In this document: positions 1 to 56,260 of the stretch, piece by piece
Layout: the number at the start of each line of letters is the position of its first letter
How positions within the stretch are numbered: position 1 is the stretch's first letter
Assembly (NCBI GenBank): GCA_900557405.1
Contig: USSF01000004.1
Location: 1-56,260, forward strand
Length of the DNA stretch: 56,260 nucleotides
Source: an uncultured Prevotella sp.
GTDB lineage: Bacteria; Bacteroidota; Bacteroidia; Bacteroidales; Bacteroidaceae
Direction of reading: 5' to 3'
Translations under genes and position numbers: made by a program
The notes under the pieces: model-generated
What the model was told of the DNA's origin: nothing
The model's database searches: none
The model's input: the letters and a program-made list of their open reading frames with translations, nothing else

Positions 1-64
1 TAAACAGGGCGTTTGAGCCACATTTGTGAGGGTGTGAGGGTAAAAAAAGAAAAAAGTTTTTTTA
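1..64 (-). repeat. Partial copy of a large interspersed non-coding element
   Basis: This segment, read in reverse complement, matches about 46083-46155 at roughly 85 percent by eye. Shared landmarks in order are AAACAGGGCGTTT, TGAGGGTGTGAGGGT and an A-rich run ending in AAAAAGTTTTTTT. The copy is cut off by the window edge. Nothing in it looks coding. Confidence 0.7.
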
Positions 65-69
65 AGTAG

Positions 70-108
70 ACGAATTGACGAAATACGAGTTGACAAGGAG
101 ATTTGAAT
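70..108. repeat. Tract of degenerate 8-bp repeats (GACGAATT type)
   Basis: Successive near-octamers GACGAATT, GACGAAAT, ACGAGTTG, ACAAGG follow the interspersed element, as they also do at the other end of the 46-kb copy. A short open frame at 75-323 runs through it, but it has repeat composition and is not taken as a gene. Confidence 0.5.
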
Positions 109-157
109 TGGCTTTCTCATTCAGACAAAACAAGCGAAACGCCAAGCATAAAATGAA

Positions 158-210
158 AAAGAATCCGCTCCAGCTCCCATATTATATAATGGAGCCAAAG
201 CGGATTCTTT
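158..210 (-). terminator. Two-part hairpin, terminator for glsB (probably works in both directions)
   Basis: Outer arms AAAGAATCCGCT (158-169) and AGCGGATTCTTT (199-210) are perfect complements. Inside them GCTCC(C)AT pairs with ATGGAGC. On the minus strand the stem is followed by a T-rich run, suitable for ending the gls transcript about 100 nt past the glsB stop. The plus side is also T-rich. Confidence 0.7.
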
Positions 211-307
211 ATAATATTATATTTTTCAGGCAAGCAGATACACAATACCTGCCTCTCACCTTAATTAATCAAAGCAAATCTCCTTCCTTTGGGATGGGTA
301 GGGGGGC

Positions 308-1297
308 TTATTTCTCCTTGTAGATGATTGGGTTAGCACCGCTCGTGATTTCGAGCGCCTCGGGATGGTCCTTGATGTATGAGTCGATATGGCGCATGCG
401 CTTCTCTTCGAGAATCTCGTCTACGGCTATGAGTATGCCGGTTTCCTCCACGTCGCCGAACCCGTCGTTGATTGCCGTGCCGAAGAGTTTCATCGTTGGG
501 CTGAGGTTCATGTAGGCATTGACGAGGGGCGGGATGTTGTAGCCCATCTTGCGTATCTCGCGGTTCAGAATCCTGTAGTCGGCACGGAAATCGTCTTCGC
601 AGAAGAGTTCCTCGAGCTCCTTGGGGTCTGTCTCTATCTTGAGCGGCTCCATCGGGATGACGAGGTTTTCCTTGTCGTCGAAGTGTTTCTTGAGGAAATA
701 GAGAATCATGTCTCTTCCCTTGCGGATGTATGAAGGGTACATGGTCATCTTGCCGAAGAAGTATTTCACGTTCGGCATTATGACGGTGAGAGCCCCGAGC
801 CCGTCCCAGAGGTTGTCGAGGGCGAACAGGCTTTTGGCGCCCATACGCGAGCTCTGGTATGGCAGCGAAACGAAGGAGCGACCGAGCTCAATGGTCTGCG
901 GCATGTATTCCTTCATGAATTTTTCGGAGAAATGGAACATATGGCTTGTGGCGAGGACGGGCTGTCCGTCGGCTGTGGTTTCCACGTCGGTGCCGAGGAT
1001 ATAGCGGTATCCGCCTATTATCTCTTCAGCATCGGGGTTCCACACGATGAGTTGCTTGTAGGAGTTCGGCATGGTGTCAAACTCGTCGATATCCATACTC
1101 TTGCCTGTTCCGCCACCAGCCTCGCGGAATGCTATCTCGCGGAGTCTGCCAATTTCCTTCATCACGTTGGGTGCCTCATGCGCCGTGATGATATAAATCT
1201 CATTGTGACTCTTGTTTGTCATGCGCAACTGACGCTCTGGCGTCAGCTCCTTCTTAAGGAGTTCTTTGTCAATAGGCTGGATTATCTCTTGTTCCAT
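308..1297 (-). CDS. glsB: Glycine-lipid N-acyltransferase (OlsB-like), GlsB
   Basis: 329-residue acyltransferase of the OlsB/hemolysin-like GNAT family. In Bacteroides thetaiotaomicron the pair GlsB-GlsA makes glycine lipids: GlsB attaches a hydroxy-fatty acyl chain to glycine, giving N-acyl glycine, probably at the inner face of the membrane. The segment FREAGGGTGKSMDIDEFD near residues 58-75 and the following DTMPNSYKQLIVW are typical of the family. The OlsA-like partner lies 55 bp upstream on the same strand, the arrangement expected for a gls operon. No signal peptide or membrane segment is seen. The family assignment is firm; glycine as substrate is inferred from the pairing and the phylum. 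Confidence 0.85.
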   Translation of the reverse strand: MEQEIIQPIDKELLKKELTPERQLRMTNKSHNEIYIITAHEAPNVMKEIGRLREIAFREAGGGTGKSMDIDEFDTMPNSYKQLIVWNPDAEEIIGGYRYILGTDVETTADGQPVLATSHMFHFSEKFMKEYMPQTIELGRSFVSLPYQSSRMGAKSLFALDNLWDGLGALTVIMPNVKYFFGKMTMYPSYIRKGRDMILYFLKKHFDDKENLVIPMEPLKIETDPKELEELFCEDDFRADYRILNREIRKMGYNIPPLVNAYMNLSPTMKLFGTAINDGFGDVEETGILIAVDEILEEKRMRHIDSYIKDHPEALEITSGANPIIYKEK

Positions 1298-1352
1298 GTT
1301 CTATTTTTGTATTATTCGGAGGGGGTATGCCCTGGTGTTTCTTTTTTTTATC

Positions 1353-2177
1353 TTACAGTTCGTATACTCTGTCTTCCACCCACTGCGCCCATTCTTTTGC
1401 GGTGCGGCTCTTGTCGAAGGTCTGCCACGGTATCGGCTTGCCTATCTTCACGGTGAATTCCTTGTGCACGTTCTTGTACATCTCATCCACGAGGAAGAGC
1501 ATGGCGATGTTGAACTTTATGCCGAGTTTCTTGCAAAGGTTGGCAAGCCCATAGAAGAATCCGGAGTTCTGTCCGCCGAAGTGTATCGGCACGATGTCGC
1601 GTTTGTATTCCACGCTTTTCGAGACGAATGTCTTTGTCCACGGCAGGTCGTGTATCTTTCCGTCAATGCGCCGCGAGCACAGTCCGGCGGGGAACATGAG
1701 CATATGGTTGTCGCTCTGGAATCCGGCTTCAACCATTGCCGGGAAATTCCGGCTCTGATGTCCTGTCTTGTTTATGGGTATGCACAGAGGGGCGAGTCCT
1801 GGCAGGTTCATCAGCAGGTCGTTGACGAGATAGCGGAACTTGCCGTCGAAATGCCTGCCTATCACGGCTCCGAGTGCCACTCCGTCTATTCCGCCGAGGG
1901 GATGGTTGCTCACGAGCGTGTAGAGCCTTCCGTCGTTCTTGTCGGGCAGGTTCTCCATCCCTTCAATCTTCAGGGTCATATCGAGATACTTCACGCAGTC
2001 TTCCAGCCATTCCACGCCAACGTGGCGGCGGCTGTCCCAGAGGAAGGCGTTCACCTCATTCTGGTGGATGATATGCTTCAGCCAGCGTGTGAGCAGCGAC
2101 GGCACATAGCGTGCCTTGCGGCCCATTTTGTCTTTAAGTATTTTGTCGATATCTATCGTCTTCTCGGTAACTTCCAT
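1353..2177 (-). CDS. glsA: Glycine-lipid O-acyltransferase (PlsC/OlsA-like), GlsA
   Basis: 274 residues, lysophospholipid acyltransferase fold. It should add the second fatty acid to the hydroxyl of the N-acyl glycine made by GlsB, giving the diacylated glycine lipid of the Bacteroidetes envelope. The active-site block is VSNHPLGGIDG (about residues 88-98). It has five residues between the catalytic His and Asp instead of the four of classical PlsC HX4D, a spacing I believe is common in this branch. MFPAGLCSRR around residue 160 is the equivalent of the substrate-binding P-E-G block. First gene of the two-gene operon; a -7 element sits 33 nt upstream of the start. Confidence 0.85.
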   Translation of the reverse strand: MEVTEKTIDIDKILKDKMGRKARYVPSLLTRWLKHIIHQNEVNAFLWDSRRHVGVEWLEDCVKYLDMTLKIEGMENLPDKNDGRLYTLVSNHPLGGIDGVALGAVIGRHFDGKFRYLVNDLLMNLPGLAPLCIPINKTGHQSRNFPAMVEAGFQSDNHMLMFPAGLCSRRIDGKIHDLPWTKTFVSKSVEYKRDIVPIHFGGQNSGFFYGLANLCKKLGIKFNIAMLFLVDEMYKNVHKEFTVKIGKPIPWQTFDKSRTAKEWAQWVEDRVYEL

Positions 2178-2209
2178 TTCCTTCTGATTCCTGTTTCTCT
2201 AAATTAATG

Positions 2210-2217
2210 CAAAAATA
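2210..2217 (-). promoter_or_regulatory. Promoter -7 element of glsA-glsB
   Basis: On the minus strand this reads TATTTTTG, matching the Bacteroidetes -7 consensus TAnnTTTG, and would start transcription about 26 nt before the glsA ATG. No clear TTTG -33 box is seen at the right distance. Confidence 0.5.
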
Positions 2218-2284
2218 GTCTATCTTTTTCATATACGTTACATTTTTCGAGGAAAAAGTTGTTCTTTGCAAACATTTTAACCAT

Positions 2285-3514
2285 TTATTCATATATAAGC
2301 GTGGTCAGTCTGTCTTCTGCGAATATTTCCTGTGCCACTTGCTGTATTTCTTCAGCCGTGATGCGGTCGATGTCTTCCATCAGGCTTTCCACGTTTTTCT
2401 TCCACCCATAATGCAGGAAAGTCTTGCCGAAATCGAGGGCAAAGCTCTCCCTGTTGTCGCATGCCACTCCTATCTGCCCCTTTATCTGATGCTTCGCCAT
2501 GCGCAGCTGGTTTGCCGAGAGGGGGCGCTGCATCACTTTGTCGAGCTCCCTTCTGACGAAGCGCAGACATTTGTCCACATCCTTGGGGTCGCAACCGAAG
2601 TATGTGGTCCACAGTCCCGTGTCGGAATAGCACACCATGGAACTTTCTACGGTGTAGACAAGGGCGTTGCGCTCCCGTAGCGAGATATTGAGGCGTGCGT
2701 TCATGCCGGGACCGCCCAGGATATTGTTGAGCAGATACAGGGGCATACGGCGCTTGTCGTGTACGCTGTAGGCACGGTTTCCCACCATCACATGTGCCTG
2801 GTGCGTGCCACGGTCGTGGCGTATCGTCTGTGGCTCGTAGTCGGGCAGGACGGCTGCGGGCGTGACGTCAATTAGCGGCTGGGCTTCGGGGAACGAAGCC
2901 GTTGCCTTTTTCACCAATGCCACCACGCGCTTGAAGTCTACGTCTCCGCTCACGAAGAACACCGTGTTCTCGGGTCTGTAGTAGCGCCGTGTGAACCGGA
3001 GTGCGTCCTCCGTGGTGTATCCCTTCAGCATCTCTTCGCTGCCGAGGATATTGTGGCCGAGGGGATGTCCGGCAAAGACGGCGCTCTCGAAATCGTCGTA
3101 GATGAGTTCGGCGGGTGAGTCGTTGTAGCTTTCAATCTCATCGCATATCACCTCCACCTCCTTGTTTATCTCGTGCTGGGGATATGTGCTGAAGAAGACG
3201 ATGTCCGTCAGGAGGTCCACGGCGCGCGGGAAATGTTCCTTCAGTATGGCGGAGTAATACACGGTGTCCTCCTTGTTTGTAAAGGCGTTGAGCTCTCCGC
3301 CCACGCTTTCGAGGCGGTTGAGGATCTGCATTGCCGTACGGTGCTCTGTGCCCTTGAACGTCACGTGCTCGCAGAAATGGGCAATGCCCTCTTCCCCATT
3401 CCTCTCGTCGCGCGTGCCGGCACATACCTCATATCCGCAATACACCACGGGGGATTGTGAATGGAGGTGTATCACGCGCAGTCCGTTCGGAAGGGTAATC
3501 GTATTGTATTCCAT
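2285..3514 (-). CDS. M16-family zinc peptidase (processing-protease-like)
   Basis: 409 residues, the length of a single-unit M16B peptidase such as the mitochondrial-processing-peptidase/YmxG group. The inverted zinc motif HFCEH is at residues 46-50, with the third ligand Glu at about 126 in EVICDEIESY, so it should be an active zinc endopeptidase. No signal peptide is present, so it probably acts in the cytoplasm. Its substrates are not evident. It is transcribed alone from a good promoter (3540-3570) and lies between the gls operon and the sigma-factor operon terminator. Confidence 0.9.
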   Translation of the reverse strand: MEYNTITLPNGLRVIHLHSQSPVVYCGYEVCAGTRDERNGEEGIAHFCEHVTFKGTEHRTAMQILNRLESVGGELNAFTNKEDTVYYSAILKEHFPRAVDLLTDIVFFSTYPQHEINKEVEVICDEIESYNDSPAELIYDDFESAVFAGHPLGHNILGSEEMLKGYTTEDALRFTRRYYRPENTVFFVSGDVDFKRVVALVKKATASFPEAQPLIDVTPAAVLPDYEPQTIRHDRGTHQAHVMVGNRAYSVHDKRRMPLYLLNNILGGPGMNARLNISLRERNALVYTVESSMVCYSDTGLWTTYFGCDPKDVDKCLRFVRRELDKVMQRPLSANQLRMAKHQIKGQIGVACDNRESFALDFGKTFLHYGWKKNVESLMEDIDRITAEEIQQVAQEIFAEDRLTTLIYE

Positions 3515-3539
3515 AAATTCATTCTATAAGAAAACCCTG

Positions 3540-3570
3540 CAAAGGTAAGAATAAAACGGGAAACGACAAA
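3540..3570 (-). promoter_or_regulatory. Promoter of the M16 peptidase gene
   Basis: Minus strand: TTTG (3567-3570), 19 nt, TACCTTTG (3540-3547). This is a full match to the Bacteroidetes housekeeping promoter. The predicted start of transcription is about 20 nt before the ATG. Confidence 0.75.
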
Positions 3571-3577
3571 ACGAAAC

Positions 3578-3615
3578 AAGACCGCCATGACTGTTTCAAG
3601 TCACTGGCGGTCTTT
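3578..3615 (-). terminator. Terminator of the ECF sigma operon
   Basis: AAGACCGCCA-TGACT pairs with AGTCA-C-TGGCGGTCTT. On the minus strand the stem is followed by a T-rich run (CTTGTTTCGTTTTG). It lies 100 nt past the end of the anti-sigma-like gene. Confidence 0.75.
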
Positions 3616-3713
3616 ACGTTAGTATGTTATGAAAAATTTGAGAGAATGAAGCTTCACAGCTTCTGAGTTGTTTTACTAAAAATGATTATTATGAGAAAGC
3701 ATAGAAAATTGTC

Positions 3714-4187
3714 TTATTTGATTACGATCGGCATGGCGACGGCCTTTTTCATCGTGTCCACCTTCACCGTATCGCCTCCCATCGCCACGCTTGGCCCGTT
3801 CTGCACTTTCGGTGCGAGGGCAGAGGCATCGGCCCCTACATTCCTGTCGTCGTGGAAAGCCATCTGCGAAGCGTTGCCGAGGGTAAGGATTATAGCTACG
3901 ACCGCGGCAGCCTTGAAGAGCGGCATGAGCCTCTGGCGGAACGGCACTACCTTTGCCTTCACCACCACGGGGTCGTCTATCATAGCCACCATGCGGTCAT
4001 CGAAGTCGTCACCCAGAACATCCGTCTTCTGTCCTTCAGCAGCATAGGCAAAGAGACTTCTGTATCTCTCAAGCCCTGCCGGAATGTCCTTCTGACTGAA
4101 GAAAGCCCTCAGGATTGCCTCCTCTTCAAGGGTTGTCTGGCAATTCCAGTAGCGTTCCAGTAGTTGTTCGATGTATTTATAATCCAT
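3714..4187 (-). CDS. Putative anti-sigma / sigma-linked membrane protein
   Basis: 157 residues from the second in-frame ATG (MDYKYIEQLLERYW), which fits the usual start of this Bacteroidales family better than the ATG three codons upstream. The N-terminal half is acidic and helical. One membrane segment (about residues 85-104, LFKAAAVVAIILTLG) is followed by a short outer part, so the layout is cytoplasm-in. It overlaps the ECF sigma gene by 11 nt, implying translational coupling. I infer that it binds and restrains that sigma factor. It lacks recognisable FecR or zinc anti-sigma motifs, so the role rests on position and topology. Confidence 0.6.
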   Translation of the reverse strand: MDYKYIEQLLERYWNCQTTLEEEAILRAFFSQKDIPAGLERYRSLFAYAAEGQKTDVLGDDFDDRMVAMIDDPVVVKAKVVPFRQRLMPLFKAAAVVAIILTLGNASQMAFHDDRNVGADASALAPKVQNGPSVAMGGDTVKVDTMKKAVAMPIVIK

Positions 4188-4692
4188 ATTCTGCATTTTC
4201 GTTGAACTTTTGTTTTACGGCTTGTCTCGCCCTGTATATGTTCACCTTCACCTGCTCCTCCGATATGAAGAGCACCGTGGCGATGTCCTTATACGATTTC
4301 CCTTCAAAATCGCGGAGCTGCATACATGTGCGCTGTTTCTCCGGCAGGCTGTCCACTATGCGCCTCACCATGTCCACCATGTCTTTCTGCTCTGCCCTTT
4401 CGTCGGGGTTCGTCATGCTTGAAGCCTGAGGCTCATAGGTCTGCACGTCGAGCGATTCGTCCTTTCGCGCCGATCGCCTCGTCATGTCGAGGGCCACGTT
4501 GCGGCAGATTGTCAGGCTGAATGCTTCTATCGAATCCAATTCCTGCCATGAGTCGCGCTTGTCCCAGACCTTTATCATCGTTTCCTGAACGGCATCCTCG
4601 GCTTCCTCTCTGTTCATTGTGATACGGAGGGCAAGTCGATACAGCACGTTTTTCAACGGCAATACATCGTTTCGGAAACTGACTTTTTTCAT
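4177..4692 (-). CDS. ECF-type RNA polymerase sigma factor
   Basis: 171 residues, RpoE-like. Region 2 is visible as NREEAEDAVQETMIKVWDKR (about 27-46) with the -10-binding helix RNVALDMTRR. Region 4 is LPEKQRTCMQLRDFEGKSYK followed by EEQVKVNIYRARQAVK, the helix-turn-helix for the -35 box. It directs RNA polymerase to a specific regulon; the signal is not visible here. The next gene overlaps its 3' end and probably encodes its regulator. A sequence of ECF-promoter type lies directly upstream (4705-4733), suggesting self-activation. Confidence 0.9.
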   Translation of the reverse strand: MKKVSFRNDVLPLKNVLYRLALRITMNREEAEDAVQETMIKVWDKRDSWQELDSIEAFSLTICRNVALDMTRRSARKDESLDVQTYEPQASSMTNPDERAEQKDMVDMVRRIVDSLPEKQRTCMQLRDFEGKSYKDIATVLFISEEQVKVNIYRARQAVKQKFNENAEYGL

Positions 4693-4704
4693 TTGCCTCT
4701 ATAT

Positions 4705-4733
4705 GTTAGACGATTCATGTTTGGAGAAGTTAC
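4705..4733 (-). promoter_or_regulatory. Possible self-recognised ECF promoter
   Basis: Minus strand GTAAC (4729-4733), 16 nt, CGTC (4709-4712, continuing TAAC). This resembles the GAAC/GTAAC - CGTC boxes of ECF sigma factors and not the TTTG/TAnnTTTG housekeeping type. The 5' leader would be only about 6-8 nt, which lowers confidence. Confidence 0.4.
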
Positions 4734-4835
4734 AGAAAAATGGAAAATCCCTGTGGATTTAACATTTGTTTTAATTAATAGGTAGGGAAATATGCAGAGC
4801 GGAAGGACTCCGACCACATGACTGGCAGAACCGGC

Positions 4836-4875
4836 GGAAGGGCAGGAAGAAATCATGATTCCCTCTGCCCTCCCG
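4836..4875. terminator. Hairpin after speA, possible terminator
   Basis: GGAAGGGCAG pairs with CTGCCCTCCC with one mismatch. It lies 14 nt beyond the speA stop. The T run is on the plus side, so as a terminator of speA (minus strand) it is not ideal. Confidence 0.3.
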
Positions 4876-4888
4876 TTTTTCTGCAATA

Positions 4889-6781
4889 TCATTCAAGATA
4901 AGTATATCCGTAGAGTCCCGAGCGGTAGTTGGAGAGGAATTCCTTTCCTTCTTCGAGGGAAAGCTTGCCCTGCTTCACGCTCTTTGTCACCCATATCTCG
5001 AGCTGGCGCACGAGTTTCTTGGGATTGTACTGCACGTAGCTCAGTACCTCTTCCACCGTCTCGCCGTCGAATATCTGGTCGATGCTGTATTTGCCGTCTT
5101 TCACGGAGATGTGTACGGCATTGGTGTCGCCGAAGAGATTGTGCATATCGCCCAGTATCTCCTGGTATGCGCCCACGAGGAACACTCCCAGATAATACGG
5201 TTCGTTCTTCCTCACCGTATGCACCGGCAGGATATGCGAAATATGGCGGTTGGTTACGAAGTTGGCTATCTTGCCGTCGCTGTCGCACGTGATGTCCTGT
5301 ATCGTGGCACTGCGCGTGGGTCTCTCGTTGAGTCTCTGTATAGGGGTTATAGGGAAGAGCTGGTCGATAGCCCAGCTGTCCGGCAATGACTGGAAGAGCG
5401 AGAAGTTGCAGAAGTATTTGTCGGCAAGCAGTTTGTCGAGCCCCTTGAGTTCCTCGGGCAGATGCTTCATCGTCTTTGCCATACTGTTCACTTCGCGGCA
5501 GACGCTCCAGTACATCCTTTCTATCTCGGCCCTCGTCTGCAGGTCCACCATTCCGTGGGAGAACAGGTCGAGCGCCTCCTCGCGTATCTGCTCGGCGTCA
5601 TGCCAGTCTTCCATCATGGTGCGCGGATTCAGGTTGTCCCATATTTCATAAAGGTCCTTCACCAGCTTGTGTGACCCCGGCTCCGGCTCGTATTCCTCGT
5701 TCATCTCGGGCAGCGACGCTGTCTCGAGCACGTCTATCACGAGCACCGAGTGGTGTGCCGACAGGGAGCGTCCGCCCTCGGTGATAAGGTTCGGATGCTT
5801 TATGCCGTTGGCGTTGGCAGCCTCAACGAAGGTATACAGACAGTCGTTGACATACTCCTGGATGGAATAGTTCACGCTGCTCTCGCTGTTCGACGAACGG
5901 GTTCCGTCGTAGTCCACTCCGAGTCCGCCGCCACAGTCCACGAAATCCACGTCATACCCCATCTTGTGGAGCTGGATATAGAACTGGGACGCTTCTCTCA
6001 GTGCGGTCTGTATCCTGCGTATCTTCGTTATCTGGCTTCCGATATGGAAATGTATCAGGCGGAGGCAGTCTTTCATTCCTTTCTTTTCGAGAATCTCGAG
6101 TGCCGTGAGCAGTTCCGAGCTGGTCAGTCCGAACTTGCTGGCGTCGCCGCCGCTCTCCTCCCATTTTCCGCTTCCAGACGAGGCGAGCTTGATGCGCACG
6201 CCGAGGTTCGGCTTCACGCCGAGCTTCTTTGCCGCTTTGGCTATGATTTCAAGCTCGTTGAGCTTCTCCACCACGATGAAGATTCTCTTGCCCATTTTCT
6301 GTGCCAGGAGTGCGAGCTCTATATAGTTCTGGTCTTTGTATCCGTTGCATACGATGAGCGCATCGCTCTGACACTGCACTGCGATGACGGCATGCAGCTC
6401 CGGCTTTGAGCCACATTCCAGTCCGAGGTTGAACTTCCTGCCGTGGCTGATGATTTCCTCCACCACGGGCTGCATCTGGTTCACCTTGATGGGGTAGATG
6501 ATGAAGCTCTCGCCGTTGTAGTCGTATTCCTTTGCGGCTTTCTCAAAGCAGCTTGTCGTCTTCTCGATACGGTTGTCGAGGATGTCGGGGAAGCGCAGCA
6601 ATACGGGCGGCGTTATGTCGCGCAGGGCGAGTTCGTCCATGATGTCGCGCAGGTCTATCTGCGTATTGTCCTTGCATGGCGTGACGTATACGTCGCCCTT
6701 GTCGTTGATTCCAAAATAGGATGTCCCCCACCCTCCCATATTATACAACTCTTTCGAGTCTTCGATGGTCCATTTCTTCAT
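4889..6781 (-). CDS. speA: Biosynthetic arginine decarboxylase
   Basis: 630 residues, PLP-dependent, fold III. It converts arginine to agmatine, the entry to polyamine synthesis in Bacteroidales. YPIKVNQMQ (about 98-106) carries the PLP lysine. HFHIGSQ and VDCGGGLGVDYDG form the phosphate-binding part of the barrel, ITEGGRSLSAHHS follows, and ITCDSDGKI near residue 495 contains the active-site cysteine block. Length agrees with SpeA. Its ATG overlaps the aroK stop by one base, so topA-aroK-speA is read as one operon. No agmatine deiminase or amidohydrolase gene is in the window. Confidence 0.95.
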   Translation of the reverse strand: MKKWTIEDSKELYNMGGWGTSYFGINDKGDVYVTPCKDNTQIDLRDIMDELALRDITPPVLLRFPDILDNRIEKTTSCFEKAAKEYDYNGESFIIYPIKVNQMQPVVEEIISHGRKFNLGLECGSKPELHAVIAVQCQSDALIVCNGYKDQNYIELALLAQKMGKRIFIVVEKLNELEIIAKAAKKLGVKPNLGVRIKLASSGSGKWEESGGDASKFGLTSSELLTALEILEKKGMKDCLRLIHFHIGSQITKIRRIQTALREASQFYIQLHKMGYDVDFVDCGGGLGVDYDGTRSSNSESSVNYSIQEYVNDCLYTFVEAANANGIKHPNLITEGGRSLSAHHSVLVIDVLETASLPEMNEEYEPEPGSHKLVKDLYEIWDNLNPRTMMEDWHDAEQIREEALDLFSHGMVDLQTRAEIERMYWSVCREVNSMAKTMKHLPEELKGLDKLLADKYFCNFSLFQSLPDSWAIDQLFPITPIQRLNERPTRSATIQDITCDSDGKIANFVTNRHISHILPVHTVRKNEPYYLGVFLVGAYQEILGDMHNLFGDTNAVHISVKDGKYSIDQIFDGETVEEVLSYVQYNPKKLVRQLEIWVTKSVKQGKLSLEEGKEFLSNYRSGLYGYTYLE

Positions 6782-7302
6782 TATAGCATCTTTATTATTT
6801 TCTCTACGGATATTTTTATCTTGTCGTATGTGTCGAGCACGTTCACGTCGAGCGTGTGCTTCGCCTTAGAATAGTACGGTTCGCGCAGCGCGAGCTGTTC
6901 CTTAACGAATGCCTCCACCTCCCCGGGTGTCTTGCCGAGCAGCAGCGGGCGCACGCTCTTTCCCATCTTCAGGTGGGCGTAGAGCACTTCGGGTGATGCC
7001 TTCAGATACACCGTCTCGCCCATCCGGTTCAGATAGTCCATGTTGTCGAAGAAGCATGGCGTGCCGCCTCCGCAGCTCAACACCACATCTTCAAACTCCG
7101 CCACTTCGTGGAGCATGGCGTGCTCTATCTTGCGGAAGCCTTCCTCGCCCGATTCCTCGAATATCTGCGCCACGGTGCGCCGCATGCGGTTCGTGATATA
7201 CCAGTCGAGGTCGTAGAACATCAGTCCGAGCCGCTTGGCGAGCTGACGCCCCACCGTGGTCTTTCCGGCTCCCATATAGCCGATAAGGATAATTCTCCGC
7301 AT
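6781..7302 (-). CDS. aroK: Shikimate kinase
   Basis: 173 residues. It phosphorylates shikimate with ATP in the aromatic amino-acid pathway. Walker A is GYMGAGKTTVGR (residues 8-19); the shikimate-binding DLDWYI is at about 32-37, GGGTPCF at about 80 and the lid arginine in SVRPLL near 117. It is 12 nt downstream of topA and overlaps speA by one base. A complete, ordinary enzyme. Confidence 0.95.
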   Translation of the reverse strand: MRRIILIGYMGAGKTTVGRQLAKRLGLMFYDLDWYITNRMRRTVAQIFEESGEEGFRKIEHAMLHEVAEFEDVVLSCGGGTPCFFDNMDYLNRMGETVYLKASPEVLYAHLKMGKSVRPLLLGKTPGEVEAFVKEQLALREPYYSKAKHTLDVNVLDTYDKIKISVEKIIKML

Positions 7303-7314
7303 TGGCTTGTATCC

Positions 7315-9639
7315 TTATTTCTTCACTGTGCTGTTTATCACTTCCATACACTCCTCGTGGGTAAGCTCTGCCGCACGGTCGTGCATTGCCTTGGGCAGAC
7401 GGTAGTTCTTTCCGTCGTAGACGAGGTATGGACCGTACTTGCCCTTCATCACCTCGAGCTTGGGGTCTTCGTCGAACTTCTTCAGATGGCGCATGTTGTC
7501 TTCTATGCGCCGGCGCTCTATCAGCGCCACTGCCGTGGAGAGCTTTATCGTCATCGGGTCTTCGCTTGCCGGAAGTGAGACATACTTCTTGTTGTGCAGG
7601 ATGTATGGTCCGAAGCGGCCTGCTCCGATTACCACCGGTGTGCCCTCAAACTCGCCCACGGTGCGCGGGAGCTTGAACAGCTCGAGTGCCTCTTCCAGCG
7701 TTATCGTCTCCATGCCCTTGTCTTTCGGGAGCTGGGCGAAGCGCGGCTTCTCCTTGTCTTCCGCCGAACCAATCTGTATCACTGGTCCGAAGCGGCCTAT
7801 CTTGACGTATACCGGCTTGCCCGTAACGGGTTCCAAGCCGAGCTGTCTCTCGCCGGCCTTGTGCTCCTGGCGGCTGTTCATCGTCTTCTCCACTGCCGGC
7901 TCGAACTTCTTGTAGAAATCGAAGAGCATGTCTTTCCACTGCTCCTTGCCCTCGGCGATGGCATCGAACTGATGCTCCACGTTTGCCGTGAAGTTATAGT
8001 CGAGCTCCGTCGGGAAATGCTCCAGCAGGAAGTCGTTCACCACCAGTCCGATGTCGGTGGGCAAGAGTTTTCCCTTGTCTCCTCCCACGGTCTCAGTCCT
8101 TTCCTGGCTCTTTATCGTATTGCCCTTCAGCATGTCGATGGTGTAAGTGCGGTCTTCGCCCTTCTTGTCGCCCTTCTGCACGTATCCGCGCTGCTGTATG
8201 GTGCTGATTGTCGGGGCGTATGTTGACGGACGGCCGATGCCGAGCTCTTCCATCTTGTGTACGAGACTGGCTTCGGTGTATCTCACCGGTCCCTGGCTGA
8301 AACGCTCCGTTGCCATTGCCTCGCCGCGCTGCAGCATGTCGCCCACTGCCAATGGCGGGAGCTGGTTTGAGGTTTCATCGCGGTTTGCGTCCTCGTCGTC
8401 GTATGACTCGCGGTATACCTTGAGGAATCCGTCGAACTTCACCACTTCTCCGCTTACGATGAACTTCTCTGCGGCCACATTGCCGTCTTCCTGCTCCATC
8501 TTTATCGCCACGGTGGTCTTCTCTATCTGTGCATCGGCCATCTGGCAGGCTGCCGTGCGCTTCCATATCAGTTCGTAGAGGCGGCGCTCCTGTGCGGTGC
8601 CCTCGATGGTCTTGTTCTCCATGTATGTCGGGCGGATGGCCTCGTGTGCCTCCTGCGCTCCCTTCGAGCTGGTGTGGTATTGTCTGAACTTATGGTATTC
8701 CTCGCCCCATGTCTTTATGATCTCTTCCTTTGAAGCATTGAGGCAGAGCGACGAGAGGTTCACGGAGTCGGTACGCATGTAGGTTATCTTTCCGTTCTCA
8801 TAGAGGTGCTGCGCCAGCATCATGGTCTGCGACACGGTGAATCCGAGCTTCCTTGCGGCTTCCTGCTGCAGTGTAGATGTGGTGAATGGCGGTGCCGGCG
8901 TGCGGCGCAACGGCTTCTTCTGCACGTCGTCCACGCTGAAGCTTGCCGTCTTGCATTTCTCCAGGAAGGCGAGAGCTGCCTCGTGTGTGGGGAACCGTGT
9001 GTCGAGTTCTGCCCTGAGTTCGGCTTTCTTGCCGTCGGCTCCGGTAATGTAGAACACGGCGTTCACCCTGTAGTACGGCTCCGACTTGAATGCCTGTATC
9101 TCGCGCTCGCGCTCCACAATAAGTCTTACGGCAACGCTCTGCACGCGTCCTGCCGAGAGTGCCGGTTTCACCTTGCGCCAGAGTATCGGTGAGAGCTTGA
9201 ATCCCACCAAGCGGTCGAGCACGCGGCGTGCCTGCTGCGCATTCACGAGATCCATGTTCAGGTACCTCGGGTTCTCTATGGCTTCAAGGATTGCGGGCTT
9301 CGTGATTTCGTGGAACACGATTCTGTTAGTGTTCTTCTCGTCCAGTCCGAGCACCTCACAGAGGCGCCATGATATAGCCTCTCCCTCGCGGTCCTCATCG
9401 GATGCGAGCCATACCTTCTTGGCTTTCTTTGCGTTTGACTTGAGTTCGCTTACGAGCTTCTTCTTCTCGTCGGGTATTTCGTAATCGGGGTCAAGGGTCT
9501 TCAGGTCGATGCTGATTTCCTTCTTCTTCAAGTCGCGGATGTGTCCGTAGCTCGACATCACCTTATAGTCCTTGCCCAGGAATTTTTCAATTGTCTTAGC
9601 CTTTGCGGGGCTCTCTACGATTACCAGATTTTCTTGCAT
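7315..9639 (-). CDS. topA: DNA topoisomerase I
   Basis: 774-residue type IA topoisomerase that relaxes negative supercoils. The toprim domain starts VIVESPAKAKTIEKFLG (7-23), with the acidic metal site DEDREGEA at 81-88. The catalytic tyrosine is Tyr287 in KITYMRTDS. The C-terminal third has several repeated modules of the GRFGPYI/GKYGPYL type (toprim C-terminal repeats), and I see no four-cysteine zinc fingers, unlike E. coli TopA. First gene of topA-aroK-speA, preceded by a promoter and a leader hairpin. Confidence 0.95.
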   Translation of the reverse strand: MQENLVIVESPAKAKTIEKFLGKDYKVMSSYGHIRDLKKKEISIDLKTLDPDYEIPDEKKKLVSELKSNAKKAKKVWLASDEDREGEAISWRLCEVLGLDEKNTNRIVFHEITKPAILEAIENPRYLNMDLVNAQQARRVLDRLVGFKLSPILWRKVKPALSAGRVQSVAVRLIVEREREIQAFKSEPYYRVNAVFYITGADGKKAELRAELDTRFPTHEAALAFLEKCKTASFSVDDVQKKPLRRTPAPPFTTSTLQQEAARKLGFTVSQTMMLAQHLYENGKITYMRTDSVNLSSLCLNASKEEIIKTWGEEYHKFRQYHTSSKGAQEAHEAIRPTYMENKTIEGTAQERRLYELIWKRTAACQMADAQIEKTTVAIKMEQEDGNVAAEKFIVSGEVVKFDGFLKVYRESYDDEDANRDETSNQLPPLAVGDMLQRGEAMATERFSQGPVRYTEASLVHKMEELGIGRPSTYAPTISTIQQRGYVQKGDKKGEDRTYTIDMLKGNTIKSQERTETVGGDKGKLLPTDIGLVVNDFLLEHFPTELDYNFTANVEHQFDAIAEGKEQWKDMLFDFYKKFEPAVEKTMNSRQEHKAGERQLGLEPVTGKPVYVKIGRFGPVIQIGSAEDKEKPRFAQLPKDKGMETITLEEALELFKLPRTVGEFEGTPVVIGAGRFGPYILHNKKYVSLPASEDPMTIKLSTAVALIERRRIEDNMRHLKKFDEDPKLEVMKGKYGPYLVYDGKNYRLPKAMHDRAAELTHEECMEVINSTVKK

Positions 9640-9662
9640 ATCTTGTGTCTATTTACATTGTG

Positions 9663-9681
9663 AGGCAGCGGCCGGCTGCCT
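9663..9681 (-). promoter_or_regulatory. Perfect hairpin in the topA 5' leader
   Basis: AGGCAGC, a 5-nt loop, GCTGCCT. It lies between the predicted transcription start (about 9695) and the topA ATG (9639). On the minus strand no T run follows, so it is a leader structure and not a terminator; on the plus strand a T run follows but no gene ends there. Confidence 0.4.
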
Positions 9682-9701
9682 GGATTTTTTTATTTTGGCG
9701 G

Positions 9702-9709
9702 CAAAAGTA
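9702..9709 (-). promoter_or_regulatory. Promoter -7 element of topA
   Basis: Reads TACTTTTG on the minus strand, matching TAnnTTTG. Start of transcription would be about 55 nt before the topA ATG. The -33 box is not clear. Confidence 0.5.
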
Positions 9710-9776
9710 AGAAAAACTTTCACATTTTATATTATATAAGGTGAGAAATTTCGCTTTTTTAATGTTTTTGCAATGT

Positions 9777-10721
9777 TCAGAACTCGACATAGGGCTTCAG
9801 CCGCTCCATGTCGGCAGGCGTGAACGACTTGAGCAGGCGTAGGTCGGCAAGCGATTTCAACGGTCCGCGCAGCCGGCGGTAGTCCACGATATCGCGCGCC
9901 TGATAATAATTGAGATACGGGTGCTGGCGCAGTTGGGCATATGTCAGCCTGTTGAGGTTGAGCTTCCTCACCTTCCCCGCACTTACCTTCACATAGGGCA
10001 TCGCCTCCTGGGGGAAGCCGTCGATTTCGGTGAGCTGGTCTTTGGAATAGAATCCGCCTATTTTCTCGCGCCGTCTCACCACGGCACGTGCGTATGCGCT
10101 GCCGATGCCCGGTATCTTCTTCAGCTGCGTGGTGTCGGCGGTATTTATGTCGATATGTTCGCCCGGACGGAGCTTTATGGGATAGAGCATCGTGTCGCGG
10201 GCCGTATAGGCTTTTCCTTCCGCACCCCCGGTTCTATGACTGGCGGCGGACGACGGGGACGGGGCGTAGAAATCTGACGCCGGCCTGTAGTCGTCGCTGA
10301 TGCGGATATACGGGGCGAGGGTTTCGTATTGTTTCTTGGTCAGTCCGTACACTCGGGCGAAGTCTTCCCGCTGGCGGAACACGCCTCCCGCCTCGCGGTA
10401 TCTGCAGATATTCCTCACCATCCATGCCGGCAGACCGAGCCGCTGCAGCGTGGCCACATCGGCGGTGTTGGGGTCGAAGGGGAAGGGTTCCGCCTTGTTT
10501 CCTCCGCTGCCGAAGGTGTCGTCCGCTCGTCTGGCGGAAGAATAAATGCCGTTTCCTCCGCCTTTTTCTGCGGTGGAAGCGGCATTCATGTCTTTGGTGC
10601 AGATGCTGCCCTTGTCGTCAATCAGGTATATCACACCGATGATGACGGCTGCCACGGCCACAAGGAAGCATACTACCATGCGGTCGTTCTTGTGGAAATA
10701 GAACATTCCGTTTGTCTTCAT
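9777..10721 (-). CDS. ComEA-like membrane protein with helix-hairpin-helix repeats
   Basis: 314 residues. A short cytoplasmic N-terminus is followed by one membrane segment (about 14-33, MVVCFLVAVAAVIIGVIYL). The outer part has at least three helix-hairpin-helix DNA-binding modules: FDPNTADVATLQRLGLPAWM, IDINTADTTQLKKIPGIGSA and LNLNRLTYAQLRQHP. This is the architecture of ComEA, the DNA receptor of natural transformation, but with more repeats; proteins of this kind are common in Bacteroidetes and their role is not proven. It follows the CYTH gene by 12 nt and is probably the last gene of the prfB operon. Confidence 0.8.
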   Translation of the reverse strand: MKTNGMFYFHKNDRMVVCFLVAVAAVIIGVIYLIDDKGSICTKDMNAASTAEKGGGNGIYSSARRADDTFGSGGNKAEPFPFDPNTADVATLQRLGLPAWMVRNICRYREAGGVFRQREDFARVYGLTKKQYETLAPYIRISDDYRPASDFYAPSPSSAASHRTGGAEGKAYTARDTMLYPIKLRPGEHIDINTADTTQLKKIPGIGSAYARAVVRRREKIGGFYSKDQLTEIDGFPQEAMPYVKVSAGKVRKLNLNRLTYAQLRQHPYLNYYQARDIVDYRRLRGPLKSLADLRLLKSFTPADMERLKPYVEF

Positions 10722-10733
10722 ACTGTCTGCTTT

Positions 10734-11240
10734 CTATCGGAATTCTTCGGGCAACTGGTTCTTCCATACCACGAAGGGCAGCTGGCGCAGACTGGAGTTG
10801 TAGAAGCGGCGGTCGCCCGTCACTTCCTGTGCGATGAACGATGGTTTCTCGTATGGCTCGTCTTCGCCCGAGAGCTCCACTTCGGCCATCACGAGCCCTG
10901 CGTTGTCTCCATAGAACTCGTCCACCTCAAAGGTGTGGCTGCCGCTCTTCACGAGATAGCGGGTCTTGTCGATGATGCCCGGTTCGCAGATTGCCATCAG
11001 ATGCTCGGCCTCATCGAGGGTTATCTCTTTCTCGAATTCATAACGCGTCATGCCGCCATGGGCCGAGGGACCTTTTATCGTGAGGTATCCTTTATTGTCG
11101 CGTATGCGCACACGCACGGTCTTGCCGCGCGCGCTGCAGATGTATCCCTGTTTAATGCGCGACGACGAATACGCTTCACGCTTGTATTCGTCGTCACGTT
11201 TATGTACGAGGAACTTTCTTTCTATTTCCAGTCCGCTCAT
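10734..11240 (-). CDS. CYTH domain protein (triphosphate-tunnel enzyme)
   Basis: 168 residues starting MSGLEIERKFLV, the CYTH signature ExExK at residues 5-9. Alternating charged strands such as VRVRIRDNKGYLTIKG and YEFEKEITLDEAE form the tunnel that binds triphosphate and divalent metal. Bacterial members are often inorganic triphosphatases; the true substrate here is unknown. It lies between a small membrane protein (24 nt upstream) and the helix-hairpin-helix gene. Confidence 0.85.
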   Translation of the reverse strand: MSGLEIERKFLVHKRDDEYKREAYSSSRIKQGYICSARGKTVRVRIRDNKGYLTIKGPSAHGGMTRYEFEKEITLDEAEHLMAICEPGIIDKTRYLVKSGSHTFEVDEFYGDNAGLVMAEVELSGEDEPYEKPSFIAQEVTGDRRFYNSSLRQLPFVVWKNQLPEEFR

Positions 11241-11264
11241 TTCCTGTATTTCCTTTTCTTAGTG

Positions 11265-11405
11265 TTAACCCTGTAATGCTGAAACAGCAATGAATATTAT
11301 GGCTCCCACCACCAACAGGGCGAGAATCCAGTTGAACACTTTTGCTCCTTTTTTCGCCTGCTGCTCCTGATAGCGCTCGCGGCGTGCCTTTCCTTTTTGA
11401 CTCAT
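11265..11405 (-). CDS. Small single-pass membrane protein, 46 aa
   Basis: An ATG at 11405 opens a 46-residue frame ending at the TAA at 11265. The first 20 residues are strongly basic and hydrophilic (MSQKGKARRERYQEQQAKKG). They are followed by one membrane helix, FNWILALLVVGAIIFIAVSA, and a three-residue tail. It fills the gap between prfB and the CYTH gene on the same strand, 24 nt before the latter. The basic-then-hydrophobic layout and positioning argue for a real gene. Function unknown. Confidence 0.7.
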   Translation of the reverse strand: MSQKGKARRERYQEQQAKKGAKVFNWILALLVVGAIIFIAVSALQG

Positions 11406-11437
11406 AGTATTAATGTTTTTAATTGTTATGTTATTTG

Positions 11438-11463
11438 AGTTGACGAGTCGGCAAGTTGACGAG
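11438..11463. repeat. Tract of 8-bp repeats (AGTTGACG type)
   Basis: AGTTGACG, AGTCGGCA, AGTTGACG, AG in direct succession between prfB and the small membrane protein gene. Same family as the tracts at 70-108 and 50197-50236. Confidence 0.55.
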
Positions 11464-11489
11464 GGGATTGGCCTTGTCTGCTTGCGAGC

Positions 11490-12611
11490 CTACTCCTCAT
11501 CGCTCACGGGGAACTCCATGAGATATGCCTTGATGAAACCATCAATCTTTCCGTCCATCACTCCGTCCACATCAGAGGTCTGATAGTTGGTGCGGTGGTC
11601 TTTCACACGGCGGTCGTCGAAGACGTAGCTTCTTATCTGACTGCCCCACTCTATCTTCTTCTTGCCGGCCTCAATCTTTGCCTGTGCTTCGAGGCGCTTC
11701 TTCATGGCGCGGTCGTAGAGCTGCGACTTGAGGAGTCGCATGGCATTGTTGCGGTTCTCGAGCTGCTTGCGGCTCTCGGTGTTCTCGATGAGGATTTCTT
11801 CCTCTTCGCCCGTGTCAGGGTCGGTATACTGGTAGCGCAGTCGCACTCCGGTCTCCACCTTGTTCACGTTCTGTCCGCCGGCGCCTCCGCTTCGGAAGAG
11901 GTCCCAGCTCACTTTCGACGGGTCTACGTACACCTCGATGGTGTCATCCACGAGGGGCGAGACGAAGACGCTGGCAAAGCTTGTCATACGCTTGCCCTGG
12001 GCGTTGAAGGGCGACACCCTGACGAGGCGGTGCACTCCGTTCTCGCTCTTCAGGTATCCGTAGGCGTATTCGCCGCCTTCTATTTCCATCGTCACGCTCT
12101 TTATTCCGGCCTCGTCGCCTTCCTGCAGGTCGCTTATGGTCACCTTGTGGCCGTGGGACTCCGCCCAGCGCATATACATTCGCATGAGCATCGACGCCCA
12201 GTCCTGGCTCTCGGTGCCGCCGGCTCCGGAGTTTATCTTCAGCACGCAGTCCATCGGGTCTTCCTTCTGGCGCAGCATGTTCTTCAGCTCCAGGTCTTCT
12301 ATGGCGGTGATGGCCTTGGCGTAGTCTTCGTCCACTTCTTCTTCGGTCACCATGTCGTCATGGTAGAAGTCGAAGGCGAGCTGCAGCTCGTCGGCATACG
12401 TGCGGACTTCCTTGTATCCGGTAATCCATTTCTCGATGCCTTTCACCTTCTTCATCTGTTCCTGTGCCCTCTTGGGGTCGTCCCAGAAGTCGGGTGCCTG
12501 CGTGCGGAGCTGTTCTTCTTCGAACTCTACTTTCTTCTTGTCTATATCCAGGTATCTGTGCAGGGCGTCGGCGCGCTCGAGCACGTCTTTCAGTTGATCT
12601 TGAGTAATCAT
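11490..12611 (-). CDS. prfB: Peptide chain release factor 2
   Basis: 373 residues from ATG 12611 (MITQDQLKDVLERADALHRY); an ATG 21 codons upstream adds sequence foreign to the family. RF2 ends translation at UAA and UGA. The stop-codon-reading motif SPF is present in VRVSPFNAQG and the catalytic GGQ in SGGAGGQNVNK. The usual in-frame UGA and +1 frameshift site after about codon 25 is absent: the frame runs through as TAC CTG GAT ATA GAC, so synthesis is not autoregulated by frameshifting. It likely heads the run prfB, small membrane protein, CYTH, HhH protein. Confidence 0.95.
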   Translation of the reverse strand: MITQDQLKDVLERADALHRYLDIDKKKVEFEEEQLRTQAPDFWDDPKRAQEQMKKVKGIEKWITGYKEVRTYADELQLAFDFYHDDMVTEEEVDEDYAKAITAIEDLELKNMLRQKEDPMDCVLKINSGAGGTESQDWASMLMRMYMRWAESHGHKVTISDLQEGDEAGIKSVTMEIEGGEYAYGYLKSENGVHRLVRVSPFNAQGKRMTSFASVFVSPLVDDTIEVYVDPSKVSWDLFRSGGAGGQNVNKVETGVRLRYQYTDPDTGEEEEILIENTESRKQLENRNNAMRLLKSQLYDRAMKKRLEAQAKIEAGKKKIEWGSQIRSYVFDDRRVKDHRTNYQTSDVDGVMDGKIDGFIKAYLMEFPVSDEE

Positions 12612-12617
12612 TTTATT

Positions 12618-12645
12618 GAGTGTGTAGTGTGGAGTGAGGAGTGTG
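12618..12645. repeat. Four 7-bp repeats of KAGTGWG
   Basis: GAGTGTG, TAGTGTG, GAGTGAG and GAGTGTG follow without a gap in the 40-bp space between the acyl-CoA ligase stop and the prfB start. They lie exactly where the prfB leader would be. Confidence 0.6.
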
Positions 12646-12651
12646 GAAACG

Positions 12652-14463
12652 TCATTCCGCATACATTGCCTCAATCTCTTTTTTATAGTGTTTGTTTATT
12701 ACTTTTCTTCTCATCTTGAGCGTGTTTGTCAGCTCGCCGCTTTCCATCGTGAACGGATTGGGCAGCAGCGTGAAGCGCTTGATCTGCTCATAATGGGCGA
12801 GCTGCTGCTGCAGTGTTTCGATGCGCTCCATTATCATCTTGTGGATGAGGGCGTTGCCACAGAGGTCTTCGCGGCCGGCAAACTGTATGCCGTGCTCACG
12901 GGCGTATTCCTCGAGCAACTTGTATTCGGGGATGATGAGGGCGGAGACGAACTTGCGCTGGTCGGCGATGATGACAATCTGGTCGATGAACTTGTCCACG
13001 AGGAGCTTTGCCTCTATCATCTGCGGGGCGATGTATTTGCCGTTGGAGGTCTTGAAGAGATCCTTGATACGGTCTTTCAGGAAGAGCTCGCCGTCCTTGA
13101 TGTATCCGCTGTCGCCGGTCTTGAAGAATCCTTCTTCGTCGAAGCTCTCCGCGGTGATGTCGGGACGGTTGTAGTAGCCCTTGGTTATGGTGTCGCCCTT
13201 GAGGCATACCTCGCCTTCGTCGCTTATCTTTATCTCGATGTTGTGTATCGGACGGCCCACGGAGCCGATGGTGTACGGCTGTTCGCCTACGCGGTCGCAG
13301 CTGACCGTGGCGAGGCTCTCGGTAAGTCCGTAGCCCACCACCATTTTGAGGCCGATGGAGTGTACGAATTCCTCCACGTGAGCGGATACCGTGGCACCTG
13401 CCGTCGGGAAGATGTTGGTCTTCTCCAGTCCGAGCTGCTTGCGCACGAGGCAGAACAGGGTCTTGTCGTACATCTCATATTCCAGATGCAGGGCGAGCGG
13501 CGGGCGCTTGCCCCGGCTCAGGTATTCTATGTTATGCTTCCTGCCCACGGCGAGCGCATGGCGGAAGAGCTTGCGCTGCACGGTGCTGGCATTGTCTATC
13601 TTCTCCTGCACTCCGGTGTATACCTTCTCCCAGAAGCGCGGCACGGCGCACATGCTCGTGGGATGGGTCTCACGCATGGACTTCTGCACTTCCCTCGGGT
13701 CGGTGTTCACAATCAGCGTGGCGCCCTCGGAGATGCAGAGCAGGGTCCATCCCTTCTCGAAGATATGGGCGTAGGGCAGAAAGTTCATGACGCGGTCTTT
13801 CTCCGTCACGTGTACTGCCCTGTGGTTTGCCTCCAGCGCTGCCTTATACTGCAGATGTGAGAGCATCACTCCCTTGCTGTCGCCAGTGGTTCCGCTGGTA
13901 TAGAGGATATTGGCGAGGTCGTCGAGGTTTGCCTGCTTGTAGAGTGATTCCACTTCGGTCTGGCGCGGCAGGTTCTCGCCGAACTTCATGAATTCGTCGA
14001 AGTATATGGCATTGGGGTCGTTGGGGTCTATCTTCACGCTGTTGTCAAACACGATGATGCGCTCCAGCGTGGGGCAATGGGCGAGTGTGCGGTGTGCCTT
14101 GTCATACTGCTCCTGCTCGCCTACGAAGAGGAACCTCACCTTGGCGTCGTTTATCATGAACTGTATCTGCTGCTCGCTGCTCGTGGCGTAGAACGGGATG
14201 GTAACGGCGCGCACGCCCCATGCTCCGAAGTCGCTGAATATGTATTGCACCGAGTTCTGCGAGAAGACTCCGATGTTCTCCTGTGGTTTCACGCCGAGGT
14301 TGAGCAGTGCGTTCGACACAGTCTTGACCTTCTGCGAGAACTGGTTCCATGAATATGATTTCCATGTCTTGCCGCCAAAGTCCTTGTAGATTAGGGCTTC
14401 GCGGTCACCGTATTTCTTTGCCTGGTTGTGTACCAAAACCGACAAATGGTTTTTTGTCTGCAT
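12652..14463 (-). CDS. Long-chain fatty acid-CoA ligase (AMP-forming)
   Basis: 603 residues of the ANL adenylate-forming superfamily. It activates fatty acids with ATP to acyl-AMP and then acyl-CoA. The ATP loop is ILYTSGTTGDSKGVMLSH (about 186-203). YGLTES is in the A5 region, GDSGYIKDGELFLKDR holds the A7/A8 hinge, and the C-terminal lysine lies in NPFTMESGELTNTLKMRRK. No membrane segment is evident. It resembles FadD-type ligases, but beta-oxidation genes are not nearby, so lipid recycling or membrane synthesis is as likely. It has its own promoter. Confidence 0.9.
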   Translation of the reverse strand: MQTKNHLSVLVHNQAKKYGDREALIYKDFGGKTWKSYSWNQFSQKVKTVSNALLNLGVKPQENIGVFSQNSVQYIFSDFGAWGVRAVTIPFYATSSEQQIQFMINDAKVRFLFVGEQEQYDKAHRTLAHCPTLERIIVFDNSVKIDPNDPNAIYFDEFMKFGENLPRQTEVESLYKQANLDDLANILYTSGTTGDSKGVMLSHLQYKAALEANHRAVHVTEKDRVMNFLPYAHIFEKGWTLLCISEGATLIVNTDPREVQKSMRETHPTSMCAVPRFWEKVYTGVQEKIDNASTVQRKLFRHALAVGRKHNIEYLSRGKRPPLALHLEYEMYDKTLFCLVRKQLGLEKTNIFPTAGATVSAHVEEFVHSIGLKMVVGYGLTESLATVSCDRVGEQPYTIGSVGRPIHNIEIKISDEGEVCLKGDTITKGYYNRPDITAESFDEEGFFKTGDSGYIKDGELFLKDRIKDLFKTSNGKYIAPQMIEAKLLVDKFIDQIVIIADQRKFVSALIIPEYKLLEEYAREHGIQFAGREDLCGNALIHKMIMERIETLQQQLAHYEQIKRFTLLPNPFTMESGELTNTLKMRRKVINKHYKKEIEAMYAE

Positions 14464-14531
14464 AATGTTCTTGTTTTTATGGCAGTGGCGCCTCTCTCAT
14501 GCGGAGCGTCTGCTGCCGGCGTCTGTTTTTG

Positions 14532-14539
14532 CAAAGATA
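14532..14539 (-). promoter_or_regulatory. Promoter -7 element of the acyl-CoA ligase gene
   Basis: Minus strand TATCTTTG, a match to TAnnTTTG, placing the start of transcription about 60 nt before the ATG. No convincing -33 box. Confidence 0.5.
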
Positions 14540-14637
14540 ATAAAGATTTTCCAAACATTACAGCTTATGCTGTGTTTTTGCCCGTCAATCCGGAAAATTG
14601 TCCGGTTTCGCCCCTGTTTCCTTGCTTTTTTCCATTT

Positions 14638-16341
14638 TTACCGTTTCGCTTCGGGCTGCAGCAGCCGGCGGTATTCCTGCGAATCGTTGAGCAGCCGGCA
14701 AGCCTCGCGCATCTGGTTGTCTGTGTTGAGGTTGTTTTCTATCGCCCCTGCCTGATAGTAGTATGCCGCTACAATGTCGGCCTGGAGTATCTGCTTGATG
14801 AGCTGCTTGTTGCGGTCCAGGTCCTTGGCCAGGTTGTGCTTCAGGCGCTTCTCCAGAGCATCGAACTCGGGTTTGGCATCGTCGTAATAGCCCTCGAACT
14901 GGGCTATCTTCTTCAGGCGGTCGAGCTCCTTGCCGCTCTCAGCGTCGTATTTGAAGCCGCTGTCGATGACGCGCTGCTTGAATTCGGCGTATTCCTCATC
15001 GGTGATGCGGAACTCGCCGGCCGGAGCTATCGTGGGATGCTTGGCTATGTAGTCTATCTCATAGTCGAGCATCACCTCTGTGGAGTCGAGTCCGCTCACG
15101 CTCAGATAGTAGGCGATGTTGGGCAGCGAATCGGGCTTCACCTCGATGTCGGGCTTGATGCCGCCGCCGTCGCGCACGATACGGCCGCTGCGCGTGCGGA
15201 ACTCCTTGGTCAGGCTGTCCGGTATATGCTCCGTGTATCCGCCGCGGGCGTGCCTGTAGTTTATTGCCTGGATGCAACGGTTGCTGGGGATATAATACTT
15301 TCCGGTGGTTAGCTTCAGCTGCCCGTTGTAGGGCAGGTCCACGGGAACCTGCACGAGGCCCTTGCCGTAGGTCCTGGTGCCGAGCACCACGGCACGGTCG
15401 AGGTCCTGCATTCCGCCCGACGTTATCTCGCTGGCGGATGCCGTCTCCCCGTTCACCATCACCACGATGGGCATCACCGTGTCTATAGGCTCCACGGTGG
15501 TCTTGTAGTCGCTGTTCATGCGCTTCATCTTGCCGCGGGTCCTTACCAGCGTGATGTCCTTCGGCACGAACATGTTGACTATCTTCACGGCCTCGCTCAC
15601 CGAACCGCCGCCATTGCCGCGCAGGTCGAACACGAGGCCCTTCATCCCCCTGTGCTTCAGGTCGATGAACGCGCGGCGCACATCCTTGGAGCATCCGTCC
15701 GTGAAACTGTTCAGGTTGATATACCCGATGCTGTCGGGGCGCAGTCCGTAATACGGCAGATAGGGCAGCGTGATGGCGCGGCGCGTGATGCGCATCTGCA
15801 TCGTCTTGCCCGTGGAGGGGCGCTTTATCTTCAGGAGAAACGTGGTGCCTGGGTCGCCGCGCAGATGGGAACTGACGAACGCCGTGTTCTTGTCCGTCAT
15901 CACCGTGTCGTTAATGCTCAGGATGATATCGCCCTTCTTCAGCCCGGCTTCCGCCGCCGGACTGCCCTCATACGGTTCGTCGATCACCACCCTGCCCAAT
16001 TTCATATTCTGGCGTATCACGGCACCGATGCCCACATACTTGCCCGTGAGCATGTTCTTCAGGCGTTTCACCTCCTTCTCGGGATAATACTCCGTATACG
16101 GGTCGAGCGAGCGGAGCATTCCCTTGATGCCGCTGCCTATCACCTCGTCGGCATCCAGCGTATCCACGTAAATCATGTCGAGATAGCGGTAGATGTTGTT
16201 GAACACCTCGATGTTCTTCGATACCTTGAAATTATGGTCCTTGTCCTCCTGAGCGTTCACGATGCCCGCCGCAAGGGCAAGCACAAGGAGCATTGCTGAT
16301 AATATTCTCTTCATCTTGTTTCTGTTTTTTTCGATTGCCAT
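14638..16341 (-). CDS. S41 family C-terminal processing peptidase (secreted)
   Basis: 567 residues. A signal peptide starts at the second ATG (MKRILSAMLLVLALAAGIVNA, start 16314); the ATG at 16341 is also possible and lies 31 nt from the predicted transcription start. A PDZ domain (about 85-175) holds GIGAVIRQN and GDIILSIND. The protease core has GLVFDLRGNGGG, the catalytic serine in ASASEITSG and the lysine in GTRTYGKGLVQ. It should cleave C-termini of periplasmic or outer-membrane proteins. A C-terminal helical region of about 130 residues follows. Confidence 0.9.
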   Translation of the reverse strand: MAIEKNRNKMKRILSAMLLVLALAAGIVNAQEDKDHNFKVSKNIEVFNNIYRYLDMIYVDTLDADEVIGSGIKGMLRSLDPYTEYYPEKEVKRLKNMLTGKYVGIGAVIRQNMKLGRVVIDEPYEGSPAAEAGLKKGDIILSINDTVMTDKNTAFVSSHLRGDPGTTFLLKIKRPSTGKTMQMRITRRAITLPYLPYYGLRPDSIGYINLNSFTDGCSKDVRRAFIDLKHRGMKGLVFDLRGNGGGSVSEAVKIVNMFVPKDITLVRTRGKMKRMNSDYKTTVEPIDTVMPIVVMVNGETASASEITSGGMQDLDRAVVLGTRTYGKGLVQVPVDLPYNGQLKLTTGKYYIPSNRCIQAINYRHARGGYTEHIPDSLTKEFRTRSGRIVRDGGGIKPDIEVKPDSLPNIAYYLSVSGLDSTEVMLDYEIDYIAKHPTIAPAGEFRITDEEYAEFKQRVIDSGFKYDAESGKELDRLKKIAQFEGYYDDAKPEFDALEKRLKHNLAKDLDRNKQLIKQILQADIVAAYYYQAGAIENNLNTDNQMREACRLLNDSQEYRRLLQPEAKR

Positions 16342-16378
16342 GAGGCAGGTTTTCTCTTGTCATTGCTGAATATAGATG

Positions 16379-16386
16379 CAAATCTA
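16379..16386 (-). promoter_or_regulatory. Promoter -7 element of the S41 peptidase gene
   Basis: Minus strand TAGATTTG. It is divergent from the ung promoter about 80 bp away. No clear -33 box. Confidence 0.5.
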
Positions 16387-16461
16387 CAAAAAATATCCGA
16401 GCCAGAGCAACTATGTGGCGGTTTTTTAGCCTGCGGCATAGGCGGATGCGGAAATTATTCG

Positions 16462-16469
16462 TACCTTTG
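16462..16469 (+). promoter_or_regulatory. Promoter -7 element of ung
   Basis: TACCTTTG, 40 nt before the ung ATG. Its place supports 16509 as the start codon, since the upstream in-frame ATG at 16413 would lie outside the transcript. Confidence 0.6.
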
Positions 16470-16508
16470 TCGTATATAATCCTACGAATCAAAGAAAACA
16501 GACCCACT

Positions 16509-17174
16509 ATGGACGTAAAGATTGAATCCTCATGGAAACAGCACATCGGTGGGGAATTCCAGAAGCAATACTTCGTCGACCTGACAAATTTCGTCAGGGA
16601 GGAATACCTCCACCACACCTGTTTCCCGCCAGGCAGCCAGATATTCAACGCCTTCAACCTCTGTCCGTTCGACGACGTGAAGGTGGTAATCATCGGCCAG
16701 GACCCGTACCACGAGCCGGGCCAGGCCCACGGGCTCAGCTTCTCCGTATGCGACGGAGTGCCGTTCCCGCCCTCACTGCAGAACATTTTCAAGGAGATAC
16801 AGCTTGACCTGGGCACACCAATCCCCACGACAGGCAACCTGACACGTTGGGCCGAGCAGGGAGTGCTGCTGCTCAACGCCACGCTCACCGTGAGGGCACA
16901 CCAGGCTGCCAGCCACCAGCGCAAAGGATGGGAGCAGTTCACCGACGCCGCGATAAAGGCCCTCAGCGCCGACCGCCAGAACCTCGTATTCATTCTCTGG
17001 GGCGGCTACGCCAGAAGCAAGGCACCGCTCATAGACCAGGGGAAGCACCTCGTGCTCCAGTCCGTGCACCCATCGCCCCTCTCTGCCAACCGCGGCGGAT
17101 GGTTCGGCAACCACCACTTCTCCCGCTGCAACGAATACCTGAAGCAGCACAACATCACCCCGATAAACTGGTAA
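16509..17174 (+). CDS. ung: Uracil-DNA glycosylase (family 1)
   Basis: 221 residues from ATG 16509 (MDVKIESSWKQ). It removes uracil from DNA to start base-excision repair. The water-activating motif is GQDPYHEPGQAHGLSFSV (about 62-79). The uracil-recognising LLLNATLTVRAHQAASH follows, and the minor-groove loop is HPSPLSANRGGW. All family-1 motifs are intact and length is typical. DUF3109 follows 39 bp downstream, probably on the same transcript. Confidence 0.95.
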   Translation: MDVKIESSWKQHIGGEFQKQYFVDLTNFVREEYLHHTCFPPGSQIFNAFNLCPFDDVKVVIIGQDPYHEPGQAHGLSFSVCDGVPFPPSLQNIFKEIQLDLGTPIPTTGNLTRWAEQGVLLLNATLTVRAHQAASHQRKGWEQFTDAAIKALSADRQNLVFILWGGYARSKAPLIDQGKHLVLQSVHPSPLSANRGGWFGNHHFSRCNEYLKQHNITPINW

Positions 17175-17213
17175 AGGGCAATACGTCACATTTCTAAATT
17201 AAAGGAACTTATC

Positions 17214-17816
17214 ATGCCAACCCCCTACCTCCCCATACTTCAAGTCGGCGACGTACTCCTCTCGCCCGACATCATAACCGAGCGCTTCTGCTGCGACCTC
17301 GACGCCTGCCACGGCATCTGCTGCGTGGAAGGCGACGCCGGAGCACCCGTCACGCTCGACGAAACAGCACAGATAGAAAACGCCGTGGACACCGTGTGGA
17401 ACGACCTCTCCGCCCAGGCACAAGCCGTAATAGACAAGCAAGGAGTGGCCTACGCCGACCGCGACGGAGACCTCGTGACAAGCATCGTAGGCGGAAAAGA
17501 CTGCGTCTTCACCTGCTACGATAACGGATGCTGCCTATGCGCCCTCGAGAAAGCATGGCGCGCACACAGGCTCACAGACTTCTGCAAGCCCATCAGCTGC
17601 GCACTATACCCCATACGCGAAAAGCAGCTCGGCAACGGGCTCACCGGACTGAACTACCACCGCTGGGACGTATGCCGCGACGCTGTGAAGAAAGGCCGCG
17701 AGCTCGACCTCCCCATATACAAATTCCTGAAAGGTCCGCTCACGAGGCGCTTCGGCGAAGAATGGTACAAAGAGCTCGAAGCCGTGGCAGAAGAATTCCT
17801 GAAGCAGGAACTGTAA
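17214..17816 (+). CDS. DUF3109 family cysteine-rich protein
   Basis: 200 residues with three cysteine clusters: CCDLDACHGICC (about 24-35), CVFTCYDNGCCLC (about 90-102) and a cysteine before ALYPIR (about 121). This spacing matches the DUF3109 family, related to the YkgJ group of presumed zinc or iron-sulfur binding proteins. No signal peptide. It may be a cytosolic metalloprotein; the reaction is unknown. Probably co-transcribed with ung and converging on the AraC gene. Confidence 0.8.
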   Translation: MPTPYLPILQVGDVLLSPDIITERFCCDLDACHGICCVEGDAGAPVTLDETAQIENAVDTVWNDLSAQAQAVIDKQGVAYADRDGDLVTSIVGGKDCVFTCYDNGCCLCALEKAWRAHRLTDFCKPISCALYPIREKQLGNGLTGLNYHRWDVCRDAVKKGRELDLPIYKFLKGPLTRRFGEEWYKELEAVAEEFLKQEL

Positions 17817-17867
17817 GAGAAAAACCATACAAAGCAACAATCCGTGACAGGATGAGAAAAAGAACCC

Positions 17868-18746
17868 TCAATCCTTCCTGTATCTCGAAGGCGAGATACC
17901 CACATGCTCCTTGAAATACTTGCCAAGGAACGACTGGTTGGGGAAATTAAGCTCCTTGGCAATCTCCTTGATACTCTTCGACGTATTCTGGAGCAGCACA
18001 CGAAGCTCAAGCGTAACATACTTGTCAATCCACTCGTTGGGCGAACGGTGGCTCACCGACTTCACCGTCTCCGAGAGATACTTCGACGTGATGCACATCT
18101 GCTCGCCATACCAACCCACACGGCGCTCCGAACGGAAATTCTGCTCCACAAGGCGGATGAACTCCGTGAAGATAGCCTCCGCACGCGTCTGCTTCTTCGT
18201 TGAACTTTGCTGCACGCCATACATCACATGGCTGATGTCGTAAATCATGGCAGCCATCAGCGAGCGCGCCACATCACTGCGGAAATTATGGTCAGTCATC
18301 TCCACCTTCTGCTGGATCATGTCATAATAAGTAAGAATATTGTCTGCCTCGTCAGCCTTCAGTCCGAACACAGGATGACTGCGCGAGAAAAGGAAAAGCG
18401 ACGAAAGGTCATGCACGCCCTGCATCACACCATTGAAGAAATTCTCCGACATCATTATGGCAACGCCGCTCAAGTCATCACTCAGCCAGCTATGGTTTAC
18501 CACCTGACCCTCGCTGATGATAATCACGTCATTGGGTTTCACCACACGCTCCTCCGTATCAACCGTATAGCGAGCCTCGCCCCGCAGGCACAAGCCCACA
18601 AGGATGCAGCCCATACGGCGCGCCACATCATACTCCATAGGCAAATCGCCGAACTCCGGGAACAGCAGCAGGTCGTCGCCGATTGACGGTCCCTGATATT
18701 TCTGCTTGGTGGAAGCCACCGTGATCACTTCAATATTATCATACAT
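17868..18746 (-). CDS. AraC family transcriptional regulator
   Basis: 292 residues. The N-terminal half has a cupin-like effector domain (YTVDTEERVVKPNDVIIISEGQVV, split here as YTVDTEERV and PNDVIIISEGQVV). The C-terminal 100 residues hold the double helix-turn-helix, including ITSKYLSETVK and SIKEIAKELNFPNQSFLGKYFKEH. It is a one-component sensor-activator or repressor; ligand and targets are unknown. Single gene with its own promoter, converging with DUF3109. Confidence 0.9.
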   Translation of the reverse strand: MYDNIEVITVASTKQKYQGPSIGDDLLLFPEFGDLPMEYDVARRMGCILVGLCLRGEARYTVDTEERVVKPNDVIIISEGQVVNHSWLSDDLSGVAIMMSENFFNGVMQGVHDLSSLFLFSRSHPVFGLKADEADNILTYYDMIQQKVEMTDHNFRSDVARSLMAAMIYDISHVMYGVQQSSTKKQTRAEAIFTEFIRLVEQNFRSERRVGWYGEQMCITSKYLSETVKSVSHRSPNEWIDKYVTLELRVLLQNTSKSIKEIAKELNFPNQSFLGKYFKEHVGISPSRYRKD

Positions 18747-18775
18747 ATCTATTGTCCTCTTTTCCGTTTACCTCA

Positions 18776-18806
18776 CAAAATTAATACATTTCCCCGATTG
18801 GGCAAG
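18776..18806 (-). promoter_or_regulatory. Promoter of the AraC regulator gene
   Basis: Minus strand CTTG (18803-18806), 19 nt, TAATTTTG (18776-18783), a near-full match to TTTG/TAnnTTTG. Confidence 0.6.
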
Positions 18807-18894
18807 CGCAAAACACGAATATCTGCCACAATCAACCAAAAAACCGCCACAATGCCCAATTTCCGTCGTCACCTCTACTCGATACCGCCCACTA

Positions 18895-19150
18895 TCCCAA
18901 TCTTATTCGTTTCTACTCTCACTTCCTCACCTTCCCGGTTGGAAGCGCCCTGCTTATCGCCGGAGATTCAACGGGCAGGGCGCGAGCTAAGCTATGGTTT
19001 ACCGGGAGTATAGCTATGATATACTGTCGGTATACCTATGCTGAACTCTTGGTACCAGATAGCTGGACTCTTGGTACCAGACAGCTGGACTTTTCTGGTA
19101 CTATTATTCTAAAGTCTTTACAGTGACGTCTACAATCAATATTTAACCCG
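18895..19150 (+). repeat. Copy of the large interspersed non-coding element
   Basis: It shares ordered landmarks with 46080-46380: CTCAC-rich stretch, GCGCCCTG, TTATCG, GATTCAAYGG, CAGGGCGC, GTTTACCGGNAGTATAGCTAT, ACTGTYGGT and TTTACAGTGA. Within it a 24-bp stretch around CTCTTGGTACCAGAYAGCTG is tandemly duplicated (about 19046-19090). It fills the 577-bp space between the AraC gene and the M6 protease terminator. No open frame of coding character. Confidence 0.7.
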
Positions 19151-19210
19151 CAAAAAACAGCTTTACTCACTACCTATAAGCCGGATTCTTATTCCCTGTC
19201 TATGCCTTTA

Positions 19211-19255
19211 CCCCCAACCAGTCATTATAAACGCCCTGATGACCTGTTTGGGGGT
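19211..19255. repeat. CCCCCAAAC-type intergenic palindrome, copy 1
   Basis: CCCCCAACCAGTCAT on the left and GATGACCTGTTTGGGGG on the right are imperfect complements. It belongs to the same family as 35465-35510 and 50637-50665. Confidence 0.5.
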
Positions 19256-19260
19256 TGACG

Positions 19261-19290
19261 AAAAAAACGCGGCCCTTCACAGAGCCGCGT
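19261..19290 (-). terminator. Terminator of the M6 metalloprotease gene
   Basis: On the minus strand ACGCGGCTC, loop, GGGCCGCGT followed by TTTTTT: a textbook intrinsic terminator 35 nt after the stop codon. Confidence 0.85.
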
Positions 19291-19323
19291 CAAATCTTAA
19301 ATCAAATAAATATGAGAAGCGTA

Positions 19324-21519
19324 TTACTTCCTCACAATCTTCTTTCCATTTACAATCACGATTCCCTTATAGTCATCGCCCACCTGCTGTCCGGCCAGAT
19401 TGAACACTCTGCCGTCCTTCTTCACGCCTGTGGTCGTAACGCCATTGATGCTAAGGGCATCTGTCTTGCGGTAGATCTGGAAATTACCCTTTGCCTCCGT
19501 AAAGCTTGAGAAACCTACTGCATCCTTGCTGTAAGAGAGGTATCTCGGAGTGGATGTACCGGAGAACGTAATTGAAGCATTGCCATCGGCAATGGAAATC
19601 TTTGTCATACAGTTGGCATCAGCCTTGGTCGTAAGCTTCAATCCAGTCTTTGTCATGCTCAGATAGCTCTTATCATACAAAAAGCCCCAGTCGCCCGAAT
19701 CTGTCTGCAAAAGCTTCATCACCATTACGGCATCATTGCTCAATACATTGTCGCCAAGAATCTTAACTGAAGTTGCTCCACGATAGTCGCCCTGGGCATC
19801 TACCGACATAGCCACATTGTCATCCTTGCTTACCAGTATCACCATGTCATTGGGTGCAAGAGTGCTTACATCATCTACACGGACGAATGGTTCGCCATTG
19901 TCTGCGATATAAGCCGGAGCAAGGTCACGGTCCTTGAAATTGAATGTCACGATACCGTCAGAAGTCTTCAATATCTTATAGATTGGGGCATCCGTGGTGC
20001 TTCCGCCCTCAAGCCAATTGAAACTTATTATATTGTTCACGCCATTTCCGAAGAGGTCGGCCGGTTTGGCGTCATTACCGAGGGCTCTGCCTCCTGCTGT
20101 AACCACCATGGCACGCTTCTTGTTCTGTACCACATTTGCCGCATTGGACGACCACTTGGCCCTGTCGTAAGCGAAACGCGTAACAAGAAGACCTGTGCCG
20201 AACTCTTTCGGATACCAGGTGCCTGCCTGACGGTTTTCCATAATGTAATATTCGTTGGCATTTGAAGGATTGCGGTACAATACTGCGAAATCACCCTCTG
20301 CATCATTTACATCTGTGAGAGATACTGACGCTGCTTCATTAAGCTCTGGTATCTTGAGCCAACCCATATAACTGCGCTCGTAGGCATTATAACCTACCGG
20401 AGCATATGAGCCTCTTGCATATGGACCTGTATCCATGACAGACCAGCTGCCCATTGGAGAATCATTCCTGTAAGAATATGTAGGATCATAGAAATCTGGC
20501 AGACCAAGCGCATGGCCCAACTCATGAACCATTACTCCCATACCCATTACCTCTTTTCCGGTTGAACCGTTCAGCTCATTACCTACGAAATATGAACCAA
20601 AGATATATTCATCTACAGCTCCTGTACTTACACCCAAGTCGCGCTCATGAGGCCAGATGGTGTTAGGGTCGCTGCTCGTTGCCTCACCATAACCGGCATA
20701 CAGGACAATTACATTAGGAATCTTGTATTTCTCTTCATATTTGCTGAAATCCACTCCCTGGCTGATGGCATCGCGGATTGCCTCCTTGACCATTGCCAAC
20801 ACGCCGACATCATGACCGCCGCCTGAACCATTGGCTCCATATTGCTTGTAGGAATTAGGAAGAGTAACCTTGGCTACGATATCAAACGTAGGGTCAAACA
20901 TTCCACGGCTCTGTGCCAGAAAATAATCTCTCACCGAACCTACCTGATACGGACTGTCTTCTGCATAGCCTTCAGCATTAAAGTAGCGCTTATACTTCTC
21001 TATTGTCGTAGATGCCTGAAACTTGACATCCGAGAACTCTACCATTATGACAGGTATGGTGTGCTTGCCTACAGAAGGTATCGCACCGAGTCCGCTCTGA
21101 CCATACGTACCGAGTCCGTCTGCGCTCGATGAGCCGATGGCTCTGGATATTGAGCGTCTTGCAGGGCTGTCAGTCCTGCTGTACTCTATCTCTGCAGCAT
21201 CTGCCGGTTTGAGGGTATTCTGAAGTACAAATGCCTTCTCACGTTCTGTACGGTCTGCAATGTCATGCACAAGTATGGATGATGCAGACAGTCTGCCATC
21301 CTTTACTACAGCATAATACAGAGCACCGTTTTCATCCGGCACTACTACCTGATCATCCGGCGTGGTGTAATACGCAAGATAACCGTCACCGTTCTTGTAG
21401 AGCATTACTGTCGTTCCGTCACTTTGCTTCATCGGGAACAACTTGTGGATAGCGCGCACCGCATGGGCAGACATGCTTACAGCCAATGCCAACGCTGCCA
21501 TTGCTAAAGTCTTTTTCAT
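19324..21519 (-). CDS. Secreted M6-family metalloprotease with C-terminal sorting-like domain
   Basis: 731 residues from ATG 21519; an upstream in-frame ATG at 21579 lies before the predicted transcription start. Signal peptide MKKTLAMAALALAVSMSAHA. The catalytic zinc motif is HELGHALGLPD (about 346-356) in an M6/immune-inhibitor-A-like domain, so it should degrade host or dietary proteins outside the cell. The last 40 residues, with VFNLAGQQV and KGIVIVNGKKIVRK, match the C-terminal sorting-like tails of Prevotella secreted proteins. It lies directly after the RagAB-type operon but has its own promoter and terminator. Confidence 0.85.
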   Translation of the reverse strand: MKKTLAMAALALAVSMSAHAVRAIHKLFPMKQSDGTTVMLYKNGDGYLAYYTTPDDQVVVPDENGALYYAVVKDGRLSASSILVHDIADRTEREKAFVLQNTLKPADAAEIEYSRTDSPARRSISRAIGSSSADGLGTYGQSGLGAIPSVGKHTIPVIMVEFSDVKFQASTTIEKYKRYFNAEGYAEDSPYQVGSVRDYFLAQSRGMFDPTFDIVAKVTLPNSYKQYGANGSGGGHDVGVLAMVKEAIRDAISQGVDFSKYEEKYKIPNVIVLYAGYGEATSSDPNTIWPHERDLGVSTGAVDEYIFGSYFVGNELNGSTGKEVMGMGVMVHELGHALGLPDFYDPTYSYRNDSPMGSWSVMDTGPYARGSYAPVGYNAYERSYMGWLKIPELNEAASVSLTDVNDAEGDFAVLYRNPSNANEYYIMENRQAGTWYPKEFGTGLLVTRFAYDRAKWSSNAANVVQNKKRAMVVTAGGRALGNDAKPADLFGNGVNNIISFNWLEGGSTTDAPIYKILKTSDGIVTFNFKDRDLAPAYIADNGEPFVRVDDVSTLAPNDMVILVSKDDNVAMSVDAQGDYRGATSVKILGDNVLSNDAVMVMKLLQTDSGDWGFLYDKSYLSMTKTGLKLTTKADANCMTKISIADGNASITFSGTSTPRYLSYSKDAVGFSSFTEAKGNFQIYRKTDALSINGVTTTGVKKDGRVFNLAGQQVGDDYKGIVIVNGKKIVRK

Positions 21520-21581
21520 ATTTCTAAAATTAAAATTTACAAAAAAACGAATGCTTTTCATTATATCATAAATACACATTG

Positions 21582-21612
21582 CAAATATACGAACATTTAG
21601 CTTACTACCAAT
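21582..21612 (-). promoter_or_regulatory. Promoter of the M6 metalloprotease gene
   Basis: Minus strand ATTG (21609-21612), 19 nt, TATATTTG (21582-21589). Transcription would start near 21575, which fixes the start codon at 21519. Confidence 0.65.
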
Positions 21613-21720
21613 CTTTTATGGCAAATATTTATCATTGTTTTAGATTTTATCTGTTTTTTCAGTGTTTTTACCGCTCTTTACAAGGTATATTCCTGCTTTG
21701 CCACCACAAATGCGAATACG

Positions 21721-21758
21721 AAAAAGCGCTGCAACCCAAACCATTGAGTTGCAGCGCC
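21721..21758 (-). terminator. Terminator of the RagAB-type operon
   Basis: GCGCTGCAAC pairs perfectly with GTTGCAGCGC and is followed by TTTTTC on the minus strand. It lies about 60 nt past the last operon gene. Confidence 0.85.
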
Positions 21759-21816
21759 TGATATTGTCAATCCATCACAGCATGTATGCCGGAAGGATTA
21801 TTGCTCTGATAAGAGT

Positions 21817-23652
21817 TTACTTGTTGAGAAGCTTCTTGCCGTCCTTAACAACGATACCCTTGAAGTTCTTGCCAACTTCCTGACCGGCGATGTTGAACAT
21901 CTTGCCGCTCTTCTTAACGAGCTTGTCAGCAACAGCATTGTTTACGTCAAGAGTTGCATCACCCTGAAGAACGTAGATTGTTGTCTCAACGCCCTTACCT
22001 TTGATCTTAACCTCGCCTTGACGACCTGTTACACCCTCAGGAAGTGCATCTGCCTGGAAAGACATTCCATAGAAGTGAGCATAATTGTCGCCCTTGGCAT
22101 CTGTATAGAGGTCACCGATTGACCAAGAAAGCCACTCTGGAGTTTCTACCTCATAGTTTGGAGCTTCCTCATCAATATTACCCTCGCTATCTGTAGCAAA
22201 GAATGGATTTACAGTGTAGAAAGGAGCACATGGATAACCATCAGCACCCTCTACTGGAGCAGCATCAAACGCATTGCCACGAGCATCATCTGTAAGAGTT
22301 ACGGTGCTGGCACCTGTTCCTGTTACGCGTACAACGTTATAGAACAAATCCGGATCCTCGAAGCCATAGAAGCCAGGTTGGTAAGCTGCATCTACGCCGT
22401 CATACATACCAACGATACCGATCTTTGTAGAAAGGTTGCCAGCATAAGCTGTCATACCCATCTCGTCTGGGTTATCTTTCTTCTTATAGAGCATGAGACC
22501 CATATATCTTGAATCAAGATCCTCAGCTGGAGGAGTCATACCGAAACCACCGAAGTCAACACCATCCTGCTCAAGTCCTGTAACATAAATACAGAACTCT
22601 GTACCTGCAGGAAGAATAACCGGCTCAGATGATGTATTACCGAATCCGTCCTTAACCTTCTTTGTGAAATGGATAGAACCGTCAGAAGCCCTGAAATAAG
22701 AACCGATCTGCTGCTTTGTAGCGAAATCTGTTGTATCACCAGCCTCACATGTCAGGGTTGCAAGTATATTATCACCTGGCATAACAAGAGCTTCACCATT
22801 ACTCCAAGTGTCATAAGCAGCGTCTGTGATGTATGCCGTAAGCTTTACATCCTTTGCAAGAGGCTGAGACTTAGAGAAACCTGTGAATACGATCTCATTT
22901 ATACAAAGAGGAGCAGCTGTTGTTCCGAAATACTGTGAAACGCCACTGATTGTACCACGCTCTTCGTTATTTACGATAACCTTTCCATTTCCGAAAAGAT
23001 AGTTTGTAGAAGTGATACCAGAAAGAGAGTTCACATTAGAATAAAGCTTATCGTTGACGTATTCTCCTGAGTGGTCATCGATAGGATACAGAACGCTCTT
23101 CTCGTTAGGACCGACATATCCCCAGTTCAGACCATACTCCAAATCCAGGAAATCATCGAAACGGGAATCACCGTCAGCCAAACCCATTGAGTAGATGTTG
23201 TTTGTTCCAACACAGAAAGAGTCACGCTGATTGATCAGAATCGGAGCAAACTGTGGGATACCCATATTGGTACTGAATGTATAATTGCCACCAGCTTCCG
23301 ACACTGCATTTCCATGGAAATCTCTGAAGTAAGCCTTATTTGACTTGTTCTCGAATACAATCGGAGTATTCATAGGAGTCATCAGCTGTGTGAGGACAGA
23401 ACCATATCCATCAAGACCCCAACCAACATAGAATGTTCCTGTAGGGTGATTGAAATAAGTTCCTGTGGTAACTGAACGTGCAGGAGCCTTCGCACCTTTA
23501 CCTTTATTCACATACATACCGATTCCTTCGCTCACCTTAAGTGAGTTTACCAAAGGATTCTTCACCTTTGCATCCATTGAATATGGAGCATTCTGGGCGA
23601 AACCTGCTACAGAAAACATTGCGGCAGCAGATAAAAGAAATGCCTTTTTCAT
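21817..23652 (-). CDS. Secreted protein of unknown function with C-terminal sorting-like domain
   Basis: 611 residues. Signal peptide MKKAFLLSAAAMFSVAGFAQ. The body is rich in Gly, Asn, Asp and aromatic residues in beta-type patterns, as in large surface proteins of Bacteroidales; I recognise no enzyme motif. The last 40 residues, MFNIAGQEV then KGIVVKDGKKLLNK, are closely alike to the tail of the neighbouring M6 protease, so both are probably handled by the same export or anchoring route. It follows DUF4302 by 30 bp and ends the SusC-led operon, suggesting a surface-exposed accessory, perhaps substrate binding. Confidence 0.7.
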   Translation of the reverse strand: MKKAFLLSAAAMFSVAGFAQNAPYSMDAKVKNPLVNSLKVSEGIGMYVNKGKGAKAPARSVTTGTYFNHPTGTFYVGWGLDGYGSVLTQLMTPMNTPIVFENKSNKAYFRDFHGNAVSEAGGNYTFSTNMGIPQFAPILINQRDSFCVGTNNIYSMGLADGDSRFDDFLDLEYGLNWGYVGPNEKSVLYPIDDHSGEYVNDKLYSNVNSLSGITSTNYLFGNGKVIVNNEERGTISGVSQYFGTTAAPLCINEIVFTGFSKSQPLAKDVKLTAYITDAAYDTWSNGEALVMPGDNILATLTCEAGDTTDFATKQQIGSYFRASDGSIHFTKKVKDGFGNTSSEPVILPAGTEFCIYVTGLEQDGVDFGGFGMTPPAEDLDSRYMGLMLYKKKDNPDEMGMTAYAGNLSTKIGIVGMYDGVDAAYQPGFYGFEDPDLFYNVVRVTGTGASTVTLTDDARGNAFDAAPVEGADGYPCAPFYTVNPFFATDSEGNIDEEAPNYEVETPEWLSWSIGDLYTDAKGDNYAHFYGMSFQADALPEGVTGRQGEVKIKGKGVETTIYVLQGDATLDVNNAVADKLVKKSGKMFNIAGQEVGKNFKGIVVKDGKKLLNK

Positions 23653-23682
23653 AATTACGAATTTAAAATATTAATAAATTTA

Positions 23683-25035
23683 TTACAATGTCATATTGAA
23701 CCACCAAGCTGCATCAGCAGCAGAAACAAATTTCAGATTTGACATATCAAACTTAGTGTCTACAGCAGAAACGACAAACTGGTTTGAAAGATTCTGGATG
23801 AATGTTTTCAGACTTGGAATACCTGAAAGCACGTTAGCATCTGAATCAGATTTCGGCTGAACGTATTCAAACTTAGCATTGCCTTCATTCTCAGAATATG
23901 CGAATTCATACTCTGCAAAGTTATCTGAACCGTACTGAACCCTCAGATAATATTTCTCTACAGAATTATCGTAATACAAGAACATAGCCCTCAAAGCATA
24001 TTTCTTGTTTATACTCTTGAACTCATTGGAAATAGACGACATACATTCAGCAACCTTGTCTGATACTCCAGGAGCCTTGACACTTACCGAAAGTCTTCTC
24101 TTGTCTACAGAGATACGCTGGTTGAAGAAACGAAGCGGCTCGTCACCATCAATATAGCAATCTGCATTGTCTACACTCTGGAAGATGTCCTTCTCCTTGT
24201 CATACTTGAAGTCCTGAACTGTATACTCACCGTATTTCTTGGCATCACGGAAACGAAGGTAATAGTCATCACCACGCTTCGTGATAAGGAACGGATTGAA
24301 AGTCTGGTCCATAACAGCATCTCCATCATAAGGATAAATGTTAGGCACACCACCGGCATAATCAATCATCCTGTATCGGTCACCGCCTATGTGAAGCACA
24401 TCAAATGAAGGCTGTGTGGATGGGAACATCTTGGACTGGAAGCTCTTTACATCCGAAAGATAAGCCTCGAAGTCAACACCCTCTTCTACTGGAGTGAGAA
24501 GGTTATAGGTACCACGCTTCTTACCCTTCAACATCATATAAGAGGCATCCTCCGGAGCATCTACAATGATAAACTCAAAGTCGCCGCCAATACCCGTACC
24601 GGTCTCGTCGATAGTATTGTCCCTGTCACCTGTCTGAGGAACATCCTCCGGATCAGAGAATGCATGTACAACAGGATTGTATGTGTCGAATGACAATACC
24701 GGACCATTGTCCGTTATCACATCCCAACTTGAAGTTGCACTGAGATATTTTCCATTTGATAGAAGATTATTCATGGAAGCATCTACTGACTTGTTGGCAT
24801 GGAAACGGAACATCAACAGATAACCGGTTCCGTACGGTGCCTCATTCTGAGTGGTCGGATAGAGCTGTACTGCCCAACCATTTGGAGAAGCTGTAAGACG
24901 CTGAGAATAAAGCGAACTAGCCTCATTAAGACGCTCAGCAGCTGTCTTGTCGAACAAATCATCCTCCTCATTGACACATGCCGTGAAAGACAGTGCAGCA
25001 GAGCAAAGGAGAGCTATTGAAAATATTTTATTCAT
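23683..25035 (-). CDS. DUF4302 domain lipoprotein
   Basis: 450 residues. The signal peptide ends in a lipobox, FTAC (Cys about 20), so it should be a lipid-anchored protein. The stretch NEEDDLFDKTAAERLNEA followed by SPNGWAVQLYP is the usual opening of DUF4302, a family found next to SusC/SusD pairs. The acidic residues right after the lipid cysteine (VNEEDD) fit the surface-export signal of Bacteroidetes lipoproteins. It probably helps bind substrate or assists the metallopeptidase upstream. Confidence 0.8.
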   Translation of the reverse strand: MNKIFSIALLCSAALSFTACVNEEDDLFDKTAAERLNEASSLYSQRLTASPNGWAVQLYPTTQNEAPYGTGYLLMFRFHANKSVDASMNNLLSNGKYLSATSSWDVITDNGPVLSFDTYNPVVHAFSDPEDVPQTGDRDNTIDETGTGIGGDFEFIIVDAPEDASYMMLKGKKRGTYNLLTPVEEGVDFEAYLSDVKSFQSKMFPSTQPSFDVLHIGGDRYRMIDYAGGVPNIYPYDGDAVMDQTFNPFLITKRGDDYYLRFRDAKKYGEYTVQDFKYDKEKDIFQSVDNADCYIDGDEPLRFFNQRISVDKRRLSVSVKAPGVSDKVAECMSSISNEFKSINKKYALRAMFLYYDNSVEKYYLRVQYGSDNFAEYEFAYSENEGNAKFEYVQPKSDSDANVLSGIPSLKTFIQNLSNQFVVSAVDTKFDMSNLKFVSAADAAWWFNMTL

Positions 25036-25049
25036 AATCGTTACTGTCT

Positions 25050-26270
25050 TTATTCTGATTGAAGTGCCTTATACTTATTTACCTCATCTCTTAACTCATC
25101 TATAAGAGTCTTACCCGAAGGCTGAACAGAGGTGAGTCTGTTTACCATTCTGTTATACTGATCTACAACGAACTTGCCGTTCTCATCAGTAACATAAGTG
25201 AGTTCCTGAACAGTCTTTCTCAACTCGTCAAGGTCAATGTTGAAGTTCTCCTTCAAATAGGTCCTTACCAAATCAATCTTGCGAAGAATAACAGACTTAC
25301 CGTCTACACCAGTGTCATGAACCCACTGCGGCTTTCCATTCTCGCCAAGAGCAACTGTTCCATCACCATTGCGCAAGCACTTACGACGATAAACCTTGTT
25401 GTTAGCACCGCTCTTTGTCTGCTTGAAATAACCGATTGTATCCAGGTCGCAATCCGGCGACAGAAGCTTATTGTAAGCAGAACGGCTCTCACAGTCAATC
25501 TCCTCCCATTCGTAAGATGCAGAAGCAAGCTTCTCTTCCCACTTCAGAGAGTCCATTGTAACATAATTTGCCAGTGACTCGGCCCAGTCCTCAGTAACTG
25601 CACTTGAGGCATACGGAGTTATGAAACCAGCACCAGCCTTCAAAGAGTCTGCTGCATCACTCCAACCTGAAGCATCGTAACCACTACTTGAAATAGTGTT
25701 GAACGCCGTAGGACGAAGAATGGTCTGGTCAAGGATATGAGCAAACTCATGGTGCATCGTCTTGAAACTGTACTCGTTCAGAGTTGCAATGTCATTTACA
25801 TCCAAGTTGTTTACATTATACAGGTTAATCTTTACACCCGAACTTGCATCACCGAGGGTCTCAGTACCTGAAGCAGGGTTGTAGTTCTTTGAACCTGTAA
25901 GATTTATCACACGTGGGCTGTATTTCTTCAAGAACTCCTCACCGGCAAGCTTCTTGTATACATCATACCACATGAACTTGGTCAAGACTGCAAGGTCCAC
26001 ACACTTGTCATAAGACGCCGGAGTAAGATTCTTGTTCTTGTCAGAACCCTTGTCATCAAACTTGTAAGTGAACCTGACATTATACGGCTCCAGGAATTCT
26101 TTCTTTATGAAAGTATCCAATGGGAAAGTATATTGCGTCTTATCCAAATAGTCCTGACTTGGGTCAGTGTTGAAGATGGTATCATTGAAATCATCATCTG
26201 AACAAGAAGTGAAACCAACAGATAATCCTGCAACAGCAGCGAAAAGTAATGTTCTTAAACTAAATTTCAT
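25050..26270 (-). CDS. SusD-linked zinc metallopeptidase lipoprotein
   Basis: 406 residues from ATG 26270 (MKFSLRTLLF), 17 nt after the SusD stop; another ATG at 26288 overlaps that stop by one base and is possible. The lipobox GFTSC is followed by an acidic run (SDDD), a surface-export signal. The zinc motif is MHHEFAHILDQ, typical of the putative zinc-binding metallopeptidase family linked to RagB/SusD. A surface protease in this operon points to proteins or peptides as the imported substrate. Confidence 0.85.
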   Translation of the reverse strand: MKFSLRTLLFAAVAGLSVGFTSCSDDDFNDTIFNTDPSQDYLDKTQYTFPLDTFIKKEFLEPYNVRFTYKFDDKGSDKNKNLTPASYDKCVDLAVLTKFMWYDVYKKLAGEEFLKKYSPRVINLTGSKNYNPASGTETLGDASSGVKINLYNVNNLDVNDIATLNEYSFKTMHHEFAHILDQTILRPTAFNTISSSGYDASGWSDAADSLKAGAGFITPYASSAVTEDWAESLANYVTMDSLKWEEKLASASYEWEEIDCESRSAYNKLLSPDCDLDTIGYFKQTKSGANNKVYRRKCLRNGDGTVALGENGKPQWVHDTGVDGKSVILRKIDLVRTYLKENFNIDLDELRKTVQELTYVTDENGKFVVDQYNRMVNRLTSVQPSGKTLIDELRDEVNKYKALQSE

Positions 26271-26287
26271 TTTACTTGTCCTCCTCA

Positions 26288-28066
26288 TTATTTTGTTTTA
26301 ACAATAAAGCTGCTTGGGTTCATTGTAGCCTTAGCTGCTTTCTTGTCTACCTCTACCTCCGGACGAGAAGAATCCATACCTGCAGAGAGGGCCTCCCATG
26401 GAACCTCAATTGCACGGATTGCATCGTCATAATTATTCTCTATACGCTGCTTGTTCACGCCAACTACGTGAGTATAGTCTATACCCCAACGCTTAAGGTC
26501 GAAGAAGCGCAGACCATCATATACTGTCTCGAAACGGCGGAAGTCATTTACACAATTCATATAAGGAACTGCCTCGGCCGGAACAACAAACTTAGAACTC
26601 ATTCTCTGAGTAAAATCCCAATTACGGAAGCAGTTTGTATTCACGTCAACGTCCTCACCTTCCGGTACAGCATAATAGCCTCTCTTTTCAAACTCGCTGT
26701 TCTTCATCATCTTGATGTACTTACCTGTTACATACATCTTGAAGTCTGCTGCGCCCATAGAATTGAGCTGGCAGTTCCAATACCAACGAAGATCATTAGC
26801 AGCATCAGCATATCTGCCAAGCATAGCATACGCCTCTGCACGCTCAAGGATAAGTTCGTTAGTTGTGAATGCACGGTATATCTGATGACAGTAACCGATA
26901 CCGGAAACCTTATCAGAATACTGGAAATGCTCACCAACCTTAGAACTGAAGAATCCATAGTCGCTTGAAGAACTGCTGAACAATGAACCGTTCACTAACA
27001 GGATTGCCGGGCAGATGAATCCGCTCCAGAGGCTTGAGTGATTACTTCTGATCATCAAAGCATTACTTGCAGCAGGACCGGCGTATGAATAACGGTATCC
27101 GAAGATACGACGCTGCATAAGAGAATATGTGTCGACCAACATCAGGTTACCCTTAGCATCCGGATTATGCCAAACGTTTGCATAGTCAGCAAGCGTAGCA
27201 CAGCCTTCAAACTTGGAAAGATCCATAACTACACGCTGGAAGCTTGTCGAGTCTGTTCCAAGAACCTCATTTGCATGCTCGATAACCTTCTCATAATTAC
27301 GTGAGAAAAGATAGTAGCGAGCAGCAAAAGCATGAGCAGCATTTGTATTGAAATGATACTTTGGAGCTGTCTTATAGTTAATGTCGCTAACCAAGCCAAG
27401 ACCCTCTTCAAGATCCTTGCCGATCTTCGTATATACGTCGGCAACATTGCCACGGTCATACTTCTTCGTTACGACATCCTCGATCTCAGTCACATAAGGA
27501 ACACCGACATCATTCTTGCTTGCCTCTTCATCCTTATATGCCTTGGCAAAGATGTTAACCAGCTGGAAATGGCAATATGCTCTCAGCAGAAGAGCCTCAC
27601 CCTTGGCAGCCTTCATTGATGCAGACAGATTGCCGTCAGGACAAACCCTGTCAATACCGGCAAGAGCCTGGTTTACTGTTGCAATAGACTTATAGTATGC
27701 TCCCCAGAGTTGACCAGGAGAATCCATCGCACTGAAAGTGGCATTCTCAGCAGGCTTGAAGCTGAAAAGCTCATCATCCCACTTATTGTAAGAGCTATAG
27801 TTATAATGAGACTCTACCTGCTTGTCATTAGGGTTAGACGGAAGGTGAGGAGCCTGATTGTCTATAAGGTTATCAGAAGAAATCTCACCAACCCATGCCG
27901 GATTGGACTCCGGATATGCTGATACGAGAAGCTGAACAACCTTTTCTTCTGTATCTATTTCGGTACGCTCATCAGGAACCTTATCAAGGAAGCTGTCGCT
28001 GCACGAAGCAAGTCCGATAAGAGCCAGACCCAATGTCAGTACTTTATATTTATATGATTTCATCAT
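26288..28066 (-). CDS. SusD/RagB family outer-membrane lipoprotein
   Basis: 592 residues, typical for SusD. The lipobox is GLASC followed by SDSFLDKVPDERTEI, the usual start of the mature protein (two adjacent ATGs, either possible). The body contains TPR-like helices, for example AKGEALLLRAYCHFQLVNIF and ERAEAYAMLGRYADAANDL, and the C-terminal TYDGLRFFDLKRWGI block of the family. It forms the lid over the SusC channel and captures substrate at the cell surface. It lies 51 bp after susC. Confidence 0.9.
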   Translation of the reverse strand: MMKSYKYKVLTLGLALIGLASCSDSFLDKVPDERTEIDTEEKVVQLLVSAYPESNPAWVGEISSDNLIDNQAPHLPSNPNDKQVESHYNYSSYNKWDDELFSFKPAENATFSAMDSPGQLWGAYYKSIATVNQALAGIDRVCPDGNLSASMKAAKGEALLLRAYCHFQLVNIFAKAYKDEEASKNDVGVPYVTEIEDVVTKKYDRGNVADVYTKIGKDLEEGLGLVSDINYKTAPKYHFNTNAAHAFAARYYLFSRNYEKVIEHANEVLGTDSTSFQRVVMDLSKFEGCATLADYANVWHNPDAKGNLMLVDTYSLMQRRIFGYRYSYAGPAASNALMIRSNHSSLWSGFICPAILLVNGSLFSSSSSDYGFFSSKVGEHFQYSDKVSGIGYCHQIYRAFTTNELILERAEAYAMLGRYADAANDLRWYWNCQLNSMGAADFKMYVTGKYIKMMKNSEFEKRGYYAVPEGEDVDVNTNCFRNWDFTQRMSSKFVVPAEAVPYMNCVNDFRRFETVYDGLRFFDLKRWGIDYTHVVGVNKQRIENNYDDAIRAIEVPWEALSAGMDSSRPEVEVDKKAAKATMNPSSFIVKTK

Positions 28067-28117
28067 TATATAAATTCTATATTATTGAAAATTTAATATC
28101 TTCTAAGTCCGCACGGA

Positions 28118-31100
28118 TTACAAACCAAGACGAACTGTAAGAGTAAACTGCTTAGACAATGGAGTTGCAACACCACCAGAGTTTACAAACTCAGGATCCT
28201 GACCATTCAACTTGTCATCAGCATAGAGCAGACACAGGTTTGTTGCGTCAAGCTTGATAGCAGCTGTAGAGAGACCTATCTTTGAGAGGAACGAACGTGG
28301 CACGTCGTAAGTCAAAGAAACGTCCTTCAAGCGGATGAAGCCACCGTCAGCAATACGCTCTGTAGAGTAGTTATACGAGTTATAAGCAAAGCTCAACTGT
28401 GTATCGTTATAATACTGGCGCACACTGGCAATTGCCGGAATCGTTGTAATCTTCTCATCACCTGGCATCACCCAACGGTTCTTGAACTCCTTAGGCATAG
28501 CAGACATGTCTGAGTAGCTTGAAGAGAATGTCGGGTCGAGACGTATCTTGTTACCGAACGAATATGTAACGAAGATGTTCAGACGCCAGTTCTTGTATCT
28601 CAATGTATTGTTGAGACCACCATTCATCGTCGGCTCAGTCGGACCCTCATATTTCAAGAAGTCAAGAGCCTGATACTCCTGGAAGTTGATATCGGTTGTT
28701 GTAACCTCACCCTTCTCGTTGATTACCTGTGGAATACCCTCGTCATTCAGACCTACGAATGGAATAGAGAAGATTGAACGGTGTGGATAACCCTTACGGA
28801 TATTTGAACCGGAGTTATATACAAGTCCGATAACGTTAGCCTGTGAAAGCACGTCCTTAATCTTTGTCTTTGTATAAGAGTATGTCAAGTCGGTAGACCA
28901 GTCAAAGTCCTTAGTGCGGATGTTCTGTGAAGAGATTGTTGCCTCAAGACCGTGAGATCTCATCGAAGCCACGTTAGCGAACTTACGAGTCTCACCACCA
29001 GCACCCGGAGTATTGACATAACCCATCAGGTCGTAGTTGTCACGCCAGTAGAAGTCTGAAGACAAGTTCAAACGGTTGTTCAGGAAACCGAGGTCAACAC
29101 CAATATTGAACTCCTTCTTCTTCTCGTATGTCAAATCTGAGTTTGCGAGCTGAGAGAGATAGATGTACTGCTCCTGCTGGTCACCCTGTGGACGCCACAT
29201 GATACCAGAACGGAATACTGCGAGAGCATTTGAAGCTGTAGTCTGCTCACCTACGAGTGAATAGCTCAGACGGAGAGTACCGTGAGACAACCAGTTCTTG
29301 TTAGCCTGGGCCCACTTCTGGAACCACTCTTCCTCATGTGCATTCCATGCACCTGAGATGTTCCATGTAGGCAACCAACGAGAGCTTGTAGAACGGCCCA
29401 ACTGGTTAGAACCATCATAACGGCCAGTCACACTGGCTGTATAGCGACCCATGTAAGAATAGCTCAGGAAAGCGAAGTAAGCAAGACGGCGGTTCCATGA
29501 CTTGGCATACTGAACACGCTCAAGACCTTCCTCTTTAGCCTGCTTGTAGAACTCATAAGGTAGAGACTGCAGACGGCTGTTGTTATAGTCGATACCATAT
29601 TCCTCATCGTGACGAGCATCATAGTCGGCACGGTTAGCCTCCATACCAGCAAGTGCATTGAAGATATGAGTGTTGTTCCATGTATTGTCATAACGAACAG
29701 TTCCACGGAAGTCGAGCTGCGTCACAGAGTTCTCGTCCATAATGTTGATACCACCTGTAGGCATAACAGAAACAGGAAGTGCATTCTTCACATCCGGGTC
29801 TGTATACAGATAAGTATTGCTGTACATAATATTAGGATTGTCAACACCTGCGCGGTAAGCCTCAGCCTGGTTAGACTTGTTCATTACGATATGCTCACGT
29901 GATGAACGCATCGTACGGTAGTCACCAAGGAGGTTAACCTCAACGTGCTTGATTGGCTTCCATGCAATTTCACCCTGGAACTTAATATCATGCACATTGA
30001 TATCAATATAGTTGTTATCCAACTCATCGAAGATATTGAACGGAGCATAATTACGTGTATAGATCTGATTTGCATCCAAAGTACGTGATGTATTCAACGC
30101 ATAGCTGAATGGGTTAATATCGAAGTCACGGCTGACTGCACCACTTACAGGGTCAATGCTCTGGTTCAATGTACCAGGAGCCTGCTGCTTACGGTAGCTG
30201 GCGTTTGTACGAAGCGTTACGCTCAGTTTCTTGCTGAGGTTGAAAGTAGCGTTCATCACACCAGTGTAACGCTGTACCTCACTACGGTCGGTCCATCCCG
30301 GATCATCGAACACAGAAACAGAAGCATAGAGGTTAGCCTTATCAGTACCAGAAGAAACGCTCACAGAATGGTTCTGTGTAAGGTTGTTCTTGAACAAGAG
30401 GTCAAACCAGTCTGTGTTACGGAACTCTGCCTGCTGCAGGTAACCATTCATGGCAGCCTGAGTGTAAGGAAGTCCGAACTGGCCATTAGACTCATTGTAA
30501 GTCTTGATAAGATTATACATCTTACCATAGAGACCTGATGTCGAGCTGTTAGCCAAAGAAGCGAACTCGAGCCATCCCTTTGCAGCCATTTCCTTATAGA
30601 TACCCATCTGCTCCTGAGAGTTAGAGATGTTGTAGTTGCTATAGCTTGGCTTCAAGCGGTATGTGAACTCACCTGTATAGTTAATGGAGCTTTTACCAGC
30701 CTTACCCTTCTTTGTAGTTACGACAACCACACCTGACATGGCGCGGGCACCATAGATAGATGTAGCTGAACCATCCTTCAATACCTGGAAGCTTTCAATG
30801 TCATCTGGGTTAAGACCTGCGATTGCATTAGCGATAAGCGTCTGGGCATCACCTGAAGAAAGGTCATCCGAGCTAACGCTTACAGCATCCTCCATAATCA
30901 CACCGTCAACAACCCACAACGGGCTTGATGAACCATAGATAGAGGAAGCACCACGTACACGGATTTTAGGAGCCGTACCGAATGTACCGGAAACGTTCTC
31001 GAGCTGCACACCAGCAACACGTCCTTCAAGTCCACGTGTAAGGTCGGCAACACCATCAAGTTTCGTCTTGTCGGCATCAATCTTCGTCGTAGCACCGGTA

Positions 31101-31450
31101 AACAGACGTTTATCCTGTTTCATGATACCGGTCACAACGACCTCCTGGATCTGATGTGCATCCTCAGGCTTCAGAATAATCTTCATGCCTTTTTTTCCCT
31201 TCAGTGTCTGAGTCTCCATACCAAGATACCTAACCGTGATGACAGGGTTAGGTGCTGCGGAGTTCAGAGTGAACTTACCGTCGATATCAGTAACGGTACC
31301 AGTGCTGGTGCCCTTAACCATAATGGTAGCACCAATAACAGGTTCGCCATCTTCCTGAGATATCACGGTACCCGAGACTTCTGTCTGAGCCAACGCCATT
31401 CCAAAGCAGAGGAACAGGGAGGCCAACAGCATAGTTAGTCTTTTTTCCAT
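28118..31450 (-). CDS. SusC/RagA family TonB-linked outer-membrane transporter
   Basis: 1110 residues from ATG 31450 (MEKRLTMLLASLFLCFGMALA), which is a signal peptide; an ATG 20 codons upstream lies close to the transcription start and lacks signal character. A carboxypeptidase-D-like regulatory domain (about 24-100) has GTVISQEDGEPVIGATI and TGTVTDIDGKF. The TonB-box region is EVVVTGI, then a plug (VRGASSIYG, GARAMSGVVVVTT) and a beta barrel ending in an aliphatic residue. It imports substrate captured by SusD using TonB energy. First gene of a five-gene operon with a strong promoter. Confidence 0.93.
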   Translation of the reverse strand: MEKRLTMLLASLFLCFGMALAQTEVSGTVISQEDGEPVIGATIMVKGTSTGTVTDIDGKFTLNSAAPNPVITVRYLGMETQTLKGKKGMKIILKPEDAHQIQEVVVTGIMKQDKRLFTGATTKIDADKTKLDGVADLTRGLEGRVAGVQLENVSGTFGTAPKIRVRGASSIYGSSSPLWVVDGVIMEDAVSVSSDDLSSGDAQTLIANAIAGLNPDDIESFQVLKDGSATSIYGARAMSGVVVVTTKKGKAGKSSINYTGEFTYRLKPSYSNYNISNSQEQMGIYKEMAAKGWLEFASLANSSTSGLYGKMYNLIKTYNESNGQFGLPYTQAAMNGYLQQAEFRNTDWFDLLFKNNLTQNHSVSVSSGTDKANLYASVSVFDDPGWTDRSEVQRYTGVMNATFNLSKKLSVTLRTNASYRKQQAPGTLNQSIDPVSGAVSRDFDINPFSYALNTSRTLDANQIYTRNYAPFNIFDELDNNYIDINVHDIKFQGEIAWKPIKHVEVNLLGDYRTMRSSREHIVMNKSNQAEAYRAGVDNPNIMYSNTYLYTDPDVKNALPVSVMPTGGINIMDENSVTQLDFRGTVRYDNTWNNTHIFNALAGMEANRADYDARHDEEYGIDYNNSRLQSLPYEFYKQAKEEGLERVQYAKSWNRRLAYFAFLSYSYMGRYTASVTGRYDGSNQLGRSTSSRWLPTWNISGAWNAHEEEWFQKWAQANKNWLSHGTLRLSYSLVGEQTTASNALAVFRSGIMWRPQGDQQEQYIYLSQLANSDLTYEKKKEFNIGVDLGFLNNRLNLSSDFYWRDNYDLMGYVNTPGAGGETRKFANVASMRSHGLEATISSQNIRTKDFDWSTDLTYSYTKTKIKDVLSQANVIGLVYNSGSNIRKGYPHRSIFSIPFVGLNDEGIPQVINEKGEVTTTDINFQEYQALDFLKYEGPTEPTMNGGLNNTLRYKNWRLNIFVTYSFGNKIRLDPTFSSSYSDMSAMPKEFKNRWVMPGDEKITTIPAIASVRQYYNDTQLSFAYNSYNYSTERIADGGFIRLKDVSLTYDVPRSFLSKIGLSTAAIKLDATNLCLLYADDKLNGQDPEFVNSGGVATPLSKQFTLTVRLGL

Positions 31451-31507
31451 AAATACTCTCTTCCCTAAATTAATGAATGAATAAATAATAATTTTGTTAC
31501 GTTTTTG

Positions 31508-31539
31508 CAAATTTAAGTATTATTTCTTTTTCGTGCAAA
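31508..31539 (-). promoter_or_regulatory. Promoter of the SusC-SusD operon
   Basis: Minus strand TTTG (31536-31539), 20 nt, TAAATTTG (31508-31515), a full consensus match. Transcription would start about 50 nt before the susC ATG. Confidence 0.8.
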
Positions 31540-31916
31540 ACAAAAGGACATAAAAATCAAGATTAGGGCTATTTTTTAACTAAAATAGTAATATAAGGGT
31601 ATAAATACAACAAAAACTGTAAATTTTAGTGGGCAAAATCTTACACCTTGTTAGAAAAACAGAGGCTTGAGATAAATCAAGCGGTCTTGAAAAAAATGAA
31701 CCAAAAACGACAATTCCGGTTTTTTTTCGACCAAAGCAAGACAAAGGCAATGAAGACTGACAAAGCAGACAATACGGTCTTAAATAATTATACATGCCGA
31801 TTATGCATCATGGTACATATAACCATGCCATAACAGAATGAGTGATTGCATATCAGGAGGCGGCAACCTGTATATCAGCGGTCTTATTGTTGTGTTATAT
31901 AGAACCAATTGATGTG
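31540..31916. other. AT-rich space, no gene seen
   Basis: About 380 bp upstream of the SusC promoter. Short open frames exist but lack coding character. Only a small hairpin (CATGGT / ACCATG near 31809-31828) is visible. An operator for the operon could lie here. Confidence 0.4.
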
Positions 31917-31968
31917 TATTATAGAATAATAGGTATGCGCACGTGCGCATACCTATTATTCTATAATA
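31917..31968. repeat. Perfect 52-bp palindrome with no loop
   Basis: Two 26-bp arms meet at the centre ACGT (31941-31944). The core reads TATGCGCACGTGCGCATA and the flanks are AT-rich. It lies about 150 bp past the end of the thioredoxin-like gene and 400 bp upstream of the SusC promoter. No T run follows on the minus strand. Confidence 0.85.
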
Positions 31969-32121
31969 TATATATTGCTTTTTATATGATACCCGAACAG
32001 CTTCTTGTCCACATATAAAACGAATGCTTCCTTTTATGAATTCAAGCCACGACCACCTGCCCTACTTTATGCTTTAATGAGTTTGCAATCTGAACAAACG
32101 GGCAGATCTTGGCTACTGATT

Positions 32122-33291
32122 TCAAAGAAGACTCTGGATGGTCTTGTCGAGGTCTTTGATCTGACTGTCGCGCTTGAACAGCACATTGTTTCTGTCCACA
32201 AGGAAGAATGTAGGGAGACGCTGCACATTATACTGCACCAGGAGATTGGAATTCATGGCATCATCGTCGTGAACGCAGATCCAAGGCAGGGCGGCAGTCT
32301 GTGTCTTCCAGAAATGCTCGTCGGGATCAAGCGAAACCTGGAATATCTCCAGTCCGCGGGAGTGGTACTTGTTGTAAATATCCCTGAGCTGCATGATGCG
32401 CTGTGTGGAACCTTCGGCGCCGAACACATGGAAGTCGAGCAGCACCACGCTGCCTTTCATGTCTGTCAGCCGGCGCATGTTGCCACGGTTGTCGCGAAGA
32501 GCAATCTCGATGATATTGGCGGTGTTCACCTTTGACGGGTCGATGCCGCGACGGCTCTGCGCTATCTTGTTTTCTATGATGCGCACATTCTTCATTCCTT
32601 CGAGGGCGATGTTGTGGAGATTCTCGCCACGGAGTGAATTCGGGTAATACACGTCCCAGCTCGTTGCCACGGCGGCGAACGCCTTTATATCCTCCTTGCT
32701 CTCGCGCGGGTTGAATATCAGCCGGTTGCCGATGGTCTGGAACAATGCGAAATACGACGAGGCCTTCATAGGCTGCTTGTAGATGTAGTTGCGCTTGATG
32801 AAATCCTTATATCTCTCGATTTCCTTCATTATGGTATCCTCTGCGGCATCATAGCCTATCGCCGGATTGTTCTCTATGCCGATGATAAACGACTGCAGGT
32901 TTATCTGCTTGAGCGCAAGGTCCTTTATCGTGGCGCACTGCTCCGAACCCTCCACCACATAGTTGGTAGACATGTGCGGATATTCCGCCTTGACATGGAT
33001 GGTTTCGGTGGAATCCACACAGAGGTTCACAATCTGGTCGGCTATGCGCAGACGATAGAACTCCGGTGCAGAGGGCGCGTCGTCGCTGAAGCTGAAACTG
33101 CCGTCGGCAGAAAGCTTTACTGAGTCCACTGTGACCGGACCGTCGAGACTCATGTTTTCGAAATACAGGATGGAGTCGGCGGCTTCCGTTATATTGCCGT
33201 CCACATGGAATTTCTTTCCCCCGCAAGAGGTGATGATGATTGCCGCAAGCATCATTACGGCTACTGTCGATATTGATATTGTCTTTTTCAT
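32122..33291 (-). CDS. DUF4369 / thioredoxin-fold lipoprotein without CxxC
   Basis: 389 residues. A lipoprotein signal ends IITSC. A DUF4369-like beta domain follows (about 30-130), then helices, then a TlpA/AhpC-type thioredoxin fold from about 265 (VVLLDFHVFGAEGSTQRIMQ, YNVQRLPTFFLVD with the cis-proline). Normal relatives have WCxxC where this protein has FGAEGS, so it cannot perform dithiol exchange. A binding or chaperone role is more likely. It is read alone from a consensus promoter. The frame is intact throughout, so it is not simple decay. Confidence 0.85.
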   Translation of the reverse strand: MKKTISISTVAVMMLAAIIITSCGGKKFHVDGNITEAADSILYFENMSLDGPVTVDSVKLSADGSFSFSDDAPSAPEFYRLRIADQIVNLCVDSTETIHVKAEYPHMSTNYVVEGSEQCATIKDLALKQINLQSFIIGIENNPAIGYDAAEDTIMKEIERYKDFIKRNYIYKQPMKASSYFALFQTIGNRLIFNPRESKEDIKAFAAVATSWDVYYPNSLRGENLHNIALEGMKNVRIIENKIAQSRRGIDPSKVNTANIIEIALRDNRGNMRRLTDMKGSVVLLDFHVFGAEGSTQRIMQLRDIYNKYHSRGLEIFQVSLDPDEHFWKTQTAALPWICVHDDDAMNSNLLVQYNVQRLPTFFLVDRNNVLFKRDSQIKDLDKTIQSLL

Positions 33292-33393
33292 TTTTCGTTT
33301 TTTTGATTAGTAGTACAAATGGCAGCGTATGGAAATTGCGGGGCCATAAGGAGACACATGGAATCCAAACGGGCGCAAACGCCATAAGCTCTG

Positions 33394-33424
33394 CAAAATT
33401 ACGAGAATTTGTGCGAAAAACAAA
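33394..33424 (-). promoter_or_regulatory. Promoter of the thioredoxin-like lipoprotein gene
   Basis: Minus strand TTTG (33421-33424), 19 nt, TAATTTTG (33394-33401). Leader of about 95 nt. Confidence 0.7.
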
Positions 33425-33441
33425 GGATTATCCCCCATTTT

Positions 33442-33834
33442 TCACTTTCCATTCCATCTATACAACCCATATCCCAAGGCCAGCGCCAGAGTAGCCCCCA
33501 CACTGTTGGCCAGGAAATCCATCCAGTCGCCGCTGCGTCTGCCGCCGGTGCAGTAAGCCTGCAGCAGTTCGATGAGTCCGCTCATGAGTATCGGGCAGAG
33601 CCATGAATACACCAGCATACGGTACATTCCGGGAAACGGGCGGCGCGCCCGCAACGTCTCTATCCATATCATCGAGCACGTGCCGCCATACATCACGATG
33701 TGGGTCCATTTGTCCATGAGCGGCACATCATCGAGCGGTGTCTGTGGCGGAGTGCAGAAGCACAATACCCATATCAATGCCACGCAAAACGAGGAAATGG
33801 GATAACGGGAAACAAATTTCATCGCTTTATTCAT
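33442..33834 (-). CDS. VanZ family membrane protein
   Basis: 130 residues with four membrane segments (about 12-28, 45-62, 75-92 and 105-122). The family signature is the charged DKWTHIVMYGG after the first helix and the later DWMDFLANSVGATLALALG. VanZ-like proteins are linked to low-level teicoplanin resistance in Gram-positives; in Bacteroidales their role is unknown. It has its own -7 element (33855-33862). Confidence 0.85.
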   Translation of the reverse strand: MNKAMKFVSRYPISSFCVALIWVLCFCTPPQTPLDDVPLMDKWTHIVMYGGTCSMIWIETLRARRPFPGMYRMLVYSWLCPILMSGLIELLQAYCTGGRRSGDWMDFLANSVGATLALALGYGLYRWNGK

Positions 33835-33854
33835 AATTATTCTGTTGTTTCATG

Positions 33855-33862
33855 CAAAAATA
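33855..33862 (-). promoter_or_regulatory. Promoter -7 element of the vanZ-like gene
   Basis: Minus strand TATTTTTG, 21 nt before the ATG. It overlaps the divergent promoter region of the sodium symporter. Confidence 0.5.
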
Positions 33863-33874
33863 CGGAATATTTTG

Positions 33875-33882
33875 TACTTTTG
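33875..33882 (+). promoter_or_regulatory. Promoter -7 element, probably of the NSS transporter
   Basis: TACTTTTG on the plus strand. The transcript would carry a leader of about 190 nt that includes the heptad tract at 33911-33973. Confidence 0.4.
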
Positions 33883-33910
33883 CAACATTGCGTCGGCTGT
33901 TGGTATTTGG

Positions 33911-33973
33911 TGATTGGATTATTAATGATTAATTATTACTGATTACGGATTAATTAACACTGATTAGCGGTTG
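33911..33973. repeat. Nine 7-bp repeats of NTGATTA type
   Basis: Consecutive heptads TGATTGG, ATTATTA, ATGATTA, ATTATTA, CTGATTA, CGGATTA, ATTAACA, CTGATTA and GCGGTTG. They lie in the leader region of the sodium symporter gene. Confidence 0.65.
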
Positions 33974-34082
33974 GTCATCAATGGAACGATGAATGATTAT
34001 CCATTGCCGGAGGCGGACGCCGATACTATGAAACAACGATTATCAGAAACATTATAACTTTAATAAAAAAAAGACTAAGACT

Positions 34083-35441
34083 ATGAGTGACAACAGAGCG
34101 AGTTTCGGTAGCAAACTCGGCATTATCCTCGCCACGGCGGGCAGTGCCGTGGGATTAGGCAACGTGTGGCGTTTCCCCTATATGGCAGGACAGAACGGCG
34201 GTGCAGTGTTTATCCTTATCTACATCTTCTGCGTTTTCCTGCTCGGTGTGCCGTGCATCATCAGCGAGTTCATCGTCGGACGCAGTGCGCAGAGCAATTC
34301 CGCCAGAGCATTCCGCAAGTTTGCCGGCAAGACGCCATGGGCGCTGATCGGCTACGCCGGCGTGCTTACGGGCATCATCGTGACGAGCTTCTATGCCGTA
34401 ATCTCCGGCTGGTGCTTCCATTACATCTATGCCTCGGCCGTGGGTCATCTGCATGGCAGTCCCGAGTATTTCGCCAGCTATTTCGAACTGTTCGAGAAAA
34501 ACCCCTGGAAGCCTGTCTTCTGGGCTATCGTATTCCTCGGCGTAACGCATTTCATCATCATCCGCGGTGTGAAGGACGGTATCGAGAAAGCATCCAAGAT
34601 GCTCATGCCGGCACTCTTCCTGCTACTCATCATCATCGTCGTGGCTGCCTGCATGCTGCCTAATGCGTGGGCTGGAATAGAGTTCCTGTTCAATGCCGAC
34701 TTCTCCAAGATGACGAAGGATGTGTTCCTCGACGCCATCGGCCAGGCGTTCTTCTCGCTGAGCATCGGTATGGGATGCCTCTGCACCTTCGCCTCCTACT
34801 ATTCGCGCGACACTAATCTTGCCAACAGCGCCATACAGATAAGCGTAATCGATACGGTGGTGGCGATACTCGCCGGACTGATTATCTTCCCTGCGGCATT
34901 CTCCGTGGGCATCCGTCCCGATTCGGGCCCGTCGCTCATCTTCATCACGCTGCCCAACGTTTTCGAACAGGCTTTCGGCAGCATGCCGATAGTGAACTAC
35001 CTCATATCCCTGAGCTTCTACGCCCTGCTCGCCCTTGCAGCGCTCACCTCGATAATCTCGCTTCATGAAGTGGGCACAGCATACCTCCACGAGGAGCGCC
35101 ACATGAGCCGCAAAAAGGCAGCGACGATAATCACCGCGATATGCGCCGTAGTGGCCACGCTGTGCTCGCTGTCGCTGAGCAACTGGGATTTCCTGACCAT
35201 GGCCGGCAAGACGCTGTTCGACTGGCTCGACTCCATCACGAGTCTCTTCCTCCTGCCATTGGGCGGATTCTTCACCTGTCTCTTCGTGGGATGGTACATG
35301 CCCAAGAAGATCACACACGACGAATTCACCAATATGGGCACTCTGCGCGGCAGATTCTACGGCATCTACATGTTCTGCGCGCGCATCATCTGTCCGCTGC
35401 TTATCCTTCTGGTGTTCCTGCATCAGTTTAATATCATATAA
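34083..35441 (+). CDS. Sodium-dependent transporter, NSS (SNF) family
   Basis: 452 residues with about 11-12 membrane helices. The first helix has the sodium- and substrate-binding unwound stretch GSAVGLGNVWRFPYMAGQNG (residues 20-39), characteristic of the neurotransmitter:sodium symporter family (LeuT, TnaT, MhsT). It should import an amino acid with sodium. Substrate cannot be told from sequence. It stands alone, with a long repeat-bearing leader and a strong palindromic terminator. Confidence 0.92.
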   Translation: MSDNRASFGSKLGIILATAGSAVGLGNVWRFPYMAGQNGGAVFILIYIFCVFLLGVPCIISEFIVGRSAQSNSARAFRKFAGKTPWALIGYAGVLTGIIVTSFYAVISGWCFHYIYASAVGHLHGSPEYFASYFELFEKNPWKPVFWAIVFLGVTHFIIIRGVKDGIEKASKMLMPALFLLLIIIVVAACMLPNAWAGIEFLFNADFSKMTKDVFLDAIGQAFFSLSIGMGCLCTFASYYSRDTNLANSAIQISVIDTVVAILAGLIIFPAAFSVGIRPDSGPSLIFITLPNVFEQAFGSMPIVNYLISLSFYALLALAALTSIISLHEVGTAYLHEERHMSRKKAATIITAICAVVATLCSLSLSNWDFLTMAGKTLFDWLDSITSLFLLPLGGFFTCLFVGWYMPKKITHDEFTNMGTLRGRFYGIYMFCARIICPLLILLVFLHQFNII

Positions 35442-35464
35442 TATCCCTGACCCCGAACAATGGT

Positions 35465-35510
35465 TTAACCCCCAAACGGCCATTCTTGCAGTTGACCGTT
35501 TGGGGGTTAA
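35465..35510. terminator. Bidirectional terminator, CCCCCAAAC palindrome copy 2
   Basis: Perfect 15-bp arms, TTAACCCCCAAACGG (35465-35479) and CCGTTTGGGGGTTAA (35496-35510), with a 16-nt loop. It lies between the converging symporter and ruvB genes. Its arms recur, less perfectly, at 19211-19255 and 50637-50665. Confidence 0.7.
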
Positions 35511-35544
35511 TTCATGCCTTGTCCCCTACCCTGCCTCACGCATG

Positions 35545-36576
35545 TCAGAACAGCGTAGGCTCCATGATATTGCCCGAATAGGGGTTCCTGCCGAAGTGCT
35601 GGTATGCAAGCTCCGTCACCATTCTTCCGCGCGGCGTGCGCTTGATGAAGCCCTCCATGATGAGATAAGGCTCATAGACCTCCTCCACCGTGCCGGAGTC
35701 CTCACCGATTGCCGTGGCGATGGTGGTGATGCCCACGGGACCGCCCTTGAACTTGTCGATGATGGTGAGCAGGATCTTGTTGTCTATCTCGTCCAGACCG
35801 TATTGGTCGATGTTGAGCGCCGTCAGGGCGATGTGGGAAATCTTGGTGTCAATCCTTCCCGACCCTCTCACCTGGGCGAAGTCCCTCACTCTCCTGAGCA
35901 GGGCGTTGGCAATACGTGGCGTTCCGCGCGAGCGCCGCGCAATCTCTATCGCGGCATCATCGTCGATAGGCACCCTGAGGATACTCGCCGAGCGCTTGAT
36001 GATGCGCTTCAACGTCTCCGGATCATAATATTCCAGATGCAGGTTGATGCCGAAGCGTGCGCGCAGAGGCGCCGTGAGCAGTCCGCTCCGGGTCGTGGCG
36101 CCCACCAGCGTAAAGGGGTTCAGGTCTATCTGTATGGAGCGTGCCGACGGGCCCTTGTCTATCATTATGTCGATGCGGTAGTCCTCCATGGCGGAATACA
36201 GATATTCTTCCACCACGGGCGAAAGCCTGTGTATCTCGTCGATGAAGAGCACATCGTTCGGCTCCAGCGACGTGAGTATTCCTGCCAGGTCGCCGGGCTT
36301 GTCGAGCACCGGTCCGCTCGTTATCTTGAAGCCCACTCCCAGTTCATTCGCGATGATATTGCTCAGCGTGGTCTTTCCCAGTCCTGGCGGACCGTGCAGC
36401 AGCGTATGGTCGAGCGGTTCGCCCCTGTATTTCGCCGCCTCCACGAACACCTCCAGGTTCTCCACCACCTTCTGCTGTCCGCTGAAATCAGTGAATTTCA
36501 GCGGTCGCAGGGCATTCTCAAACTCCTTCTCCGCCGAACTCACATTCTCTTGTCTTATATCGAAATCGTTGTCCAT
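35545..36576 (-). CDS. ruvB: Holliday junction ATP-dependent helicase RuvB
   Basis: 343 residues, AAA+ motor that drives branch migration with RuvA. Walker A is [12 protein letters not shown] (about 60-71), Walker B is [10 protein letters not shown], sensor 1 is in GATTRSGLL, and the arginine finger region is [15 protein letters not shown]. The C-terminal winged helix is complete. No ruvA or ruvC gene is nearby. Confidence 0.95.
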
Positions 36577-36618
36577 TATCTTTCTCGTTGTTGTAGTTTA
36601 CCGAATGATGTCTTCATA

Positions 36619-36897
36619 TCATCCTTCATAAAATCCCTTACGGCTCATTTCCGTCCAACGTATATACATCTCTTTATAATTATCCTTGATGAAATCGCGG
36701 ATTATGCGAAGTTCCTTATCAGTAAGAATACCACGTACCTTTACCTCCGTATCCCCGTTTCCACGCACAAAAAGCTTTGCCGAACCAGCTTCAGTAAGCC
36801 TCCGGTCACTTGCATGGACATGCATTGCCTCAATGACACAATGCGACGTGAAATACAAGAAATAGCCACAAACCTTAAAATCAAAATATTTAGGCAT
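36619..36897 (-). CDS. DUF4160 family small protein
   Basis: 92 residues, MPKYFDFKVCGYFLYFTSHC at the start and MHVHASDR at about 25-32, the features of DUF4160. The family is widespread, often beside other small genes in toxin-antitoxin-like pairs, but its action is unknown. It overlaps the upstream 82-residue gene by 8 bp and is the last of three coupled small genes. Confidence 0.75.
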   Translation of the reverse strand: MPKYFDFKVCGYFLYFTSHCVIEAMHVHASDRRLTEAGSAKLFVRGNGDTEVKVRGILTDKELRIIRDFIKDNYKEMYIRWTEMSRKGFYEG

Positions 36898-37138
36898 AGC
36901 TTACCTCCATATACTTCTTGTTCTTCTCCCAATAACCTTTCACGATACTTAATTCCACATCATCCATGCTCGTCTCCAACACCTCTCCTTGTTCCGACAA
37001 CAAAAGTGCATGATGCGGTTCCCGGAGATCCAAGACACGTACATTTGAATCTTCAGTTCTTGTGAATGCATAGCCGCAAACAATCATGTCAGCAGTTGAG
37101 CATGCTTCTTTAACTTCATCATTGCTCATAGTTTCCAA
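36890..37138 (-). CDS. Small protein of unknown function in a three-gene overlapping operon
   Basis: 82 residues, acidic, with a beta-rich middle (CGYAFTRTEDSNVRVLDL and HHALLLSEQGEVLET) and a helical end (DDVELSIVKGYWEKNKKYME). It overlaps both neighbours: 20 bp with the gene upstream and 8 bp with DUF4160 downstream. I do not recognise the family with confidence. Tight overlap suggests the three products work together in fixed ratio. Confidence 0.65.
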   Translation of the reverse strand: METMSNDEVKEACSTADMIVCGYAFTRTEDSNVRVLDLREPHHALLLSEQGEVLETSMDDVELSIVKGYWEKNKKYMEVSYA

Positions 37139-37409
37139 TTTTAACCGATTGAATATTCTTCAGAAAACTCTCCGGATTAATATATAGATTCTCAAGTATC
37201 GGTATAAGGTCGATGTATTCTTCTGTCAGCCCCATACCGTCATAATCTGCCATTACGACAATATAGCCATTGTCCCACTCCTTCACCTCTACATATTTTT
37301 TCAGAATGGCCGGGGTGCGGAAACGGATATTGTAGCCGCCATATCTGAACGACGTCATTTCCCCTTGGTTTGACAATATCGCCTGACCGGATTTTCTTGT
37401 TGTCTCCAT
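37119..37409 (-). CDS. First small protein of the DUF4160 operon
   Basis: 96 residues from ATG 37409 (METTRKSGQAILSN). An ATG three codons upstream is also in frame, but an AGGAG sequence lies 9 nt before 37409 and directly against the other ATG, favouring the former. The sequence has SFRYGGYNIRFRTPAILKKY then WDNGYIVVMADYDG, and ends with an acidic helix (EEYIDLIPILENLYI). No known domain recognised. A -7 element is about 47 nt upstream. Confidence 0.65.
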   Translation of the reverse strand: METTRKSGQAILSNQGEMTSFRYGGYNIRFRTPAILKKYVEVKEWDNGYIVVMADYDGMGLTEEYIDLIPILENLYINPESFLKNIQSVKIGNYEQ

Positions 37410-37455
37410 AAGCTTCATCTCCTTGTTTTTATGTAAATCCAGAGCATTACTTATG

Positions 37456-37463
37456 CAAATATA
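37456..37463 (-). promoter_or_regulatory. Promoter -7 element of the three-small-gene operon
   Basis: Minus strand TATATTTG; a TTG lies about 20 nt upstream. Transcript leader of about 40 nt. Confidence 0.55.
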
Positions 37464-37551
37464 GCTCTTTTGTTTTACAATGACAACAACTTGCAAAGTT
37501 ATTATCATTAAAAACATTATTAATCCTGAATCCCCCCTCCCCAAACCCAAA

Positions 37552-37588
37552 GCGGGACGCTCCTTACACAATATAAGAAGCATCCCGC
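37552..37588. repeat. Orphan long hairpin
   Basis: GCGGGACGCT (37552-37561) pairs with AGCATCCCGC (37579-37588) with one mismatch, and CTTA pairs with TAAG inside. No gene ends beside it on either strand, so it may be a terminator of a missing gene or part of a small RNA. Confidence 0.4.
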
Positions 37589-37703
37589 AGGTATTATATA
37601 TCTTTATTATTGCATGGAATTTTCTTTGCAAATAAAAACCGATTAATATTTATGCACTGAAGCAACAATTATGGGTGCAAATAGAGTGCAACTTTAACCG
37701 TAT

Positions 37704-37744
37704 AAAAACAATAAAGCCTCACAAGCGGTTGACTTGTAAGGCTC
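37704..37744 (-). terminator. Terminator of tRNA-Asn
   Basis: On the minus strand AGCCTTACAAG, a 7-nt loop, CTTGTGAGGCT, then TTATTGTTTTTA. It lies just past the tRNA 3' end. Confidence 0.85.
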
Positions 37745-37752
37745 TTAAATTG

Positions 37753-37826
37753 CGCTTCAAGATGGGCTTGAACCAACGACCCCCTGATTAACAGTCAGGT
37801 GCTCTAACCAACTGAGCTATTGAAGC
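37753..37826 (-). tRNA. tRNA-Asn (anticodon GTT)
   Basis: 74 nt with full cloverleaf. The acceptor GCTTCAA pairs with TTGAAGC, the D arm is GCTCAGTTGGTTAGAGC, the anticodon arm is CCTGA-CTGTTAA-TCAGG with GTT, and the T loop contains GGTTCAAGCC. The 3' CCA is not encoded. Single tRNA with its own terminator. Confidence 0.95.
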
Positions 37827-37943
37827 ATTGTGCTATCGTTCTTGATTGCGGTTGCAAAGGTACGGCGTTTTTCTGAAACCTCCAAATATTTTATGAAGAA
37901 ATTTTCAATTTTCTTCGTTTTTTGTTCTTTTCGGGGGATTTTC

Positions 37944-39224
37944 CTATACTTTTGCTGTCTCGCAGACCATGAGTTTATGACTTCCGTCGCGCAGCGTCGT
38001 GGCGAAGATATACGTCTCACCACCGTCTTTCAGCTTTAGCCGTTTGCGCAGTTCTGCCACGGAGAGGGGGAAATTCCTCGTCGTGATATTCGCCTTGTCC
38101 GTCGAACTGAGCGCCTGGCGCAGTTCCTTCTTGTTCATCCCCGTCACGGCCCGTATGCAGAACTGTCTGCCGGGGAAGGAGGCGATGTGTGAGGGCGAGA
38201 CGAAGAGGTTGCTGTTCGGCGCCACCTGCACGGCTCCGTATTTCCGGCTTACCATCGCCATGCCCAGATGTCCTGCTTTCATCACCGAGGCGTTGGGTTC
38301 ATAGAGATACTGCCCCTGCTGCGGGTCGGCATATCGCGGAGCACCATTCACGGGGGCTTCGTCCGGCAGCATATCGTCCTGTGCCGACGCCATACAGAAG
38401 CTTACTGCCGACGCCATACCGTCGGCATCGAGACAGTTCACGCAGTATATCTCCGTATCCAGCGTGGTGTCGGGAGCCGCCATACTGCCGCCGCCCCCTG
38501 CCCCGCCGGCACCATTCCTGCGGTTGTCTATTACCACAAGAAGATCCTTACATTCATTCTTCACCGACACGATATGTATCTCGCTCACGCCGTGCAGGTC
38601 TTCCAATACCTTATGGAAATCGAGCATCGGCGAGAGTTTTATCATCACCACGTCTGCCTTCGCCCTGAGCAGCGGGGCGATAGCCATCACGTCGGGCGTG
38701 CAGTCGGCTATACCGTATGTCCTGCCGCCGTTGCTGTCGCGGCGCGCCGGGTCAAGGAAGACCATCGACACATGGTCCATGCTGCGGAGATATTCCACTC
38801 CGTCGCCGCATACCACCTCCGCCCTGTCCAGTCCGAGCAGCGGCAGATTGTGCCGGGCGGTAGTGCAGAGCACTTCCTGCCGCTCCACATACACAGCCCT
38901 GCGGAACTCTCTGGCGATATAGGAGAAGTCCACGCCGTAGCCTCCCGTAAGGTCTACCATCGACTCCGCCCCGTCACCGAGCAGTCTCGCCGCCACGCTG
39001 CGCTTGTATATCGCCGTGGACTGCGACGAGCATTGCTCCATGGAGATATGCGGGGGATAGATGATGCCTTCGGTTTCCGCCCATTCGGGTATCTTGTGGC
39101 GTGCGGCCTGCCAGCCCGCTATCTGTTCCAGGGCATATTTCATGTCCACCCCCTCGGGATGGCTCTGCAGGGCAAGCCGGCGCGGGTCTTCATGGCGGTG
39201 CTGGAGGATGTAGGTGGAAGTCAT
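37944..39224 (-). CDS. SAM-dependent methyltransferase with THUMP-like domain
   Basis: 426 residues from ATG 39224 (MTSTYILQHRHEDPRRLALQ); a longer frame upstream crosses into the beta-barrel gene and has no family likeness. The SAM-binding motif is VDLTGGYGVDFSYIA (about 90-104) and the second acidic motif is VFLDPARRD. The C-terminal part has a THUMP-like fold ending in GETYIFATTLRDG. Likely an RNA base methyltransferase; target unknown. It starts 7 nt after the beta-barrel gene, so the two are co-transcribed. Confidence 0.8.
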   Translation of the reverse strand: MTSTYILQHRHEDPRRLALQSHPEGVDMKYALEQIAGWQAARHKIPEWAETEGIIYPPHISMEQCSSQSTAIYKRSVAARLLGDGAESMVDLTGGYGVDFSYIAREFRRAVYVERQEVLCTTARHNLPLLGLDRAEVVCGDGVEYLRSMDHVSMVFLDPARRDSNGGRTYGIADCTPDVMAIAPLLRAKADVVMIKLSPMLDFHKVLEDLHGVSEIHIVSVKNECKDLLVVIDNRRNGAGGAGGGGSMAAPDTTLDTEIYCVNCLDADGMASAVSFCMASAQDDMLPDEAPVNGAPRYADPQQGQYLYEPNASVMKAGHLGMAMVSRKYGAVQVAPNSNLFVSPSHIASFPGRQFCIRAVTGMNKKELRQALSSTDKANITTRNFPLSVAELRKRLKLKDGGETYIFATTLRDGSHKLMVCETAKV

Positions 39225-39231
39225 TTTGAAT

Positions 39232-40020
39232 TTAGAGTTTATATGACACTCCCACCGTGCCGTACACTGGATACAGCTTCTGGTCGAGCACGGTGAAGCT
39301 GCTCTTGAATATCCCGGTGAATCCCCATGACACATCGGCGAACACGCCCCACGACTTATGGAAATTCCAGTCGGCACCGAGCATCATTCCCCATTGCAGA
39401 TGGCGCAGGTCGTCGGAGAAGTCGTAGTCGCCGCGCTCTCCCTCCACGCTGCCCAGCTCCATCTTGTCGCCCGTAGGGTCGTTTGGCTTGTAGCCCTCGT
39501 CGCCGGGCGACTTGGGGTTCACGCGCAGGTATCCGTCGGAGGCATAACCCTTGAACGTAGGGGCCTTGACATAGGAGAAATAGGGGCCGAGCTTCAGACA
39601 TACCTTGTCGCTGACCCAATACGTGGCAAGCAAGGGCAGGGAGAGCATCCACTGGGTCACCTCCGTATGGTTCGTTCCCGTGAACACACCTTCCAGCTCT
39701 CCACCGCCACCCTGCGTTATGCGCATGTGGTAGTTCTTCACTGTGGCGTCGATATTCATTCCCTTGTTCTCCAGGCGCAGTCCTGTGGAGAGTCCCCAGC
39801 TTCGGGTGAGGGGCTTGTAGACTCCGAGTCCGAGCACATAGCTCGATGTGGGCCTGTAGGCATCAAGCGAGCGGATGGTGGCAGGCATGCCCATCGGGGC
39901 TGTTCCTCCGATGTTGTAGCCCACGCGCAGGTCGTATGCCAGGTTGTCAAAGACATTGCCGGCGAGAGCCGGGGCTGTGGTTGCTGCCGCGAAGAGCAGC
40001 GATATGATAGCTTTTTTCAT
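39232..40020 (-). CDS. Outer-membrane beta-barrel protein (PorT-like fold)
   Basis: 262 residues. Signal peptide MKKAIISLLFAAATTAPALA. The mature part has alternating strands ending in Phe or Leu (YDLRVGYNIGG, WGLSTGLRLENKGMNID, LSLPLLATYWVS, VYGTVGVSYKL), typical of the 8-stranded outer-membrane barrel family that includes PorT. Whether it is the type IX secretion PorT cannot be told; no other secretion genes are nearby. It precedes the methyltransferase gene in an operon. Confidence 0.8.
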   Translation of the reverse strand: MKKAIISLLFAAATTAPALAGNVFDNLAYDLRVGYNIGGTAPMGMPATIRSLDAYRPTSSYVLGLGVYKPLTRSWGLSTGLRLENKGMNIDATVKNYHMRITQGGGGELEGVFTGTNHTEVTQWMLSLPLLATYWVSDKVCLKLGPYFSYVKAPTFKGYASDGYLRVNPKSPGDEGYKPNDPTGDKMELGSVEGERGDYDFSDDLRHLQWGMMLGADWNFHKSWGVFADVSWGFTGIFKSSFTVLDQKLYPVYGTVGVSYKL

Positions 40021-40066
40021 TTTCTCTCTGTTGTTTTTCGGCAGTGAGAATCAGTGGCTCCTGCCT

Positions 40067-41260
40067 TTATTCACATTCCAGTTCAAACTCGTCGATATAC
40101 AGCGTGCTGCCCACCGCTCCGATGAACAGGTCGCCGTCCTTGCTCGAACTTGCCACTATGACGATGCTGTAGCCGTTGAGGTTTATCAGCTGCTTCAGGA
40201 ATTCGGGGTCAGTGGTGTCGAATCCGTCCTTGTATACGAACGGGATGTCAAACTGCGTCCACTCCGGCGTCTTGTCTATATCGCCCATATCGGCGATTGC
40301 CACGATATACTTGTTCTTCTTCACATCGCCGCCGTTGAGCACGAAAGCGTTGCCTGCATCGTCGTGGTTGCGGTAGAGCACGGCGTAGATTGCGCCCTTG
40401 TCCTTAGCTCCATCCACCACTTGGTATTTCTTGTTGGTCACCTTGTCTGCCGGCGTGTACTTATACCATCCCTTTAAGCGTTTAGGTATGCGGTTGAAGG
40501 GCTTTCCGAAGCGGGTGGTCATCATCGTTGCGGTGAGTGCCTTTGTGGCGTCAAACTCGCCGATGAACATATTTCCGGCGGCTATCGGGCGCTTCACGCC
40601 CTTTCCCCAGTCGCCGGTATACTTTGTCTCCAGTTTCAGGTATTTTCCCGAGGCGGCCCCGAGCGGTCCCTTGCCGTCCGCCATAGGCACGGTGGGGTAT
40701 TCGTCCGGCTTCTTGTTGGAGTTGTCGGGCGAGAGTTTAAATCCGGCGTTGCCCGATGCCCAGCAGTCCACACGGCTGCCGAAAGAGTTGTAGTCATACC
40801 ATACGTAGTATTTCTCCACTCCGCTCTCGGCAAACGCCTCGTAGTTCTCGAAACTGTATTTCAGTGGCAGCTCGCCCTGGTTCTTCACCTTGAAGTCTAT
40901 GGTGTACTTCCTCGTCCAGTTGCCGTCTTCCGACGTCACGGTGTAGACATGCTGCTGCTCCGCCGAGAAGTCCAGCTCCGTTCCGCTTGCCGGCGACACG
41001 GTTGCTCCCGGCGTAATGGTGAACATCGGTGCCACGCGGCTCATGTCCACGCCCTCATTGACATAGAATGTTATGTCGGTATTGCTTGGCAACACGTTCA
41101 CGAGCGTGTCCGTAACCTGCGGGAACATCACGAGCGGGTCGTCGAGATGCACGTAAGCCTGCTGTATGTCACACTCGGCGTTGAGCGGTTCGTCCTTGAA
41201 GCAGGATGTGAGCATGGCGCATCCCACCACCGACGACAGAATAATAATTGAATGCCTCAT
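40067..41260 (-). CDS. PCMD domain lipoprotein
   Basis: 397 residues from ATG 41260 (MRHSIIILSSVVG); the upstream part of the frame lies before the predicted transcription start. The lipobox LTSC is followed by FKDEPLNAECD. A small Ig-like domain (about 40-130) precedes the putative carbohydrate metabolism domain (FENYEAFAESGVEKYYVWYD at the start, LYIDEFELE at the end). Such proteins are surface lipoproteins thought to bind glycans. Related to the secreted PCMD protein at 42925-44493, on the other side of the ATPase gene. Confidence 0.8.
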   Translation of the reverse strand: MRHSIIILSSVVGCAMLTSCFKDEPLNAECDIQQAYVHLDDPLVMFPQVTDTLVNVLPSNTDITFYVNEGVDMSRVAPMFTITPGATVSPASGTELDFSAEQQHVYTVTSEDGNWTRKYTIDFKVKNQGELPLKYSFENYEAFAESGVEKYYVWYDYNSFGSRVDCWASGNAGFKLSPDNSNKKPDEYPTVPMADGKGPLGAASGKYLKLETKYTGDWGKGVKRPIAAGNMFIGEFDATKALTATMMTTRFGKPFNRIPKRLKGWYKYTPADKVTNKKYQVVDGAKDKGAIYAVLYRNHDDAGNAFVLNGGDVKKNKYIVAIADMGDIDKTPEWTQFDIPFVYKDGFDTTDPEFLKQLINLNGYSIVIVASSSKDGDLFIGAVGSTLYIDEFELECE

Positions 41261-41304
41261 TAATCTTTCGTATATTGTTCTATTGTTTTGATGAAATTTC
41301 GGGA

Positions 41305-41336
41305 CAAAGTTACTCCAAAATTCGTTATGAAACAAG
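41305..41336 (-). promoter_or_regulatory. Promoter of the PCMD lipoprotein gene
   Basis: Minus strand CTTG (41333-41336), 20 nt, TAACTTTG (41305-41312). Confidence 0.6.
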
Positions 41337-41355
41337 AATATAGCGCCAAATCGCG

Positions 41356-42663
41356 TTATTTCCGGGGGAAATCCCTGAACGCCACGATACAGGCATACAG
41401 CGGAATGTTCGTCATCCAGTCCTGCTGTCTGTACGGGAGCATGGAGAAGCGCAAACCCTTCAGTCCGGGATTCTTCGTTATGAAGGTTCTGAGGGATTTG
41501 GACTTCACGTTCTCTTCGGCCTTTACCTCTATCGGCACCACATGGTCATGGAATGAAGCGAGGAAATCTATCTCTATCGTGGAATTGTCCACTGAATGAT
41601 AGTAGAGGGAGATGCCTTCGCTTTTCAGTTGGGTGAAAACATACAGTTCGGTGAAAGCTCCCTTGTATTCCGAAAAGACGCTGTCACCCACCAGCATCGA
41701 CTCTGCCGATGCCTCCACCATCGCACCCATCAGCCCCACGTCGAGAATGAAGAGCTTGAAGGCATTCTGGTCTTCATAGAACTTGAACGGCAGGCGCGGA
41801 GCGTTTACCCGCTGCACCTTATACACCAGACCGGCATCCATGAGCCACTGTATGGCAAGTTCGAAATCGGCAGCCCTCGCACTCTTCTTCACGGCTCCAT
41901 ATACAAACTTCTTGTTCTCCCTGGCGAGCTGCGCCGGAATACTGTCCCAAACGAGGTTTATGCGCGGCACCTCGCGCGCCGGAGCATGCTTGGAGAAGTC
42001 GCGGCGATAGTCTCTCAATATCTGCTTCTGGATGGCCCGGACCTCCTTCAGGCCTTTCTGCTCCACATGCGCCAGTACTGCGGCGGGCATTCCTCCCACA
42101 TAATAATATTGCCTCAGCAGACCGGTGAGCTCTGCCCCTACCATATCCATCACGTTCCAGTTTCCGCTTTCCAGCACCTTGGCAAGCTGTGTCTTGCCCA
42201 TGGCATTGAGGAATTCAAGGAATGTCATGGGATACATGCGCATTTCCTCCACCTTCCCTACGGGATAGGACACACCCTCATGAAGCGACAGGCCCAACAA
42301 CGAGCCAGCCACGATGATATGCACATCCGGCGCATCCTCACAGAAGTATTTCAGGGATTCCAACGCCTTGGGGCAATCCTGTATCTCGTCGAACACCAGG
42401 AGCGTATCGCCTGGGGTAATGTCTACCTGACTGATTGCCGACAATGCCATCAGGATGTCACCCGTCGAACCTCCTTTCTCAAACACTTCCCTCGTCTTTT
42501 GGTCGCGGTCTAGACTGAAGAAGGCAAACTTAGGATATTCCCTCTTACCGAATTCGCGCAGAATGTAGGTCTTGCCAACTTGTCTTGCACCATTGAGAAC
42601 CAATGGCTTACGGTCAGTTTTTTTCTTCCACTCCTGCAGCTTTGCATATATCTCCCTTATCAT
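41356..42663 (-). CDS. AAA-type ATPase with DUF4143 (ATP-binding protein)
   Basis: 435 residues. Walker A GARQVGKTY (about 25-33), Walker B LLVFDEIQDCP (about 89-99), then a winged-helix region and DUF4143, ending with a restriction-endonuclease-like stretch SVDNSTIEIDFLASFHDH. This is a large, mobile family of bacterial and archaeal STAND-like ATPases; DNA binding or defence roles are suspected but unproven. It sits alone between two PCMD genes. Its promoter, leader and ATG are embedded in a 33-bp-period repeat array, the last unit of which lies directly before the start codon. Confidence 0.9.
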   Translation of the reverse strand: MIREIYAKLQEWKKKTDRKPLVLNGARQVGKTYILREFGKREYPKFAFFSLDRDQKTREVFEKGGSTGDILMALSAISQVDITPGDTLLVFDEIQDCPKALESLKYFCEDAPDVHIIVAGSLLGLSLHEGVSYPVGKVEEMRMYPMTFLEFLNAMGKTQLAKVLESGNWNVMDMVGAELTGLLRQYYYVGGMPAAVLAHVEQKGLKEVRAIQKQILRDYRRDFSKHAPAREVPRINLVWDSIPAQLARENKKFVYGAVKKSARAADFELAIQWLMDAGLVYKVQRVNAPRLPFKFYEDQNAFKLFILDVGLMGAMVEASAESMLVGDSVFSEYKGAFTELYVFTQLKSEGISLYYHSVDNSTIEIDFLASFHDHVVPIEVKAEENVKSKSLRTFITKNPGLKGLRFSMLPYRQQDWMTNIPLYACIVAFRDFPRK

Positions 42664-42667
42664 ATTT

Positions 42668-42846
42668 CACACTTTTTCTAATGAATATCCGATGCAAATA
42701 TACACTTTTTTCAACGAATAAACAACCAAACTCCACACTTTTTCTGACGAATAAAGCATAAAGTCCCACACTTTTTCTAATGAATAATATATCAATCCAC
42801 ACACTTTTCCTGACGAACAGGCATATCCCCCACCCTCTGACAAACA
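42668..42846 (-). repeat. 33-bp-period direct repeat array around the ATPase promoter
   Basis: Five copies of a 20-bp unit start at 42668, 42701, 42734, 42767 and 42800, exactly 33 bp apart. A decayed sixth is near 42830-42846. The plus-strand consensus is CACACTTTTTCTRAYGAATA; the 13-bp spacers differ from each other. The -7 element (42695-42702) lies between units 1 and 2, so unit 1 forms the mRNA leader and units 2-6 lie upstream of the promoter. Because 33 is a multiple of three the array reads open in one frame as a repeated FVRKSV peptide, but that frame is not joined to the ATPase. Confidence 0.9.
42695..42702 (-). promoter_or_regulatory. Promoter -7 element of the DUF4143 ATPase gene
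   Basis: Minus strand TATATTTG, placing the transcription start at about 42688, one base before repeat unit 1. The usual -33 position falls within repeat units. Confidence 0.6.
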
Positions 42847-42881
42847 AAATCCCGGACCCTCCTTTGACGGAGAATCCGGGA
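42841..42881 (-). terminator. Terminator of the secreted PCMD gene
   Basis: TCCCGGA (42850-42856) pairs with TCCGGGA (42875-42881), with CTCC/GGAG inside. A T-rich run follows on the minus strand and overlaps the decayed end of the 33-bp array. Confidence 0.75.
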
Positions 42882-42924
42882 ATATCGCTGTTGCGCCCTT
42901 CCTGCCAACGCAGGCGGCTGCAGA

Positions 42925-44493
42925 TTACTTGCTTATCTTGGCTGTCTTGCCCTCGGCTGTACGGATGATGTATACGCCGTGCTGGCTGCCGAGCTTCACG
43001 CGGCGGCCGCTCAGGTCGAAGATACCTGCAACAGATTTCTTTGCGTTTGCATTAACGCCACTGATTGCAGAAGACTCTCCCTGCTTGGTGTAGTTGAGAG
43101 TATAAGTCATTGTGTTCTGATAGTCGCCTGAAATGAATGAGTAGTAAACAGGAAGTACTCCGTTCTCCTCTTCACCCATAGAAACAGAAGTGACATAATC
43201 CTTAGCGTTTACCACGCTCGCCAATTTTGAAGCATCAAAATCACCTGTTCCGCTAATTGCATACTCATTATTTGAAGCATCAAACGCCTGCAGATCCTTG
43301 CCTGCGTATGAGATAGATGTTGGCAAATAGTTATAAACCAGCTCCACGTCGTCGATATACAAGCAGTCCGGGTTCTTCTTATCAGTGCTACCACCGCCAG
43401 GTACAGAGCATGTAGACATAGTGAGCAGGATTGCTCTTGCCTTCAGCGTAGCGTCGTCATCCATCTTGGCGTAGTCAAACGGCAATGTGATCTGCTGCCA
43501 CTCGCCGTTGTTCGTGCCGATGGCTGTGTTGCTTGCCTTGCTGCATACGTTCTTGTATGTCACAGTCGGGTCCTCAGGATCCTGGTAGTAGCTTCCGTCG
43601 GTGATTACGGCAGACATTGTTGCCGTGATGCCGGCCTTGCCCGGAACATACTTCACCCATGCCGACACTGCGTCTGGCCTTGCCACAAGAGCTGTATAGA
43701 AAGGATCGCCTGCGCTGTCCTTGTCTGTCTTGCTCATGTCGATATACGAGTGGTTGCTTGGATCTGCCTCTGTGGCACTGCCTGCTGAGATGCGTCCGGT
43801 AGAGATTGTTCCGTTTGCCGACTTCCCCACAACTGTCGTCGAAAACACCTTGACTGATTTCGTACCTGTTGTACCCGGGCGCACATCATTGGATTCCTCT
43901 GTATGCGAACCTCCTGCCAACGTGGCCAAGCTACCGTCACAGCTCAGGAAAGAATGCCAACCATCCGGCTCATAGCCTTTTGCAAAGCCAATCTTCTCTG
44001 CACGGAAGCGCTCGAAGCCGGAGTTTGCAATCTGTCCCACCTCGTCGGCACGGTTGCCGAAGTGTACCTTGATGATTCCGAAATTGCTGGCAGTCATGTC
44101 AATGAGGATTACGGCATTGAGCTTGCCATTCTGCACGGAACCCTTCACGAATACCTGCATCGGACCCATATCCGGACCAAACCATTCTTTAACCGAAGCA
44201 TCATCACCCTTGTCGATAACCAGGGTTTTCTTGTCGCCGAATACAGAAGTAAGAGGTTTCTTGTCCATAGCGACGCCCTTCAGATTGATTGTTCCGATAG
44301 GCATTCCGGCGAAAGAGAAGTTCTTGAGCGAGAGGTCGCAAGTTCCGTCCGCTCCTTCCGTATAGCTCACGGTAGTCTCGCCCGAAGGCATTGTGCTTCC
44401 GTTAAGAGTAACGCTCAACGGACCCTTGTAGTCCGTTGCGCCAACTGTTGCGGCAAAGAGTGCCGATGTCAATAGAGTAAAAATTTTCTTCAT
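42925..44493 (-). CDS. Secreted calycin-like / PCMD protein with C-terminal sorting-like domain
   Basis: 522 residues. Signal peptide MKKIFTLLTSALFAATVGA. A calycin-like beta-barrel domain (about 20-170) contains LSLKNFSFAGMPIGTINLKG. A PCMD domain (about 175-415) begins NSGFERFRAEKIGF and holds DCLYIDDVELVYN. The tail GIFDLSGRRV then HGVYIIRTAEGKTAKISK is of the same general kind as those on the M6 protease. Probably a surface glycan-binding protein; no catalytic motif seen. Confidence 0.75.
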   Translation of the reverse strand: MKKIFTLLTSALFAATVGATDYKGPLSVTLNGSTMPSGETTVSYTEGADGTCDLSLKNFSFAGMPIGTINLKGVAMDKKPLTSVFGDKKTLVIDKGDDASVKEWFGPDMGPMQVFVKGSVQNGKLNAVILIDMTASNFGIIKVHFGNRADEVGQIANSGFERFRAEKIGFAKGYEPDGWHSFLSCDGSLATLAGGSHTEESNDVRPGTTGTKSVKVFSTTVVGKSANGTISTGRISAGSATEADPSNHSYIDMSKTDKDSAGDPFYTALVARPDAVSAWVKYVPGKAGITATMSAVITDGSYYQDPEDPTVTYKNVCSKASNTAIGTNNGEWQQITLPFDYAKMDDDATLKARAILLTMSTCSVPGGGSTDKKNPDCLYIDDVELVYNYLPTSISYAGKDLQAFDASNNEYAISGTGDFDASKLASVVNAKDYVTSVSMGEEENGVLPVYYSFISGDYQNTMTYTLNYTKQGESSAISGVNANAKKSVAGIFDLSGRRVKLGSQHGVYIIRTAEGKTAKISK

Positions 44494-44587
44494 ATCTATT
44501 CTTTAAATAATGTATGTCTGTTCCTTGTCTGCCTCCACACGGCTTCACACGTACCCCCTGTGTGGCTTGTGGCGGGCATAATATATG

Positions 44588-44595
44588 CAAAATTA
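44588..44595 (-). promoter_or_regulatory. Promoter -7 element of the secreted PCMD gene
   Basis: Minus strand TAATTTTG, giving a leader of about 88 nt that can fold between CCACAC and GTGTGG. Confidence 0.5.
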
Positions 44596-44699
44596 CATAT
44601 AAAAACGTTCTGTTCCTCTTTAATCTTCTGATTTTTACGTTTTTATAACTATTATATCCAATAAAGGCGAAGTTTAGACCACATAGACGAGTTAACTTA

Positions 44700-45311
44700 T
44701 CAATCCTTGAAATCCAGTTCCAGTTCACGGCTGCCTCCCAACAGATTGAAGCTCATGCGATGATAGGGCGTCGTGCCATACTCGCGGATGGCCTCGCGGT
44801 GCTTCTTCGTGGGATAACCCTTGTTGCCCTGCCAGTCATACTGGGGGTATTCCACGGCAAGCCCGTCCATATAGTCATCACGATAGGTCTTGGCGAGGAT
44901 GCTCGCTGCGGCAATCGACATATATTTGCCGTCGCCCTTCACGATGGTGGTATGCGGCAGGTCGCGGTAGGGCTTGAAGCGGTTGCCGTCCACTATCACT
45001 GCCTCGGGACGAACCTCCAGCCCGTCGAGCGCACGGTGCATGGCAAGGATGCTCGCATTGAGGATATTGATGCGGTCTATCTCCTCGGGCGTGACGATAC
45101 CCACCGCCCACGCCACAGCATCCCTCTCGATTATCGTGCGCAACTGCTTGCGCTTGTGGTCGGTGAGTTTCTTCGAGTCGTTGAGAAGTTCGTTCTCATA
45201 GTCGCGGGGCAGTATGACGGCTGCCGCAAACACGCTTCCGGCAAGGCATCCGCGCCCGGCTTCATCGCAGCCCGCCTCTACGAAGTCCTCGTAATAATGA
45301 TTCTTCAGCAT
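44700..45311 (-). CDS. rnhB: Ribonuclease HII
   Basis: 203 residues from ATG 45311 (MLKNHYYEDFVEAGCDEAGRG). It nicks RNA in RNA-DNA hybrids and at single ribonucleotides in DNA. The active-site carboxylates are visible in CDEAGRG, the DG(N) block VIVDGNRFK, and the GYPTKKHREAI region. Length and motifs are normal. The longer upstream frame has no family likeness. Confidence 0.93.
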   Translation of the reverse strand: MLKNHYYEDFVEAGCDEAGRGCLAGSVFAAAVILPRDYENELLNDSKKLTDHKRKQLRTIIERDAVAWAVGIVTPEEIDRINILNASILAMHRALDGLEVRPEAVIVDGNRFKPYRDLPHTTIVKGDGKYMSIAAASILAKTYRDDYMDGLAVEYPQYDWQGNKGYPTKKHREAIREYGTTPYHRMSFNLLGGSRELELDFKD

Positions 45312-45442
45312 ATCTTTTCTATTACTTATTTTAATAATATACGCCGTTTCCCACATTTTATTGTATGCAGCAAACAAGGATTCCCTACAGATTCTTAACA
45401 AAAAAAGGTATGAAAGTGAACCTATTGTGCAAAAAACCGGCA

Positions 45443-45450
45443 TAATTTTG
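45443..45450 (+). promoter_or_regulatory. Promoter -7 element of the 99-residue gene
   Basis: TAATTTTG, about 44 nt before the ATG. Confidence 0.5.
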
Positions 45451-45493
45451 CAGCAGAAACAATAAATCAAAATAAAAGGAAAGGAAAACGATT

Positions 45494-45793
45494 ATGGAAA
45501 AGAACATCACAATTACCGCCAACGATATCAACAACCGCGAATTCGGTCTCTCTGAACTGTGGAGAAGTTTCTCCGAATGGACATCAACACCTGCAAGACT
45601 GCTCGCAAGATACTATTCCTCGGTATTGGAGCGCGACATTACCATGCGTCAGACATGGCGTCTGATAGAGGTACAGATTGCCTTCTTCGCCGGTATCTTC
45701 CCTGCCGACTTCTCCGTTGCACTGAGACTTCTGGCCGCCGCCTGGTTCATCTCGGCACTGCTCCGCTGCAAGCGCGCCCTGTCAGCAAAATAA
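45494..45793 (+). CDS. Small protein of unknown function, 99 aa
   Basis: 99 residues. The N-terminal half is polar (MEKNITITANDINNREFGLS, then WRSFSEWTSTPARLLARYY). The C-terminal half is hydrophobic with VQIAFFAGIFPADFSVALRL and LLAAAWFISALLRC, possibly one or two membrane helices. It has its own promoter and terminator, which supports it as a real gene. Family not recognised. Confidence 0.6.
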   Translation: MEKNITITANDINNREFGLSELWRSFSEWTSTPARLLARYYSSVLERDITMRQTWRLIEVQIAFFAGIFPADFSVALRLLAAAWFISALLRCKRALSAK

Positions 45794-45940
45794 GCAGTCC
45801 CCGTAAGTTCCGCTCCCTCCGGCTGCAACTACAAGAGTTGCCACAAGGACAGGAACAGCAACAAGAATCCAAGCCATAATTATAACATAGTCCATTGGTG
45901 GTCTATGCCATGAAACACACATTCATCTTATCACTCATTC

Positions 45941-45975
45941 AAAGTCCGCCCCATCCGGCGGACTTTCTTTTTATC
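45941..45975 (+). terminator. Terminator of the 99-residue gene
   Basis: AAAGTCCGCC, CCATCC, GGCGGACTTT, then CTTTTTA. Textbook intrinsic terminator about 150 nt past the stop. Confidence 0.8.
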
Positions 45976-46062
45976 TACGCCCCATTATGCCCCGCCAATG
46001 TTTATCTATCTTTCCGCTTGTGCCCCTCCGCTTTTTGTTCTGAATAAAGAGGAAAGACACCC

Positions 46063-46380
46063 CCTCCTTATCAACTCGTCTAATAAAAAAAAACTTTTTC
46101 CTTTTTTTACCCTCACACCCTCACTTTTCGGCTGAAACGCCCTGTTTATCGGGGTTTCAGTGGTGAGGGTAAGTGTGAGGGTAGGAAGGCATACTGCTTG
46201 TCGGATTTCTATGGATGGGCGTCAGATTCAATGGACAGGGCGCTAAAAAGCAGCGCTTTACCGGCAGTATAGCTATGCTGCACTGTTGGTGCAAGGGTGC
46301 TGCACTTTTCAGGTACCGCTATTTACAGATGTTTACAGTGAAAGAATCAGTGAAAGACTTGCCTTAATGTAAATAAGGTT
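46063..46380 (+). repeat. Fullest copy of the large interspersed non-coding element
   Basis: About 300 bp without coding character. In order: TCAACTCGTCTAATA, an A run into CTTTTTCCTTTTTTTACC, CTCACACCCTCAC, GAAACGCCCTGTTTATCGGGG, TGAGGGTAAGTGTGAGGGT, GATTCAATGGACAGGGCGC, GCTTTACCGGCAGTATAGC, CACTGTTGGTGC, and TTTACAGTGAAAG. The CGCCCTG and CAGGGCG pair could form a large stem. It matches 18895-19150 in the second half and 1-64 (inverted) in the first. Confidence 0.7.
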
Positions 46381-46440
46381 ATTGTCTCCTGTCTATGCAT
46401 TTGACGGAAAGACCACTTTTTTATATTCGTCGTAGATTAA

Positions 46441-46527
46441 AATCCATAAAAAGCAATACTTTTGCGGATTGTATCCCTTAAAAGTATGGCTTTTTGTGGA
46501 TTCAATTCCAAAAAAGTATTGTTTTTT
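46441..46527. repeat. Inverted repeat plus third copy upstream of the Rpn-type nuclease gene
   Basis: Arms 46441-46463 and 46480-46502 are complementary over 23 bp with two mismatches (AATCCAYAAAAAGCMATACT type). A third, direct partial copy AAAAGTATTGTTTTTT starts at 46512. The three motif starts (46448, 46480, 46512) are spaced 32 bp. The promoter -7 element follows at 46552. Confidence 0.7.
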
Positions 46528-46551
46528 TAAGGAAATGAAAAGGGAAATGCT

Positions 46552-46559
46552 TATATTTG
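46552..46559 (+). promoter_or_regulatory. Promoter -7 element of the Rpn-type nuclease gene
   Basis: TATATTTG, 25 nt before ATG 46584, which makes the in-frame ATG at 46557 unlikely. Confidence 0.6.
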
Positions 46560-46583
46560 CCATCAAATAAGCATCAGACTATT

Positions 46584-47477
46584 ATGGACGAGAACAAATA
46601 CATACGGTTTGACTGGGCGATGAAACGACTGCTCAGACAAAAAGCAAACTTCGGAATCCTTGAGGGTTTGCTTACTACTTTGCTTGGCATGAAGATCAAG
46701 ATCAAGCGGATGCTTGAGAGTGAAAGCAATCAGGATGATGAGTCTGACAAGTATAACCGAGTGGATATGCTTGCAGAGAACGACAAGGGTGAACTGTTCT
46801 TGATTGAGGTGCAGAACAATACGGAATATGCTTACTTCCAGCGTATGCTGTTCGGTACGTCGAAACTTGTTACGGAATATATCAAGAAAGGTGAAGGATA
46901 CGAGAACGTGCGTAAGGTGTACAGTGTGAACATCGTGTATTTCTCTTTGGGCAAGGGATCGGACATTGTTTATCACGGCAAGACAGAGTTCCGTGGCATA
47001 CACAATGGAGACTTGCTTGAACTGAGTCCGTTCCAGAAGCAGAAATTCAACGTTGATGTAGTAAGCGACCTTTATCCCGAGTATTATATAATGAAGGTGA
47101 ACGACTTCAACCGTGTGGCGAAGAACTCCATTGAGGAATGGGCATACTATCTGAATACGGGAGATGTGCCCAAGGGTGCAAAGGCACCAGGTATGGAGGA
47201 AGTTAAGGAACAGCTTACGATAGACCGCATGGACAAGTCGGAACGTTCTGCCTATTACAAGCATCTCGACAATATCGTGATACTCCGCGACAATATATAT
47301 ACGGAACGAGAGGAGGGAAGACTTGAAGGTCGTGCAGAAGGACGAGAAGAAGGACGAGAAGAAGGACGTCTTGAAGAACGCAGACAAAATGCGAAGAAGA
47401 TGAAAGAATTGTCTGTACCCGTTGAAACGATTTCTCAGGTCACAGGCTTGTCTGTTGATGAGATAGACAGTCTGTAG
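46584..47477 (+). CDS. Rpn family / PD-(D/E)XK nuclease transposase-like protein
   Basis: 297 residues from ATG 46584 (MDENKYIRFDWAMKRLLRQK). The nuclease core follows: NRVDMLAENDKGELFLIEVQ (about 62-81) supplies the D and E-x-Q of the PD-(D/E)XK motif, with the YAYFQRMLFGTSKLV helix after it. The C-terminus has a charged repeat region (EGRLEGRAEGREEGREEGR) and a short helical end. Relatives (RpnA-E) promote RecA-independent recombination; they are often strain-variable. Single gene with an inverted repeat at its promoter. Confidence 0.88.
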   Translation: MDENKYIRFDWAMKRLLRQKANFGILEGLLTTLLGMKIKIKRMLESESNQDDESDKYNRVDMLAENDKGELFLIEVQNNTEYAYFQRMLFGTSKLVTEYIKKGEGYENVRKVYSVNIVYFSLGKGSDIVYHGKTEFRGIHNGDLLELSPFQKQKFNVDVVSDLYPEYYIMKVNDFNRVAKNSIEEWAYYLNTGDVPKGAKAPGMEEVKEQLTIDRMDKSERSAYYKHLDNIVILRDNIYTEREEGRLEGRAEGREEGREEGRLEERRQNAKKMKELSVPVETISQVTGLSVDEIDSL

Positions 47478-47575
47478 GTATGCGGTATTTTTTCATTCTC
47501 GTTAAAGGTCGGCACACACAAAATAAACTGTAAGCTTTATCCATAATTTTATATAAATAATCAAGTGAAACTCTA

Positions 47576-47583
47576 TATCTTTG
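47576..47583 (+). promoter_or_regulatory. Promoter -7 element of the metal locus
   Basis: TATCTTTG, 37 nt before the ATG of the HMA-AraC regulator. Confidence 0.55.
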
Positions 47584-47619
47584 CACCACAAATCAAAATA
47601 AGGGGAATATCATACACCG

Positions 47620-48174
47620 ATGAAACTGTTGATTAAAAACATGGTTTGCCCACGCTGCATTATAGCGGTGAAGGATATACTTGAGGCAGAAGGTGTAAAG
47701 GTGAAGTCTGTTGCCTTGGGTGATGCCGAGACTGAGGGAGAGCTTACTGACGGACAGCGTATTGCCATAGCAAGGAGATTGCAGGATATGGGGTTTGAAT
47801 TGCTCGACGATCCGCGTTCGCAGTTAGTGGAACAGATACGCATTGCTGTACTAAAATGGGTGCGGATGAATCAGGAACGTCCAAAGATGTCTGATTACCT
47901 CTCTCATAATCTCAGGAAGGACTACAGTGCCTTGAGCAAGCTCTTCTCCGAAGTGCGGGGCATCACAATAGAGCGCTTTGCCATAACCCACCGCATAGAA
48001 TATGCCAAGGAACTGCTGTGTTACAGCCAGCTTTCCACAAGCGAAATAGCCTATACTCTTGGCTACAGTTCACCGGCACACTTGTCTTCACAATTCAAGC
48101 AGGTCACGGGTATGACACCCAAGGAATTCCGTGCGCTTGAACAGCACGGCAGGGTCTCTTTGGATGAATTGTAA
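47620..48174 (+). CDS. AraC-type regulator with N-terminal heavy-metal-associated (HMA-like) domain
   Basis: 184 residues. Residues 1-65 look like an HMA fold: the metal loop MVCPRC has Cys10 and Cys13, followed by IIAVKDILEAEGVKVKSVALG and a second helix-strand. Residues 85-180 are an AraC double helix-turn-helix (YSALSKLFSEVRGITIERF, STSEIAYTLGYSSPAHLSSQFKQV). It probably binds a thiophilic metal such as copper or zinc directly and then controls the TonB receptor gene 36 bp downstream. A sensor made from the same domain as the secreted metal protein of this operon. Confidence 0.82.
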   Translation: MKLLIKNMVCPRCIIAVKDILEAEGVKVKSVALGDAETEGELTDGQRIAIARRLQDMGFELLDDPRSQLVEQIRIAVLKWVRMNQERPKMSDYLSHNLRKDYSALSKLFSEVRGITIERFAITHRIEYAKELLCYSQLSTSEIAYTLGYSSPAHLSSQFKQVTGMTPKEFRALEQHGRVSLDEL

Positions 48175-48210
48175 GGAAAAGGACGTACAACAAAAGAACT
48201 TGATATTTAT

Positions 48211-50196
48211 ATGAGAAGAACAATTTTGGGCGTTTTGGGATGCCTGTCCGTATCGCAGCAGATGATGGCGCAGACGGACAGCATAGCCGGAGCACATGAA
48301 TTGAAGAATGTGGAAGTGAAAGCTACAAAAGGTATTAAATCGAAATTCAGGATAGACAATACGGATATTATCGGACAAGGACAACTGATACGGGCTGCTT
48401 GCTGCAACCTGGGAGAATCGTTCACCACCAATCCGTCCGTCGACGTGAGCTACAGCGATGCCGCCACAGGAGCAAAGCAGATAAAGCTGCTTGGACTGAG
48501 CGGTACTTATGTGCAGATGCTCACCGAAAACATTCCCAACCTGCGTGGAGCATCCTTGCCTTATAGTCTCGGTTACGTGCCAGGACCGTGGATGCAGTCG
48601 ATACAGGTGAGCAAGGGAGCATCAAGTGTGAAAAACGGATATGAAAGCACTACGGGACAGATAAACATAGAGTTCCTCAAACCGCAAGGCACTGACGGAG
48701 TAAGGGCAAACGCCTATCTGGACAATGAATTGAAGACAGAAGTCAACCTGGACGGAAGTATACATCTTACCGACCGCCTTTCTACGGCAACCCTTCTCCA
48801 TTTCGAGAACCGTCAGATGGACCACGACGGTAATAACGACGGATTTATGGATATGCCCAAGTTGCGACAATACAATATAATGCACAGATGGGCGTATGTG
48901 TCGCCGCGGTGGATAAGCCAACTGATGGTGCGCGCCTTGCATGACGAGCGTAATGGCGGACAGAGCCGGAAGCATGCAGCTGCGGATGCTGCGGAACAGC
49001 TCTACACAACTTCTGTCAAGACCAACCGCTATGAGATGCAATGGAAAAACGGCTTCACCCTGAATACCGACCATAACACATCGGTAGCCTTGATGATGCA
49101 TGGCTCATGGCACGATGCAGACAACATCTTCGGTATGACCCGATATGATGTAACTCAGAAGAACGGCTATGCACAACTGATGTTTGAAACGGATATCAAT
49201 GAGCATAACAATATCAGTGTCGGCGCATCGCTTAACCACGATTATTATGATGAGCGCTTCAATCCATTGGGCGCAATGCCTGATGCAGGAAGCAAAGCGA
49301 CGAAGGAAACGATCCCAGGTCTCTATGCCCAATACACATACAAGCTGGGCGAAAAGCTTACGGTCATGCCGGGCTTGCGTTGGGATCATTCAAGCCTTTA
49401 CGGTGGCTTCGTCACTCCCCGACTGCACATCAAGTATTCCCCGTCAGACATTTTCACGCTACGCACATCCATCGGCAAGGGTTATCGCACACCGCATGCC
49501 TTGGCAGAGAACGTAACGTTATTGGCAAGCGGCAGAGAGATTATCATCGATTCCGACCTAAAGCAGGAGGAGGCATGGAACATGGGAGCTTCCGTCGGTA
49601 TGAACATTCCGCTCTTCGGCAAGAACCTCGAGCTGAATGCGGAGTATTACTACACCGACTTCAAGCATCAGATGATAATGAACTTTGACGGAGCCAGAGG
49701 CGAACACACCTTATCGTTTGAGAATCTTGACGGCAAGAGCTATAGCCATACGTTCCAGGTGGATGCCACATATCCATTGCTTAGCGGGATGACTGCCACT
49801 GCCGCCTTCCGTTTCAACGACGTGAAGTGTACCTACGACGGAGTGCTTCGCCTGAAGCCTCTCACTTCGCGCTATAAGGGATTGCTCACCCTCTCGTACA
49901 AGACGCCGCTCGAACTGTGGCAGTTCGACGTGACGAGCCAACTGAATGGCGGTGGTGAGCTTTACGACCAGAGTCGCTATCCTGCCTATTTCCAGTTGCA
50001 GGCACAGGTGACGCGCGAGTTCCACAGGTTCAGCATATACTTAGGCGGCGAGAATCTCACCAACTATAAGATAGACAATCCCATCCTCCACTCCCATCAT
50101 CCATGGAGTGCAGCCTTCGATGCCACACAGGTATGGGGACCCGTCACGGGAGCAATGGCTTACATCGGAGTAAGATTCAAGTTAGAGAAGTTGTAG
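48211..50196 (+). CDS. TonB-dependent outer-membrane receptor, probably for metal
   Basis: 661 residues, shorter than SusC and without the carboxypeptidase-like front domain, so of the classic siderophore/BtuB/metal type. Signal peptide MRRTILGVLGCLSVSQQMMA. The plug (about 45-160) holds GASLPYSLGYVPGPWMQSIQ and VSKGASSVKNGYESTTGQIN; the 22-strand barrel ends YIGVRFKLEKL. Position between an HMA-AraC regulator and a secreted HMA protein suggests uptake of a free or chelated metal. No partner inner-membrane transporter is in the window. Confidence 0.85.
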   Translation: MRRTILGVLGCLSVSQQMMAQTDSIAGAHELKNVEVKATKGIKSKFRIDNTDIIGQGQLIRAACCNLGESFTTNPSVDVSYSDAATGAKQIKLLGLSGTYVQMLTENIPNLRGASLPYSLGYVPGPWMQSIQVSKGASSVKNGYESTTGQINIEFLKPQGTDGVRANAYLDNELKTEVNLDGSIHLTDRLSTATLLHFENRQMDHDGNNDGFMDMPKLRQYNIMHRWAYVSPRWISQLMVRALHDERNGGQSRKHAAADAAEQLYTTSVKTNRYEMQWKNGFTLNTDHNTSVALMMHGSWHDADNIFGMTRYDVTQKNGYAQLMFETDINEHNNISVGASLNHDYYDERFNPLGAMPDAGSKATKETIPGLYAQYTYKLGEKLTVMPGLRWDHSSLYGGFVTPRLHIKYSPSDIFTLRTSIGKGYRTPHALAENVTLLASGREIIIDSDLKQEEAWNMGASVGMNIPLFGKNLELNAEYYYTDFKHQMIMNFDGARGEHTLSFENLDGKSYSHTFQVDATYPLLSGMTATAAFRFNDVKCTYDGVLRLKPLTSRYKGLLTLSYKTPLELWQFDVTSQLNGGGELYDQSRYPAYFQLQAQVTREFHRFSIYLGGENLTNYKIDNPILHSHHPWSAAFDATQVWGPVTGAMAYIGVRFKLEKL

Positions 50197-50236
50197 ACGA
50201 GCAGACGTCCTTGTCAACCCGTTAACTCATCAACAG
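50197..50236. repeat. Tract of 8-bp repeats (NNNTCAAC type)
   Basis: AGACGAGC, AGACGTCC, TTGTCAAC, CCGTTAAC, TCATCAAC in register between the TonB receptor and the secreted metal-binding protein gene. Confidence 0.55.
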
Positions 50237-50260
50237 ATAAATCATTAAACAAAAAAAGAT

Positions 50261-50542
50261 ATGAAGAAGAATCTTTTAGCAGCATTTATGCTTGTAGCTG
50301 CCGGCAATGCTTTTGCCAAGACATCAGCAGACACATTAGTAGTAACAACACAACCACAGATGCATTGTCAGAACTGTGAGAAGAAAATCAAGAGCAACAT
50401 CCGCTTTGTCAAGGGTACAAAGAAAATCATCACCTCGGTGGATGAACAGAAGGTGACCATCGTCTACGATTCCAAGAAAGCCAATTATGACGACTTCGTT
50501 ACGGCTTTCAAGAAGATAGGCTATGAGATAAAGAAGAAATGA
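50261..50542 (+). CDS. Secreted heavy-metal-associated (HMA) domain protein
   Basis: 93 residues. Signal peptide MKKNLLAAFMLVAAGNAFA, then a single HMA domain with the metal loop MHCQNCEKKIK (Cys36, Cys39) and the usual strand-helix order ending YDDFVTAFKKIGYEIKKK. It should act as a periplasmic metal chaperone, taking metal from the receptor encoded 64 bp upstream. The metal is probably copper or zinc; sequence alone does not decide. Confidence 0.88.
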   Translation: MKKNLLAAFMLVAAGNAFAKTSADTLVVTTQPQMHCQNCEKKIKSNIRFVKGTKKIITSVDEQKVTIVYDSKKANYDDFVTAFKKIGYEIKKK

Positions 50543-50594
50543 CACCAGCTGAAGTCTCTGACTCCAGCTGTAGCCTCCGGTTCCAACTATAATC

Positions 50595-50634
50595 TCCGAC
50601 CTCTGTTGTAATTCAGAGGCCGGATTTATTTTAT
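50595..50634 (+). terminator. Terminator of the metal operon
   Basis: TCCGACCTCTG (50595-50605) pairs with CAGAGGCCGGA (50614-50624), followed by TTTATTTTA. Confidence 0.75.
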
Positions 50635-50636
50635 AC

Positions 50637-50665
50637 CCAATCGGTCATTAGGTCGTTTGGGGATT
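50637..50665. repeat. CCCCAAAC-type intergenic palindrome, copy 3
   Basis: CCCAATCGGTCA and GGTCGTTTGGGG are imperfect complements, lying between the converging metal operon and hydrolase gene, up to the hydrolase stop. Confidence 0.45.
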
Positions 50666-51650
50666 ATTCGGCAGCATTCAGAAACGCCTTCACCCTTGTC
50701 GTATACTCCTTGTGATGGTCACGATATGCCATAGCGTGTACAGAGCCCTTGGCTATGAAGATTGCCTTTCTGCCATTTGTCTTTGCGTCGAATAAAGGAC
50801 GGAGCATGGAGTAGGGTACAAAGGCGTCCTTGTCGCCATGGATGAAGAGCATCGGTTTCGTGCTCTTCTTCACCTGCTCTATCTGTCGTGCTTCGGAGAA
50901 TGACCATCCGTATCTCAGCCGGCAGAGTAGGGAAGTGGTGTTCATCAGCGGGAACGATGGCAGACCGAACTCCTCCTTCAGCTGTCCGGCAAACTCATCC
51001 CATACGCTCGTATAGCCGCAGTCCTCCACAAAGCGCTCCACATAATCCGGAGTCTTCTCGCCCGACACAGCCATCGTGGTGGCTGCACCCATAGAGATGC
51101 CGTGAATGACTTGCTTTGTGGATGAATACCTTGACGCTCTGAACACATCGTTCGCCACTTCCGCCCATCTTATCACGTCCCATCTGTCCAACCACCCCAT
51201 CTGTATATGGTCGCCTTCGCTCAGCCCGTGTCCGTAGAGGTCGGGCAGGAGCACGTTGTAGCCCAGGTCGTGGTTATACATATATGCAATATGCAGCATC
51301 CCCTCGGCACGCACCTTGTAGCCATGCACCACTACGGCAGTGTTGACTGTAGCTCTCGGCGCATACAGGTATATGGCGTGCGCCCTGTAGCCGGAGGGCA
51401 TCGTGAGGAACGTGTCCTTCACGCAATGGTTTCCGTATATGGAGTCCATCCATGCCGCCGTCCACGGACATTCGTTTCGGGTTCTTTCCTTCCAGTGTTC
51501 CGCCGTCATGCGTTCCTCTTTCGGATAGCCGAGCGAATAGTCAAGCATATAGCTGCTGGCTCCATACAGGGCGCCAGCCGCAATCACGATGATTGCGATG
51601 GCAGCATATATTCCAGTCTTGATACTCTTCAGTTTCTTTCCTTGTGTCAT
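50664..51650 (-). CDS. Alpha/beta hydrolase, membrane-anchored
   Basis: 328 residues from ATG 51650 (MTQGKKLKSIKTGIYAAIAI); the upstream part of the frame lies in the promoter. One N-terminal membrane segment (about 11-30) anchors it with the catalytic domain outside. Nucleophile Ser in GISMGAA (about 186), acid Asp in HGDKDAFVP, His in GSVHAMAY complete the triad. Resembles BAAT/peptidase S9-like hydrolases of Bacteroidales with unknown ester or peptide substrates. Own promoter. Confidence 0.85.
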   Translation of the reverse strand: MTQGKKLKSIKTGIYAAIAIIVIAAGALYGASSYMLDYSLGYPKEERMTAEHWKERTRNECPWTAAWMDSIYGNHCVKDTFLTMPSGYRAHAIYLYAPRATVNTAVVVHGYKVRAEGMLHIAYMYNHDLGYNVLLPDLYGHGLSEGDHIQMGWLDRWDVIRWAEVANDVFRASRYSSTKQVIHGISMGAATTMAVSGEKTPDYVERFVEDCGYTSVWDEFAGQLKEEFGLPSFPLMNTTSLLCRLRYGWSFSEARQIEQVKKSTKPMLFIHGDKDAFVPYSMLRPLFDAKTNGRKAIFIAKGSVHAMAYRDHHKEYTTRVKAFLNAAE

Positions 51651-51674
51651 TAATATATTGTTTTGAATTCCGTA

Positions 51675-51705
51675 CAAAAGTACTAATAAAAAGGTTTGTA
51701 GCAAA
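51675..51705 (-). promoter_or_regulatory. Promoter of the alpha/beta hydrolase gene
   Basis: Minus strand TTTG (51702-51705), 19 nt, TACTTTTG (51675-51682). Full consensus match. Confidence 0.75.
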
Positions 51706-51774
51706 ACGCAGATGCTATTTATCATCACCGGAAATGGATTTATGACGGAAAAGTAAAGATAAAAAAACAAAAAA

Positions 51775-51811
51775 CATTATCTTTGCATTATCTTTGCATT
51801 ATCTTTACATT
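51775..51811 (+). promoter_or_regulatory. Three tandem 11-bp copies of the -7 element before the hybrid regulator
   Basis: CATTATCTTTG at 51775-51785 and again at 51786-51796, CATTATCTTTA at 51797-51807, then CATTA. Each of the first two holds a perfect TATCTTTG -7 box; the third has A for the last G. The copies are one helical turn apart, so RNA polymerase could use stacked start points, and copy number could change by slippage. Confidence 0.75.
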
Positions 51812-51851
51812 AATGACATCATTTATAGAAACTTATCAATCATGTGTTTTT

Positions 51852-54574
51852 ATGAAGAATAGCATACAGGCATGTGTCATCAGCTTATTGTTGTCGGCAG
51901 TACTCTTCTCTTGTGGCAGGAGGGAACCGAAATTCGTCATAGGCGTTTCGCAATGCAGCGAAGACGTATGGCGCAAGAAGCTCAACGACGAACTGCGCAT
52001 CGCCGCCTTCTCCAACAACAATGTGGAGCTGAAAATATCTTCGGCAAACGATGATGCCGAACTGCAGACCCAGCAGATTGACAGCTTCGTGAAAATGGGT
52101 GTGGACCTGCTCATTGTGGCGCCGGGGCAGATGAAGGTGACCCAGGCTGTGGACAGGGCCTATGACAAGGGAATACCGGTAATCGTGTTCGACCGACGAA
52201 CCCACTCCGACAAATACACGGCATATATCGGGGCGGACAATGAGGAGATGGGGCGCAATATAGCCCACTATCTGTCGTCTTCGGTAGATGGCGCAGAGCG
52301 GATTGTCGAAATATGCGGTCTGTCCACCTCGTCCCCCGCAGTAGACCGCAGGAGCGGATTCGACCAGGAGGTTGCCAAGCATGCCGACATGGATATTGTG
52401 GAGCATATTGAGGCGACTGGACGGAACAGACGGCCTACAGGCAGATGGACTCTATGCTGTCAGTGGCGCATCCGCAATTCAACACGGTATTCGCCCACAA
52501 CGACCGTATGGCAATGGGAGCGAGGAAGGCTGCAATGAAGCACGGACTGGACCCCTCCAAGATACACTTCATTGGTATTGACGCCATATCCAAGGAGGGG
52601 GGCGGAATGCGGCTCGTCAGAGACGGGGAGCTGCTGGCATCATACATCTACCCCACACGTGGCGACAATGTGATGGAGCTTGCTATGAACATCCTGGAGA
52701 AAAGGAAATACAAGAAGGAGAACCTCCTCTCCTCAGCCCTCGTCACAGCCGACAATGCCAACGTGCTGCTCATGCAGGAAGAGGAGATGAAGCGTCAGAC
52801 AGACAATCTGCTCTCGCTGAGGAGAAAGGTGGAAACCACCACCAACGCCTTCGACACGCAGCGTAGCTATCTCTTCATGCTGCTCTTCCTCGTGGTGCTG
52901 CTCATCATCGCATGTATGCTTGCCCTGAAGGCATACATGGCAAAGACCCGATACAACAGACAGATCAAGGACAGCATGCAGAAACAGAAGAAGATGACGG
53001 AAGACATGGAGCGCATGACGCAGAACCAGCTGCGCTTCTTTACCAACATCTCCCACGAACTGCGCACTCCGCTGACGCTGATTTCCGGTCCTGCCGACCA
53101 GCTCGCCGAGAGCCACGACATCGGCAGCGAGCCGCGCAAGCTCGTGGAGATGATACGGCGGAACGTGGGCATCCTGAAGCAGATGGTGGGCGAAATACTT
53201 GAGTTCAGGAAGATACAGAACGAAAAGGCAACGCTCACGCTCAACCGCTTCAACCTTGCAGCAGAGCTGCGCACATGGAGCAATGATTTCATGATGGTGG
53301 CCGAAAGGAAAGACATCAGTCTGAAGGTGTCAATAATGGAAGAAGGCGACGGCATGGCAATCGCCGACAAGGAGAAGGTGGCCCATATCTACTTCAATCT
53401 TATGACCAATGCCCTGAAATACACACCGCCCAAAGGCACTGTCACCACCACGTTGGAGCATGCCCAAGGCAGATACACGATATCCGTGGAAGATACAGGC
53501 AAGGGAATGTCTGCCGCCGACAGGCAGCACATCTTCGAACGCTTCTACCAGGCCAAGGACTCCGTGGGAGGAACCGGCATCGGACTCGCCATAGTGAAGG
53601 CATACGTGGACCTGCACCATGGAGAGGTGCAGGTGGAGAGCGAACAGGGCAGGGGCAGCCGCTTCAGCTTCAGCATACCGGAAAGCCAACCGGGGTATGA
53701 TGCCGCCGCCGACAGACAGACCGAGGCAATGACCGGACCGGTACTGGCCGACGACTATTCCGTGAAGGACATCATCGCCGAGCAGAACCTGGCATCGATT
53801 ACCGGAACGGAAGACTACGACAGCAACCGTCCGCTCATCCTCGTCATCGACGACAACGAGTGCATGCGGACCTATCTGAAGGGTATCCTGCATGCGAAAT
53901 ACAAGGTGATAGAGGCGCAGAACGGAGAGGAAGGACTGAAGATAGCGCGCAAGACCGTGCCGCAGCTCGTGGTCAGCGACGTGATGATGCCCGTTATGGA
54001 CGGAATGGAATTCTGCAGCCGCATGAAAGAGGACATGACGACATGCCACATCCCGGTGATACTCCTCACCGCAAAGTCGCTCGAAGAGCAACGCATCGAG
54101 GGATACAACAAGGGGGCAGACTCCTACATAACAAAGCCCTTCACCGCCGAAACCCTTGTGGCGCGCATCGACAATCTGCTCAAGAACCGCCTGCAGCTGC
54201 GCAGGATATTCTCCGGTTCGTCGCTCGAAGAACAGGAGCAGGAAGCCTTGGGCGAGAAAGACCGCACATTCATAGCCCAGCTCCGCAAGGCGATTAAGAA
54301 GCATATCCCCGACGCCGACTACTCGGTGGAGGACCTCGGTGAGGAGATGGGGCTGAGCCGCGTGCAGCTCTACCGCAAGGTGAAGGCGCTGACCGGATAT
54401 TCCGTGGTAGACCTGCTCCGGAAGGCACGTCTCGCCAAGGCGAAACAGCTGCTCGAAACCACTGAAAAGAATATATCGGAAGTGGCATACGACGTAGGTT
54501 TTACCACTCCCTCATACTTCACCAAGCGCTTCAAGGAAGAATACGGAATGAATCCGGGAGACGTGGGGAAATAA
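51852..54574 (+). pseudogene. Hybrid two-component regulator (HTCS) with periplasmic-binding sensor, broken by a frameshift
   Basis: Read across one lost base near 52415, the gene codes about 907 residues: signal/lipobox (VLFSC), a periplasmic sugar-binding domain of the LacI/ribose type (FVIGVSQCSEDVW to about residue 300), a membrane helix (YLFMLLFLVVLLIIACMLAL), histidine kinase (NISHELRTPLTLI; NALKYTPP; DTGKGM; GTGIGLAI), receiver (LVIDDNE, SDVMMPVMDG, TKPF) and AraC output domain. The upstream piece runs in one frame to 52538, the downstream piece in another from before 52445; VEHIEA should continue DWTEQTAYRQMDSM. Similar in layout to the fructose sensor BT1754. It would control the SusC gene that follows. 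The break may be a real mutation or a sequencing slip in GGCG(G)AC. Confidence 0.85.
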
Positions 54575-54603
54575 ACCGTAAAACACCGCTTCTCCATTCG
54601 TCT

Positions 54604-54679
54604 CACTATAGTGGAACGGTCTTTTCACTATAGTGGAACGCACTTTTCACTATAGTGGGAATGTCTTTTCACTATAGTG
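54604..54679. repeat. Four palindromes CACTATAGTG at exact 22-bp spacing
   Basis: Perfect 10-bp palindromes at 54604, 54626, 54648 and 54670, each followed by GGAAY/GGGAA and preceded (copies 2-4) by TTTT. They lie 30 nt after the HTCS stop and about 235 bp upstream of the second SusC ATG. Two helical turns apart, all on one face of DNA, as expected for cooperative protein binding. Confidence 0.85.
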
Positions 54680-54773
54680 GGAAATGGGACAGACAGCCGT
54701 TATGCTGCCGATGAAACATGGGCGGCTGAATCCTTGATGATATTTTCCGCTTCTTTTCGGGGGGCATAACTGC

Positions 54774-54821
54774 AACGAATCGTTCAAAGCATGCAACAAA
54801 TGATGCAACGAACGATTCGTT
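54774..54821. promoter_or_regulatory. Inverted repeat upstream of the second SusC promoter, possible operator
   Basis: AACGAATCGTTC (54774-54785) and GAACGATTCGTT (54810-54821) are perfect complements; each half is itself a palindrome AACGANTCGTT. They lie 46-93 bp before the -7 box, a natural place for activator binding by the HTCS AraC domain. Confidence 0.55.
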
Positions 54822-54842
54822 TCTGTTTGTGAATCATCCGTT

Positions 54843-54874
54843 CTTGATGGTTATCAACACATTACGTAACTTTG
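54843..54874 (+). promoter_or_regulatory. Promoter of the second SusC gene
   Basis: CTTG (54843-54846), 20 nt, TAACTTTG (54867-54874). Start of transcription about 34 nt before the ATG. Confidence 0.65.
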
Positions 54875-54914
54875 CGCCAGAAAAGTCAAACAACTAACAA
54901 AACCATTTAAACTT

Positions 54915-56260
54915 ATGAGCAATCTATCAAAAGTATTGATTAGCTTCTCACTTCTGGCTGCGAGCATTACTGCCAACGCACAGAAAATTAAGGTGAGCGG
55001 TGTGGTTACAGACGAAACTGGTGAAACAGTAATCGGAGCAACCATAATGGAAAAAGGAACAAAGACGGGAACAGTGACCGACTTTGACGGTAACTTCATG
55101 CTTGATGCCGACCAGGGAGCGACACTTGTCATATCTTATGTCGGCTACAAGACAATGGAAGTGAAAGTGCAGCCAAACATGAAAATCAAACTGGCTGAAC
55201 TTGCCAACAACCTGAACGAAGTTGTCGTAACGGGCTATACAACCCAAAAGAAAGCCGACTTGACGGGTTCTGTATCTGTCGTTTCTACAAAGAATCTGAA
55301 ATCAACTACCGACACAGACCCGATGCGTGCCTTGCAAGGACGAGTTGCCGGAATGACCGTTACAACCGACGGCTCTCCTATAGGTACCGGTAAGGTACGT
55401 ATCCGTGGTATCGGCTCTTTCAATTCTTCACAAGATCCTCTTTATATTATAGATGGTGTACCTACAAACATGGCACTGAACACTCTCAACACTAATGACA
55501 TAGAGAGTATGCAGGTGCTGAAAGATGCAGCCTCGGCTTCTATCTATGGTTCAAGAGCTTCAAACGGTGTTATCATCATAACGACGAAGAAGGGAAAGAA
55601 GGGTAACAAAGTTGACATAGATTTCTCGGCTAATCTTACTGCACAGTTCTATTCAAGTCAGTCGAAAATGAAACTCCTCAAATCCAGCGAATATGCTACA
55701 GCCATGGCACAGGCTGCCCTCAACGACGGTCTCGACCCTGTTGCCTATGCAGCAAACTATGGCATTGACTTGAATGCACAGAACGGTACTCCTATCACTG
55801 TTTGGAATCCGGCAACAAACCAATATCAGAACTATACGATAAACGGAAGGTACGACGGATATATCAATGCCAAGAAGACAATGCGATTCTCCGACACCGA
55901 CTGGCTGGACGCTATCTCACGCACCGGATTCATGCAGAATTACGATTTATCGGTATCGCATGCAAACGACAAGCACAGCGCAATGTTCTCTTTAGGATAC
56001 AAGAACAATGAGGGTGTGTTGAAATATACCGATTTCCAGAATATCTCAGCAAGACTTAACACGTCGTGGAATCTGAACAAGATGCTTACTGTTGGCGAGA
56101 ATCTCACTCTTACTTACACATCGCAAGTAGACTGCCACCCTATGGAGAGTGCGTTGAAGATGCCTTCTATCGTTCCTGTATACGAGGAGAACAGTAAGGT
56201 TTTCGGTAAGCGTCTCGGCATTACCGTATTTCAGCCTCGCTTAAAAGTCTGTACCTTTGC
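54915..56260 (+). CDS. SusC/RagA TonB-linked outer-membrane protein (partial, 3' end outside window or disrupted)
   Basis: 448 codons to the window edge with no stop. Starts MSNLSKVLISFSLLAASITA (signal peptide). Carboxypeptidase-D-like domain: SGVVTDETGETVIGATI, TGTVTDFDGNF. TonB box region NEVVVTGY, plug with VRIRGIGSFNSSQDPLYIID, GVP and SIYGSRASNGVIIITTKKG. Barrel starts after about residue 230. From about codon 433 (56213) the SusC-like sequence VYEENSKVFG gives way to KRLGITVFQPRLKV, unlike the family, and a promoter-like pair lies in the last 32 bases. Probably regulated by the HTCS just upstream. Confidence 0.9.
   Translation, partial: MSNLSKVLISFSLLAASITANAQKIKVSGVVTDETGETVIGATIMEKGTKTGTVTDFDGNFMLDADQGATLVISYVGYKTMEVKVQPNMKIKLAELANNLNEVVVTGYTTQKKADLTGSVSVVSTKNLKSTTDTDPMRALQGRVAGMTVTTDGSPIGTGKVRIRGIGSFNSSQDPLYIIDGVPTNMALNTLNTNDIESMQVLKDAASASIYGSRASNGVIIITTKKGKKGNKVDIDFSANLTAQFYSSQSKMKLLKSSEYATAMAQAALNDGLDPVAYAANYGIDLNAQNGTPITVWNPATNQYQNYTINGRYDGYINAKKTMRFSDTDWLDAISRTGFMQNYDLSVSHANDKHSAMFSLGYKNNEGVLKYTDFQNISARLNTSWNLNKMLTVGENLTLTYTSQVDCHPMESALKMPSIVPVYEENSKVFGKRLGITVFQPRLKVCTF
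56229..56259 (+). promoter_or_regulatory. Promoter-like pair inside the end of the SusC frame
   Basis: TTTC (56229-56232), 19 nt, TACCTTTG (56252-56259). A near-full housekeeping promoter where SusC coding sequence is expected, suggesting that another gene or element begins here. Confidence 0.4.

Follow-up and report, generated by a model that had tools for sequence, protein, structure and literature searches.

An array of evenly phased repeats directly upstream of a DUF4143 ATPase gene in an uncultured Prevotella sp. is a feature of the gene's family and is not local. By computation we find the array itself, its conservation among relatives, a fixed register with the promoter, co-variation of its units with the protein and, in several pairs of copies, the borders of the shared DNA. 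We put the probability at roughly two in three that the array serves the downstream ATPase as a private set of operators, which this protein would bind via its PD-(D/E)XK domain and so repress its own gene. The window referred to below is the whole stretch of 56,260 bp that was analyzed.

In the window, five 20-bp units follow one another at steps of exactly 33 bp (Table 1). Three are perfect copies of the consensus, and the other two match it at 18 and 17 of 20 positions; the runner-up 20-mer, on both strands of the whole window, scores 15. Tandem Repeats Finder reports the middle of the array (42733–42817) with a period of 33 and a score of 103. The initial annotation had described five copies at 33-bp steps, unrelated 13-bp spacers, and a decayed sixth copy. 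The five copies and the mutually unrelated 13-bp spacers are borne out, but the sixth is out of phase: it lies 27 bp, not 33 bp, from unit 5 and has kept only part of the variable half. The −7 box was rightly placed between copies 1 and 2, reading TATATTTG at 42702–42695 on the minus strand, and the ATG of the gene (42663, minus strand) stands 4 nt beyond unit 1. A CRISPR array can be dismissed, since CRISPR spacers are about as long as the repeats, 20 bp or more, whereas 20-bp units here alternate with 13-bp spacers.

Table 1. Features of the array and the ATPase gene in the window (plus-strand coordinates)
Feature	Position	Strand	Basis or remark
Repeat unit 1, presumed mRNA leader	42668..42687	-	20/20 consensus match
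Repeat unit 2, end overlaps −7 box	42701..42720	-	17/20 consensus match; offset fixed in relatives
Repeat unit 3	42734..42753	-	20/20 consensus match
Repeat unit 4	42767..42786	-	20/20 consensus match
Repeat unit 5	42800..42819	-	18/20 consensus match
Degenerate out-of-register unit remnant, 27 bp from unit 5	42827..42846	-	read from sequence; weak
−7 promoter box TATATTTG, between units 1 and 2, overlaps unit 2 end	42695..42702	-	sequence
Possible −33 element (TTG), 20 bp upstream of −7 box	42723..42725	-	read from sequence; weak
ATPase gene, 435 aa, AAA_14 + DUF4143, PDC-S01-type	41356..42663	-	Pfam, PADLOC, AF2
Presumed Walker A, residues 25–32, GARQVGKT	42568..42591	-	G25, R27, Q28, G30, K31, T32 invariant, alignment A1
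Middle helical / winged-helix-like region (our reading), residues ~205–306	41746..42051	-	secondary structure of AF2 model
Residues 350–412 of C-terminal PD-(D/E)XK domain, co-varying with unit	41428..41616	-	couplings vs tree-based null
Presumed PD-(D/E)XK active-site motif D366, E379, K381	41521..41568	-	invariant in 64 sequences of A1

Two other repeats occur in the window. At 46441–46545, upstream of an Rpn/PDDEXK_2 gene (46557–47477), a GGATTnnAT..AAAAGTAT-like unit recurs about three times with a period of 32 bp. Relatives of this gene have nothing of the kind by eye, and the repeat may be the orphan array of a lost DUF4143 module. At 54603–54680, a 22-bp unit containing the palindrome CACTATAGTG is repeated 3.5 times between two genes (52445–54574 and 54915 onward) that we ourselves read as two-component regulator-like and SusC-like, respectively.

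The protein matches DUF4143 (1.8e-31) and AAA_14 (1.1e-27) in Pfam, both above the cut-offs, and its best match to the PADLOC PDC-S01 profile (E = 9.8e-177) covers residues 1–427; by these matches it is a putative member of the candidate single-gene anti-phage family PDC-S01. In the AF2 model (mean pLDDT 88.6), the AAA part has TnsC among its Foldseek matches, and the C-terminal domain matches the folds of McrC, Can2, DdmD, and restriction enzymes. The residues that we take to be the Walker A and PD-(D/E)XK motifs are intact in the window protein, whose sequence is included in the invariant columns of A1.

Related genes carry similar arrays. A first scan, with one genome per species, gave 282 relatives, and the best 80 of these were kept; one locus (L057), with too little upstream DNA, was left out of the repeat test. 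Among the 80 testable regions, namely 79 loci and the window, 67 had an upstream repeat significant against shuffled sequence, the window's own included, and 63 of those 67 repeats had a period of 32 or 33 bp. Control stretches 1.5 kb upstream were significant in 2 of 65 cases. A larger set of 278 raw entries was reduced to 228 proteins by dropping identical, incomplete, and odd-length ones, and to 219 testable proteins because nine lacked enough clean upstream DNA. Upstream repeats were significant in 177 of these 219 non-identical relatives (122 at 33 bp, 43 at 32 bp), so the similar arrays that the initial annotation suggested seeking upstream of other family members do exist. Controls for this set were significant in 1 of 227 cases inside genes and in 21 of 221 downstream of them; of these 21, four had a lag of 33 and one a lag of 32. 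Among the distant family members, 52 of 67 upstream regions were significant. A later set of 97 proteins, two of them unusable for the repeat test, gave 61 of 95, with 58 of the 61 at 32 or 33 bp. A significant upstream repeat was absent from 42 of 219 members in the larger set and 34 of 95 in the later one.

By record titles, which for metagenome bins can be wrong, the loci come from Bacteroidales, Treponema and other Spirochaetes, Lachnospiraceae and other Bacillota, and one Verrucomicrobia bin. Among nine plasmid-borne relatives, five have a significant 32- or 33-bp repeat (Segatella copri, Acinetobacter, Vibrio, Fusobacterium, and Collinsella), those of Glaesserella and Criblamydia have 33- and 32-bp repeats just below the threshold (4 and 2 of 100 shuffles), and those of Bacteroides and Vescimonas have no repeat at 32 or 33 bp. 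The Acinetobacter and Vibrio units are palindromic, of the type CTTTT-N-AAAAG, as if a variable middle were flanked by two core half-sites. No upstream array was found for the Thermus relative, which we take to be TT_P0211. One scan of viral contigs found no close relative, and 13 phage records have weaker matches.

Arrays are not a general trait of ATPase or nuclease genes in these genomes. PF09820 ATPases of the same genomes, with starts set crudely at the first ATG, gave significant upstream repeats in 6 of 29 cases and none of 29 at 32–33 bp (a thirtieth gene, without a usable frame, was left out), and no array was seen by eye at any of the 23 loci inspected out of 24 of Rpn/PDDEXK_2 relatives, one unusable locus (L348) being among the 23. 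One genome (G006) has 39 matches to the PF09820 ATPase family and seven to the DUF4143 ATPase, a heavy load of solitary ATPase-nuclease-like genes. Five members of other DUF4143 subfamilies (372–427 aa) have upstream repeats that look to the eye to be of different design, palindromic at L171, L177, and L181 and with a period of about 24 bp at L187 and L188.

In the main branch of the family, a unit consists of a variable 5′ half followed by the core AAAARTGT. The core is common to many genes and species; the 5′ half is conserved within an array and different between genes. In the 103 arrays of at least three units, positions −12 to +7 are 63%–100% identical between units (68% at the core R), position +8 is 55% identical, and spacer positions are 32%–57% identical. 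Thus, units and spacing are kept while spacers drift. The 174 arrays of at least two units that were obtained from 201 genes contain 297 spacings of 33 bp and 96 of 32 bp. The finder seeks AAAARTGT at 30–36 bp with a preference for 32–33, so these core-identity and spacing counts are partly built in; the repeat tests (67/80, 177/219, and 61/95) are free of this. Distant paralogues have quite different cores with the spacing unchanged.

Paralogues within a genome also differ. A Leyella genome has 15 ATPase matches, and the upstream regions inspected there carry differing units; on one of its contigs an array (L045) is inverted relative to its own gene. Units of paralogues from one genome are no more different than those from different genomes, with means of 5.80 and 5.72 mismatches of 10 in 35 and 1,190 pairs, respectively. 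Active mutual avoidance is therefore not shown, and no extra selection for the mutual insulation of paralogues was found.

The units hold a fixed place in the promoter. The Bacteroidales −7 box is of the type TAnnTTTG, and in 65 of 129 arrays, the window array included, this motif begins at core+7, the last T of AAAARTGT, so that the sites overlap the promoter of the ATPase's own gene. Of 77 occurrences in the scanned range, 68 fall at one single unit offset. One unit therefore lies between the −33 and −7 elements. In a Bacillota promoter (L034) we read a sigma-70 pattern with a unit in the −35/−10 spacer. It is because the units overlap the promoter that we infer repression rather than activation.

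The register also bears on two readings in which the repeats would act other than as DNA sites. As its alternative to operator sites, the initial annotation had offered control at the RNA level, with the repeats acting in the transcript as a leader structure or as protein-binding RNA, and unit 1 does lie in the presumed leader of the window gene. However, the arrays are mostly upstream of the −7 box, and for 32 of the 68 coincidences it is the ATG-proximal unit that carries the box, which would leave the transcript without any unit. As RNA, the window array folds with no unusual stability (z −1.47), and at gathering scores Rfam has no family in it. This alternative is not borne out, and we consider it very improbable. 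Least credible of all is that the array codes for an 11-residue repeat peptide (33 = 3 × 11), or is a recent tandem duplication without function. Two minus-strand frames are indeed open across it (42614–42847 and 42667–42843), but the spacing is not divisible by 3 in 54 of 129 arrays, which breaks the reading frame, and units have been kept while spacers diverged.

Evidence on what may bind the units comes from their co-variation with the protein. Mutual information, corrected for background, was computed between unit consensus sequences and aligned proteins, with DNA simulated along the protein tree as the null. Arrays with a profile score below 540, fewer than two units, or a mean unit identity below 0.62 were left out, giving a first set of 129 arrays and a later one of 52. 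In the first set, 24 of the top 50 pairs fall in residues 350–412, and 22 of these are with bases −9 to −1; 60 tree simulations gave a mean of 8.1 and a maximum of 14. Single couplings are matched by the null: 5 of 60 simulations attain a top coupling as strong as the observed one, and 28 of 60 yield as many pairs above z 5. Thus, what is unusual is the concentration in one domain and not the strength of any single pair. The region was picked after seeing the data, so all 63-residue windows were scanned in simulations too: the observed 24 compare with a highest count of 21 among 200 simulations. Distances by region point the same way, in that the rank correlation with unit distance is 0.33 for residues 350–412, 0.17 for the AAA domain, and 0.14 for residues 231–310, and rank correlation with spacer distance is 0.07.

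Split halves of the first set were uneven (19 of 50 and 12 of 50, weak in one half), and the later set was collected for this reason. None of its 47 proteins used here is more than 90% identical to one in the first set, and one is more than 80% identical. With region and bases preset, these 47 arrays placed 18 of 50 pairs in the domain, whereas 150 null simulations averaged 8.1 and never exceeded 14; for bases −9 to −1 only, the count was 10, reached by 1 of 150. The two strongest pairs of this set lie outside the domain and involve a spacer base (E165:+9 and N170:+9). For the later-set and joint analyses, arrays without TGT in the core were also dropped, together with two (L479_1 and L480_1) removed by eye, leaving 125 and 47. 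In these 172 arrays, 24 of the top 50 pairs fall in residues 350–412, against a null mean of 8.6 and a maximum of 17 in 150 simulations. The strongest joint pairs are K387:−9, I363:−4, S357:−3, and K389:−7; of these, the later set by itself ranks K389:−7, I363:−4, and K387:−9 within its top 11. That the ATPase protein reads its array is, on this co-variation, fairly well supported. The initial annotation had suggested operator sites along one DNA face and named the ATPase as a possible binder; this is supported by the 32- and 33-bp arrays of relatives, the fixed place of the −7 box, and the C-terminal co-variation.

The same data speak to whether the arrays are instead bound by some other host protein, a global regulator in control of the ATPase genes. 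In favor of this, many genes and species share the AAAARTGT core. Nevertheless, units differ between paralogues of one genome and co-vary with the ATPase, and similarly built arrays are found in Bacteroidales, Spirochaetes, and Bacillota as well as on plasmids from other phyla, groups for which we know of no common regulator of this kind. Because of this unit diversity and co-variation we reject a host-wide regulator as quite improbable.

Co-variation indicates reading and not repression, since an equal signal would arise if the protein activated the gene or if its nuclease took the units as substrate. The units may instead be substrate or anchor sites, where the nuclease nicks, cuts, or parks to drive movement or copy control of the module in a homing or transposon-like manner, with the promoter placed there by economy. 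The co-varying domain keeps D366, E379, and K381, TnsC appears among the structural matches, relatives are found on 62 plasmid records, and array and gene together form the common module of several pairs. Borders were judged from one best alignment per pair of copies 84%–99% alike. In several pairs the alignment spans only the stretch from the first units to a few bases beyond the stop codon: L034/L037/L042 (−129 or −137 to +6), L008/L011 (−210 to +8), L202/L203 (−125 to +1), L226/L228 (−115 to +1), L241/L242 (−145 to +16), and L124/L148 (−95 to +2). Among the pairs inspected, there is no likeness in the adjoining ~100 bases upstream or 90 bases downstream. In other pairs the homology extends further into one or both flanks, which is to be expected when genomes are related. 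The pairs whose homology runs from array start to stop codon fit the dedicated control cassette, carried with a mobile gene, that had been proposed at the outset, and in near-identical copies the units were not found to vary at random.

Against substrate or anchor sites stand three observations. First, there is no comparable 3′ array, as the downstream controls above indicate; a two-ended, Tn7-like transposon array is rejected on the same counts. Second, no clean empty site was found in a flank search of 29 genomes of one genus: four strong matches outside the source genome were each followed by other DNA. (Homologues of the window's neighbor gene, found in 25 of 399 genomes at 32%–49% identity, are too distant for a base-level empty site.) Finally, the model does not need the −7 box to sit at a constant position within the unit. 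We therefore consider substrate or anchor sites unlikely and keep to an operator array read by the ATPase itself.

Arrays also occur apart from intact genes. In ten genomes, a pattern of two cores in register gave 93 matches, against four for a backwards control, and 42 loci; 26 of these adjoin a full ATPase and 16 do not. A translated search found ATPase remnants directly downstream of four arrays (L363, L368, L370, and L374), and a fifth (L367) is followed by what reads as an ATPase start. These five of the 16 show a remnant; the rest are unexplained or due to chance. Seven arrays (L363, L364, L366, L367, L370, L374, and L375) have the design of ATPase arrays with no intact ATPase, and four (L363, L367, L370, and L374), with their fragments of ATPase start or end, are apparent scars of decayed modules. 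On viral contigs, 42 stretches have three cores in register, three with an ATPase downstream; 19 of the 42 show some likeness between units, several in apparent coding repeats, and two (L522 and L543) have family-like units with no ATPase in the DNA examined. This viral-contig evidence neither supports nor excludes phage decoy arrays.

It is useful to contrast the array with known systems. Orc1/Cdc6 proteins bind ORB origin boxes through their AAA core and a C-terminal winged helix. The window ATPase resembles them in its AAA core fold (2qby, 1w5t, ORC) and in having several putative binding boxes in DNA; here, by contrast, it is an additional C-terminal nuclease-fold domain that co-varies with the box, the sites lie in the gene's own promoter, and no origin role is indicated. 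Avs proteins have a long sensor repeat domain. Compared with these and other STAND/NLR-type immune ATPases (Arch-ATPases such as 2qen and 2fna), the window protein, of 435 residues, has no such domain but has its own DNA array, and the fold that the model appears to share with them shows no function. Tn7 ends carry TnsB sites in a row that overlap a promoter repressed by the transposase itself. The likeness lies in a row of sites, here putative, for the element's own protein over the promoter; the difference is that only one end and a single gene are involved here.

A search of open-access journal papers for such arrays, for related ATPases and regulators, and for the origin of the PDC names found no description of the array. 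In the accessible part of one survey, PDC-S01 is an ATPase domain fused to the PD-(D/E)XK superfamily, has 9,986 archaeal and 29,494 bacterial occurrences, and ranks as the fourth most common defense across prokaryotes, with most such candidates still awaiting experimental validation (PMC12988326). That part of the survey mentions neither an upstream array nor regulation, whereas the window member has an array. CapW, BrxR, and RptR, by the portions of the reports available, are repressors of defense-gene transcription (PMC9122588, PMC9122601, PMC12255303) and thus separate regulators; in the present case, promoter reading seems to fall to the immune candidate itself, by way of a phased multi-unit array. 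An available excerpt of another study gives a 6.6-fold rise of Thermus TT_P0211 (AAA 14, DUF4143) with a plasmid present, only if Argonaute is also present (PMC4406477). This is suggestive only and, since the Thermus gene shows no array, is no test of the array model.

How might such an operator array work? Each 20- to 21-bp unit is a predicted binding site for the ATPase itself. The C-terminal PD-(D/E)XK domain would read the variable 5′ half, while reading of the AAAARTGT core would, at a guess, fall to a different region, possibly the winged-helix-like one. A spacing of 32–33 bp, about three helical turns, would align several molecules along the same side of the promoter DNA. Bound protein would exclude RNA polymerase, giving steep self-repression of the ATPase-nuclease. 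We infer this binding, repression, and cooperativity from the observations above. The array would travel with its gene as one small module and diversify alongside it. Release from the array under phage or plasmid attack may, as a further guess, raise the level of the protein.

The invariant catalytic residues seem odd for a mere repressor, and because of them the protein may also have nuclease activity once it is released or activated. A bolder form of the model, which we hold as possible if doubtful, makes the array part of the defense: an inactive, DNA-bound ATPase-nuclease oligomer would be held at its own promoter, and competition from invading DNA or a changed nucleotide state would bring derepression and nuclease release in one event, with the couplings as the start of a recognition code.

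If true, the couplings 360:−1, 357:−3, 363:−4, 362:−5, 389:−7, and 387:−9 would begin such a code for a large family of nuclease-fold DNA readers, and each array-bearing member of an abundant putative immune family would have a private DNA address. The conserved partner element indicates a likely destination of the protein, a DNA-reading domain, and a possible gene switch, and it offers a ready ligand for assays. With one array per gene and many arrays per genome, the family would supply matched DNA–protein pairs for studying how PD-(D/E)XK specificity changes. Orphan arrays of lost genes, finally, may mark past modules.
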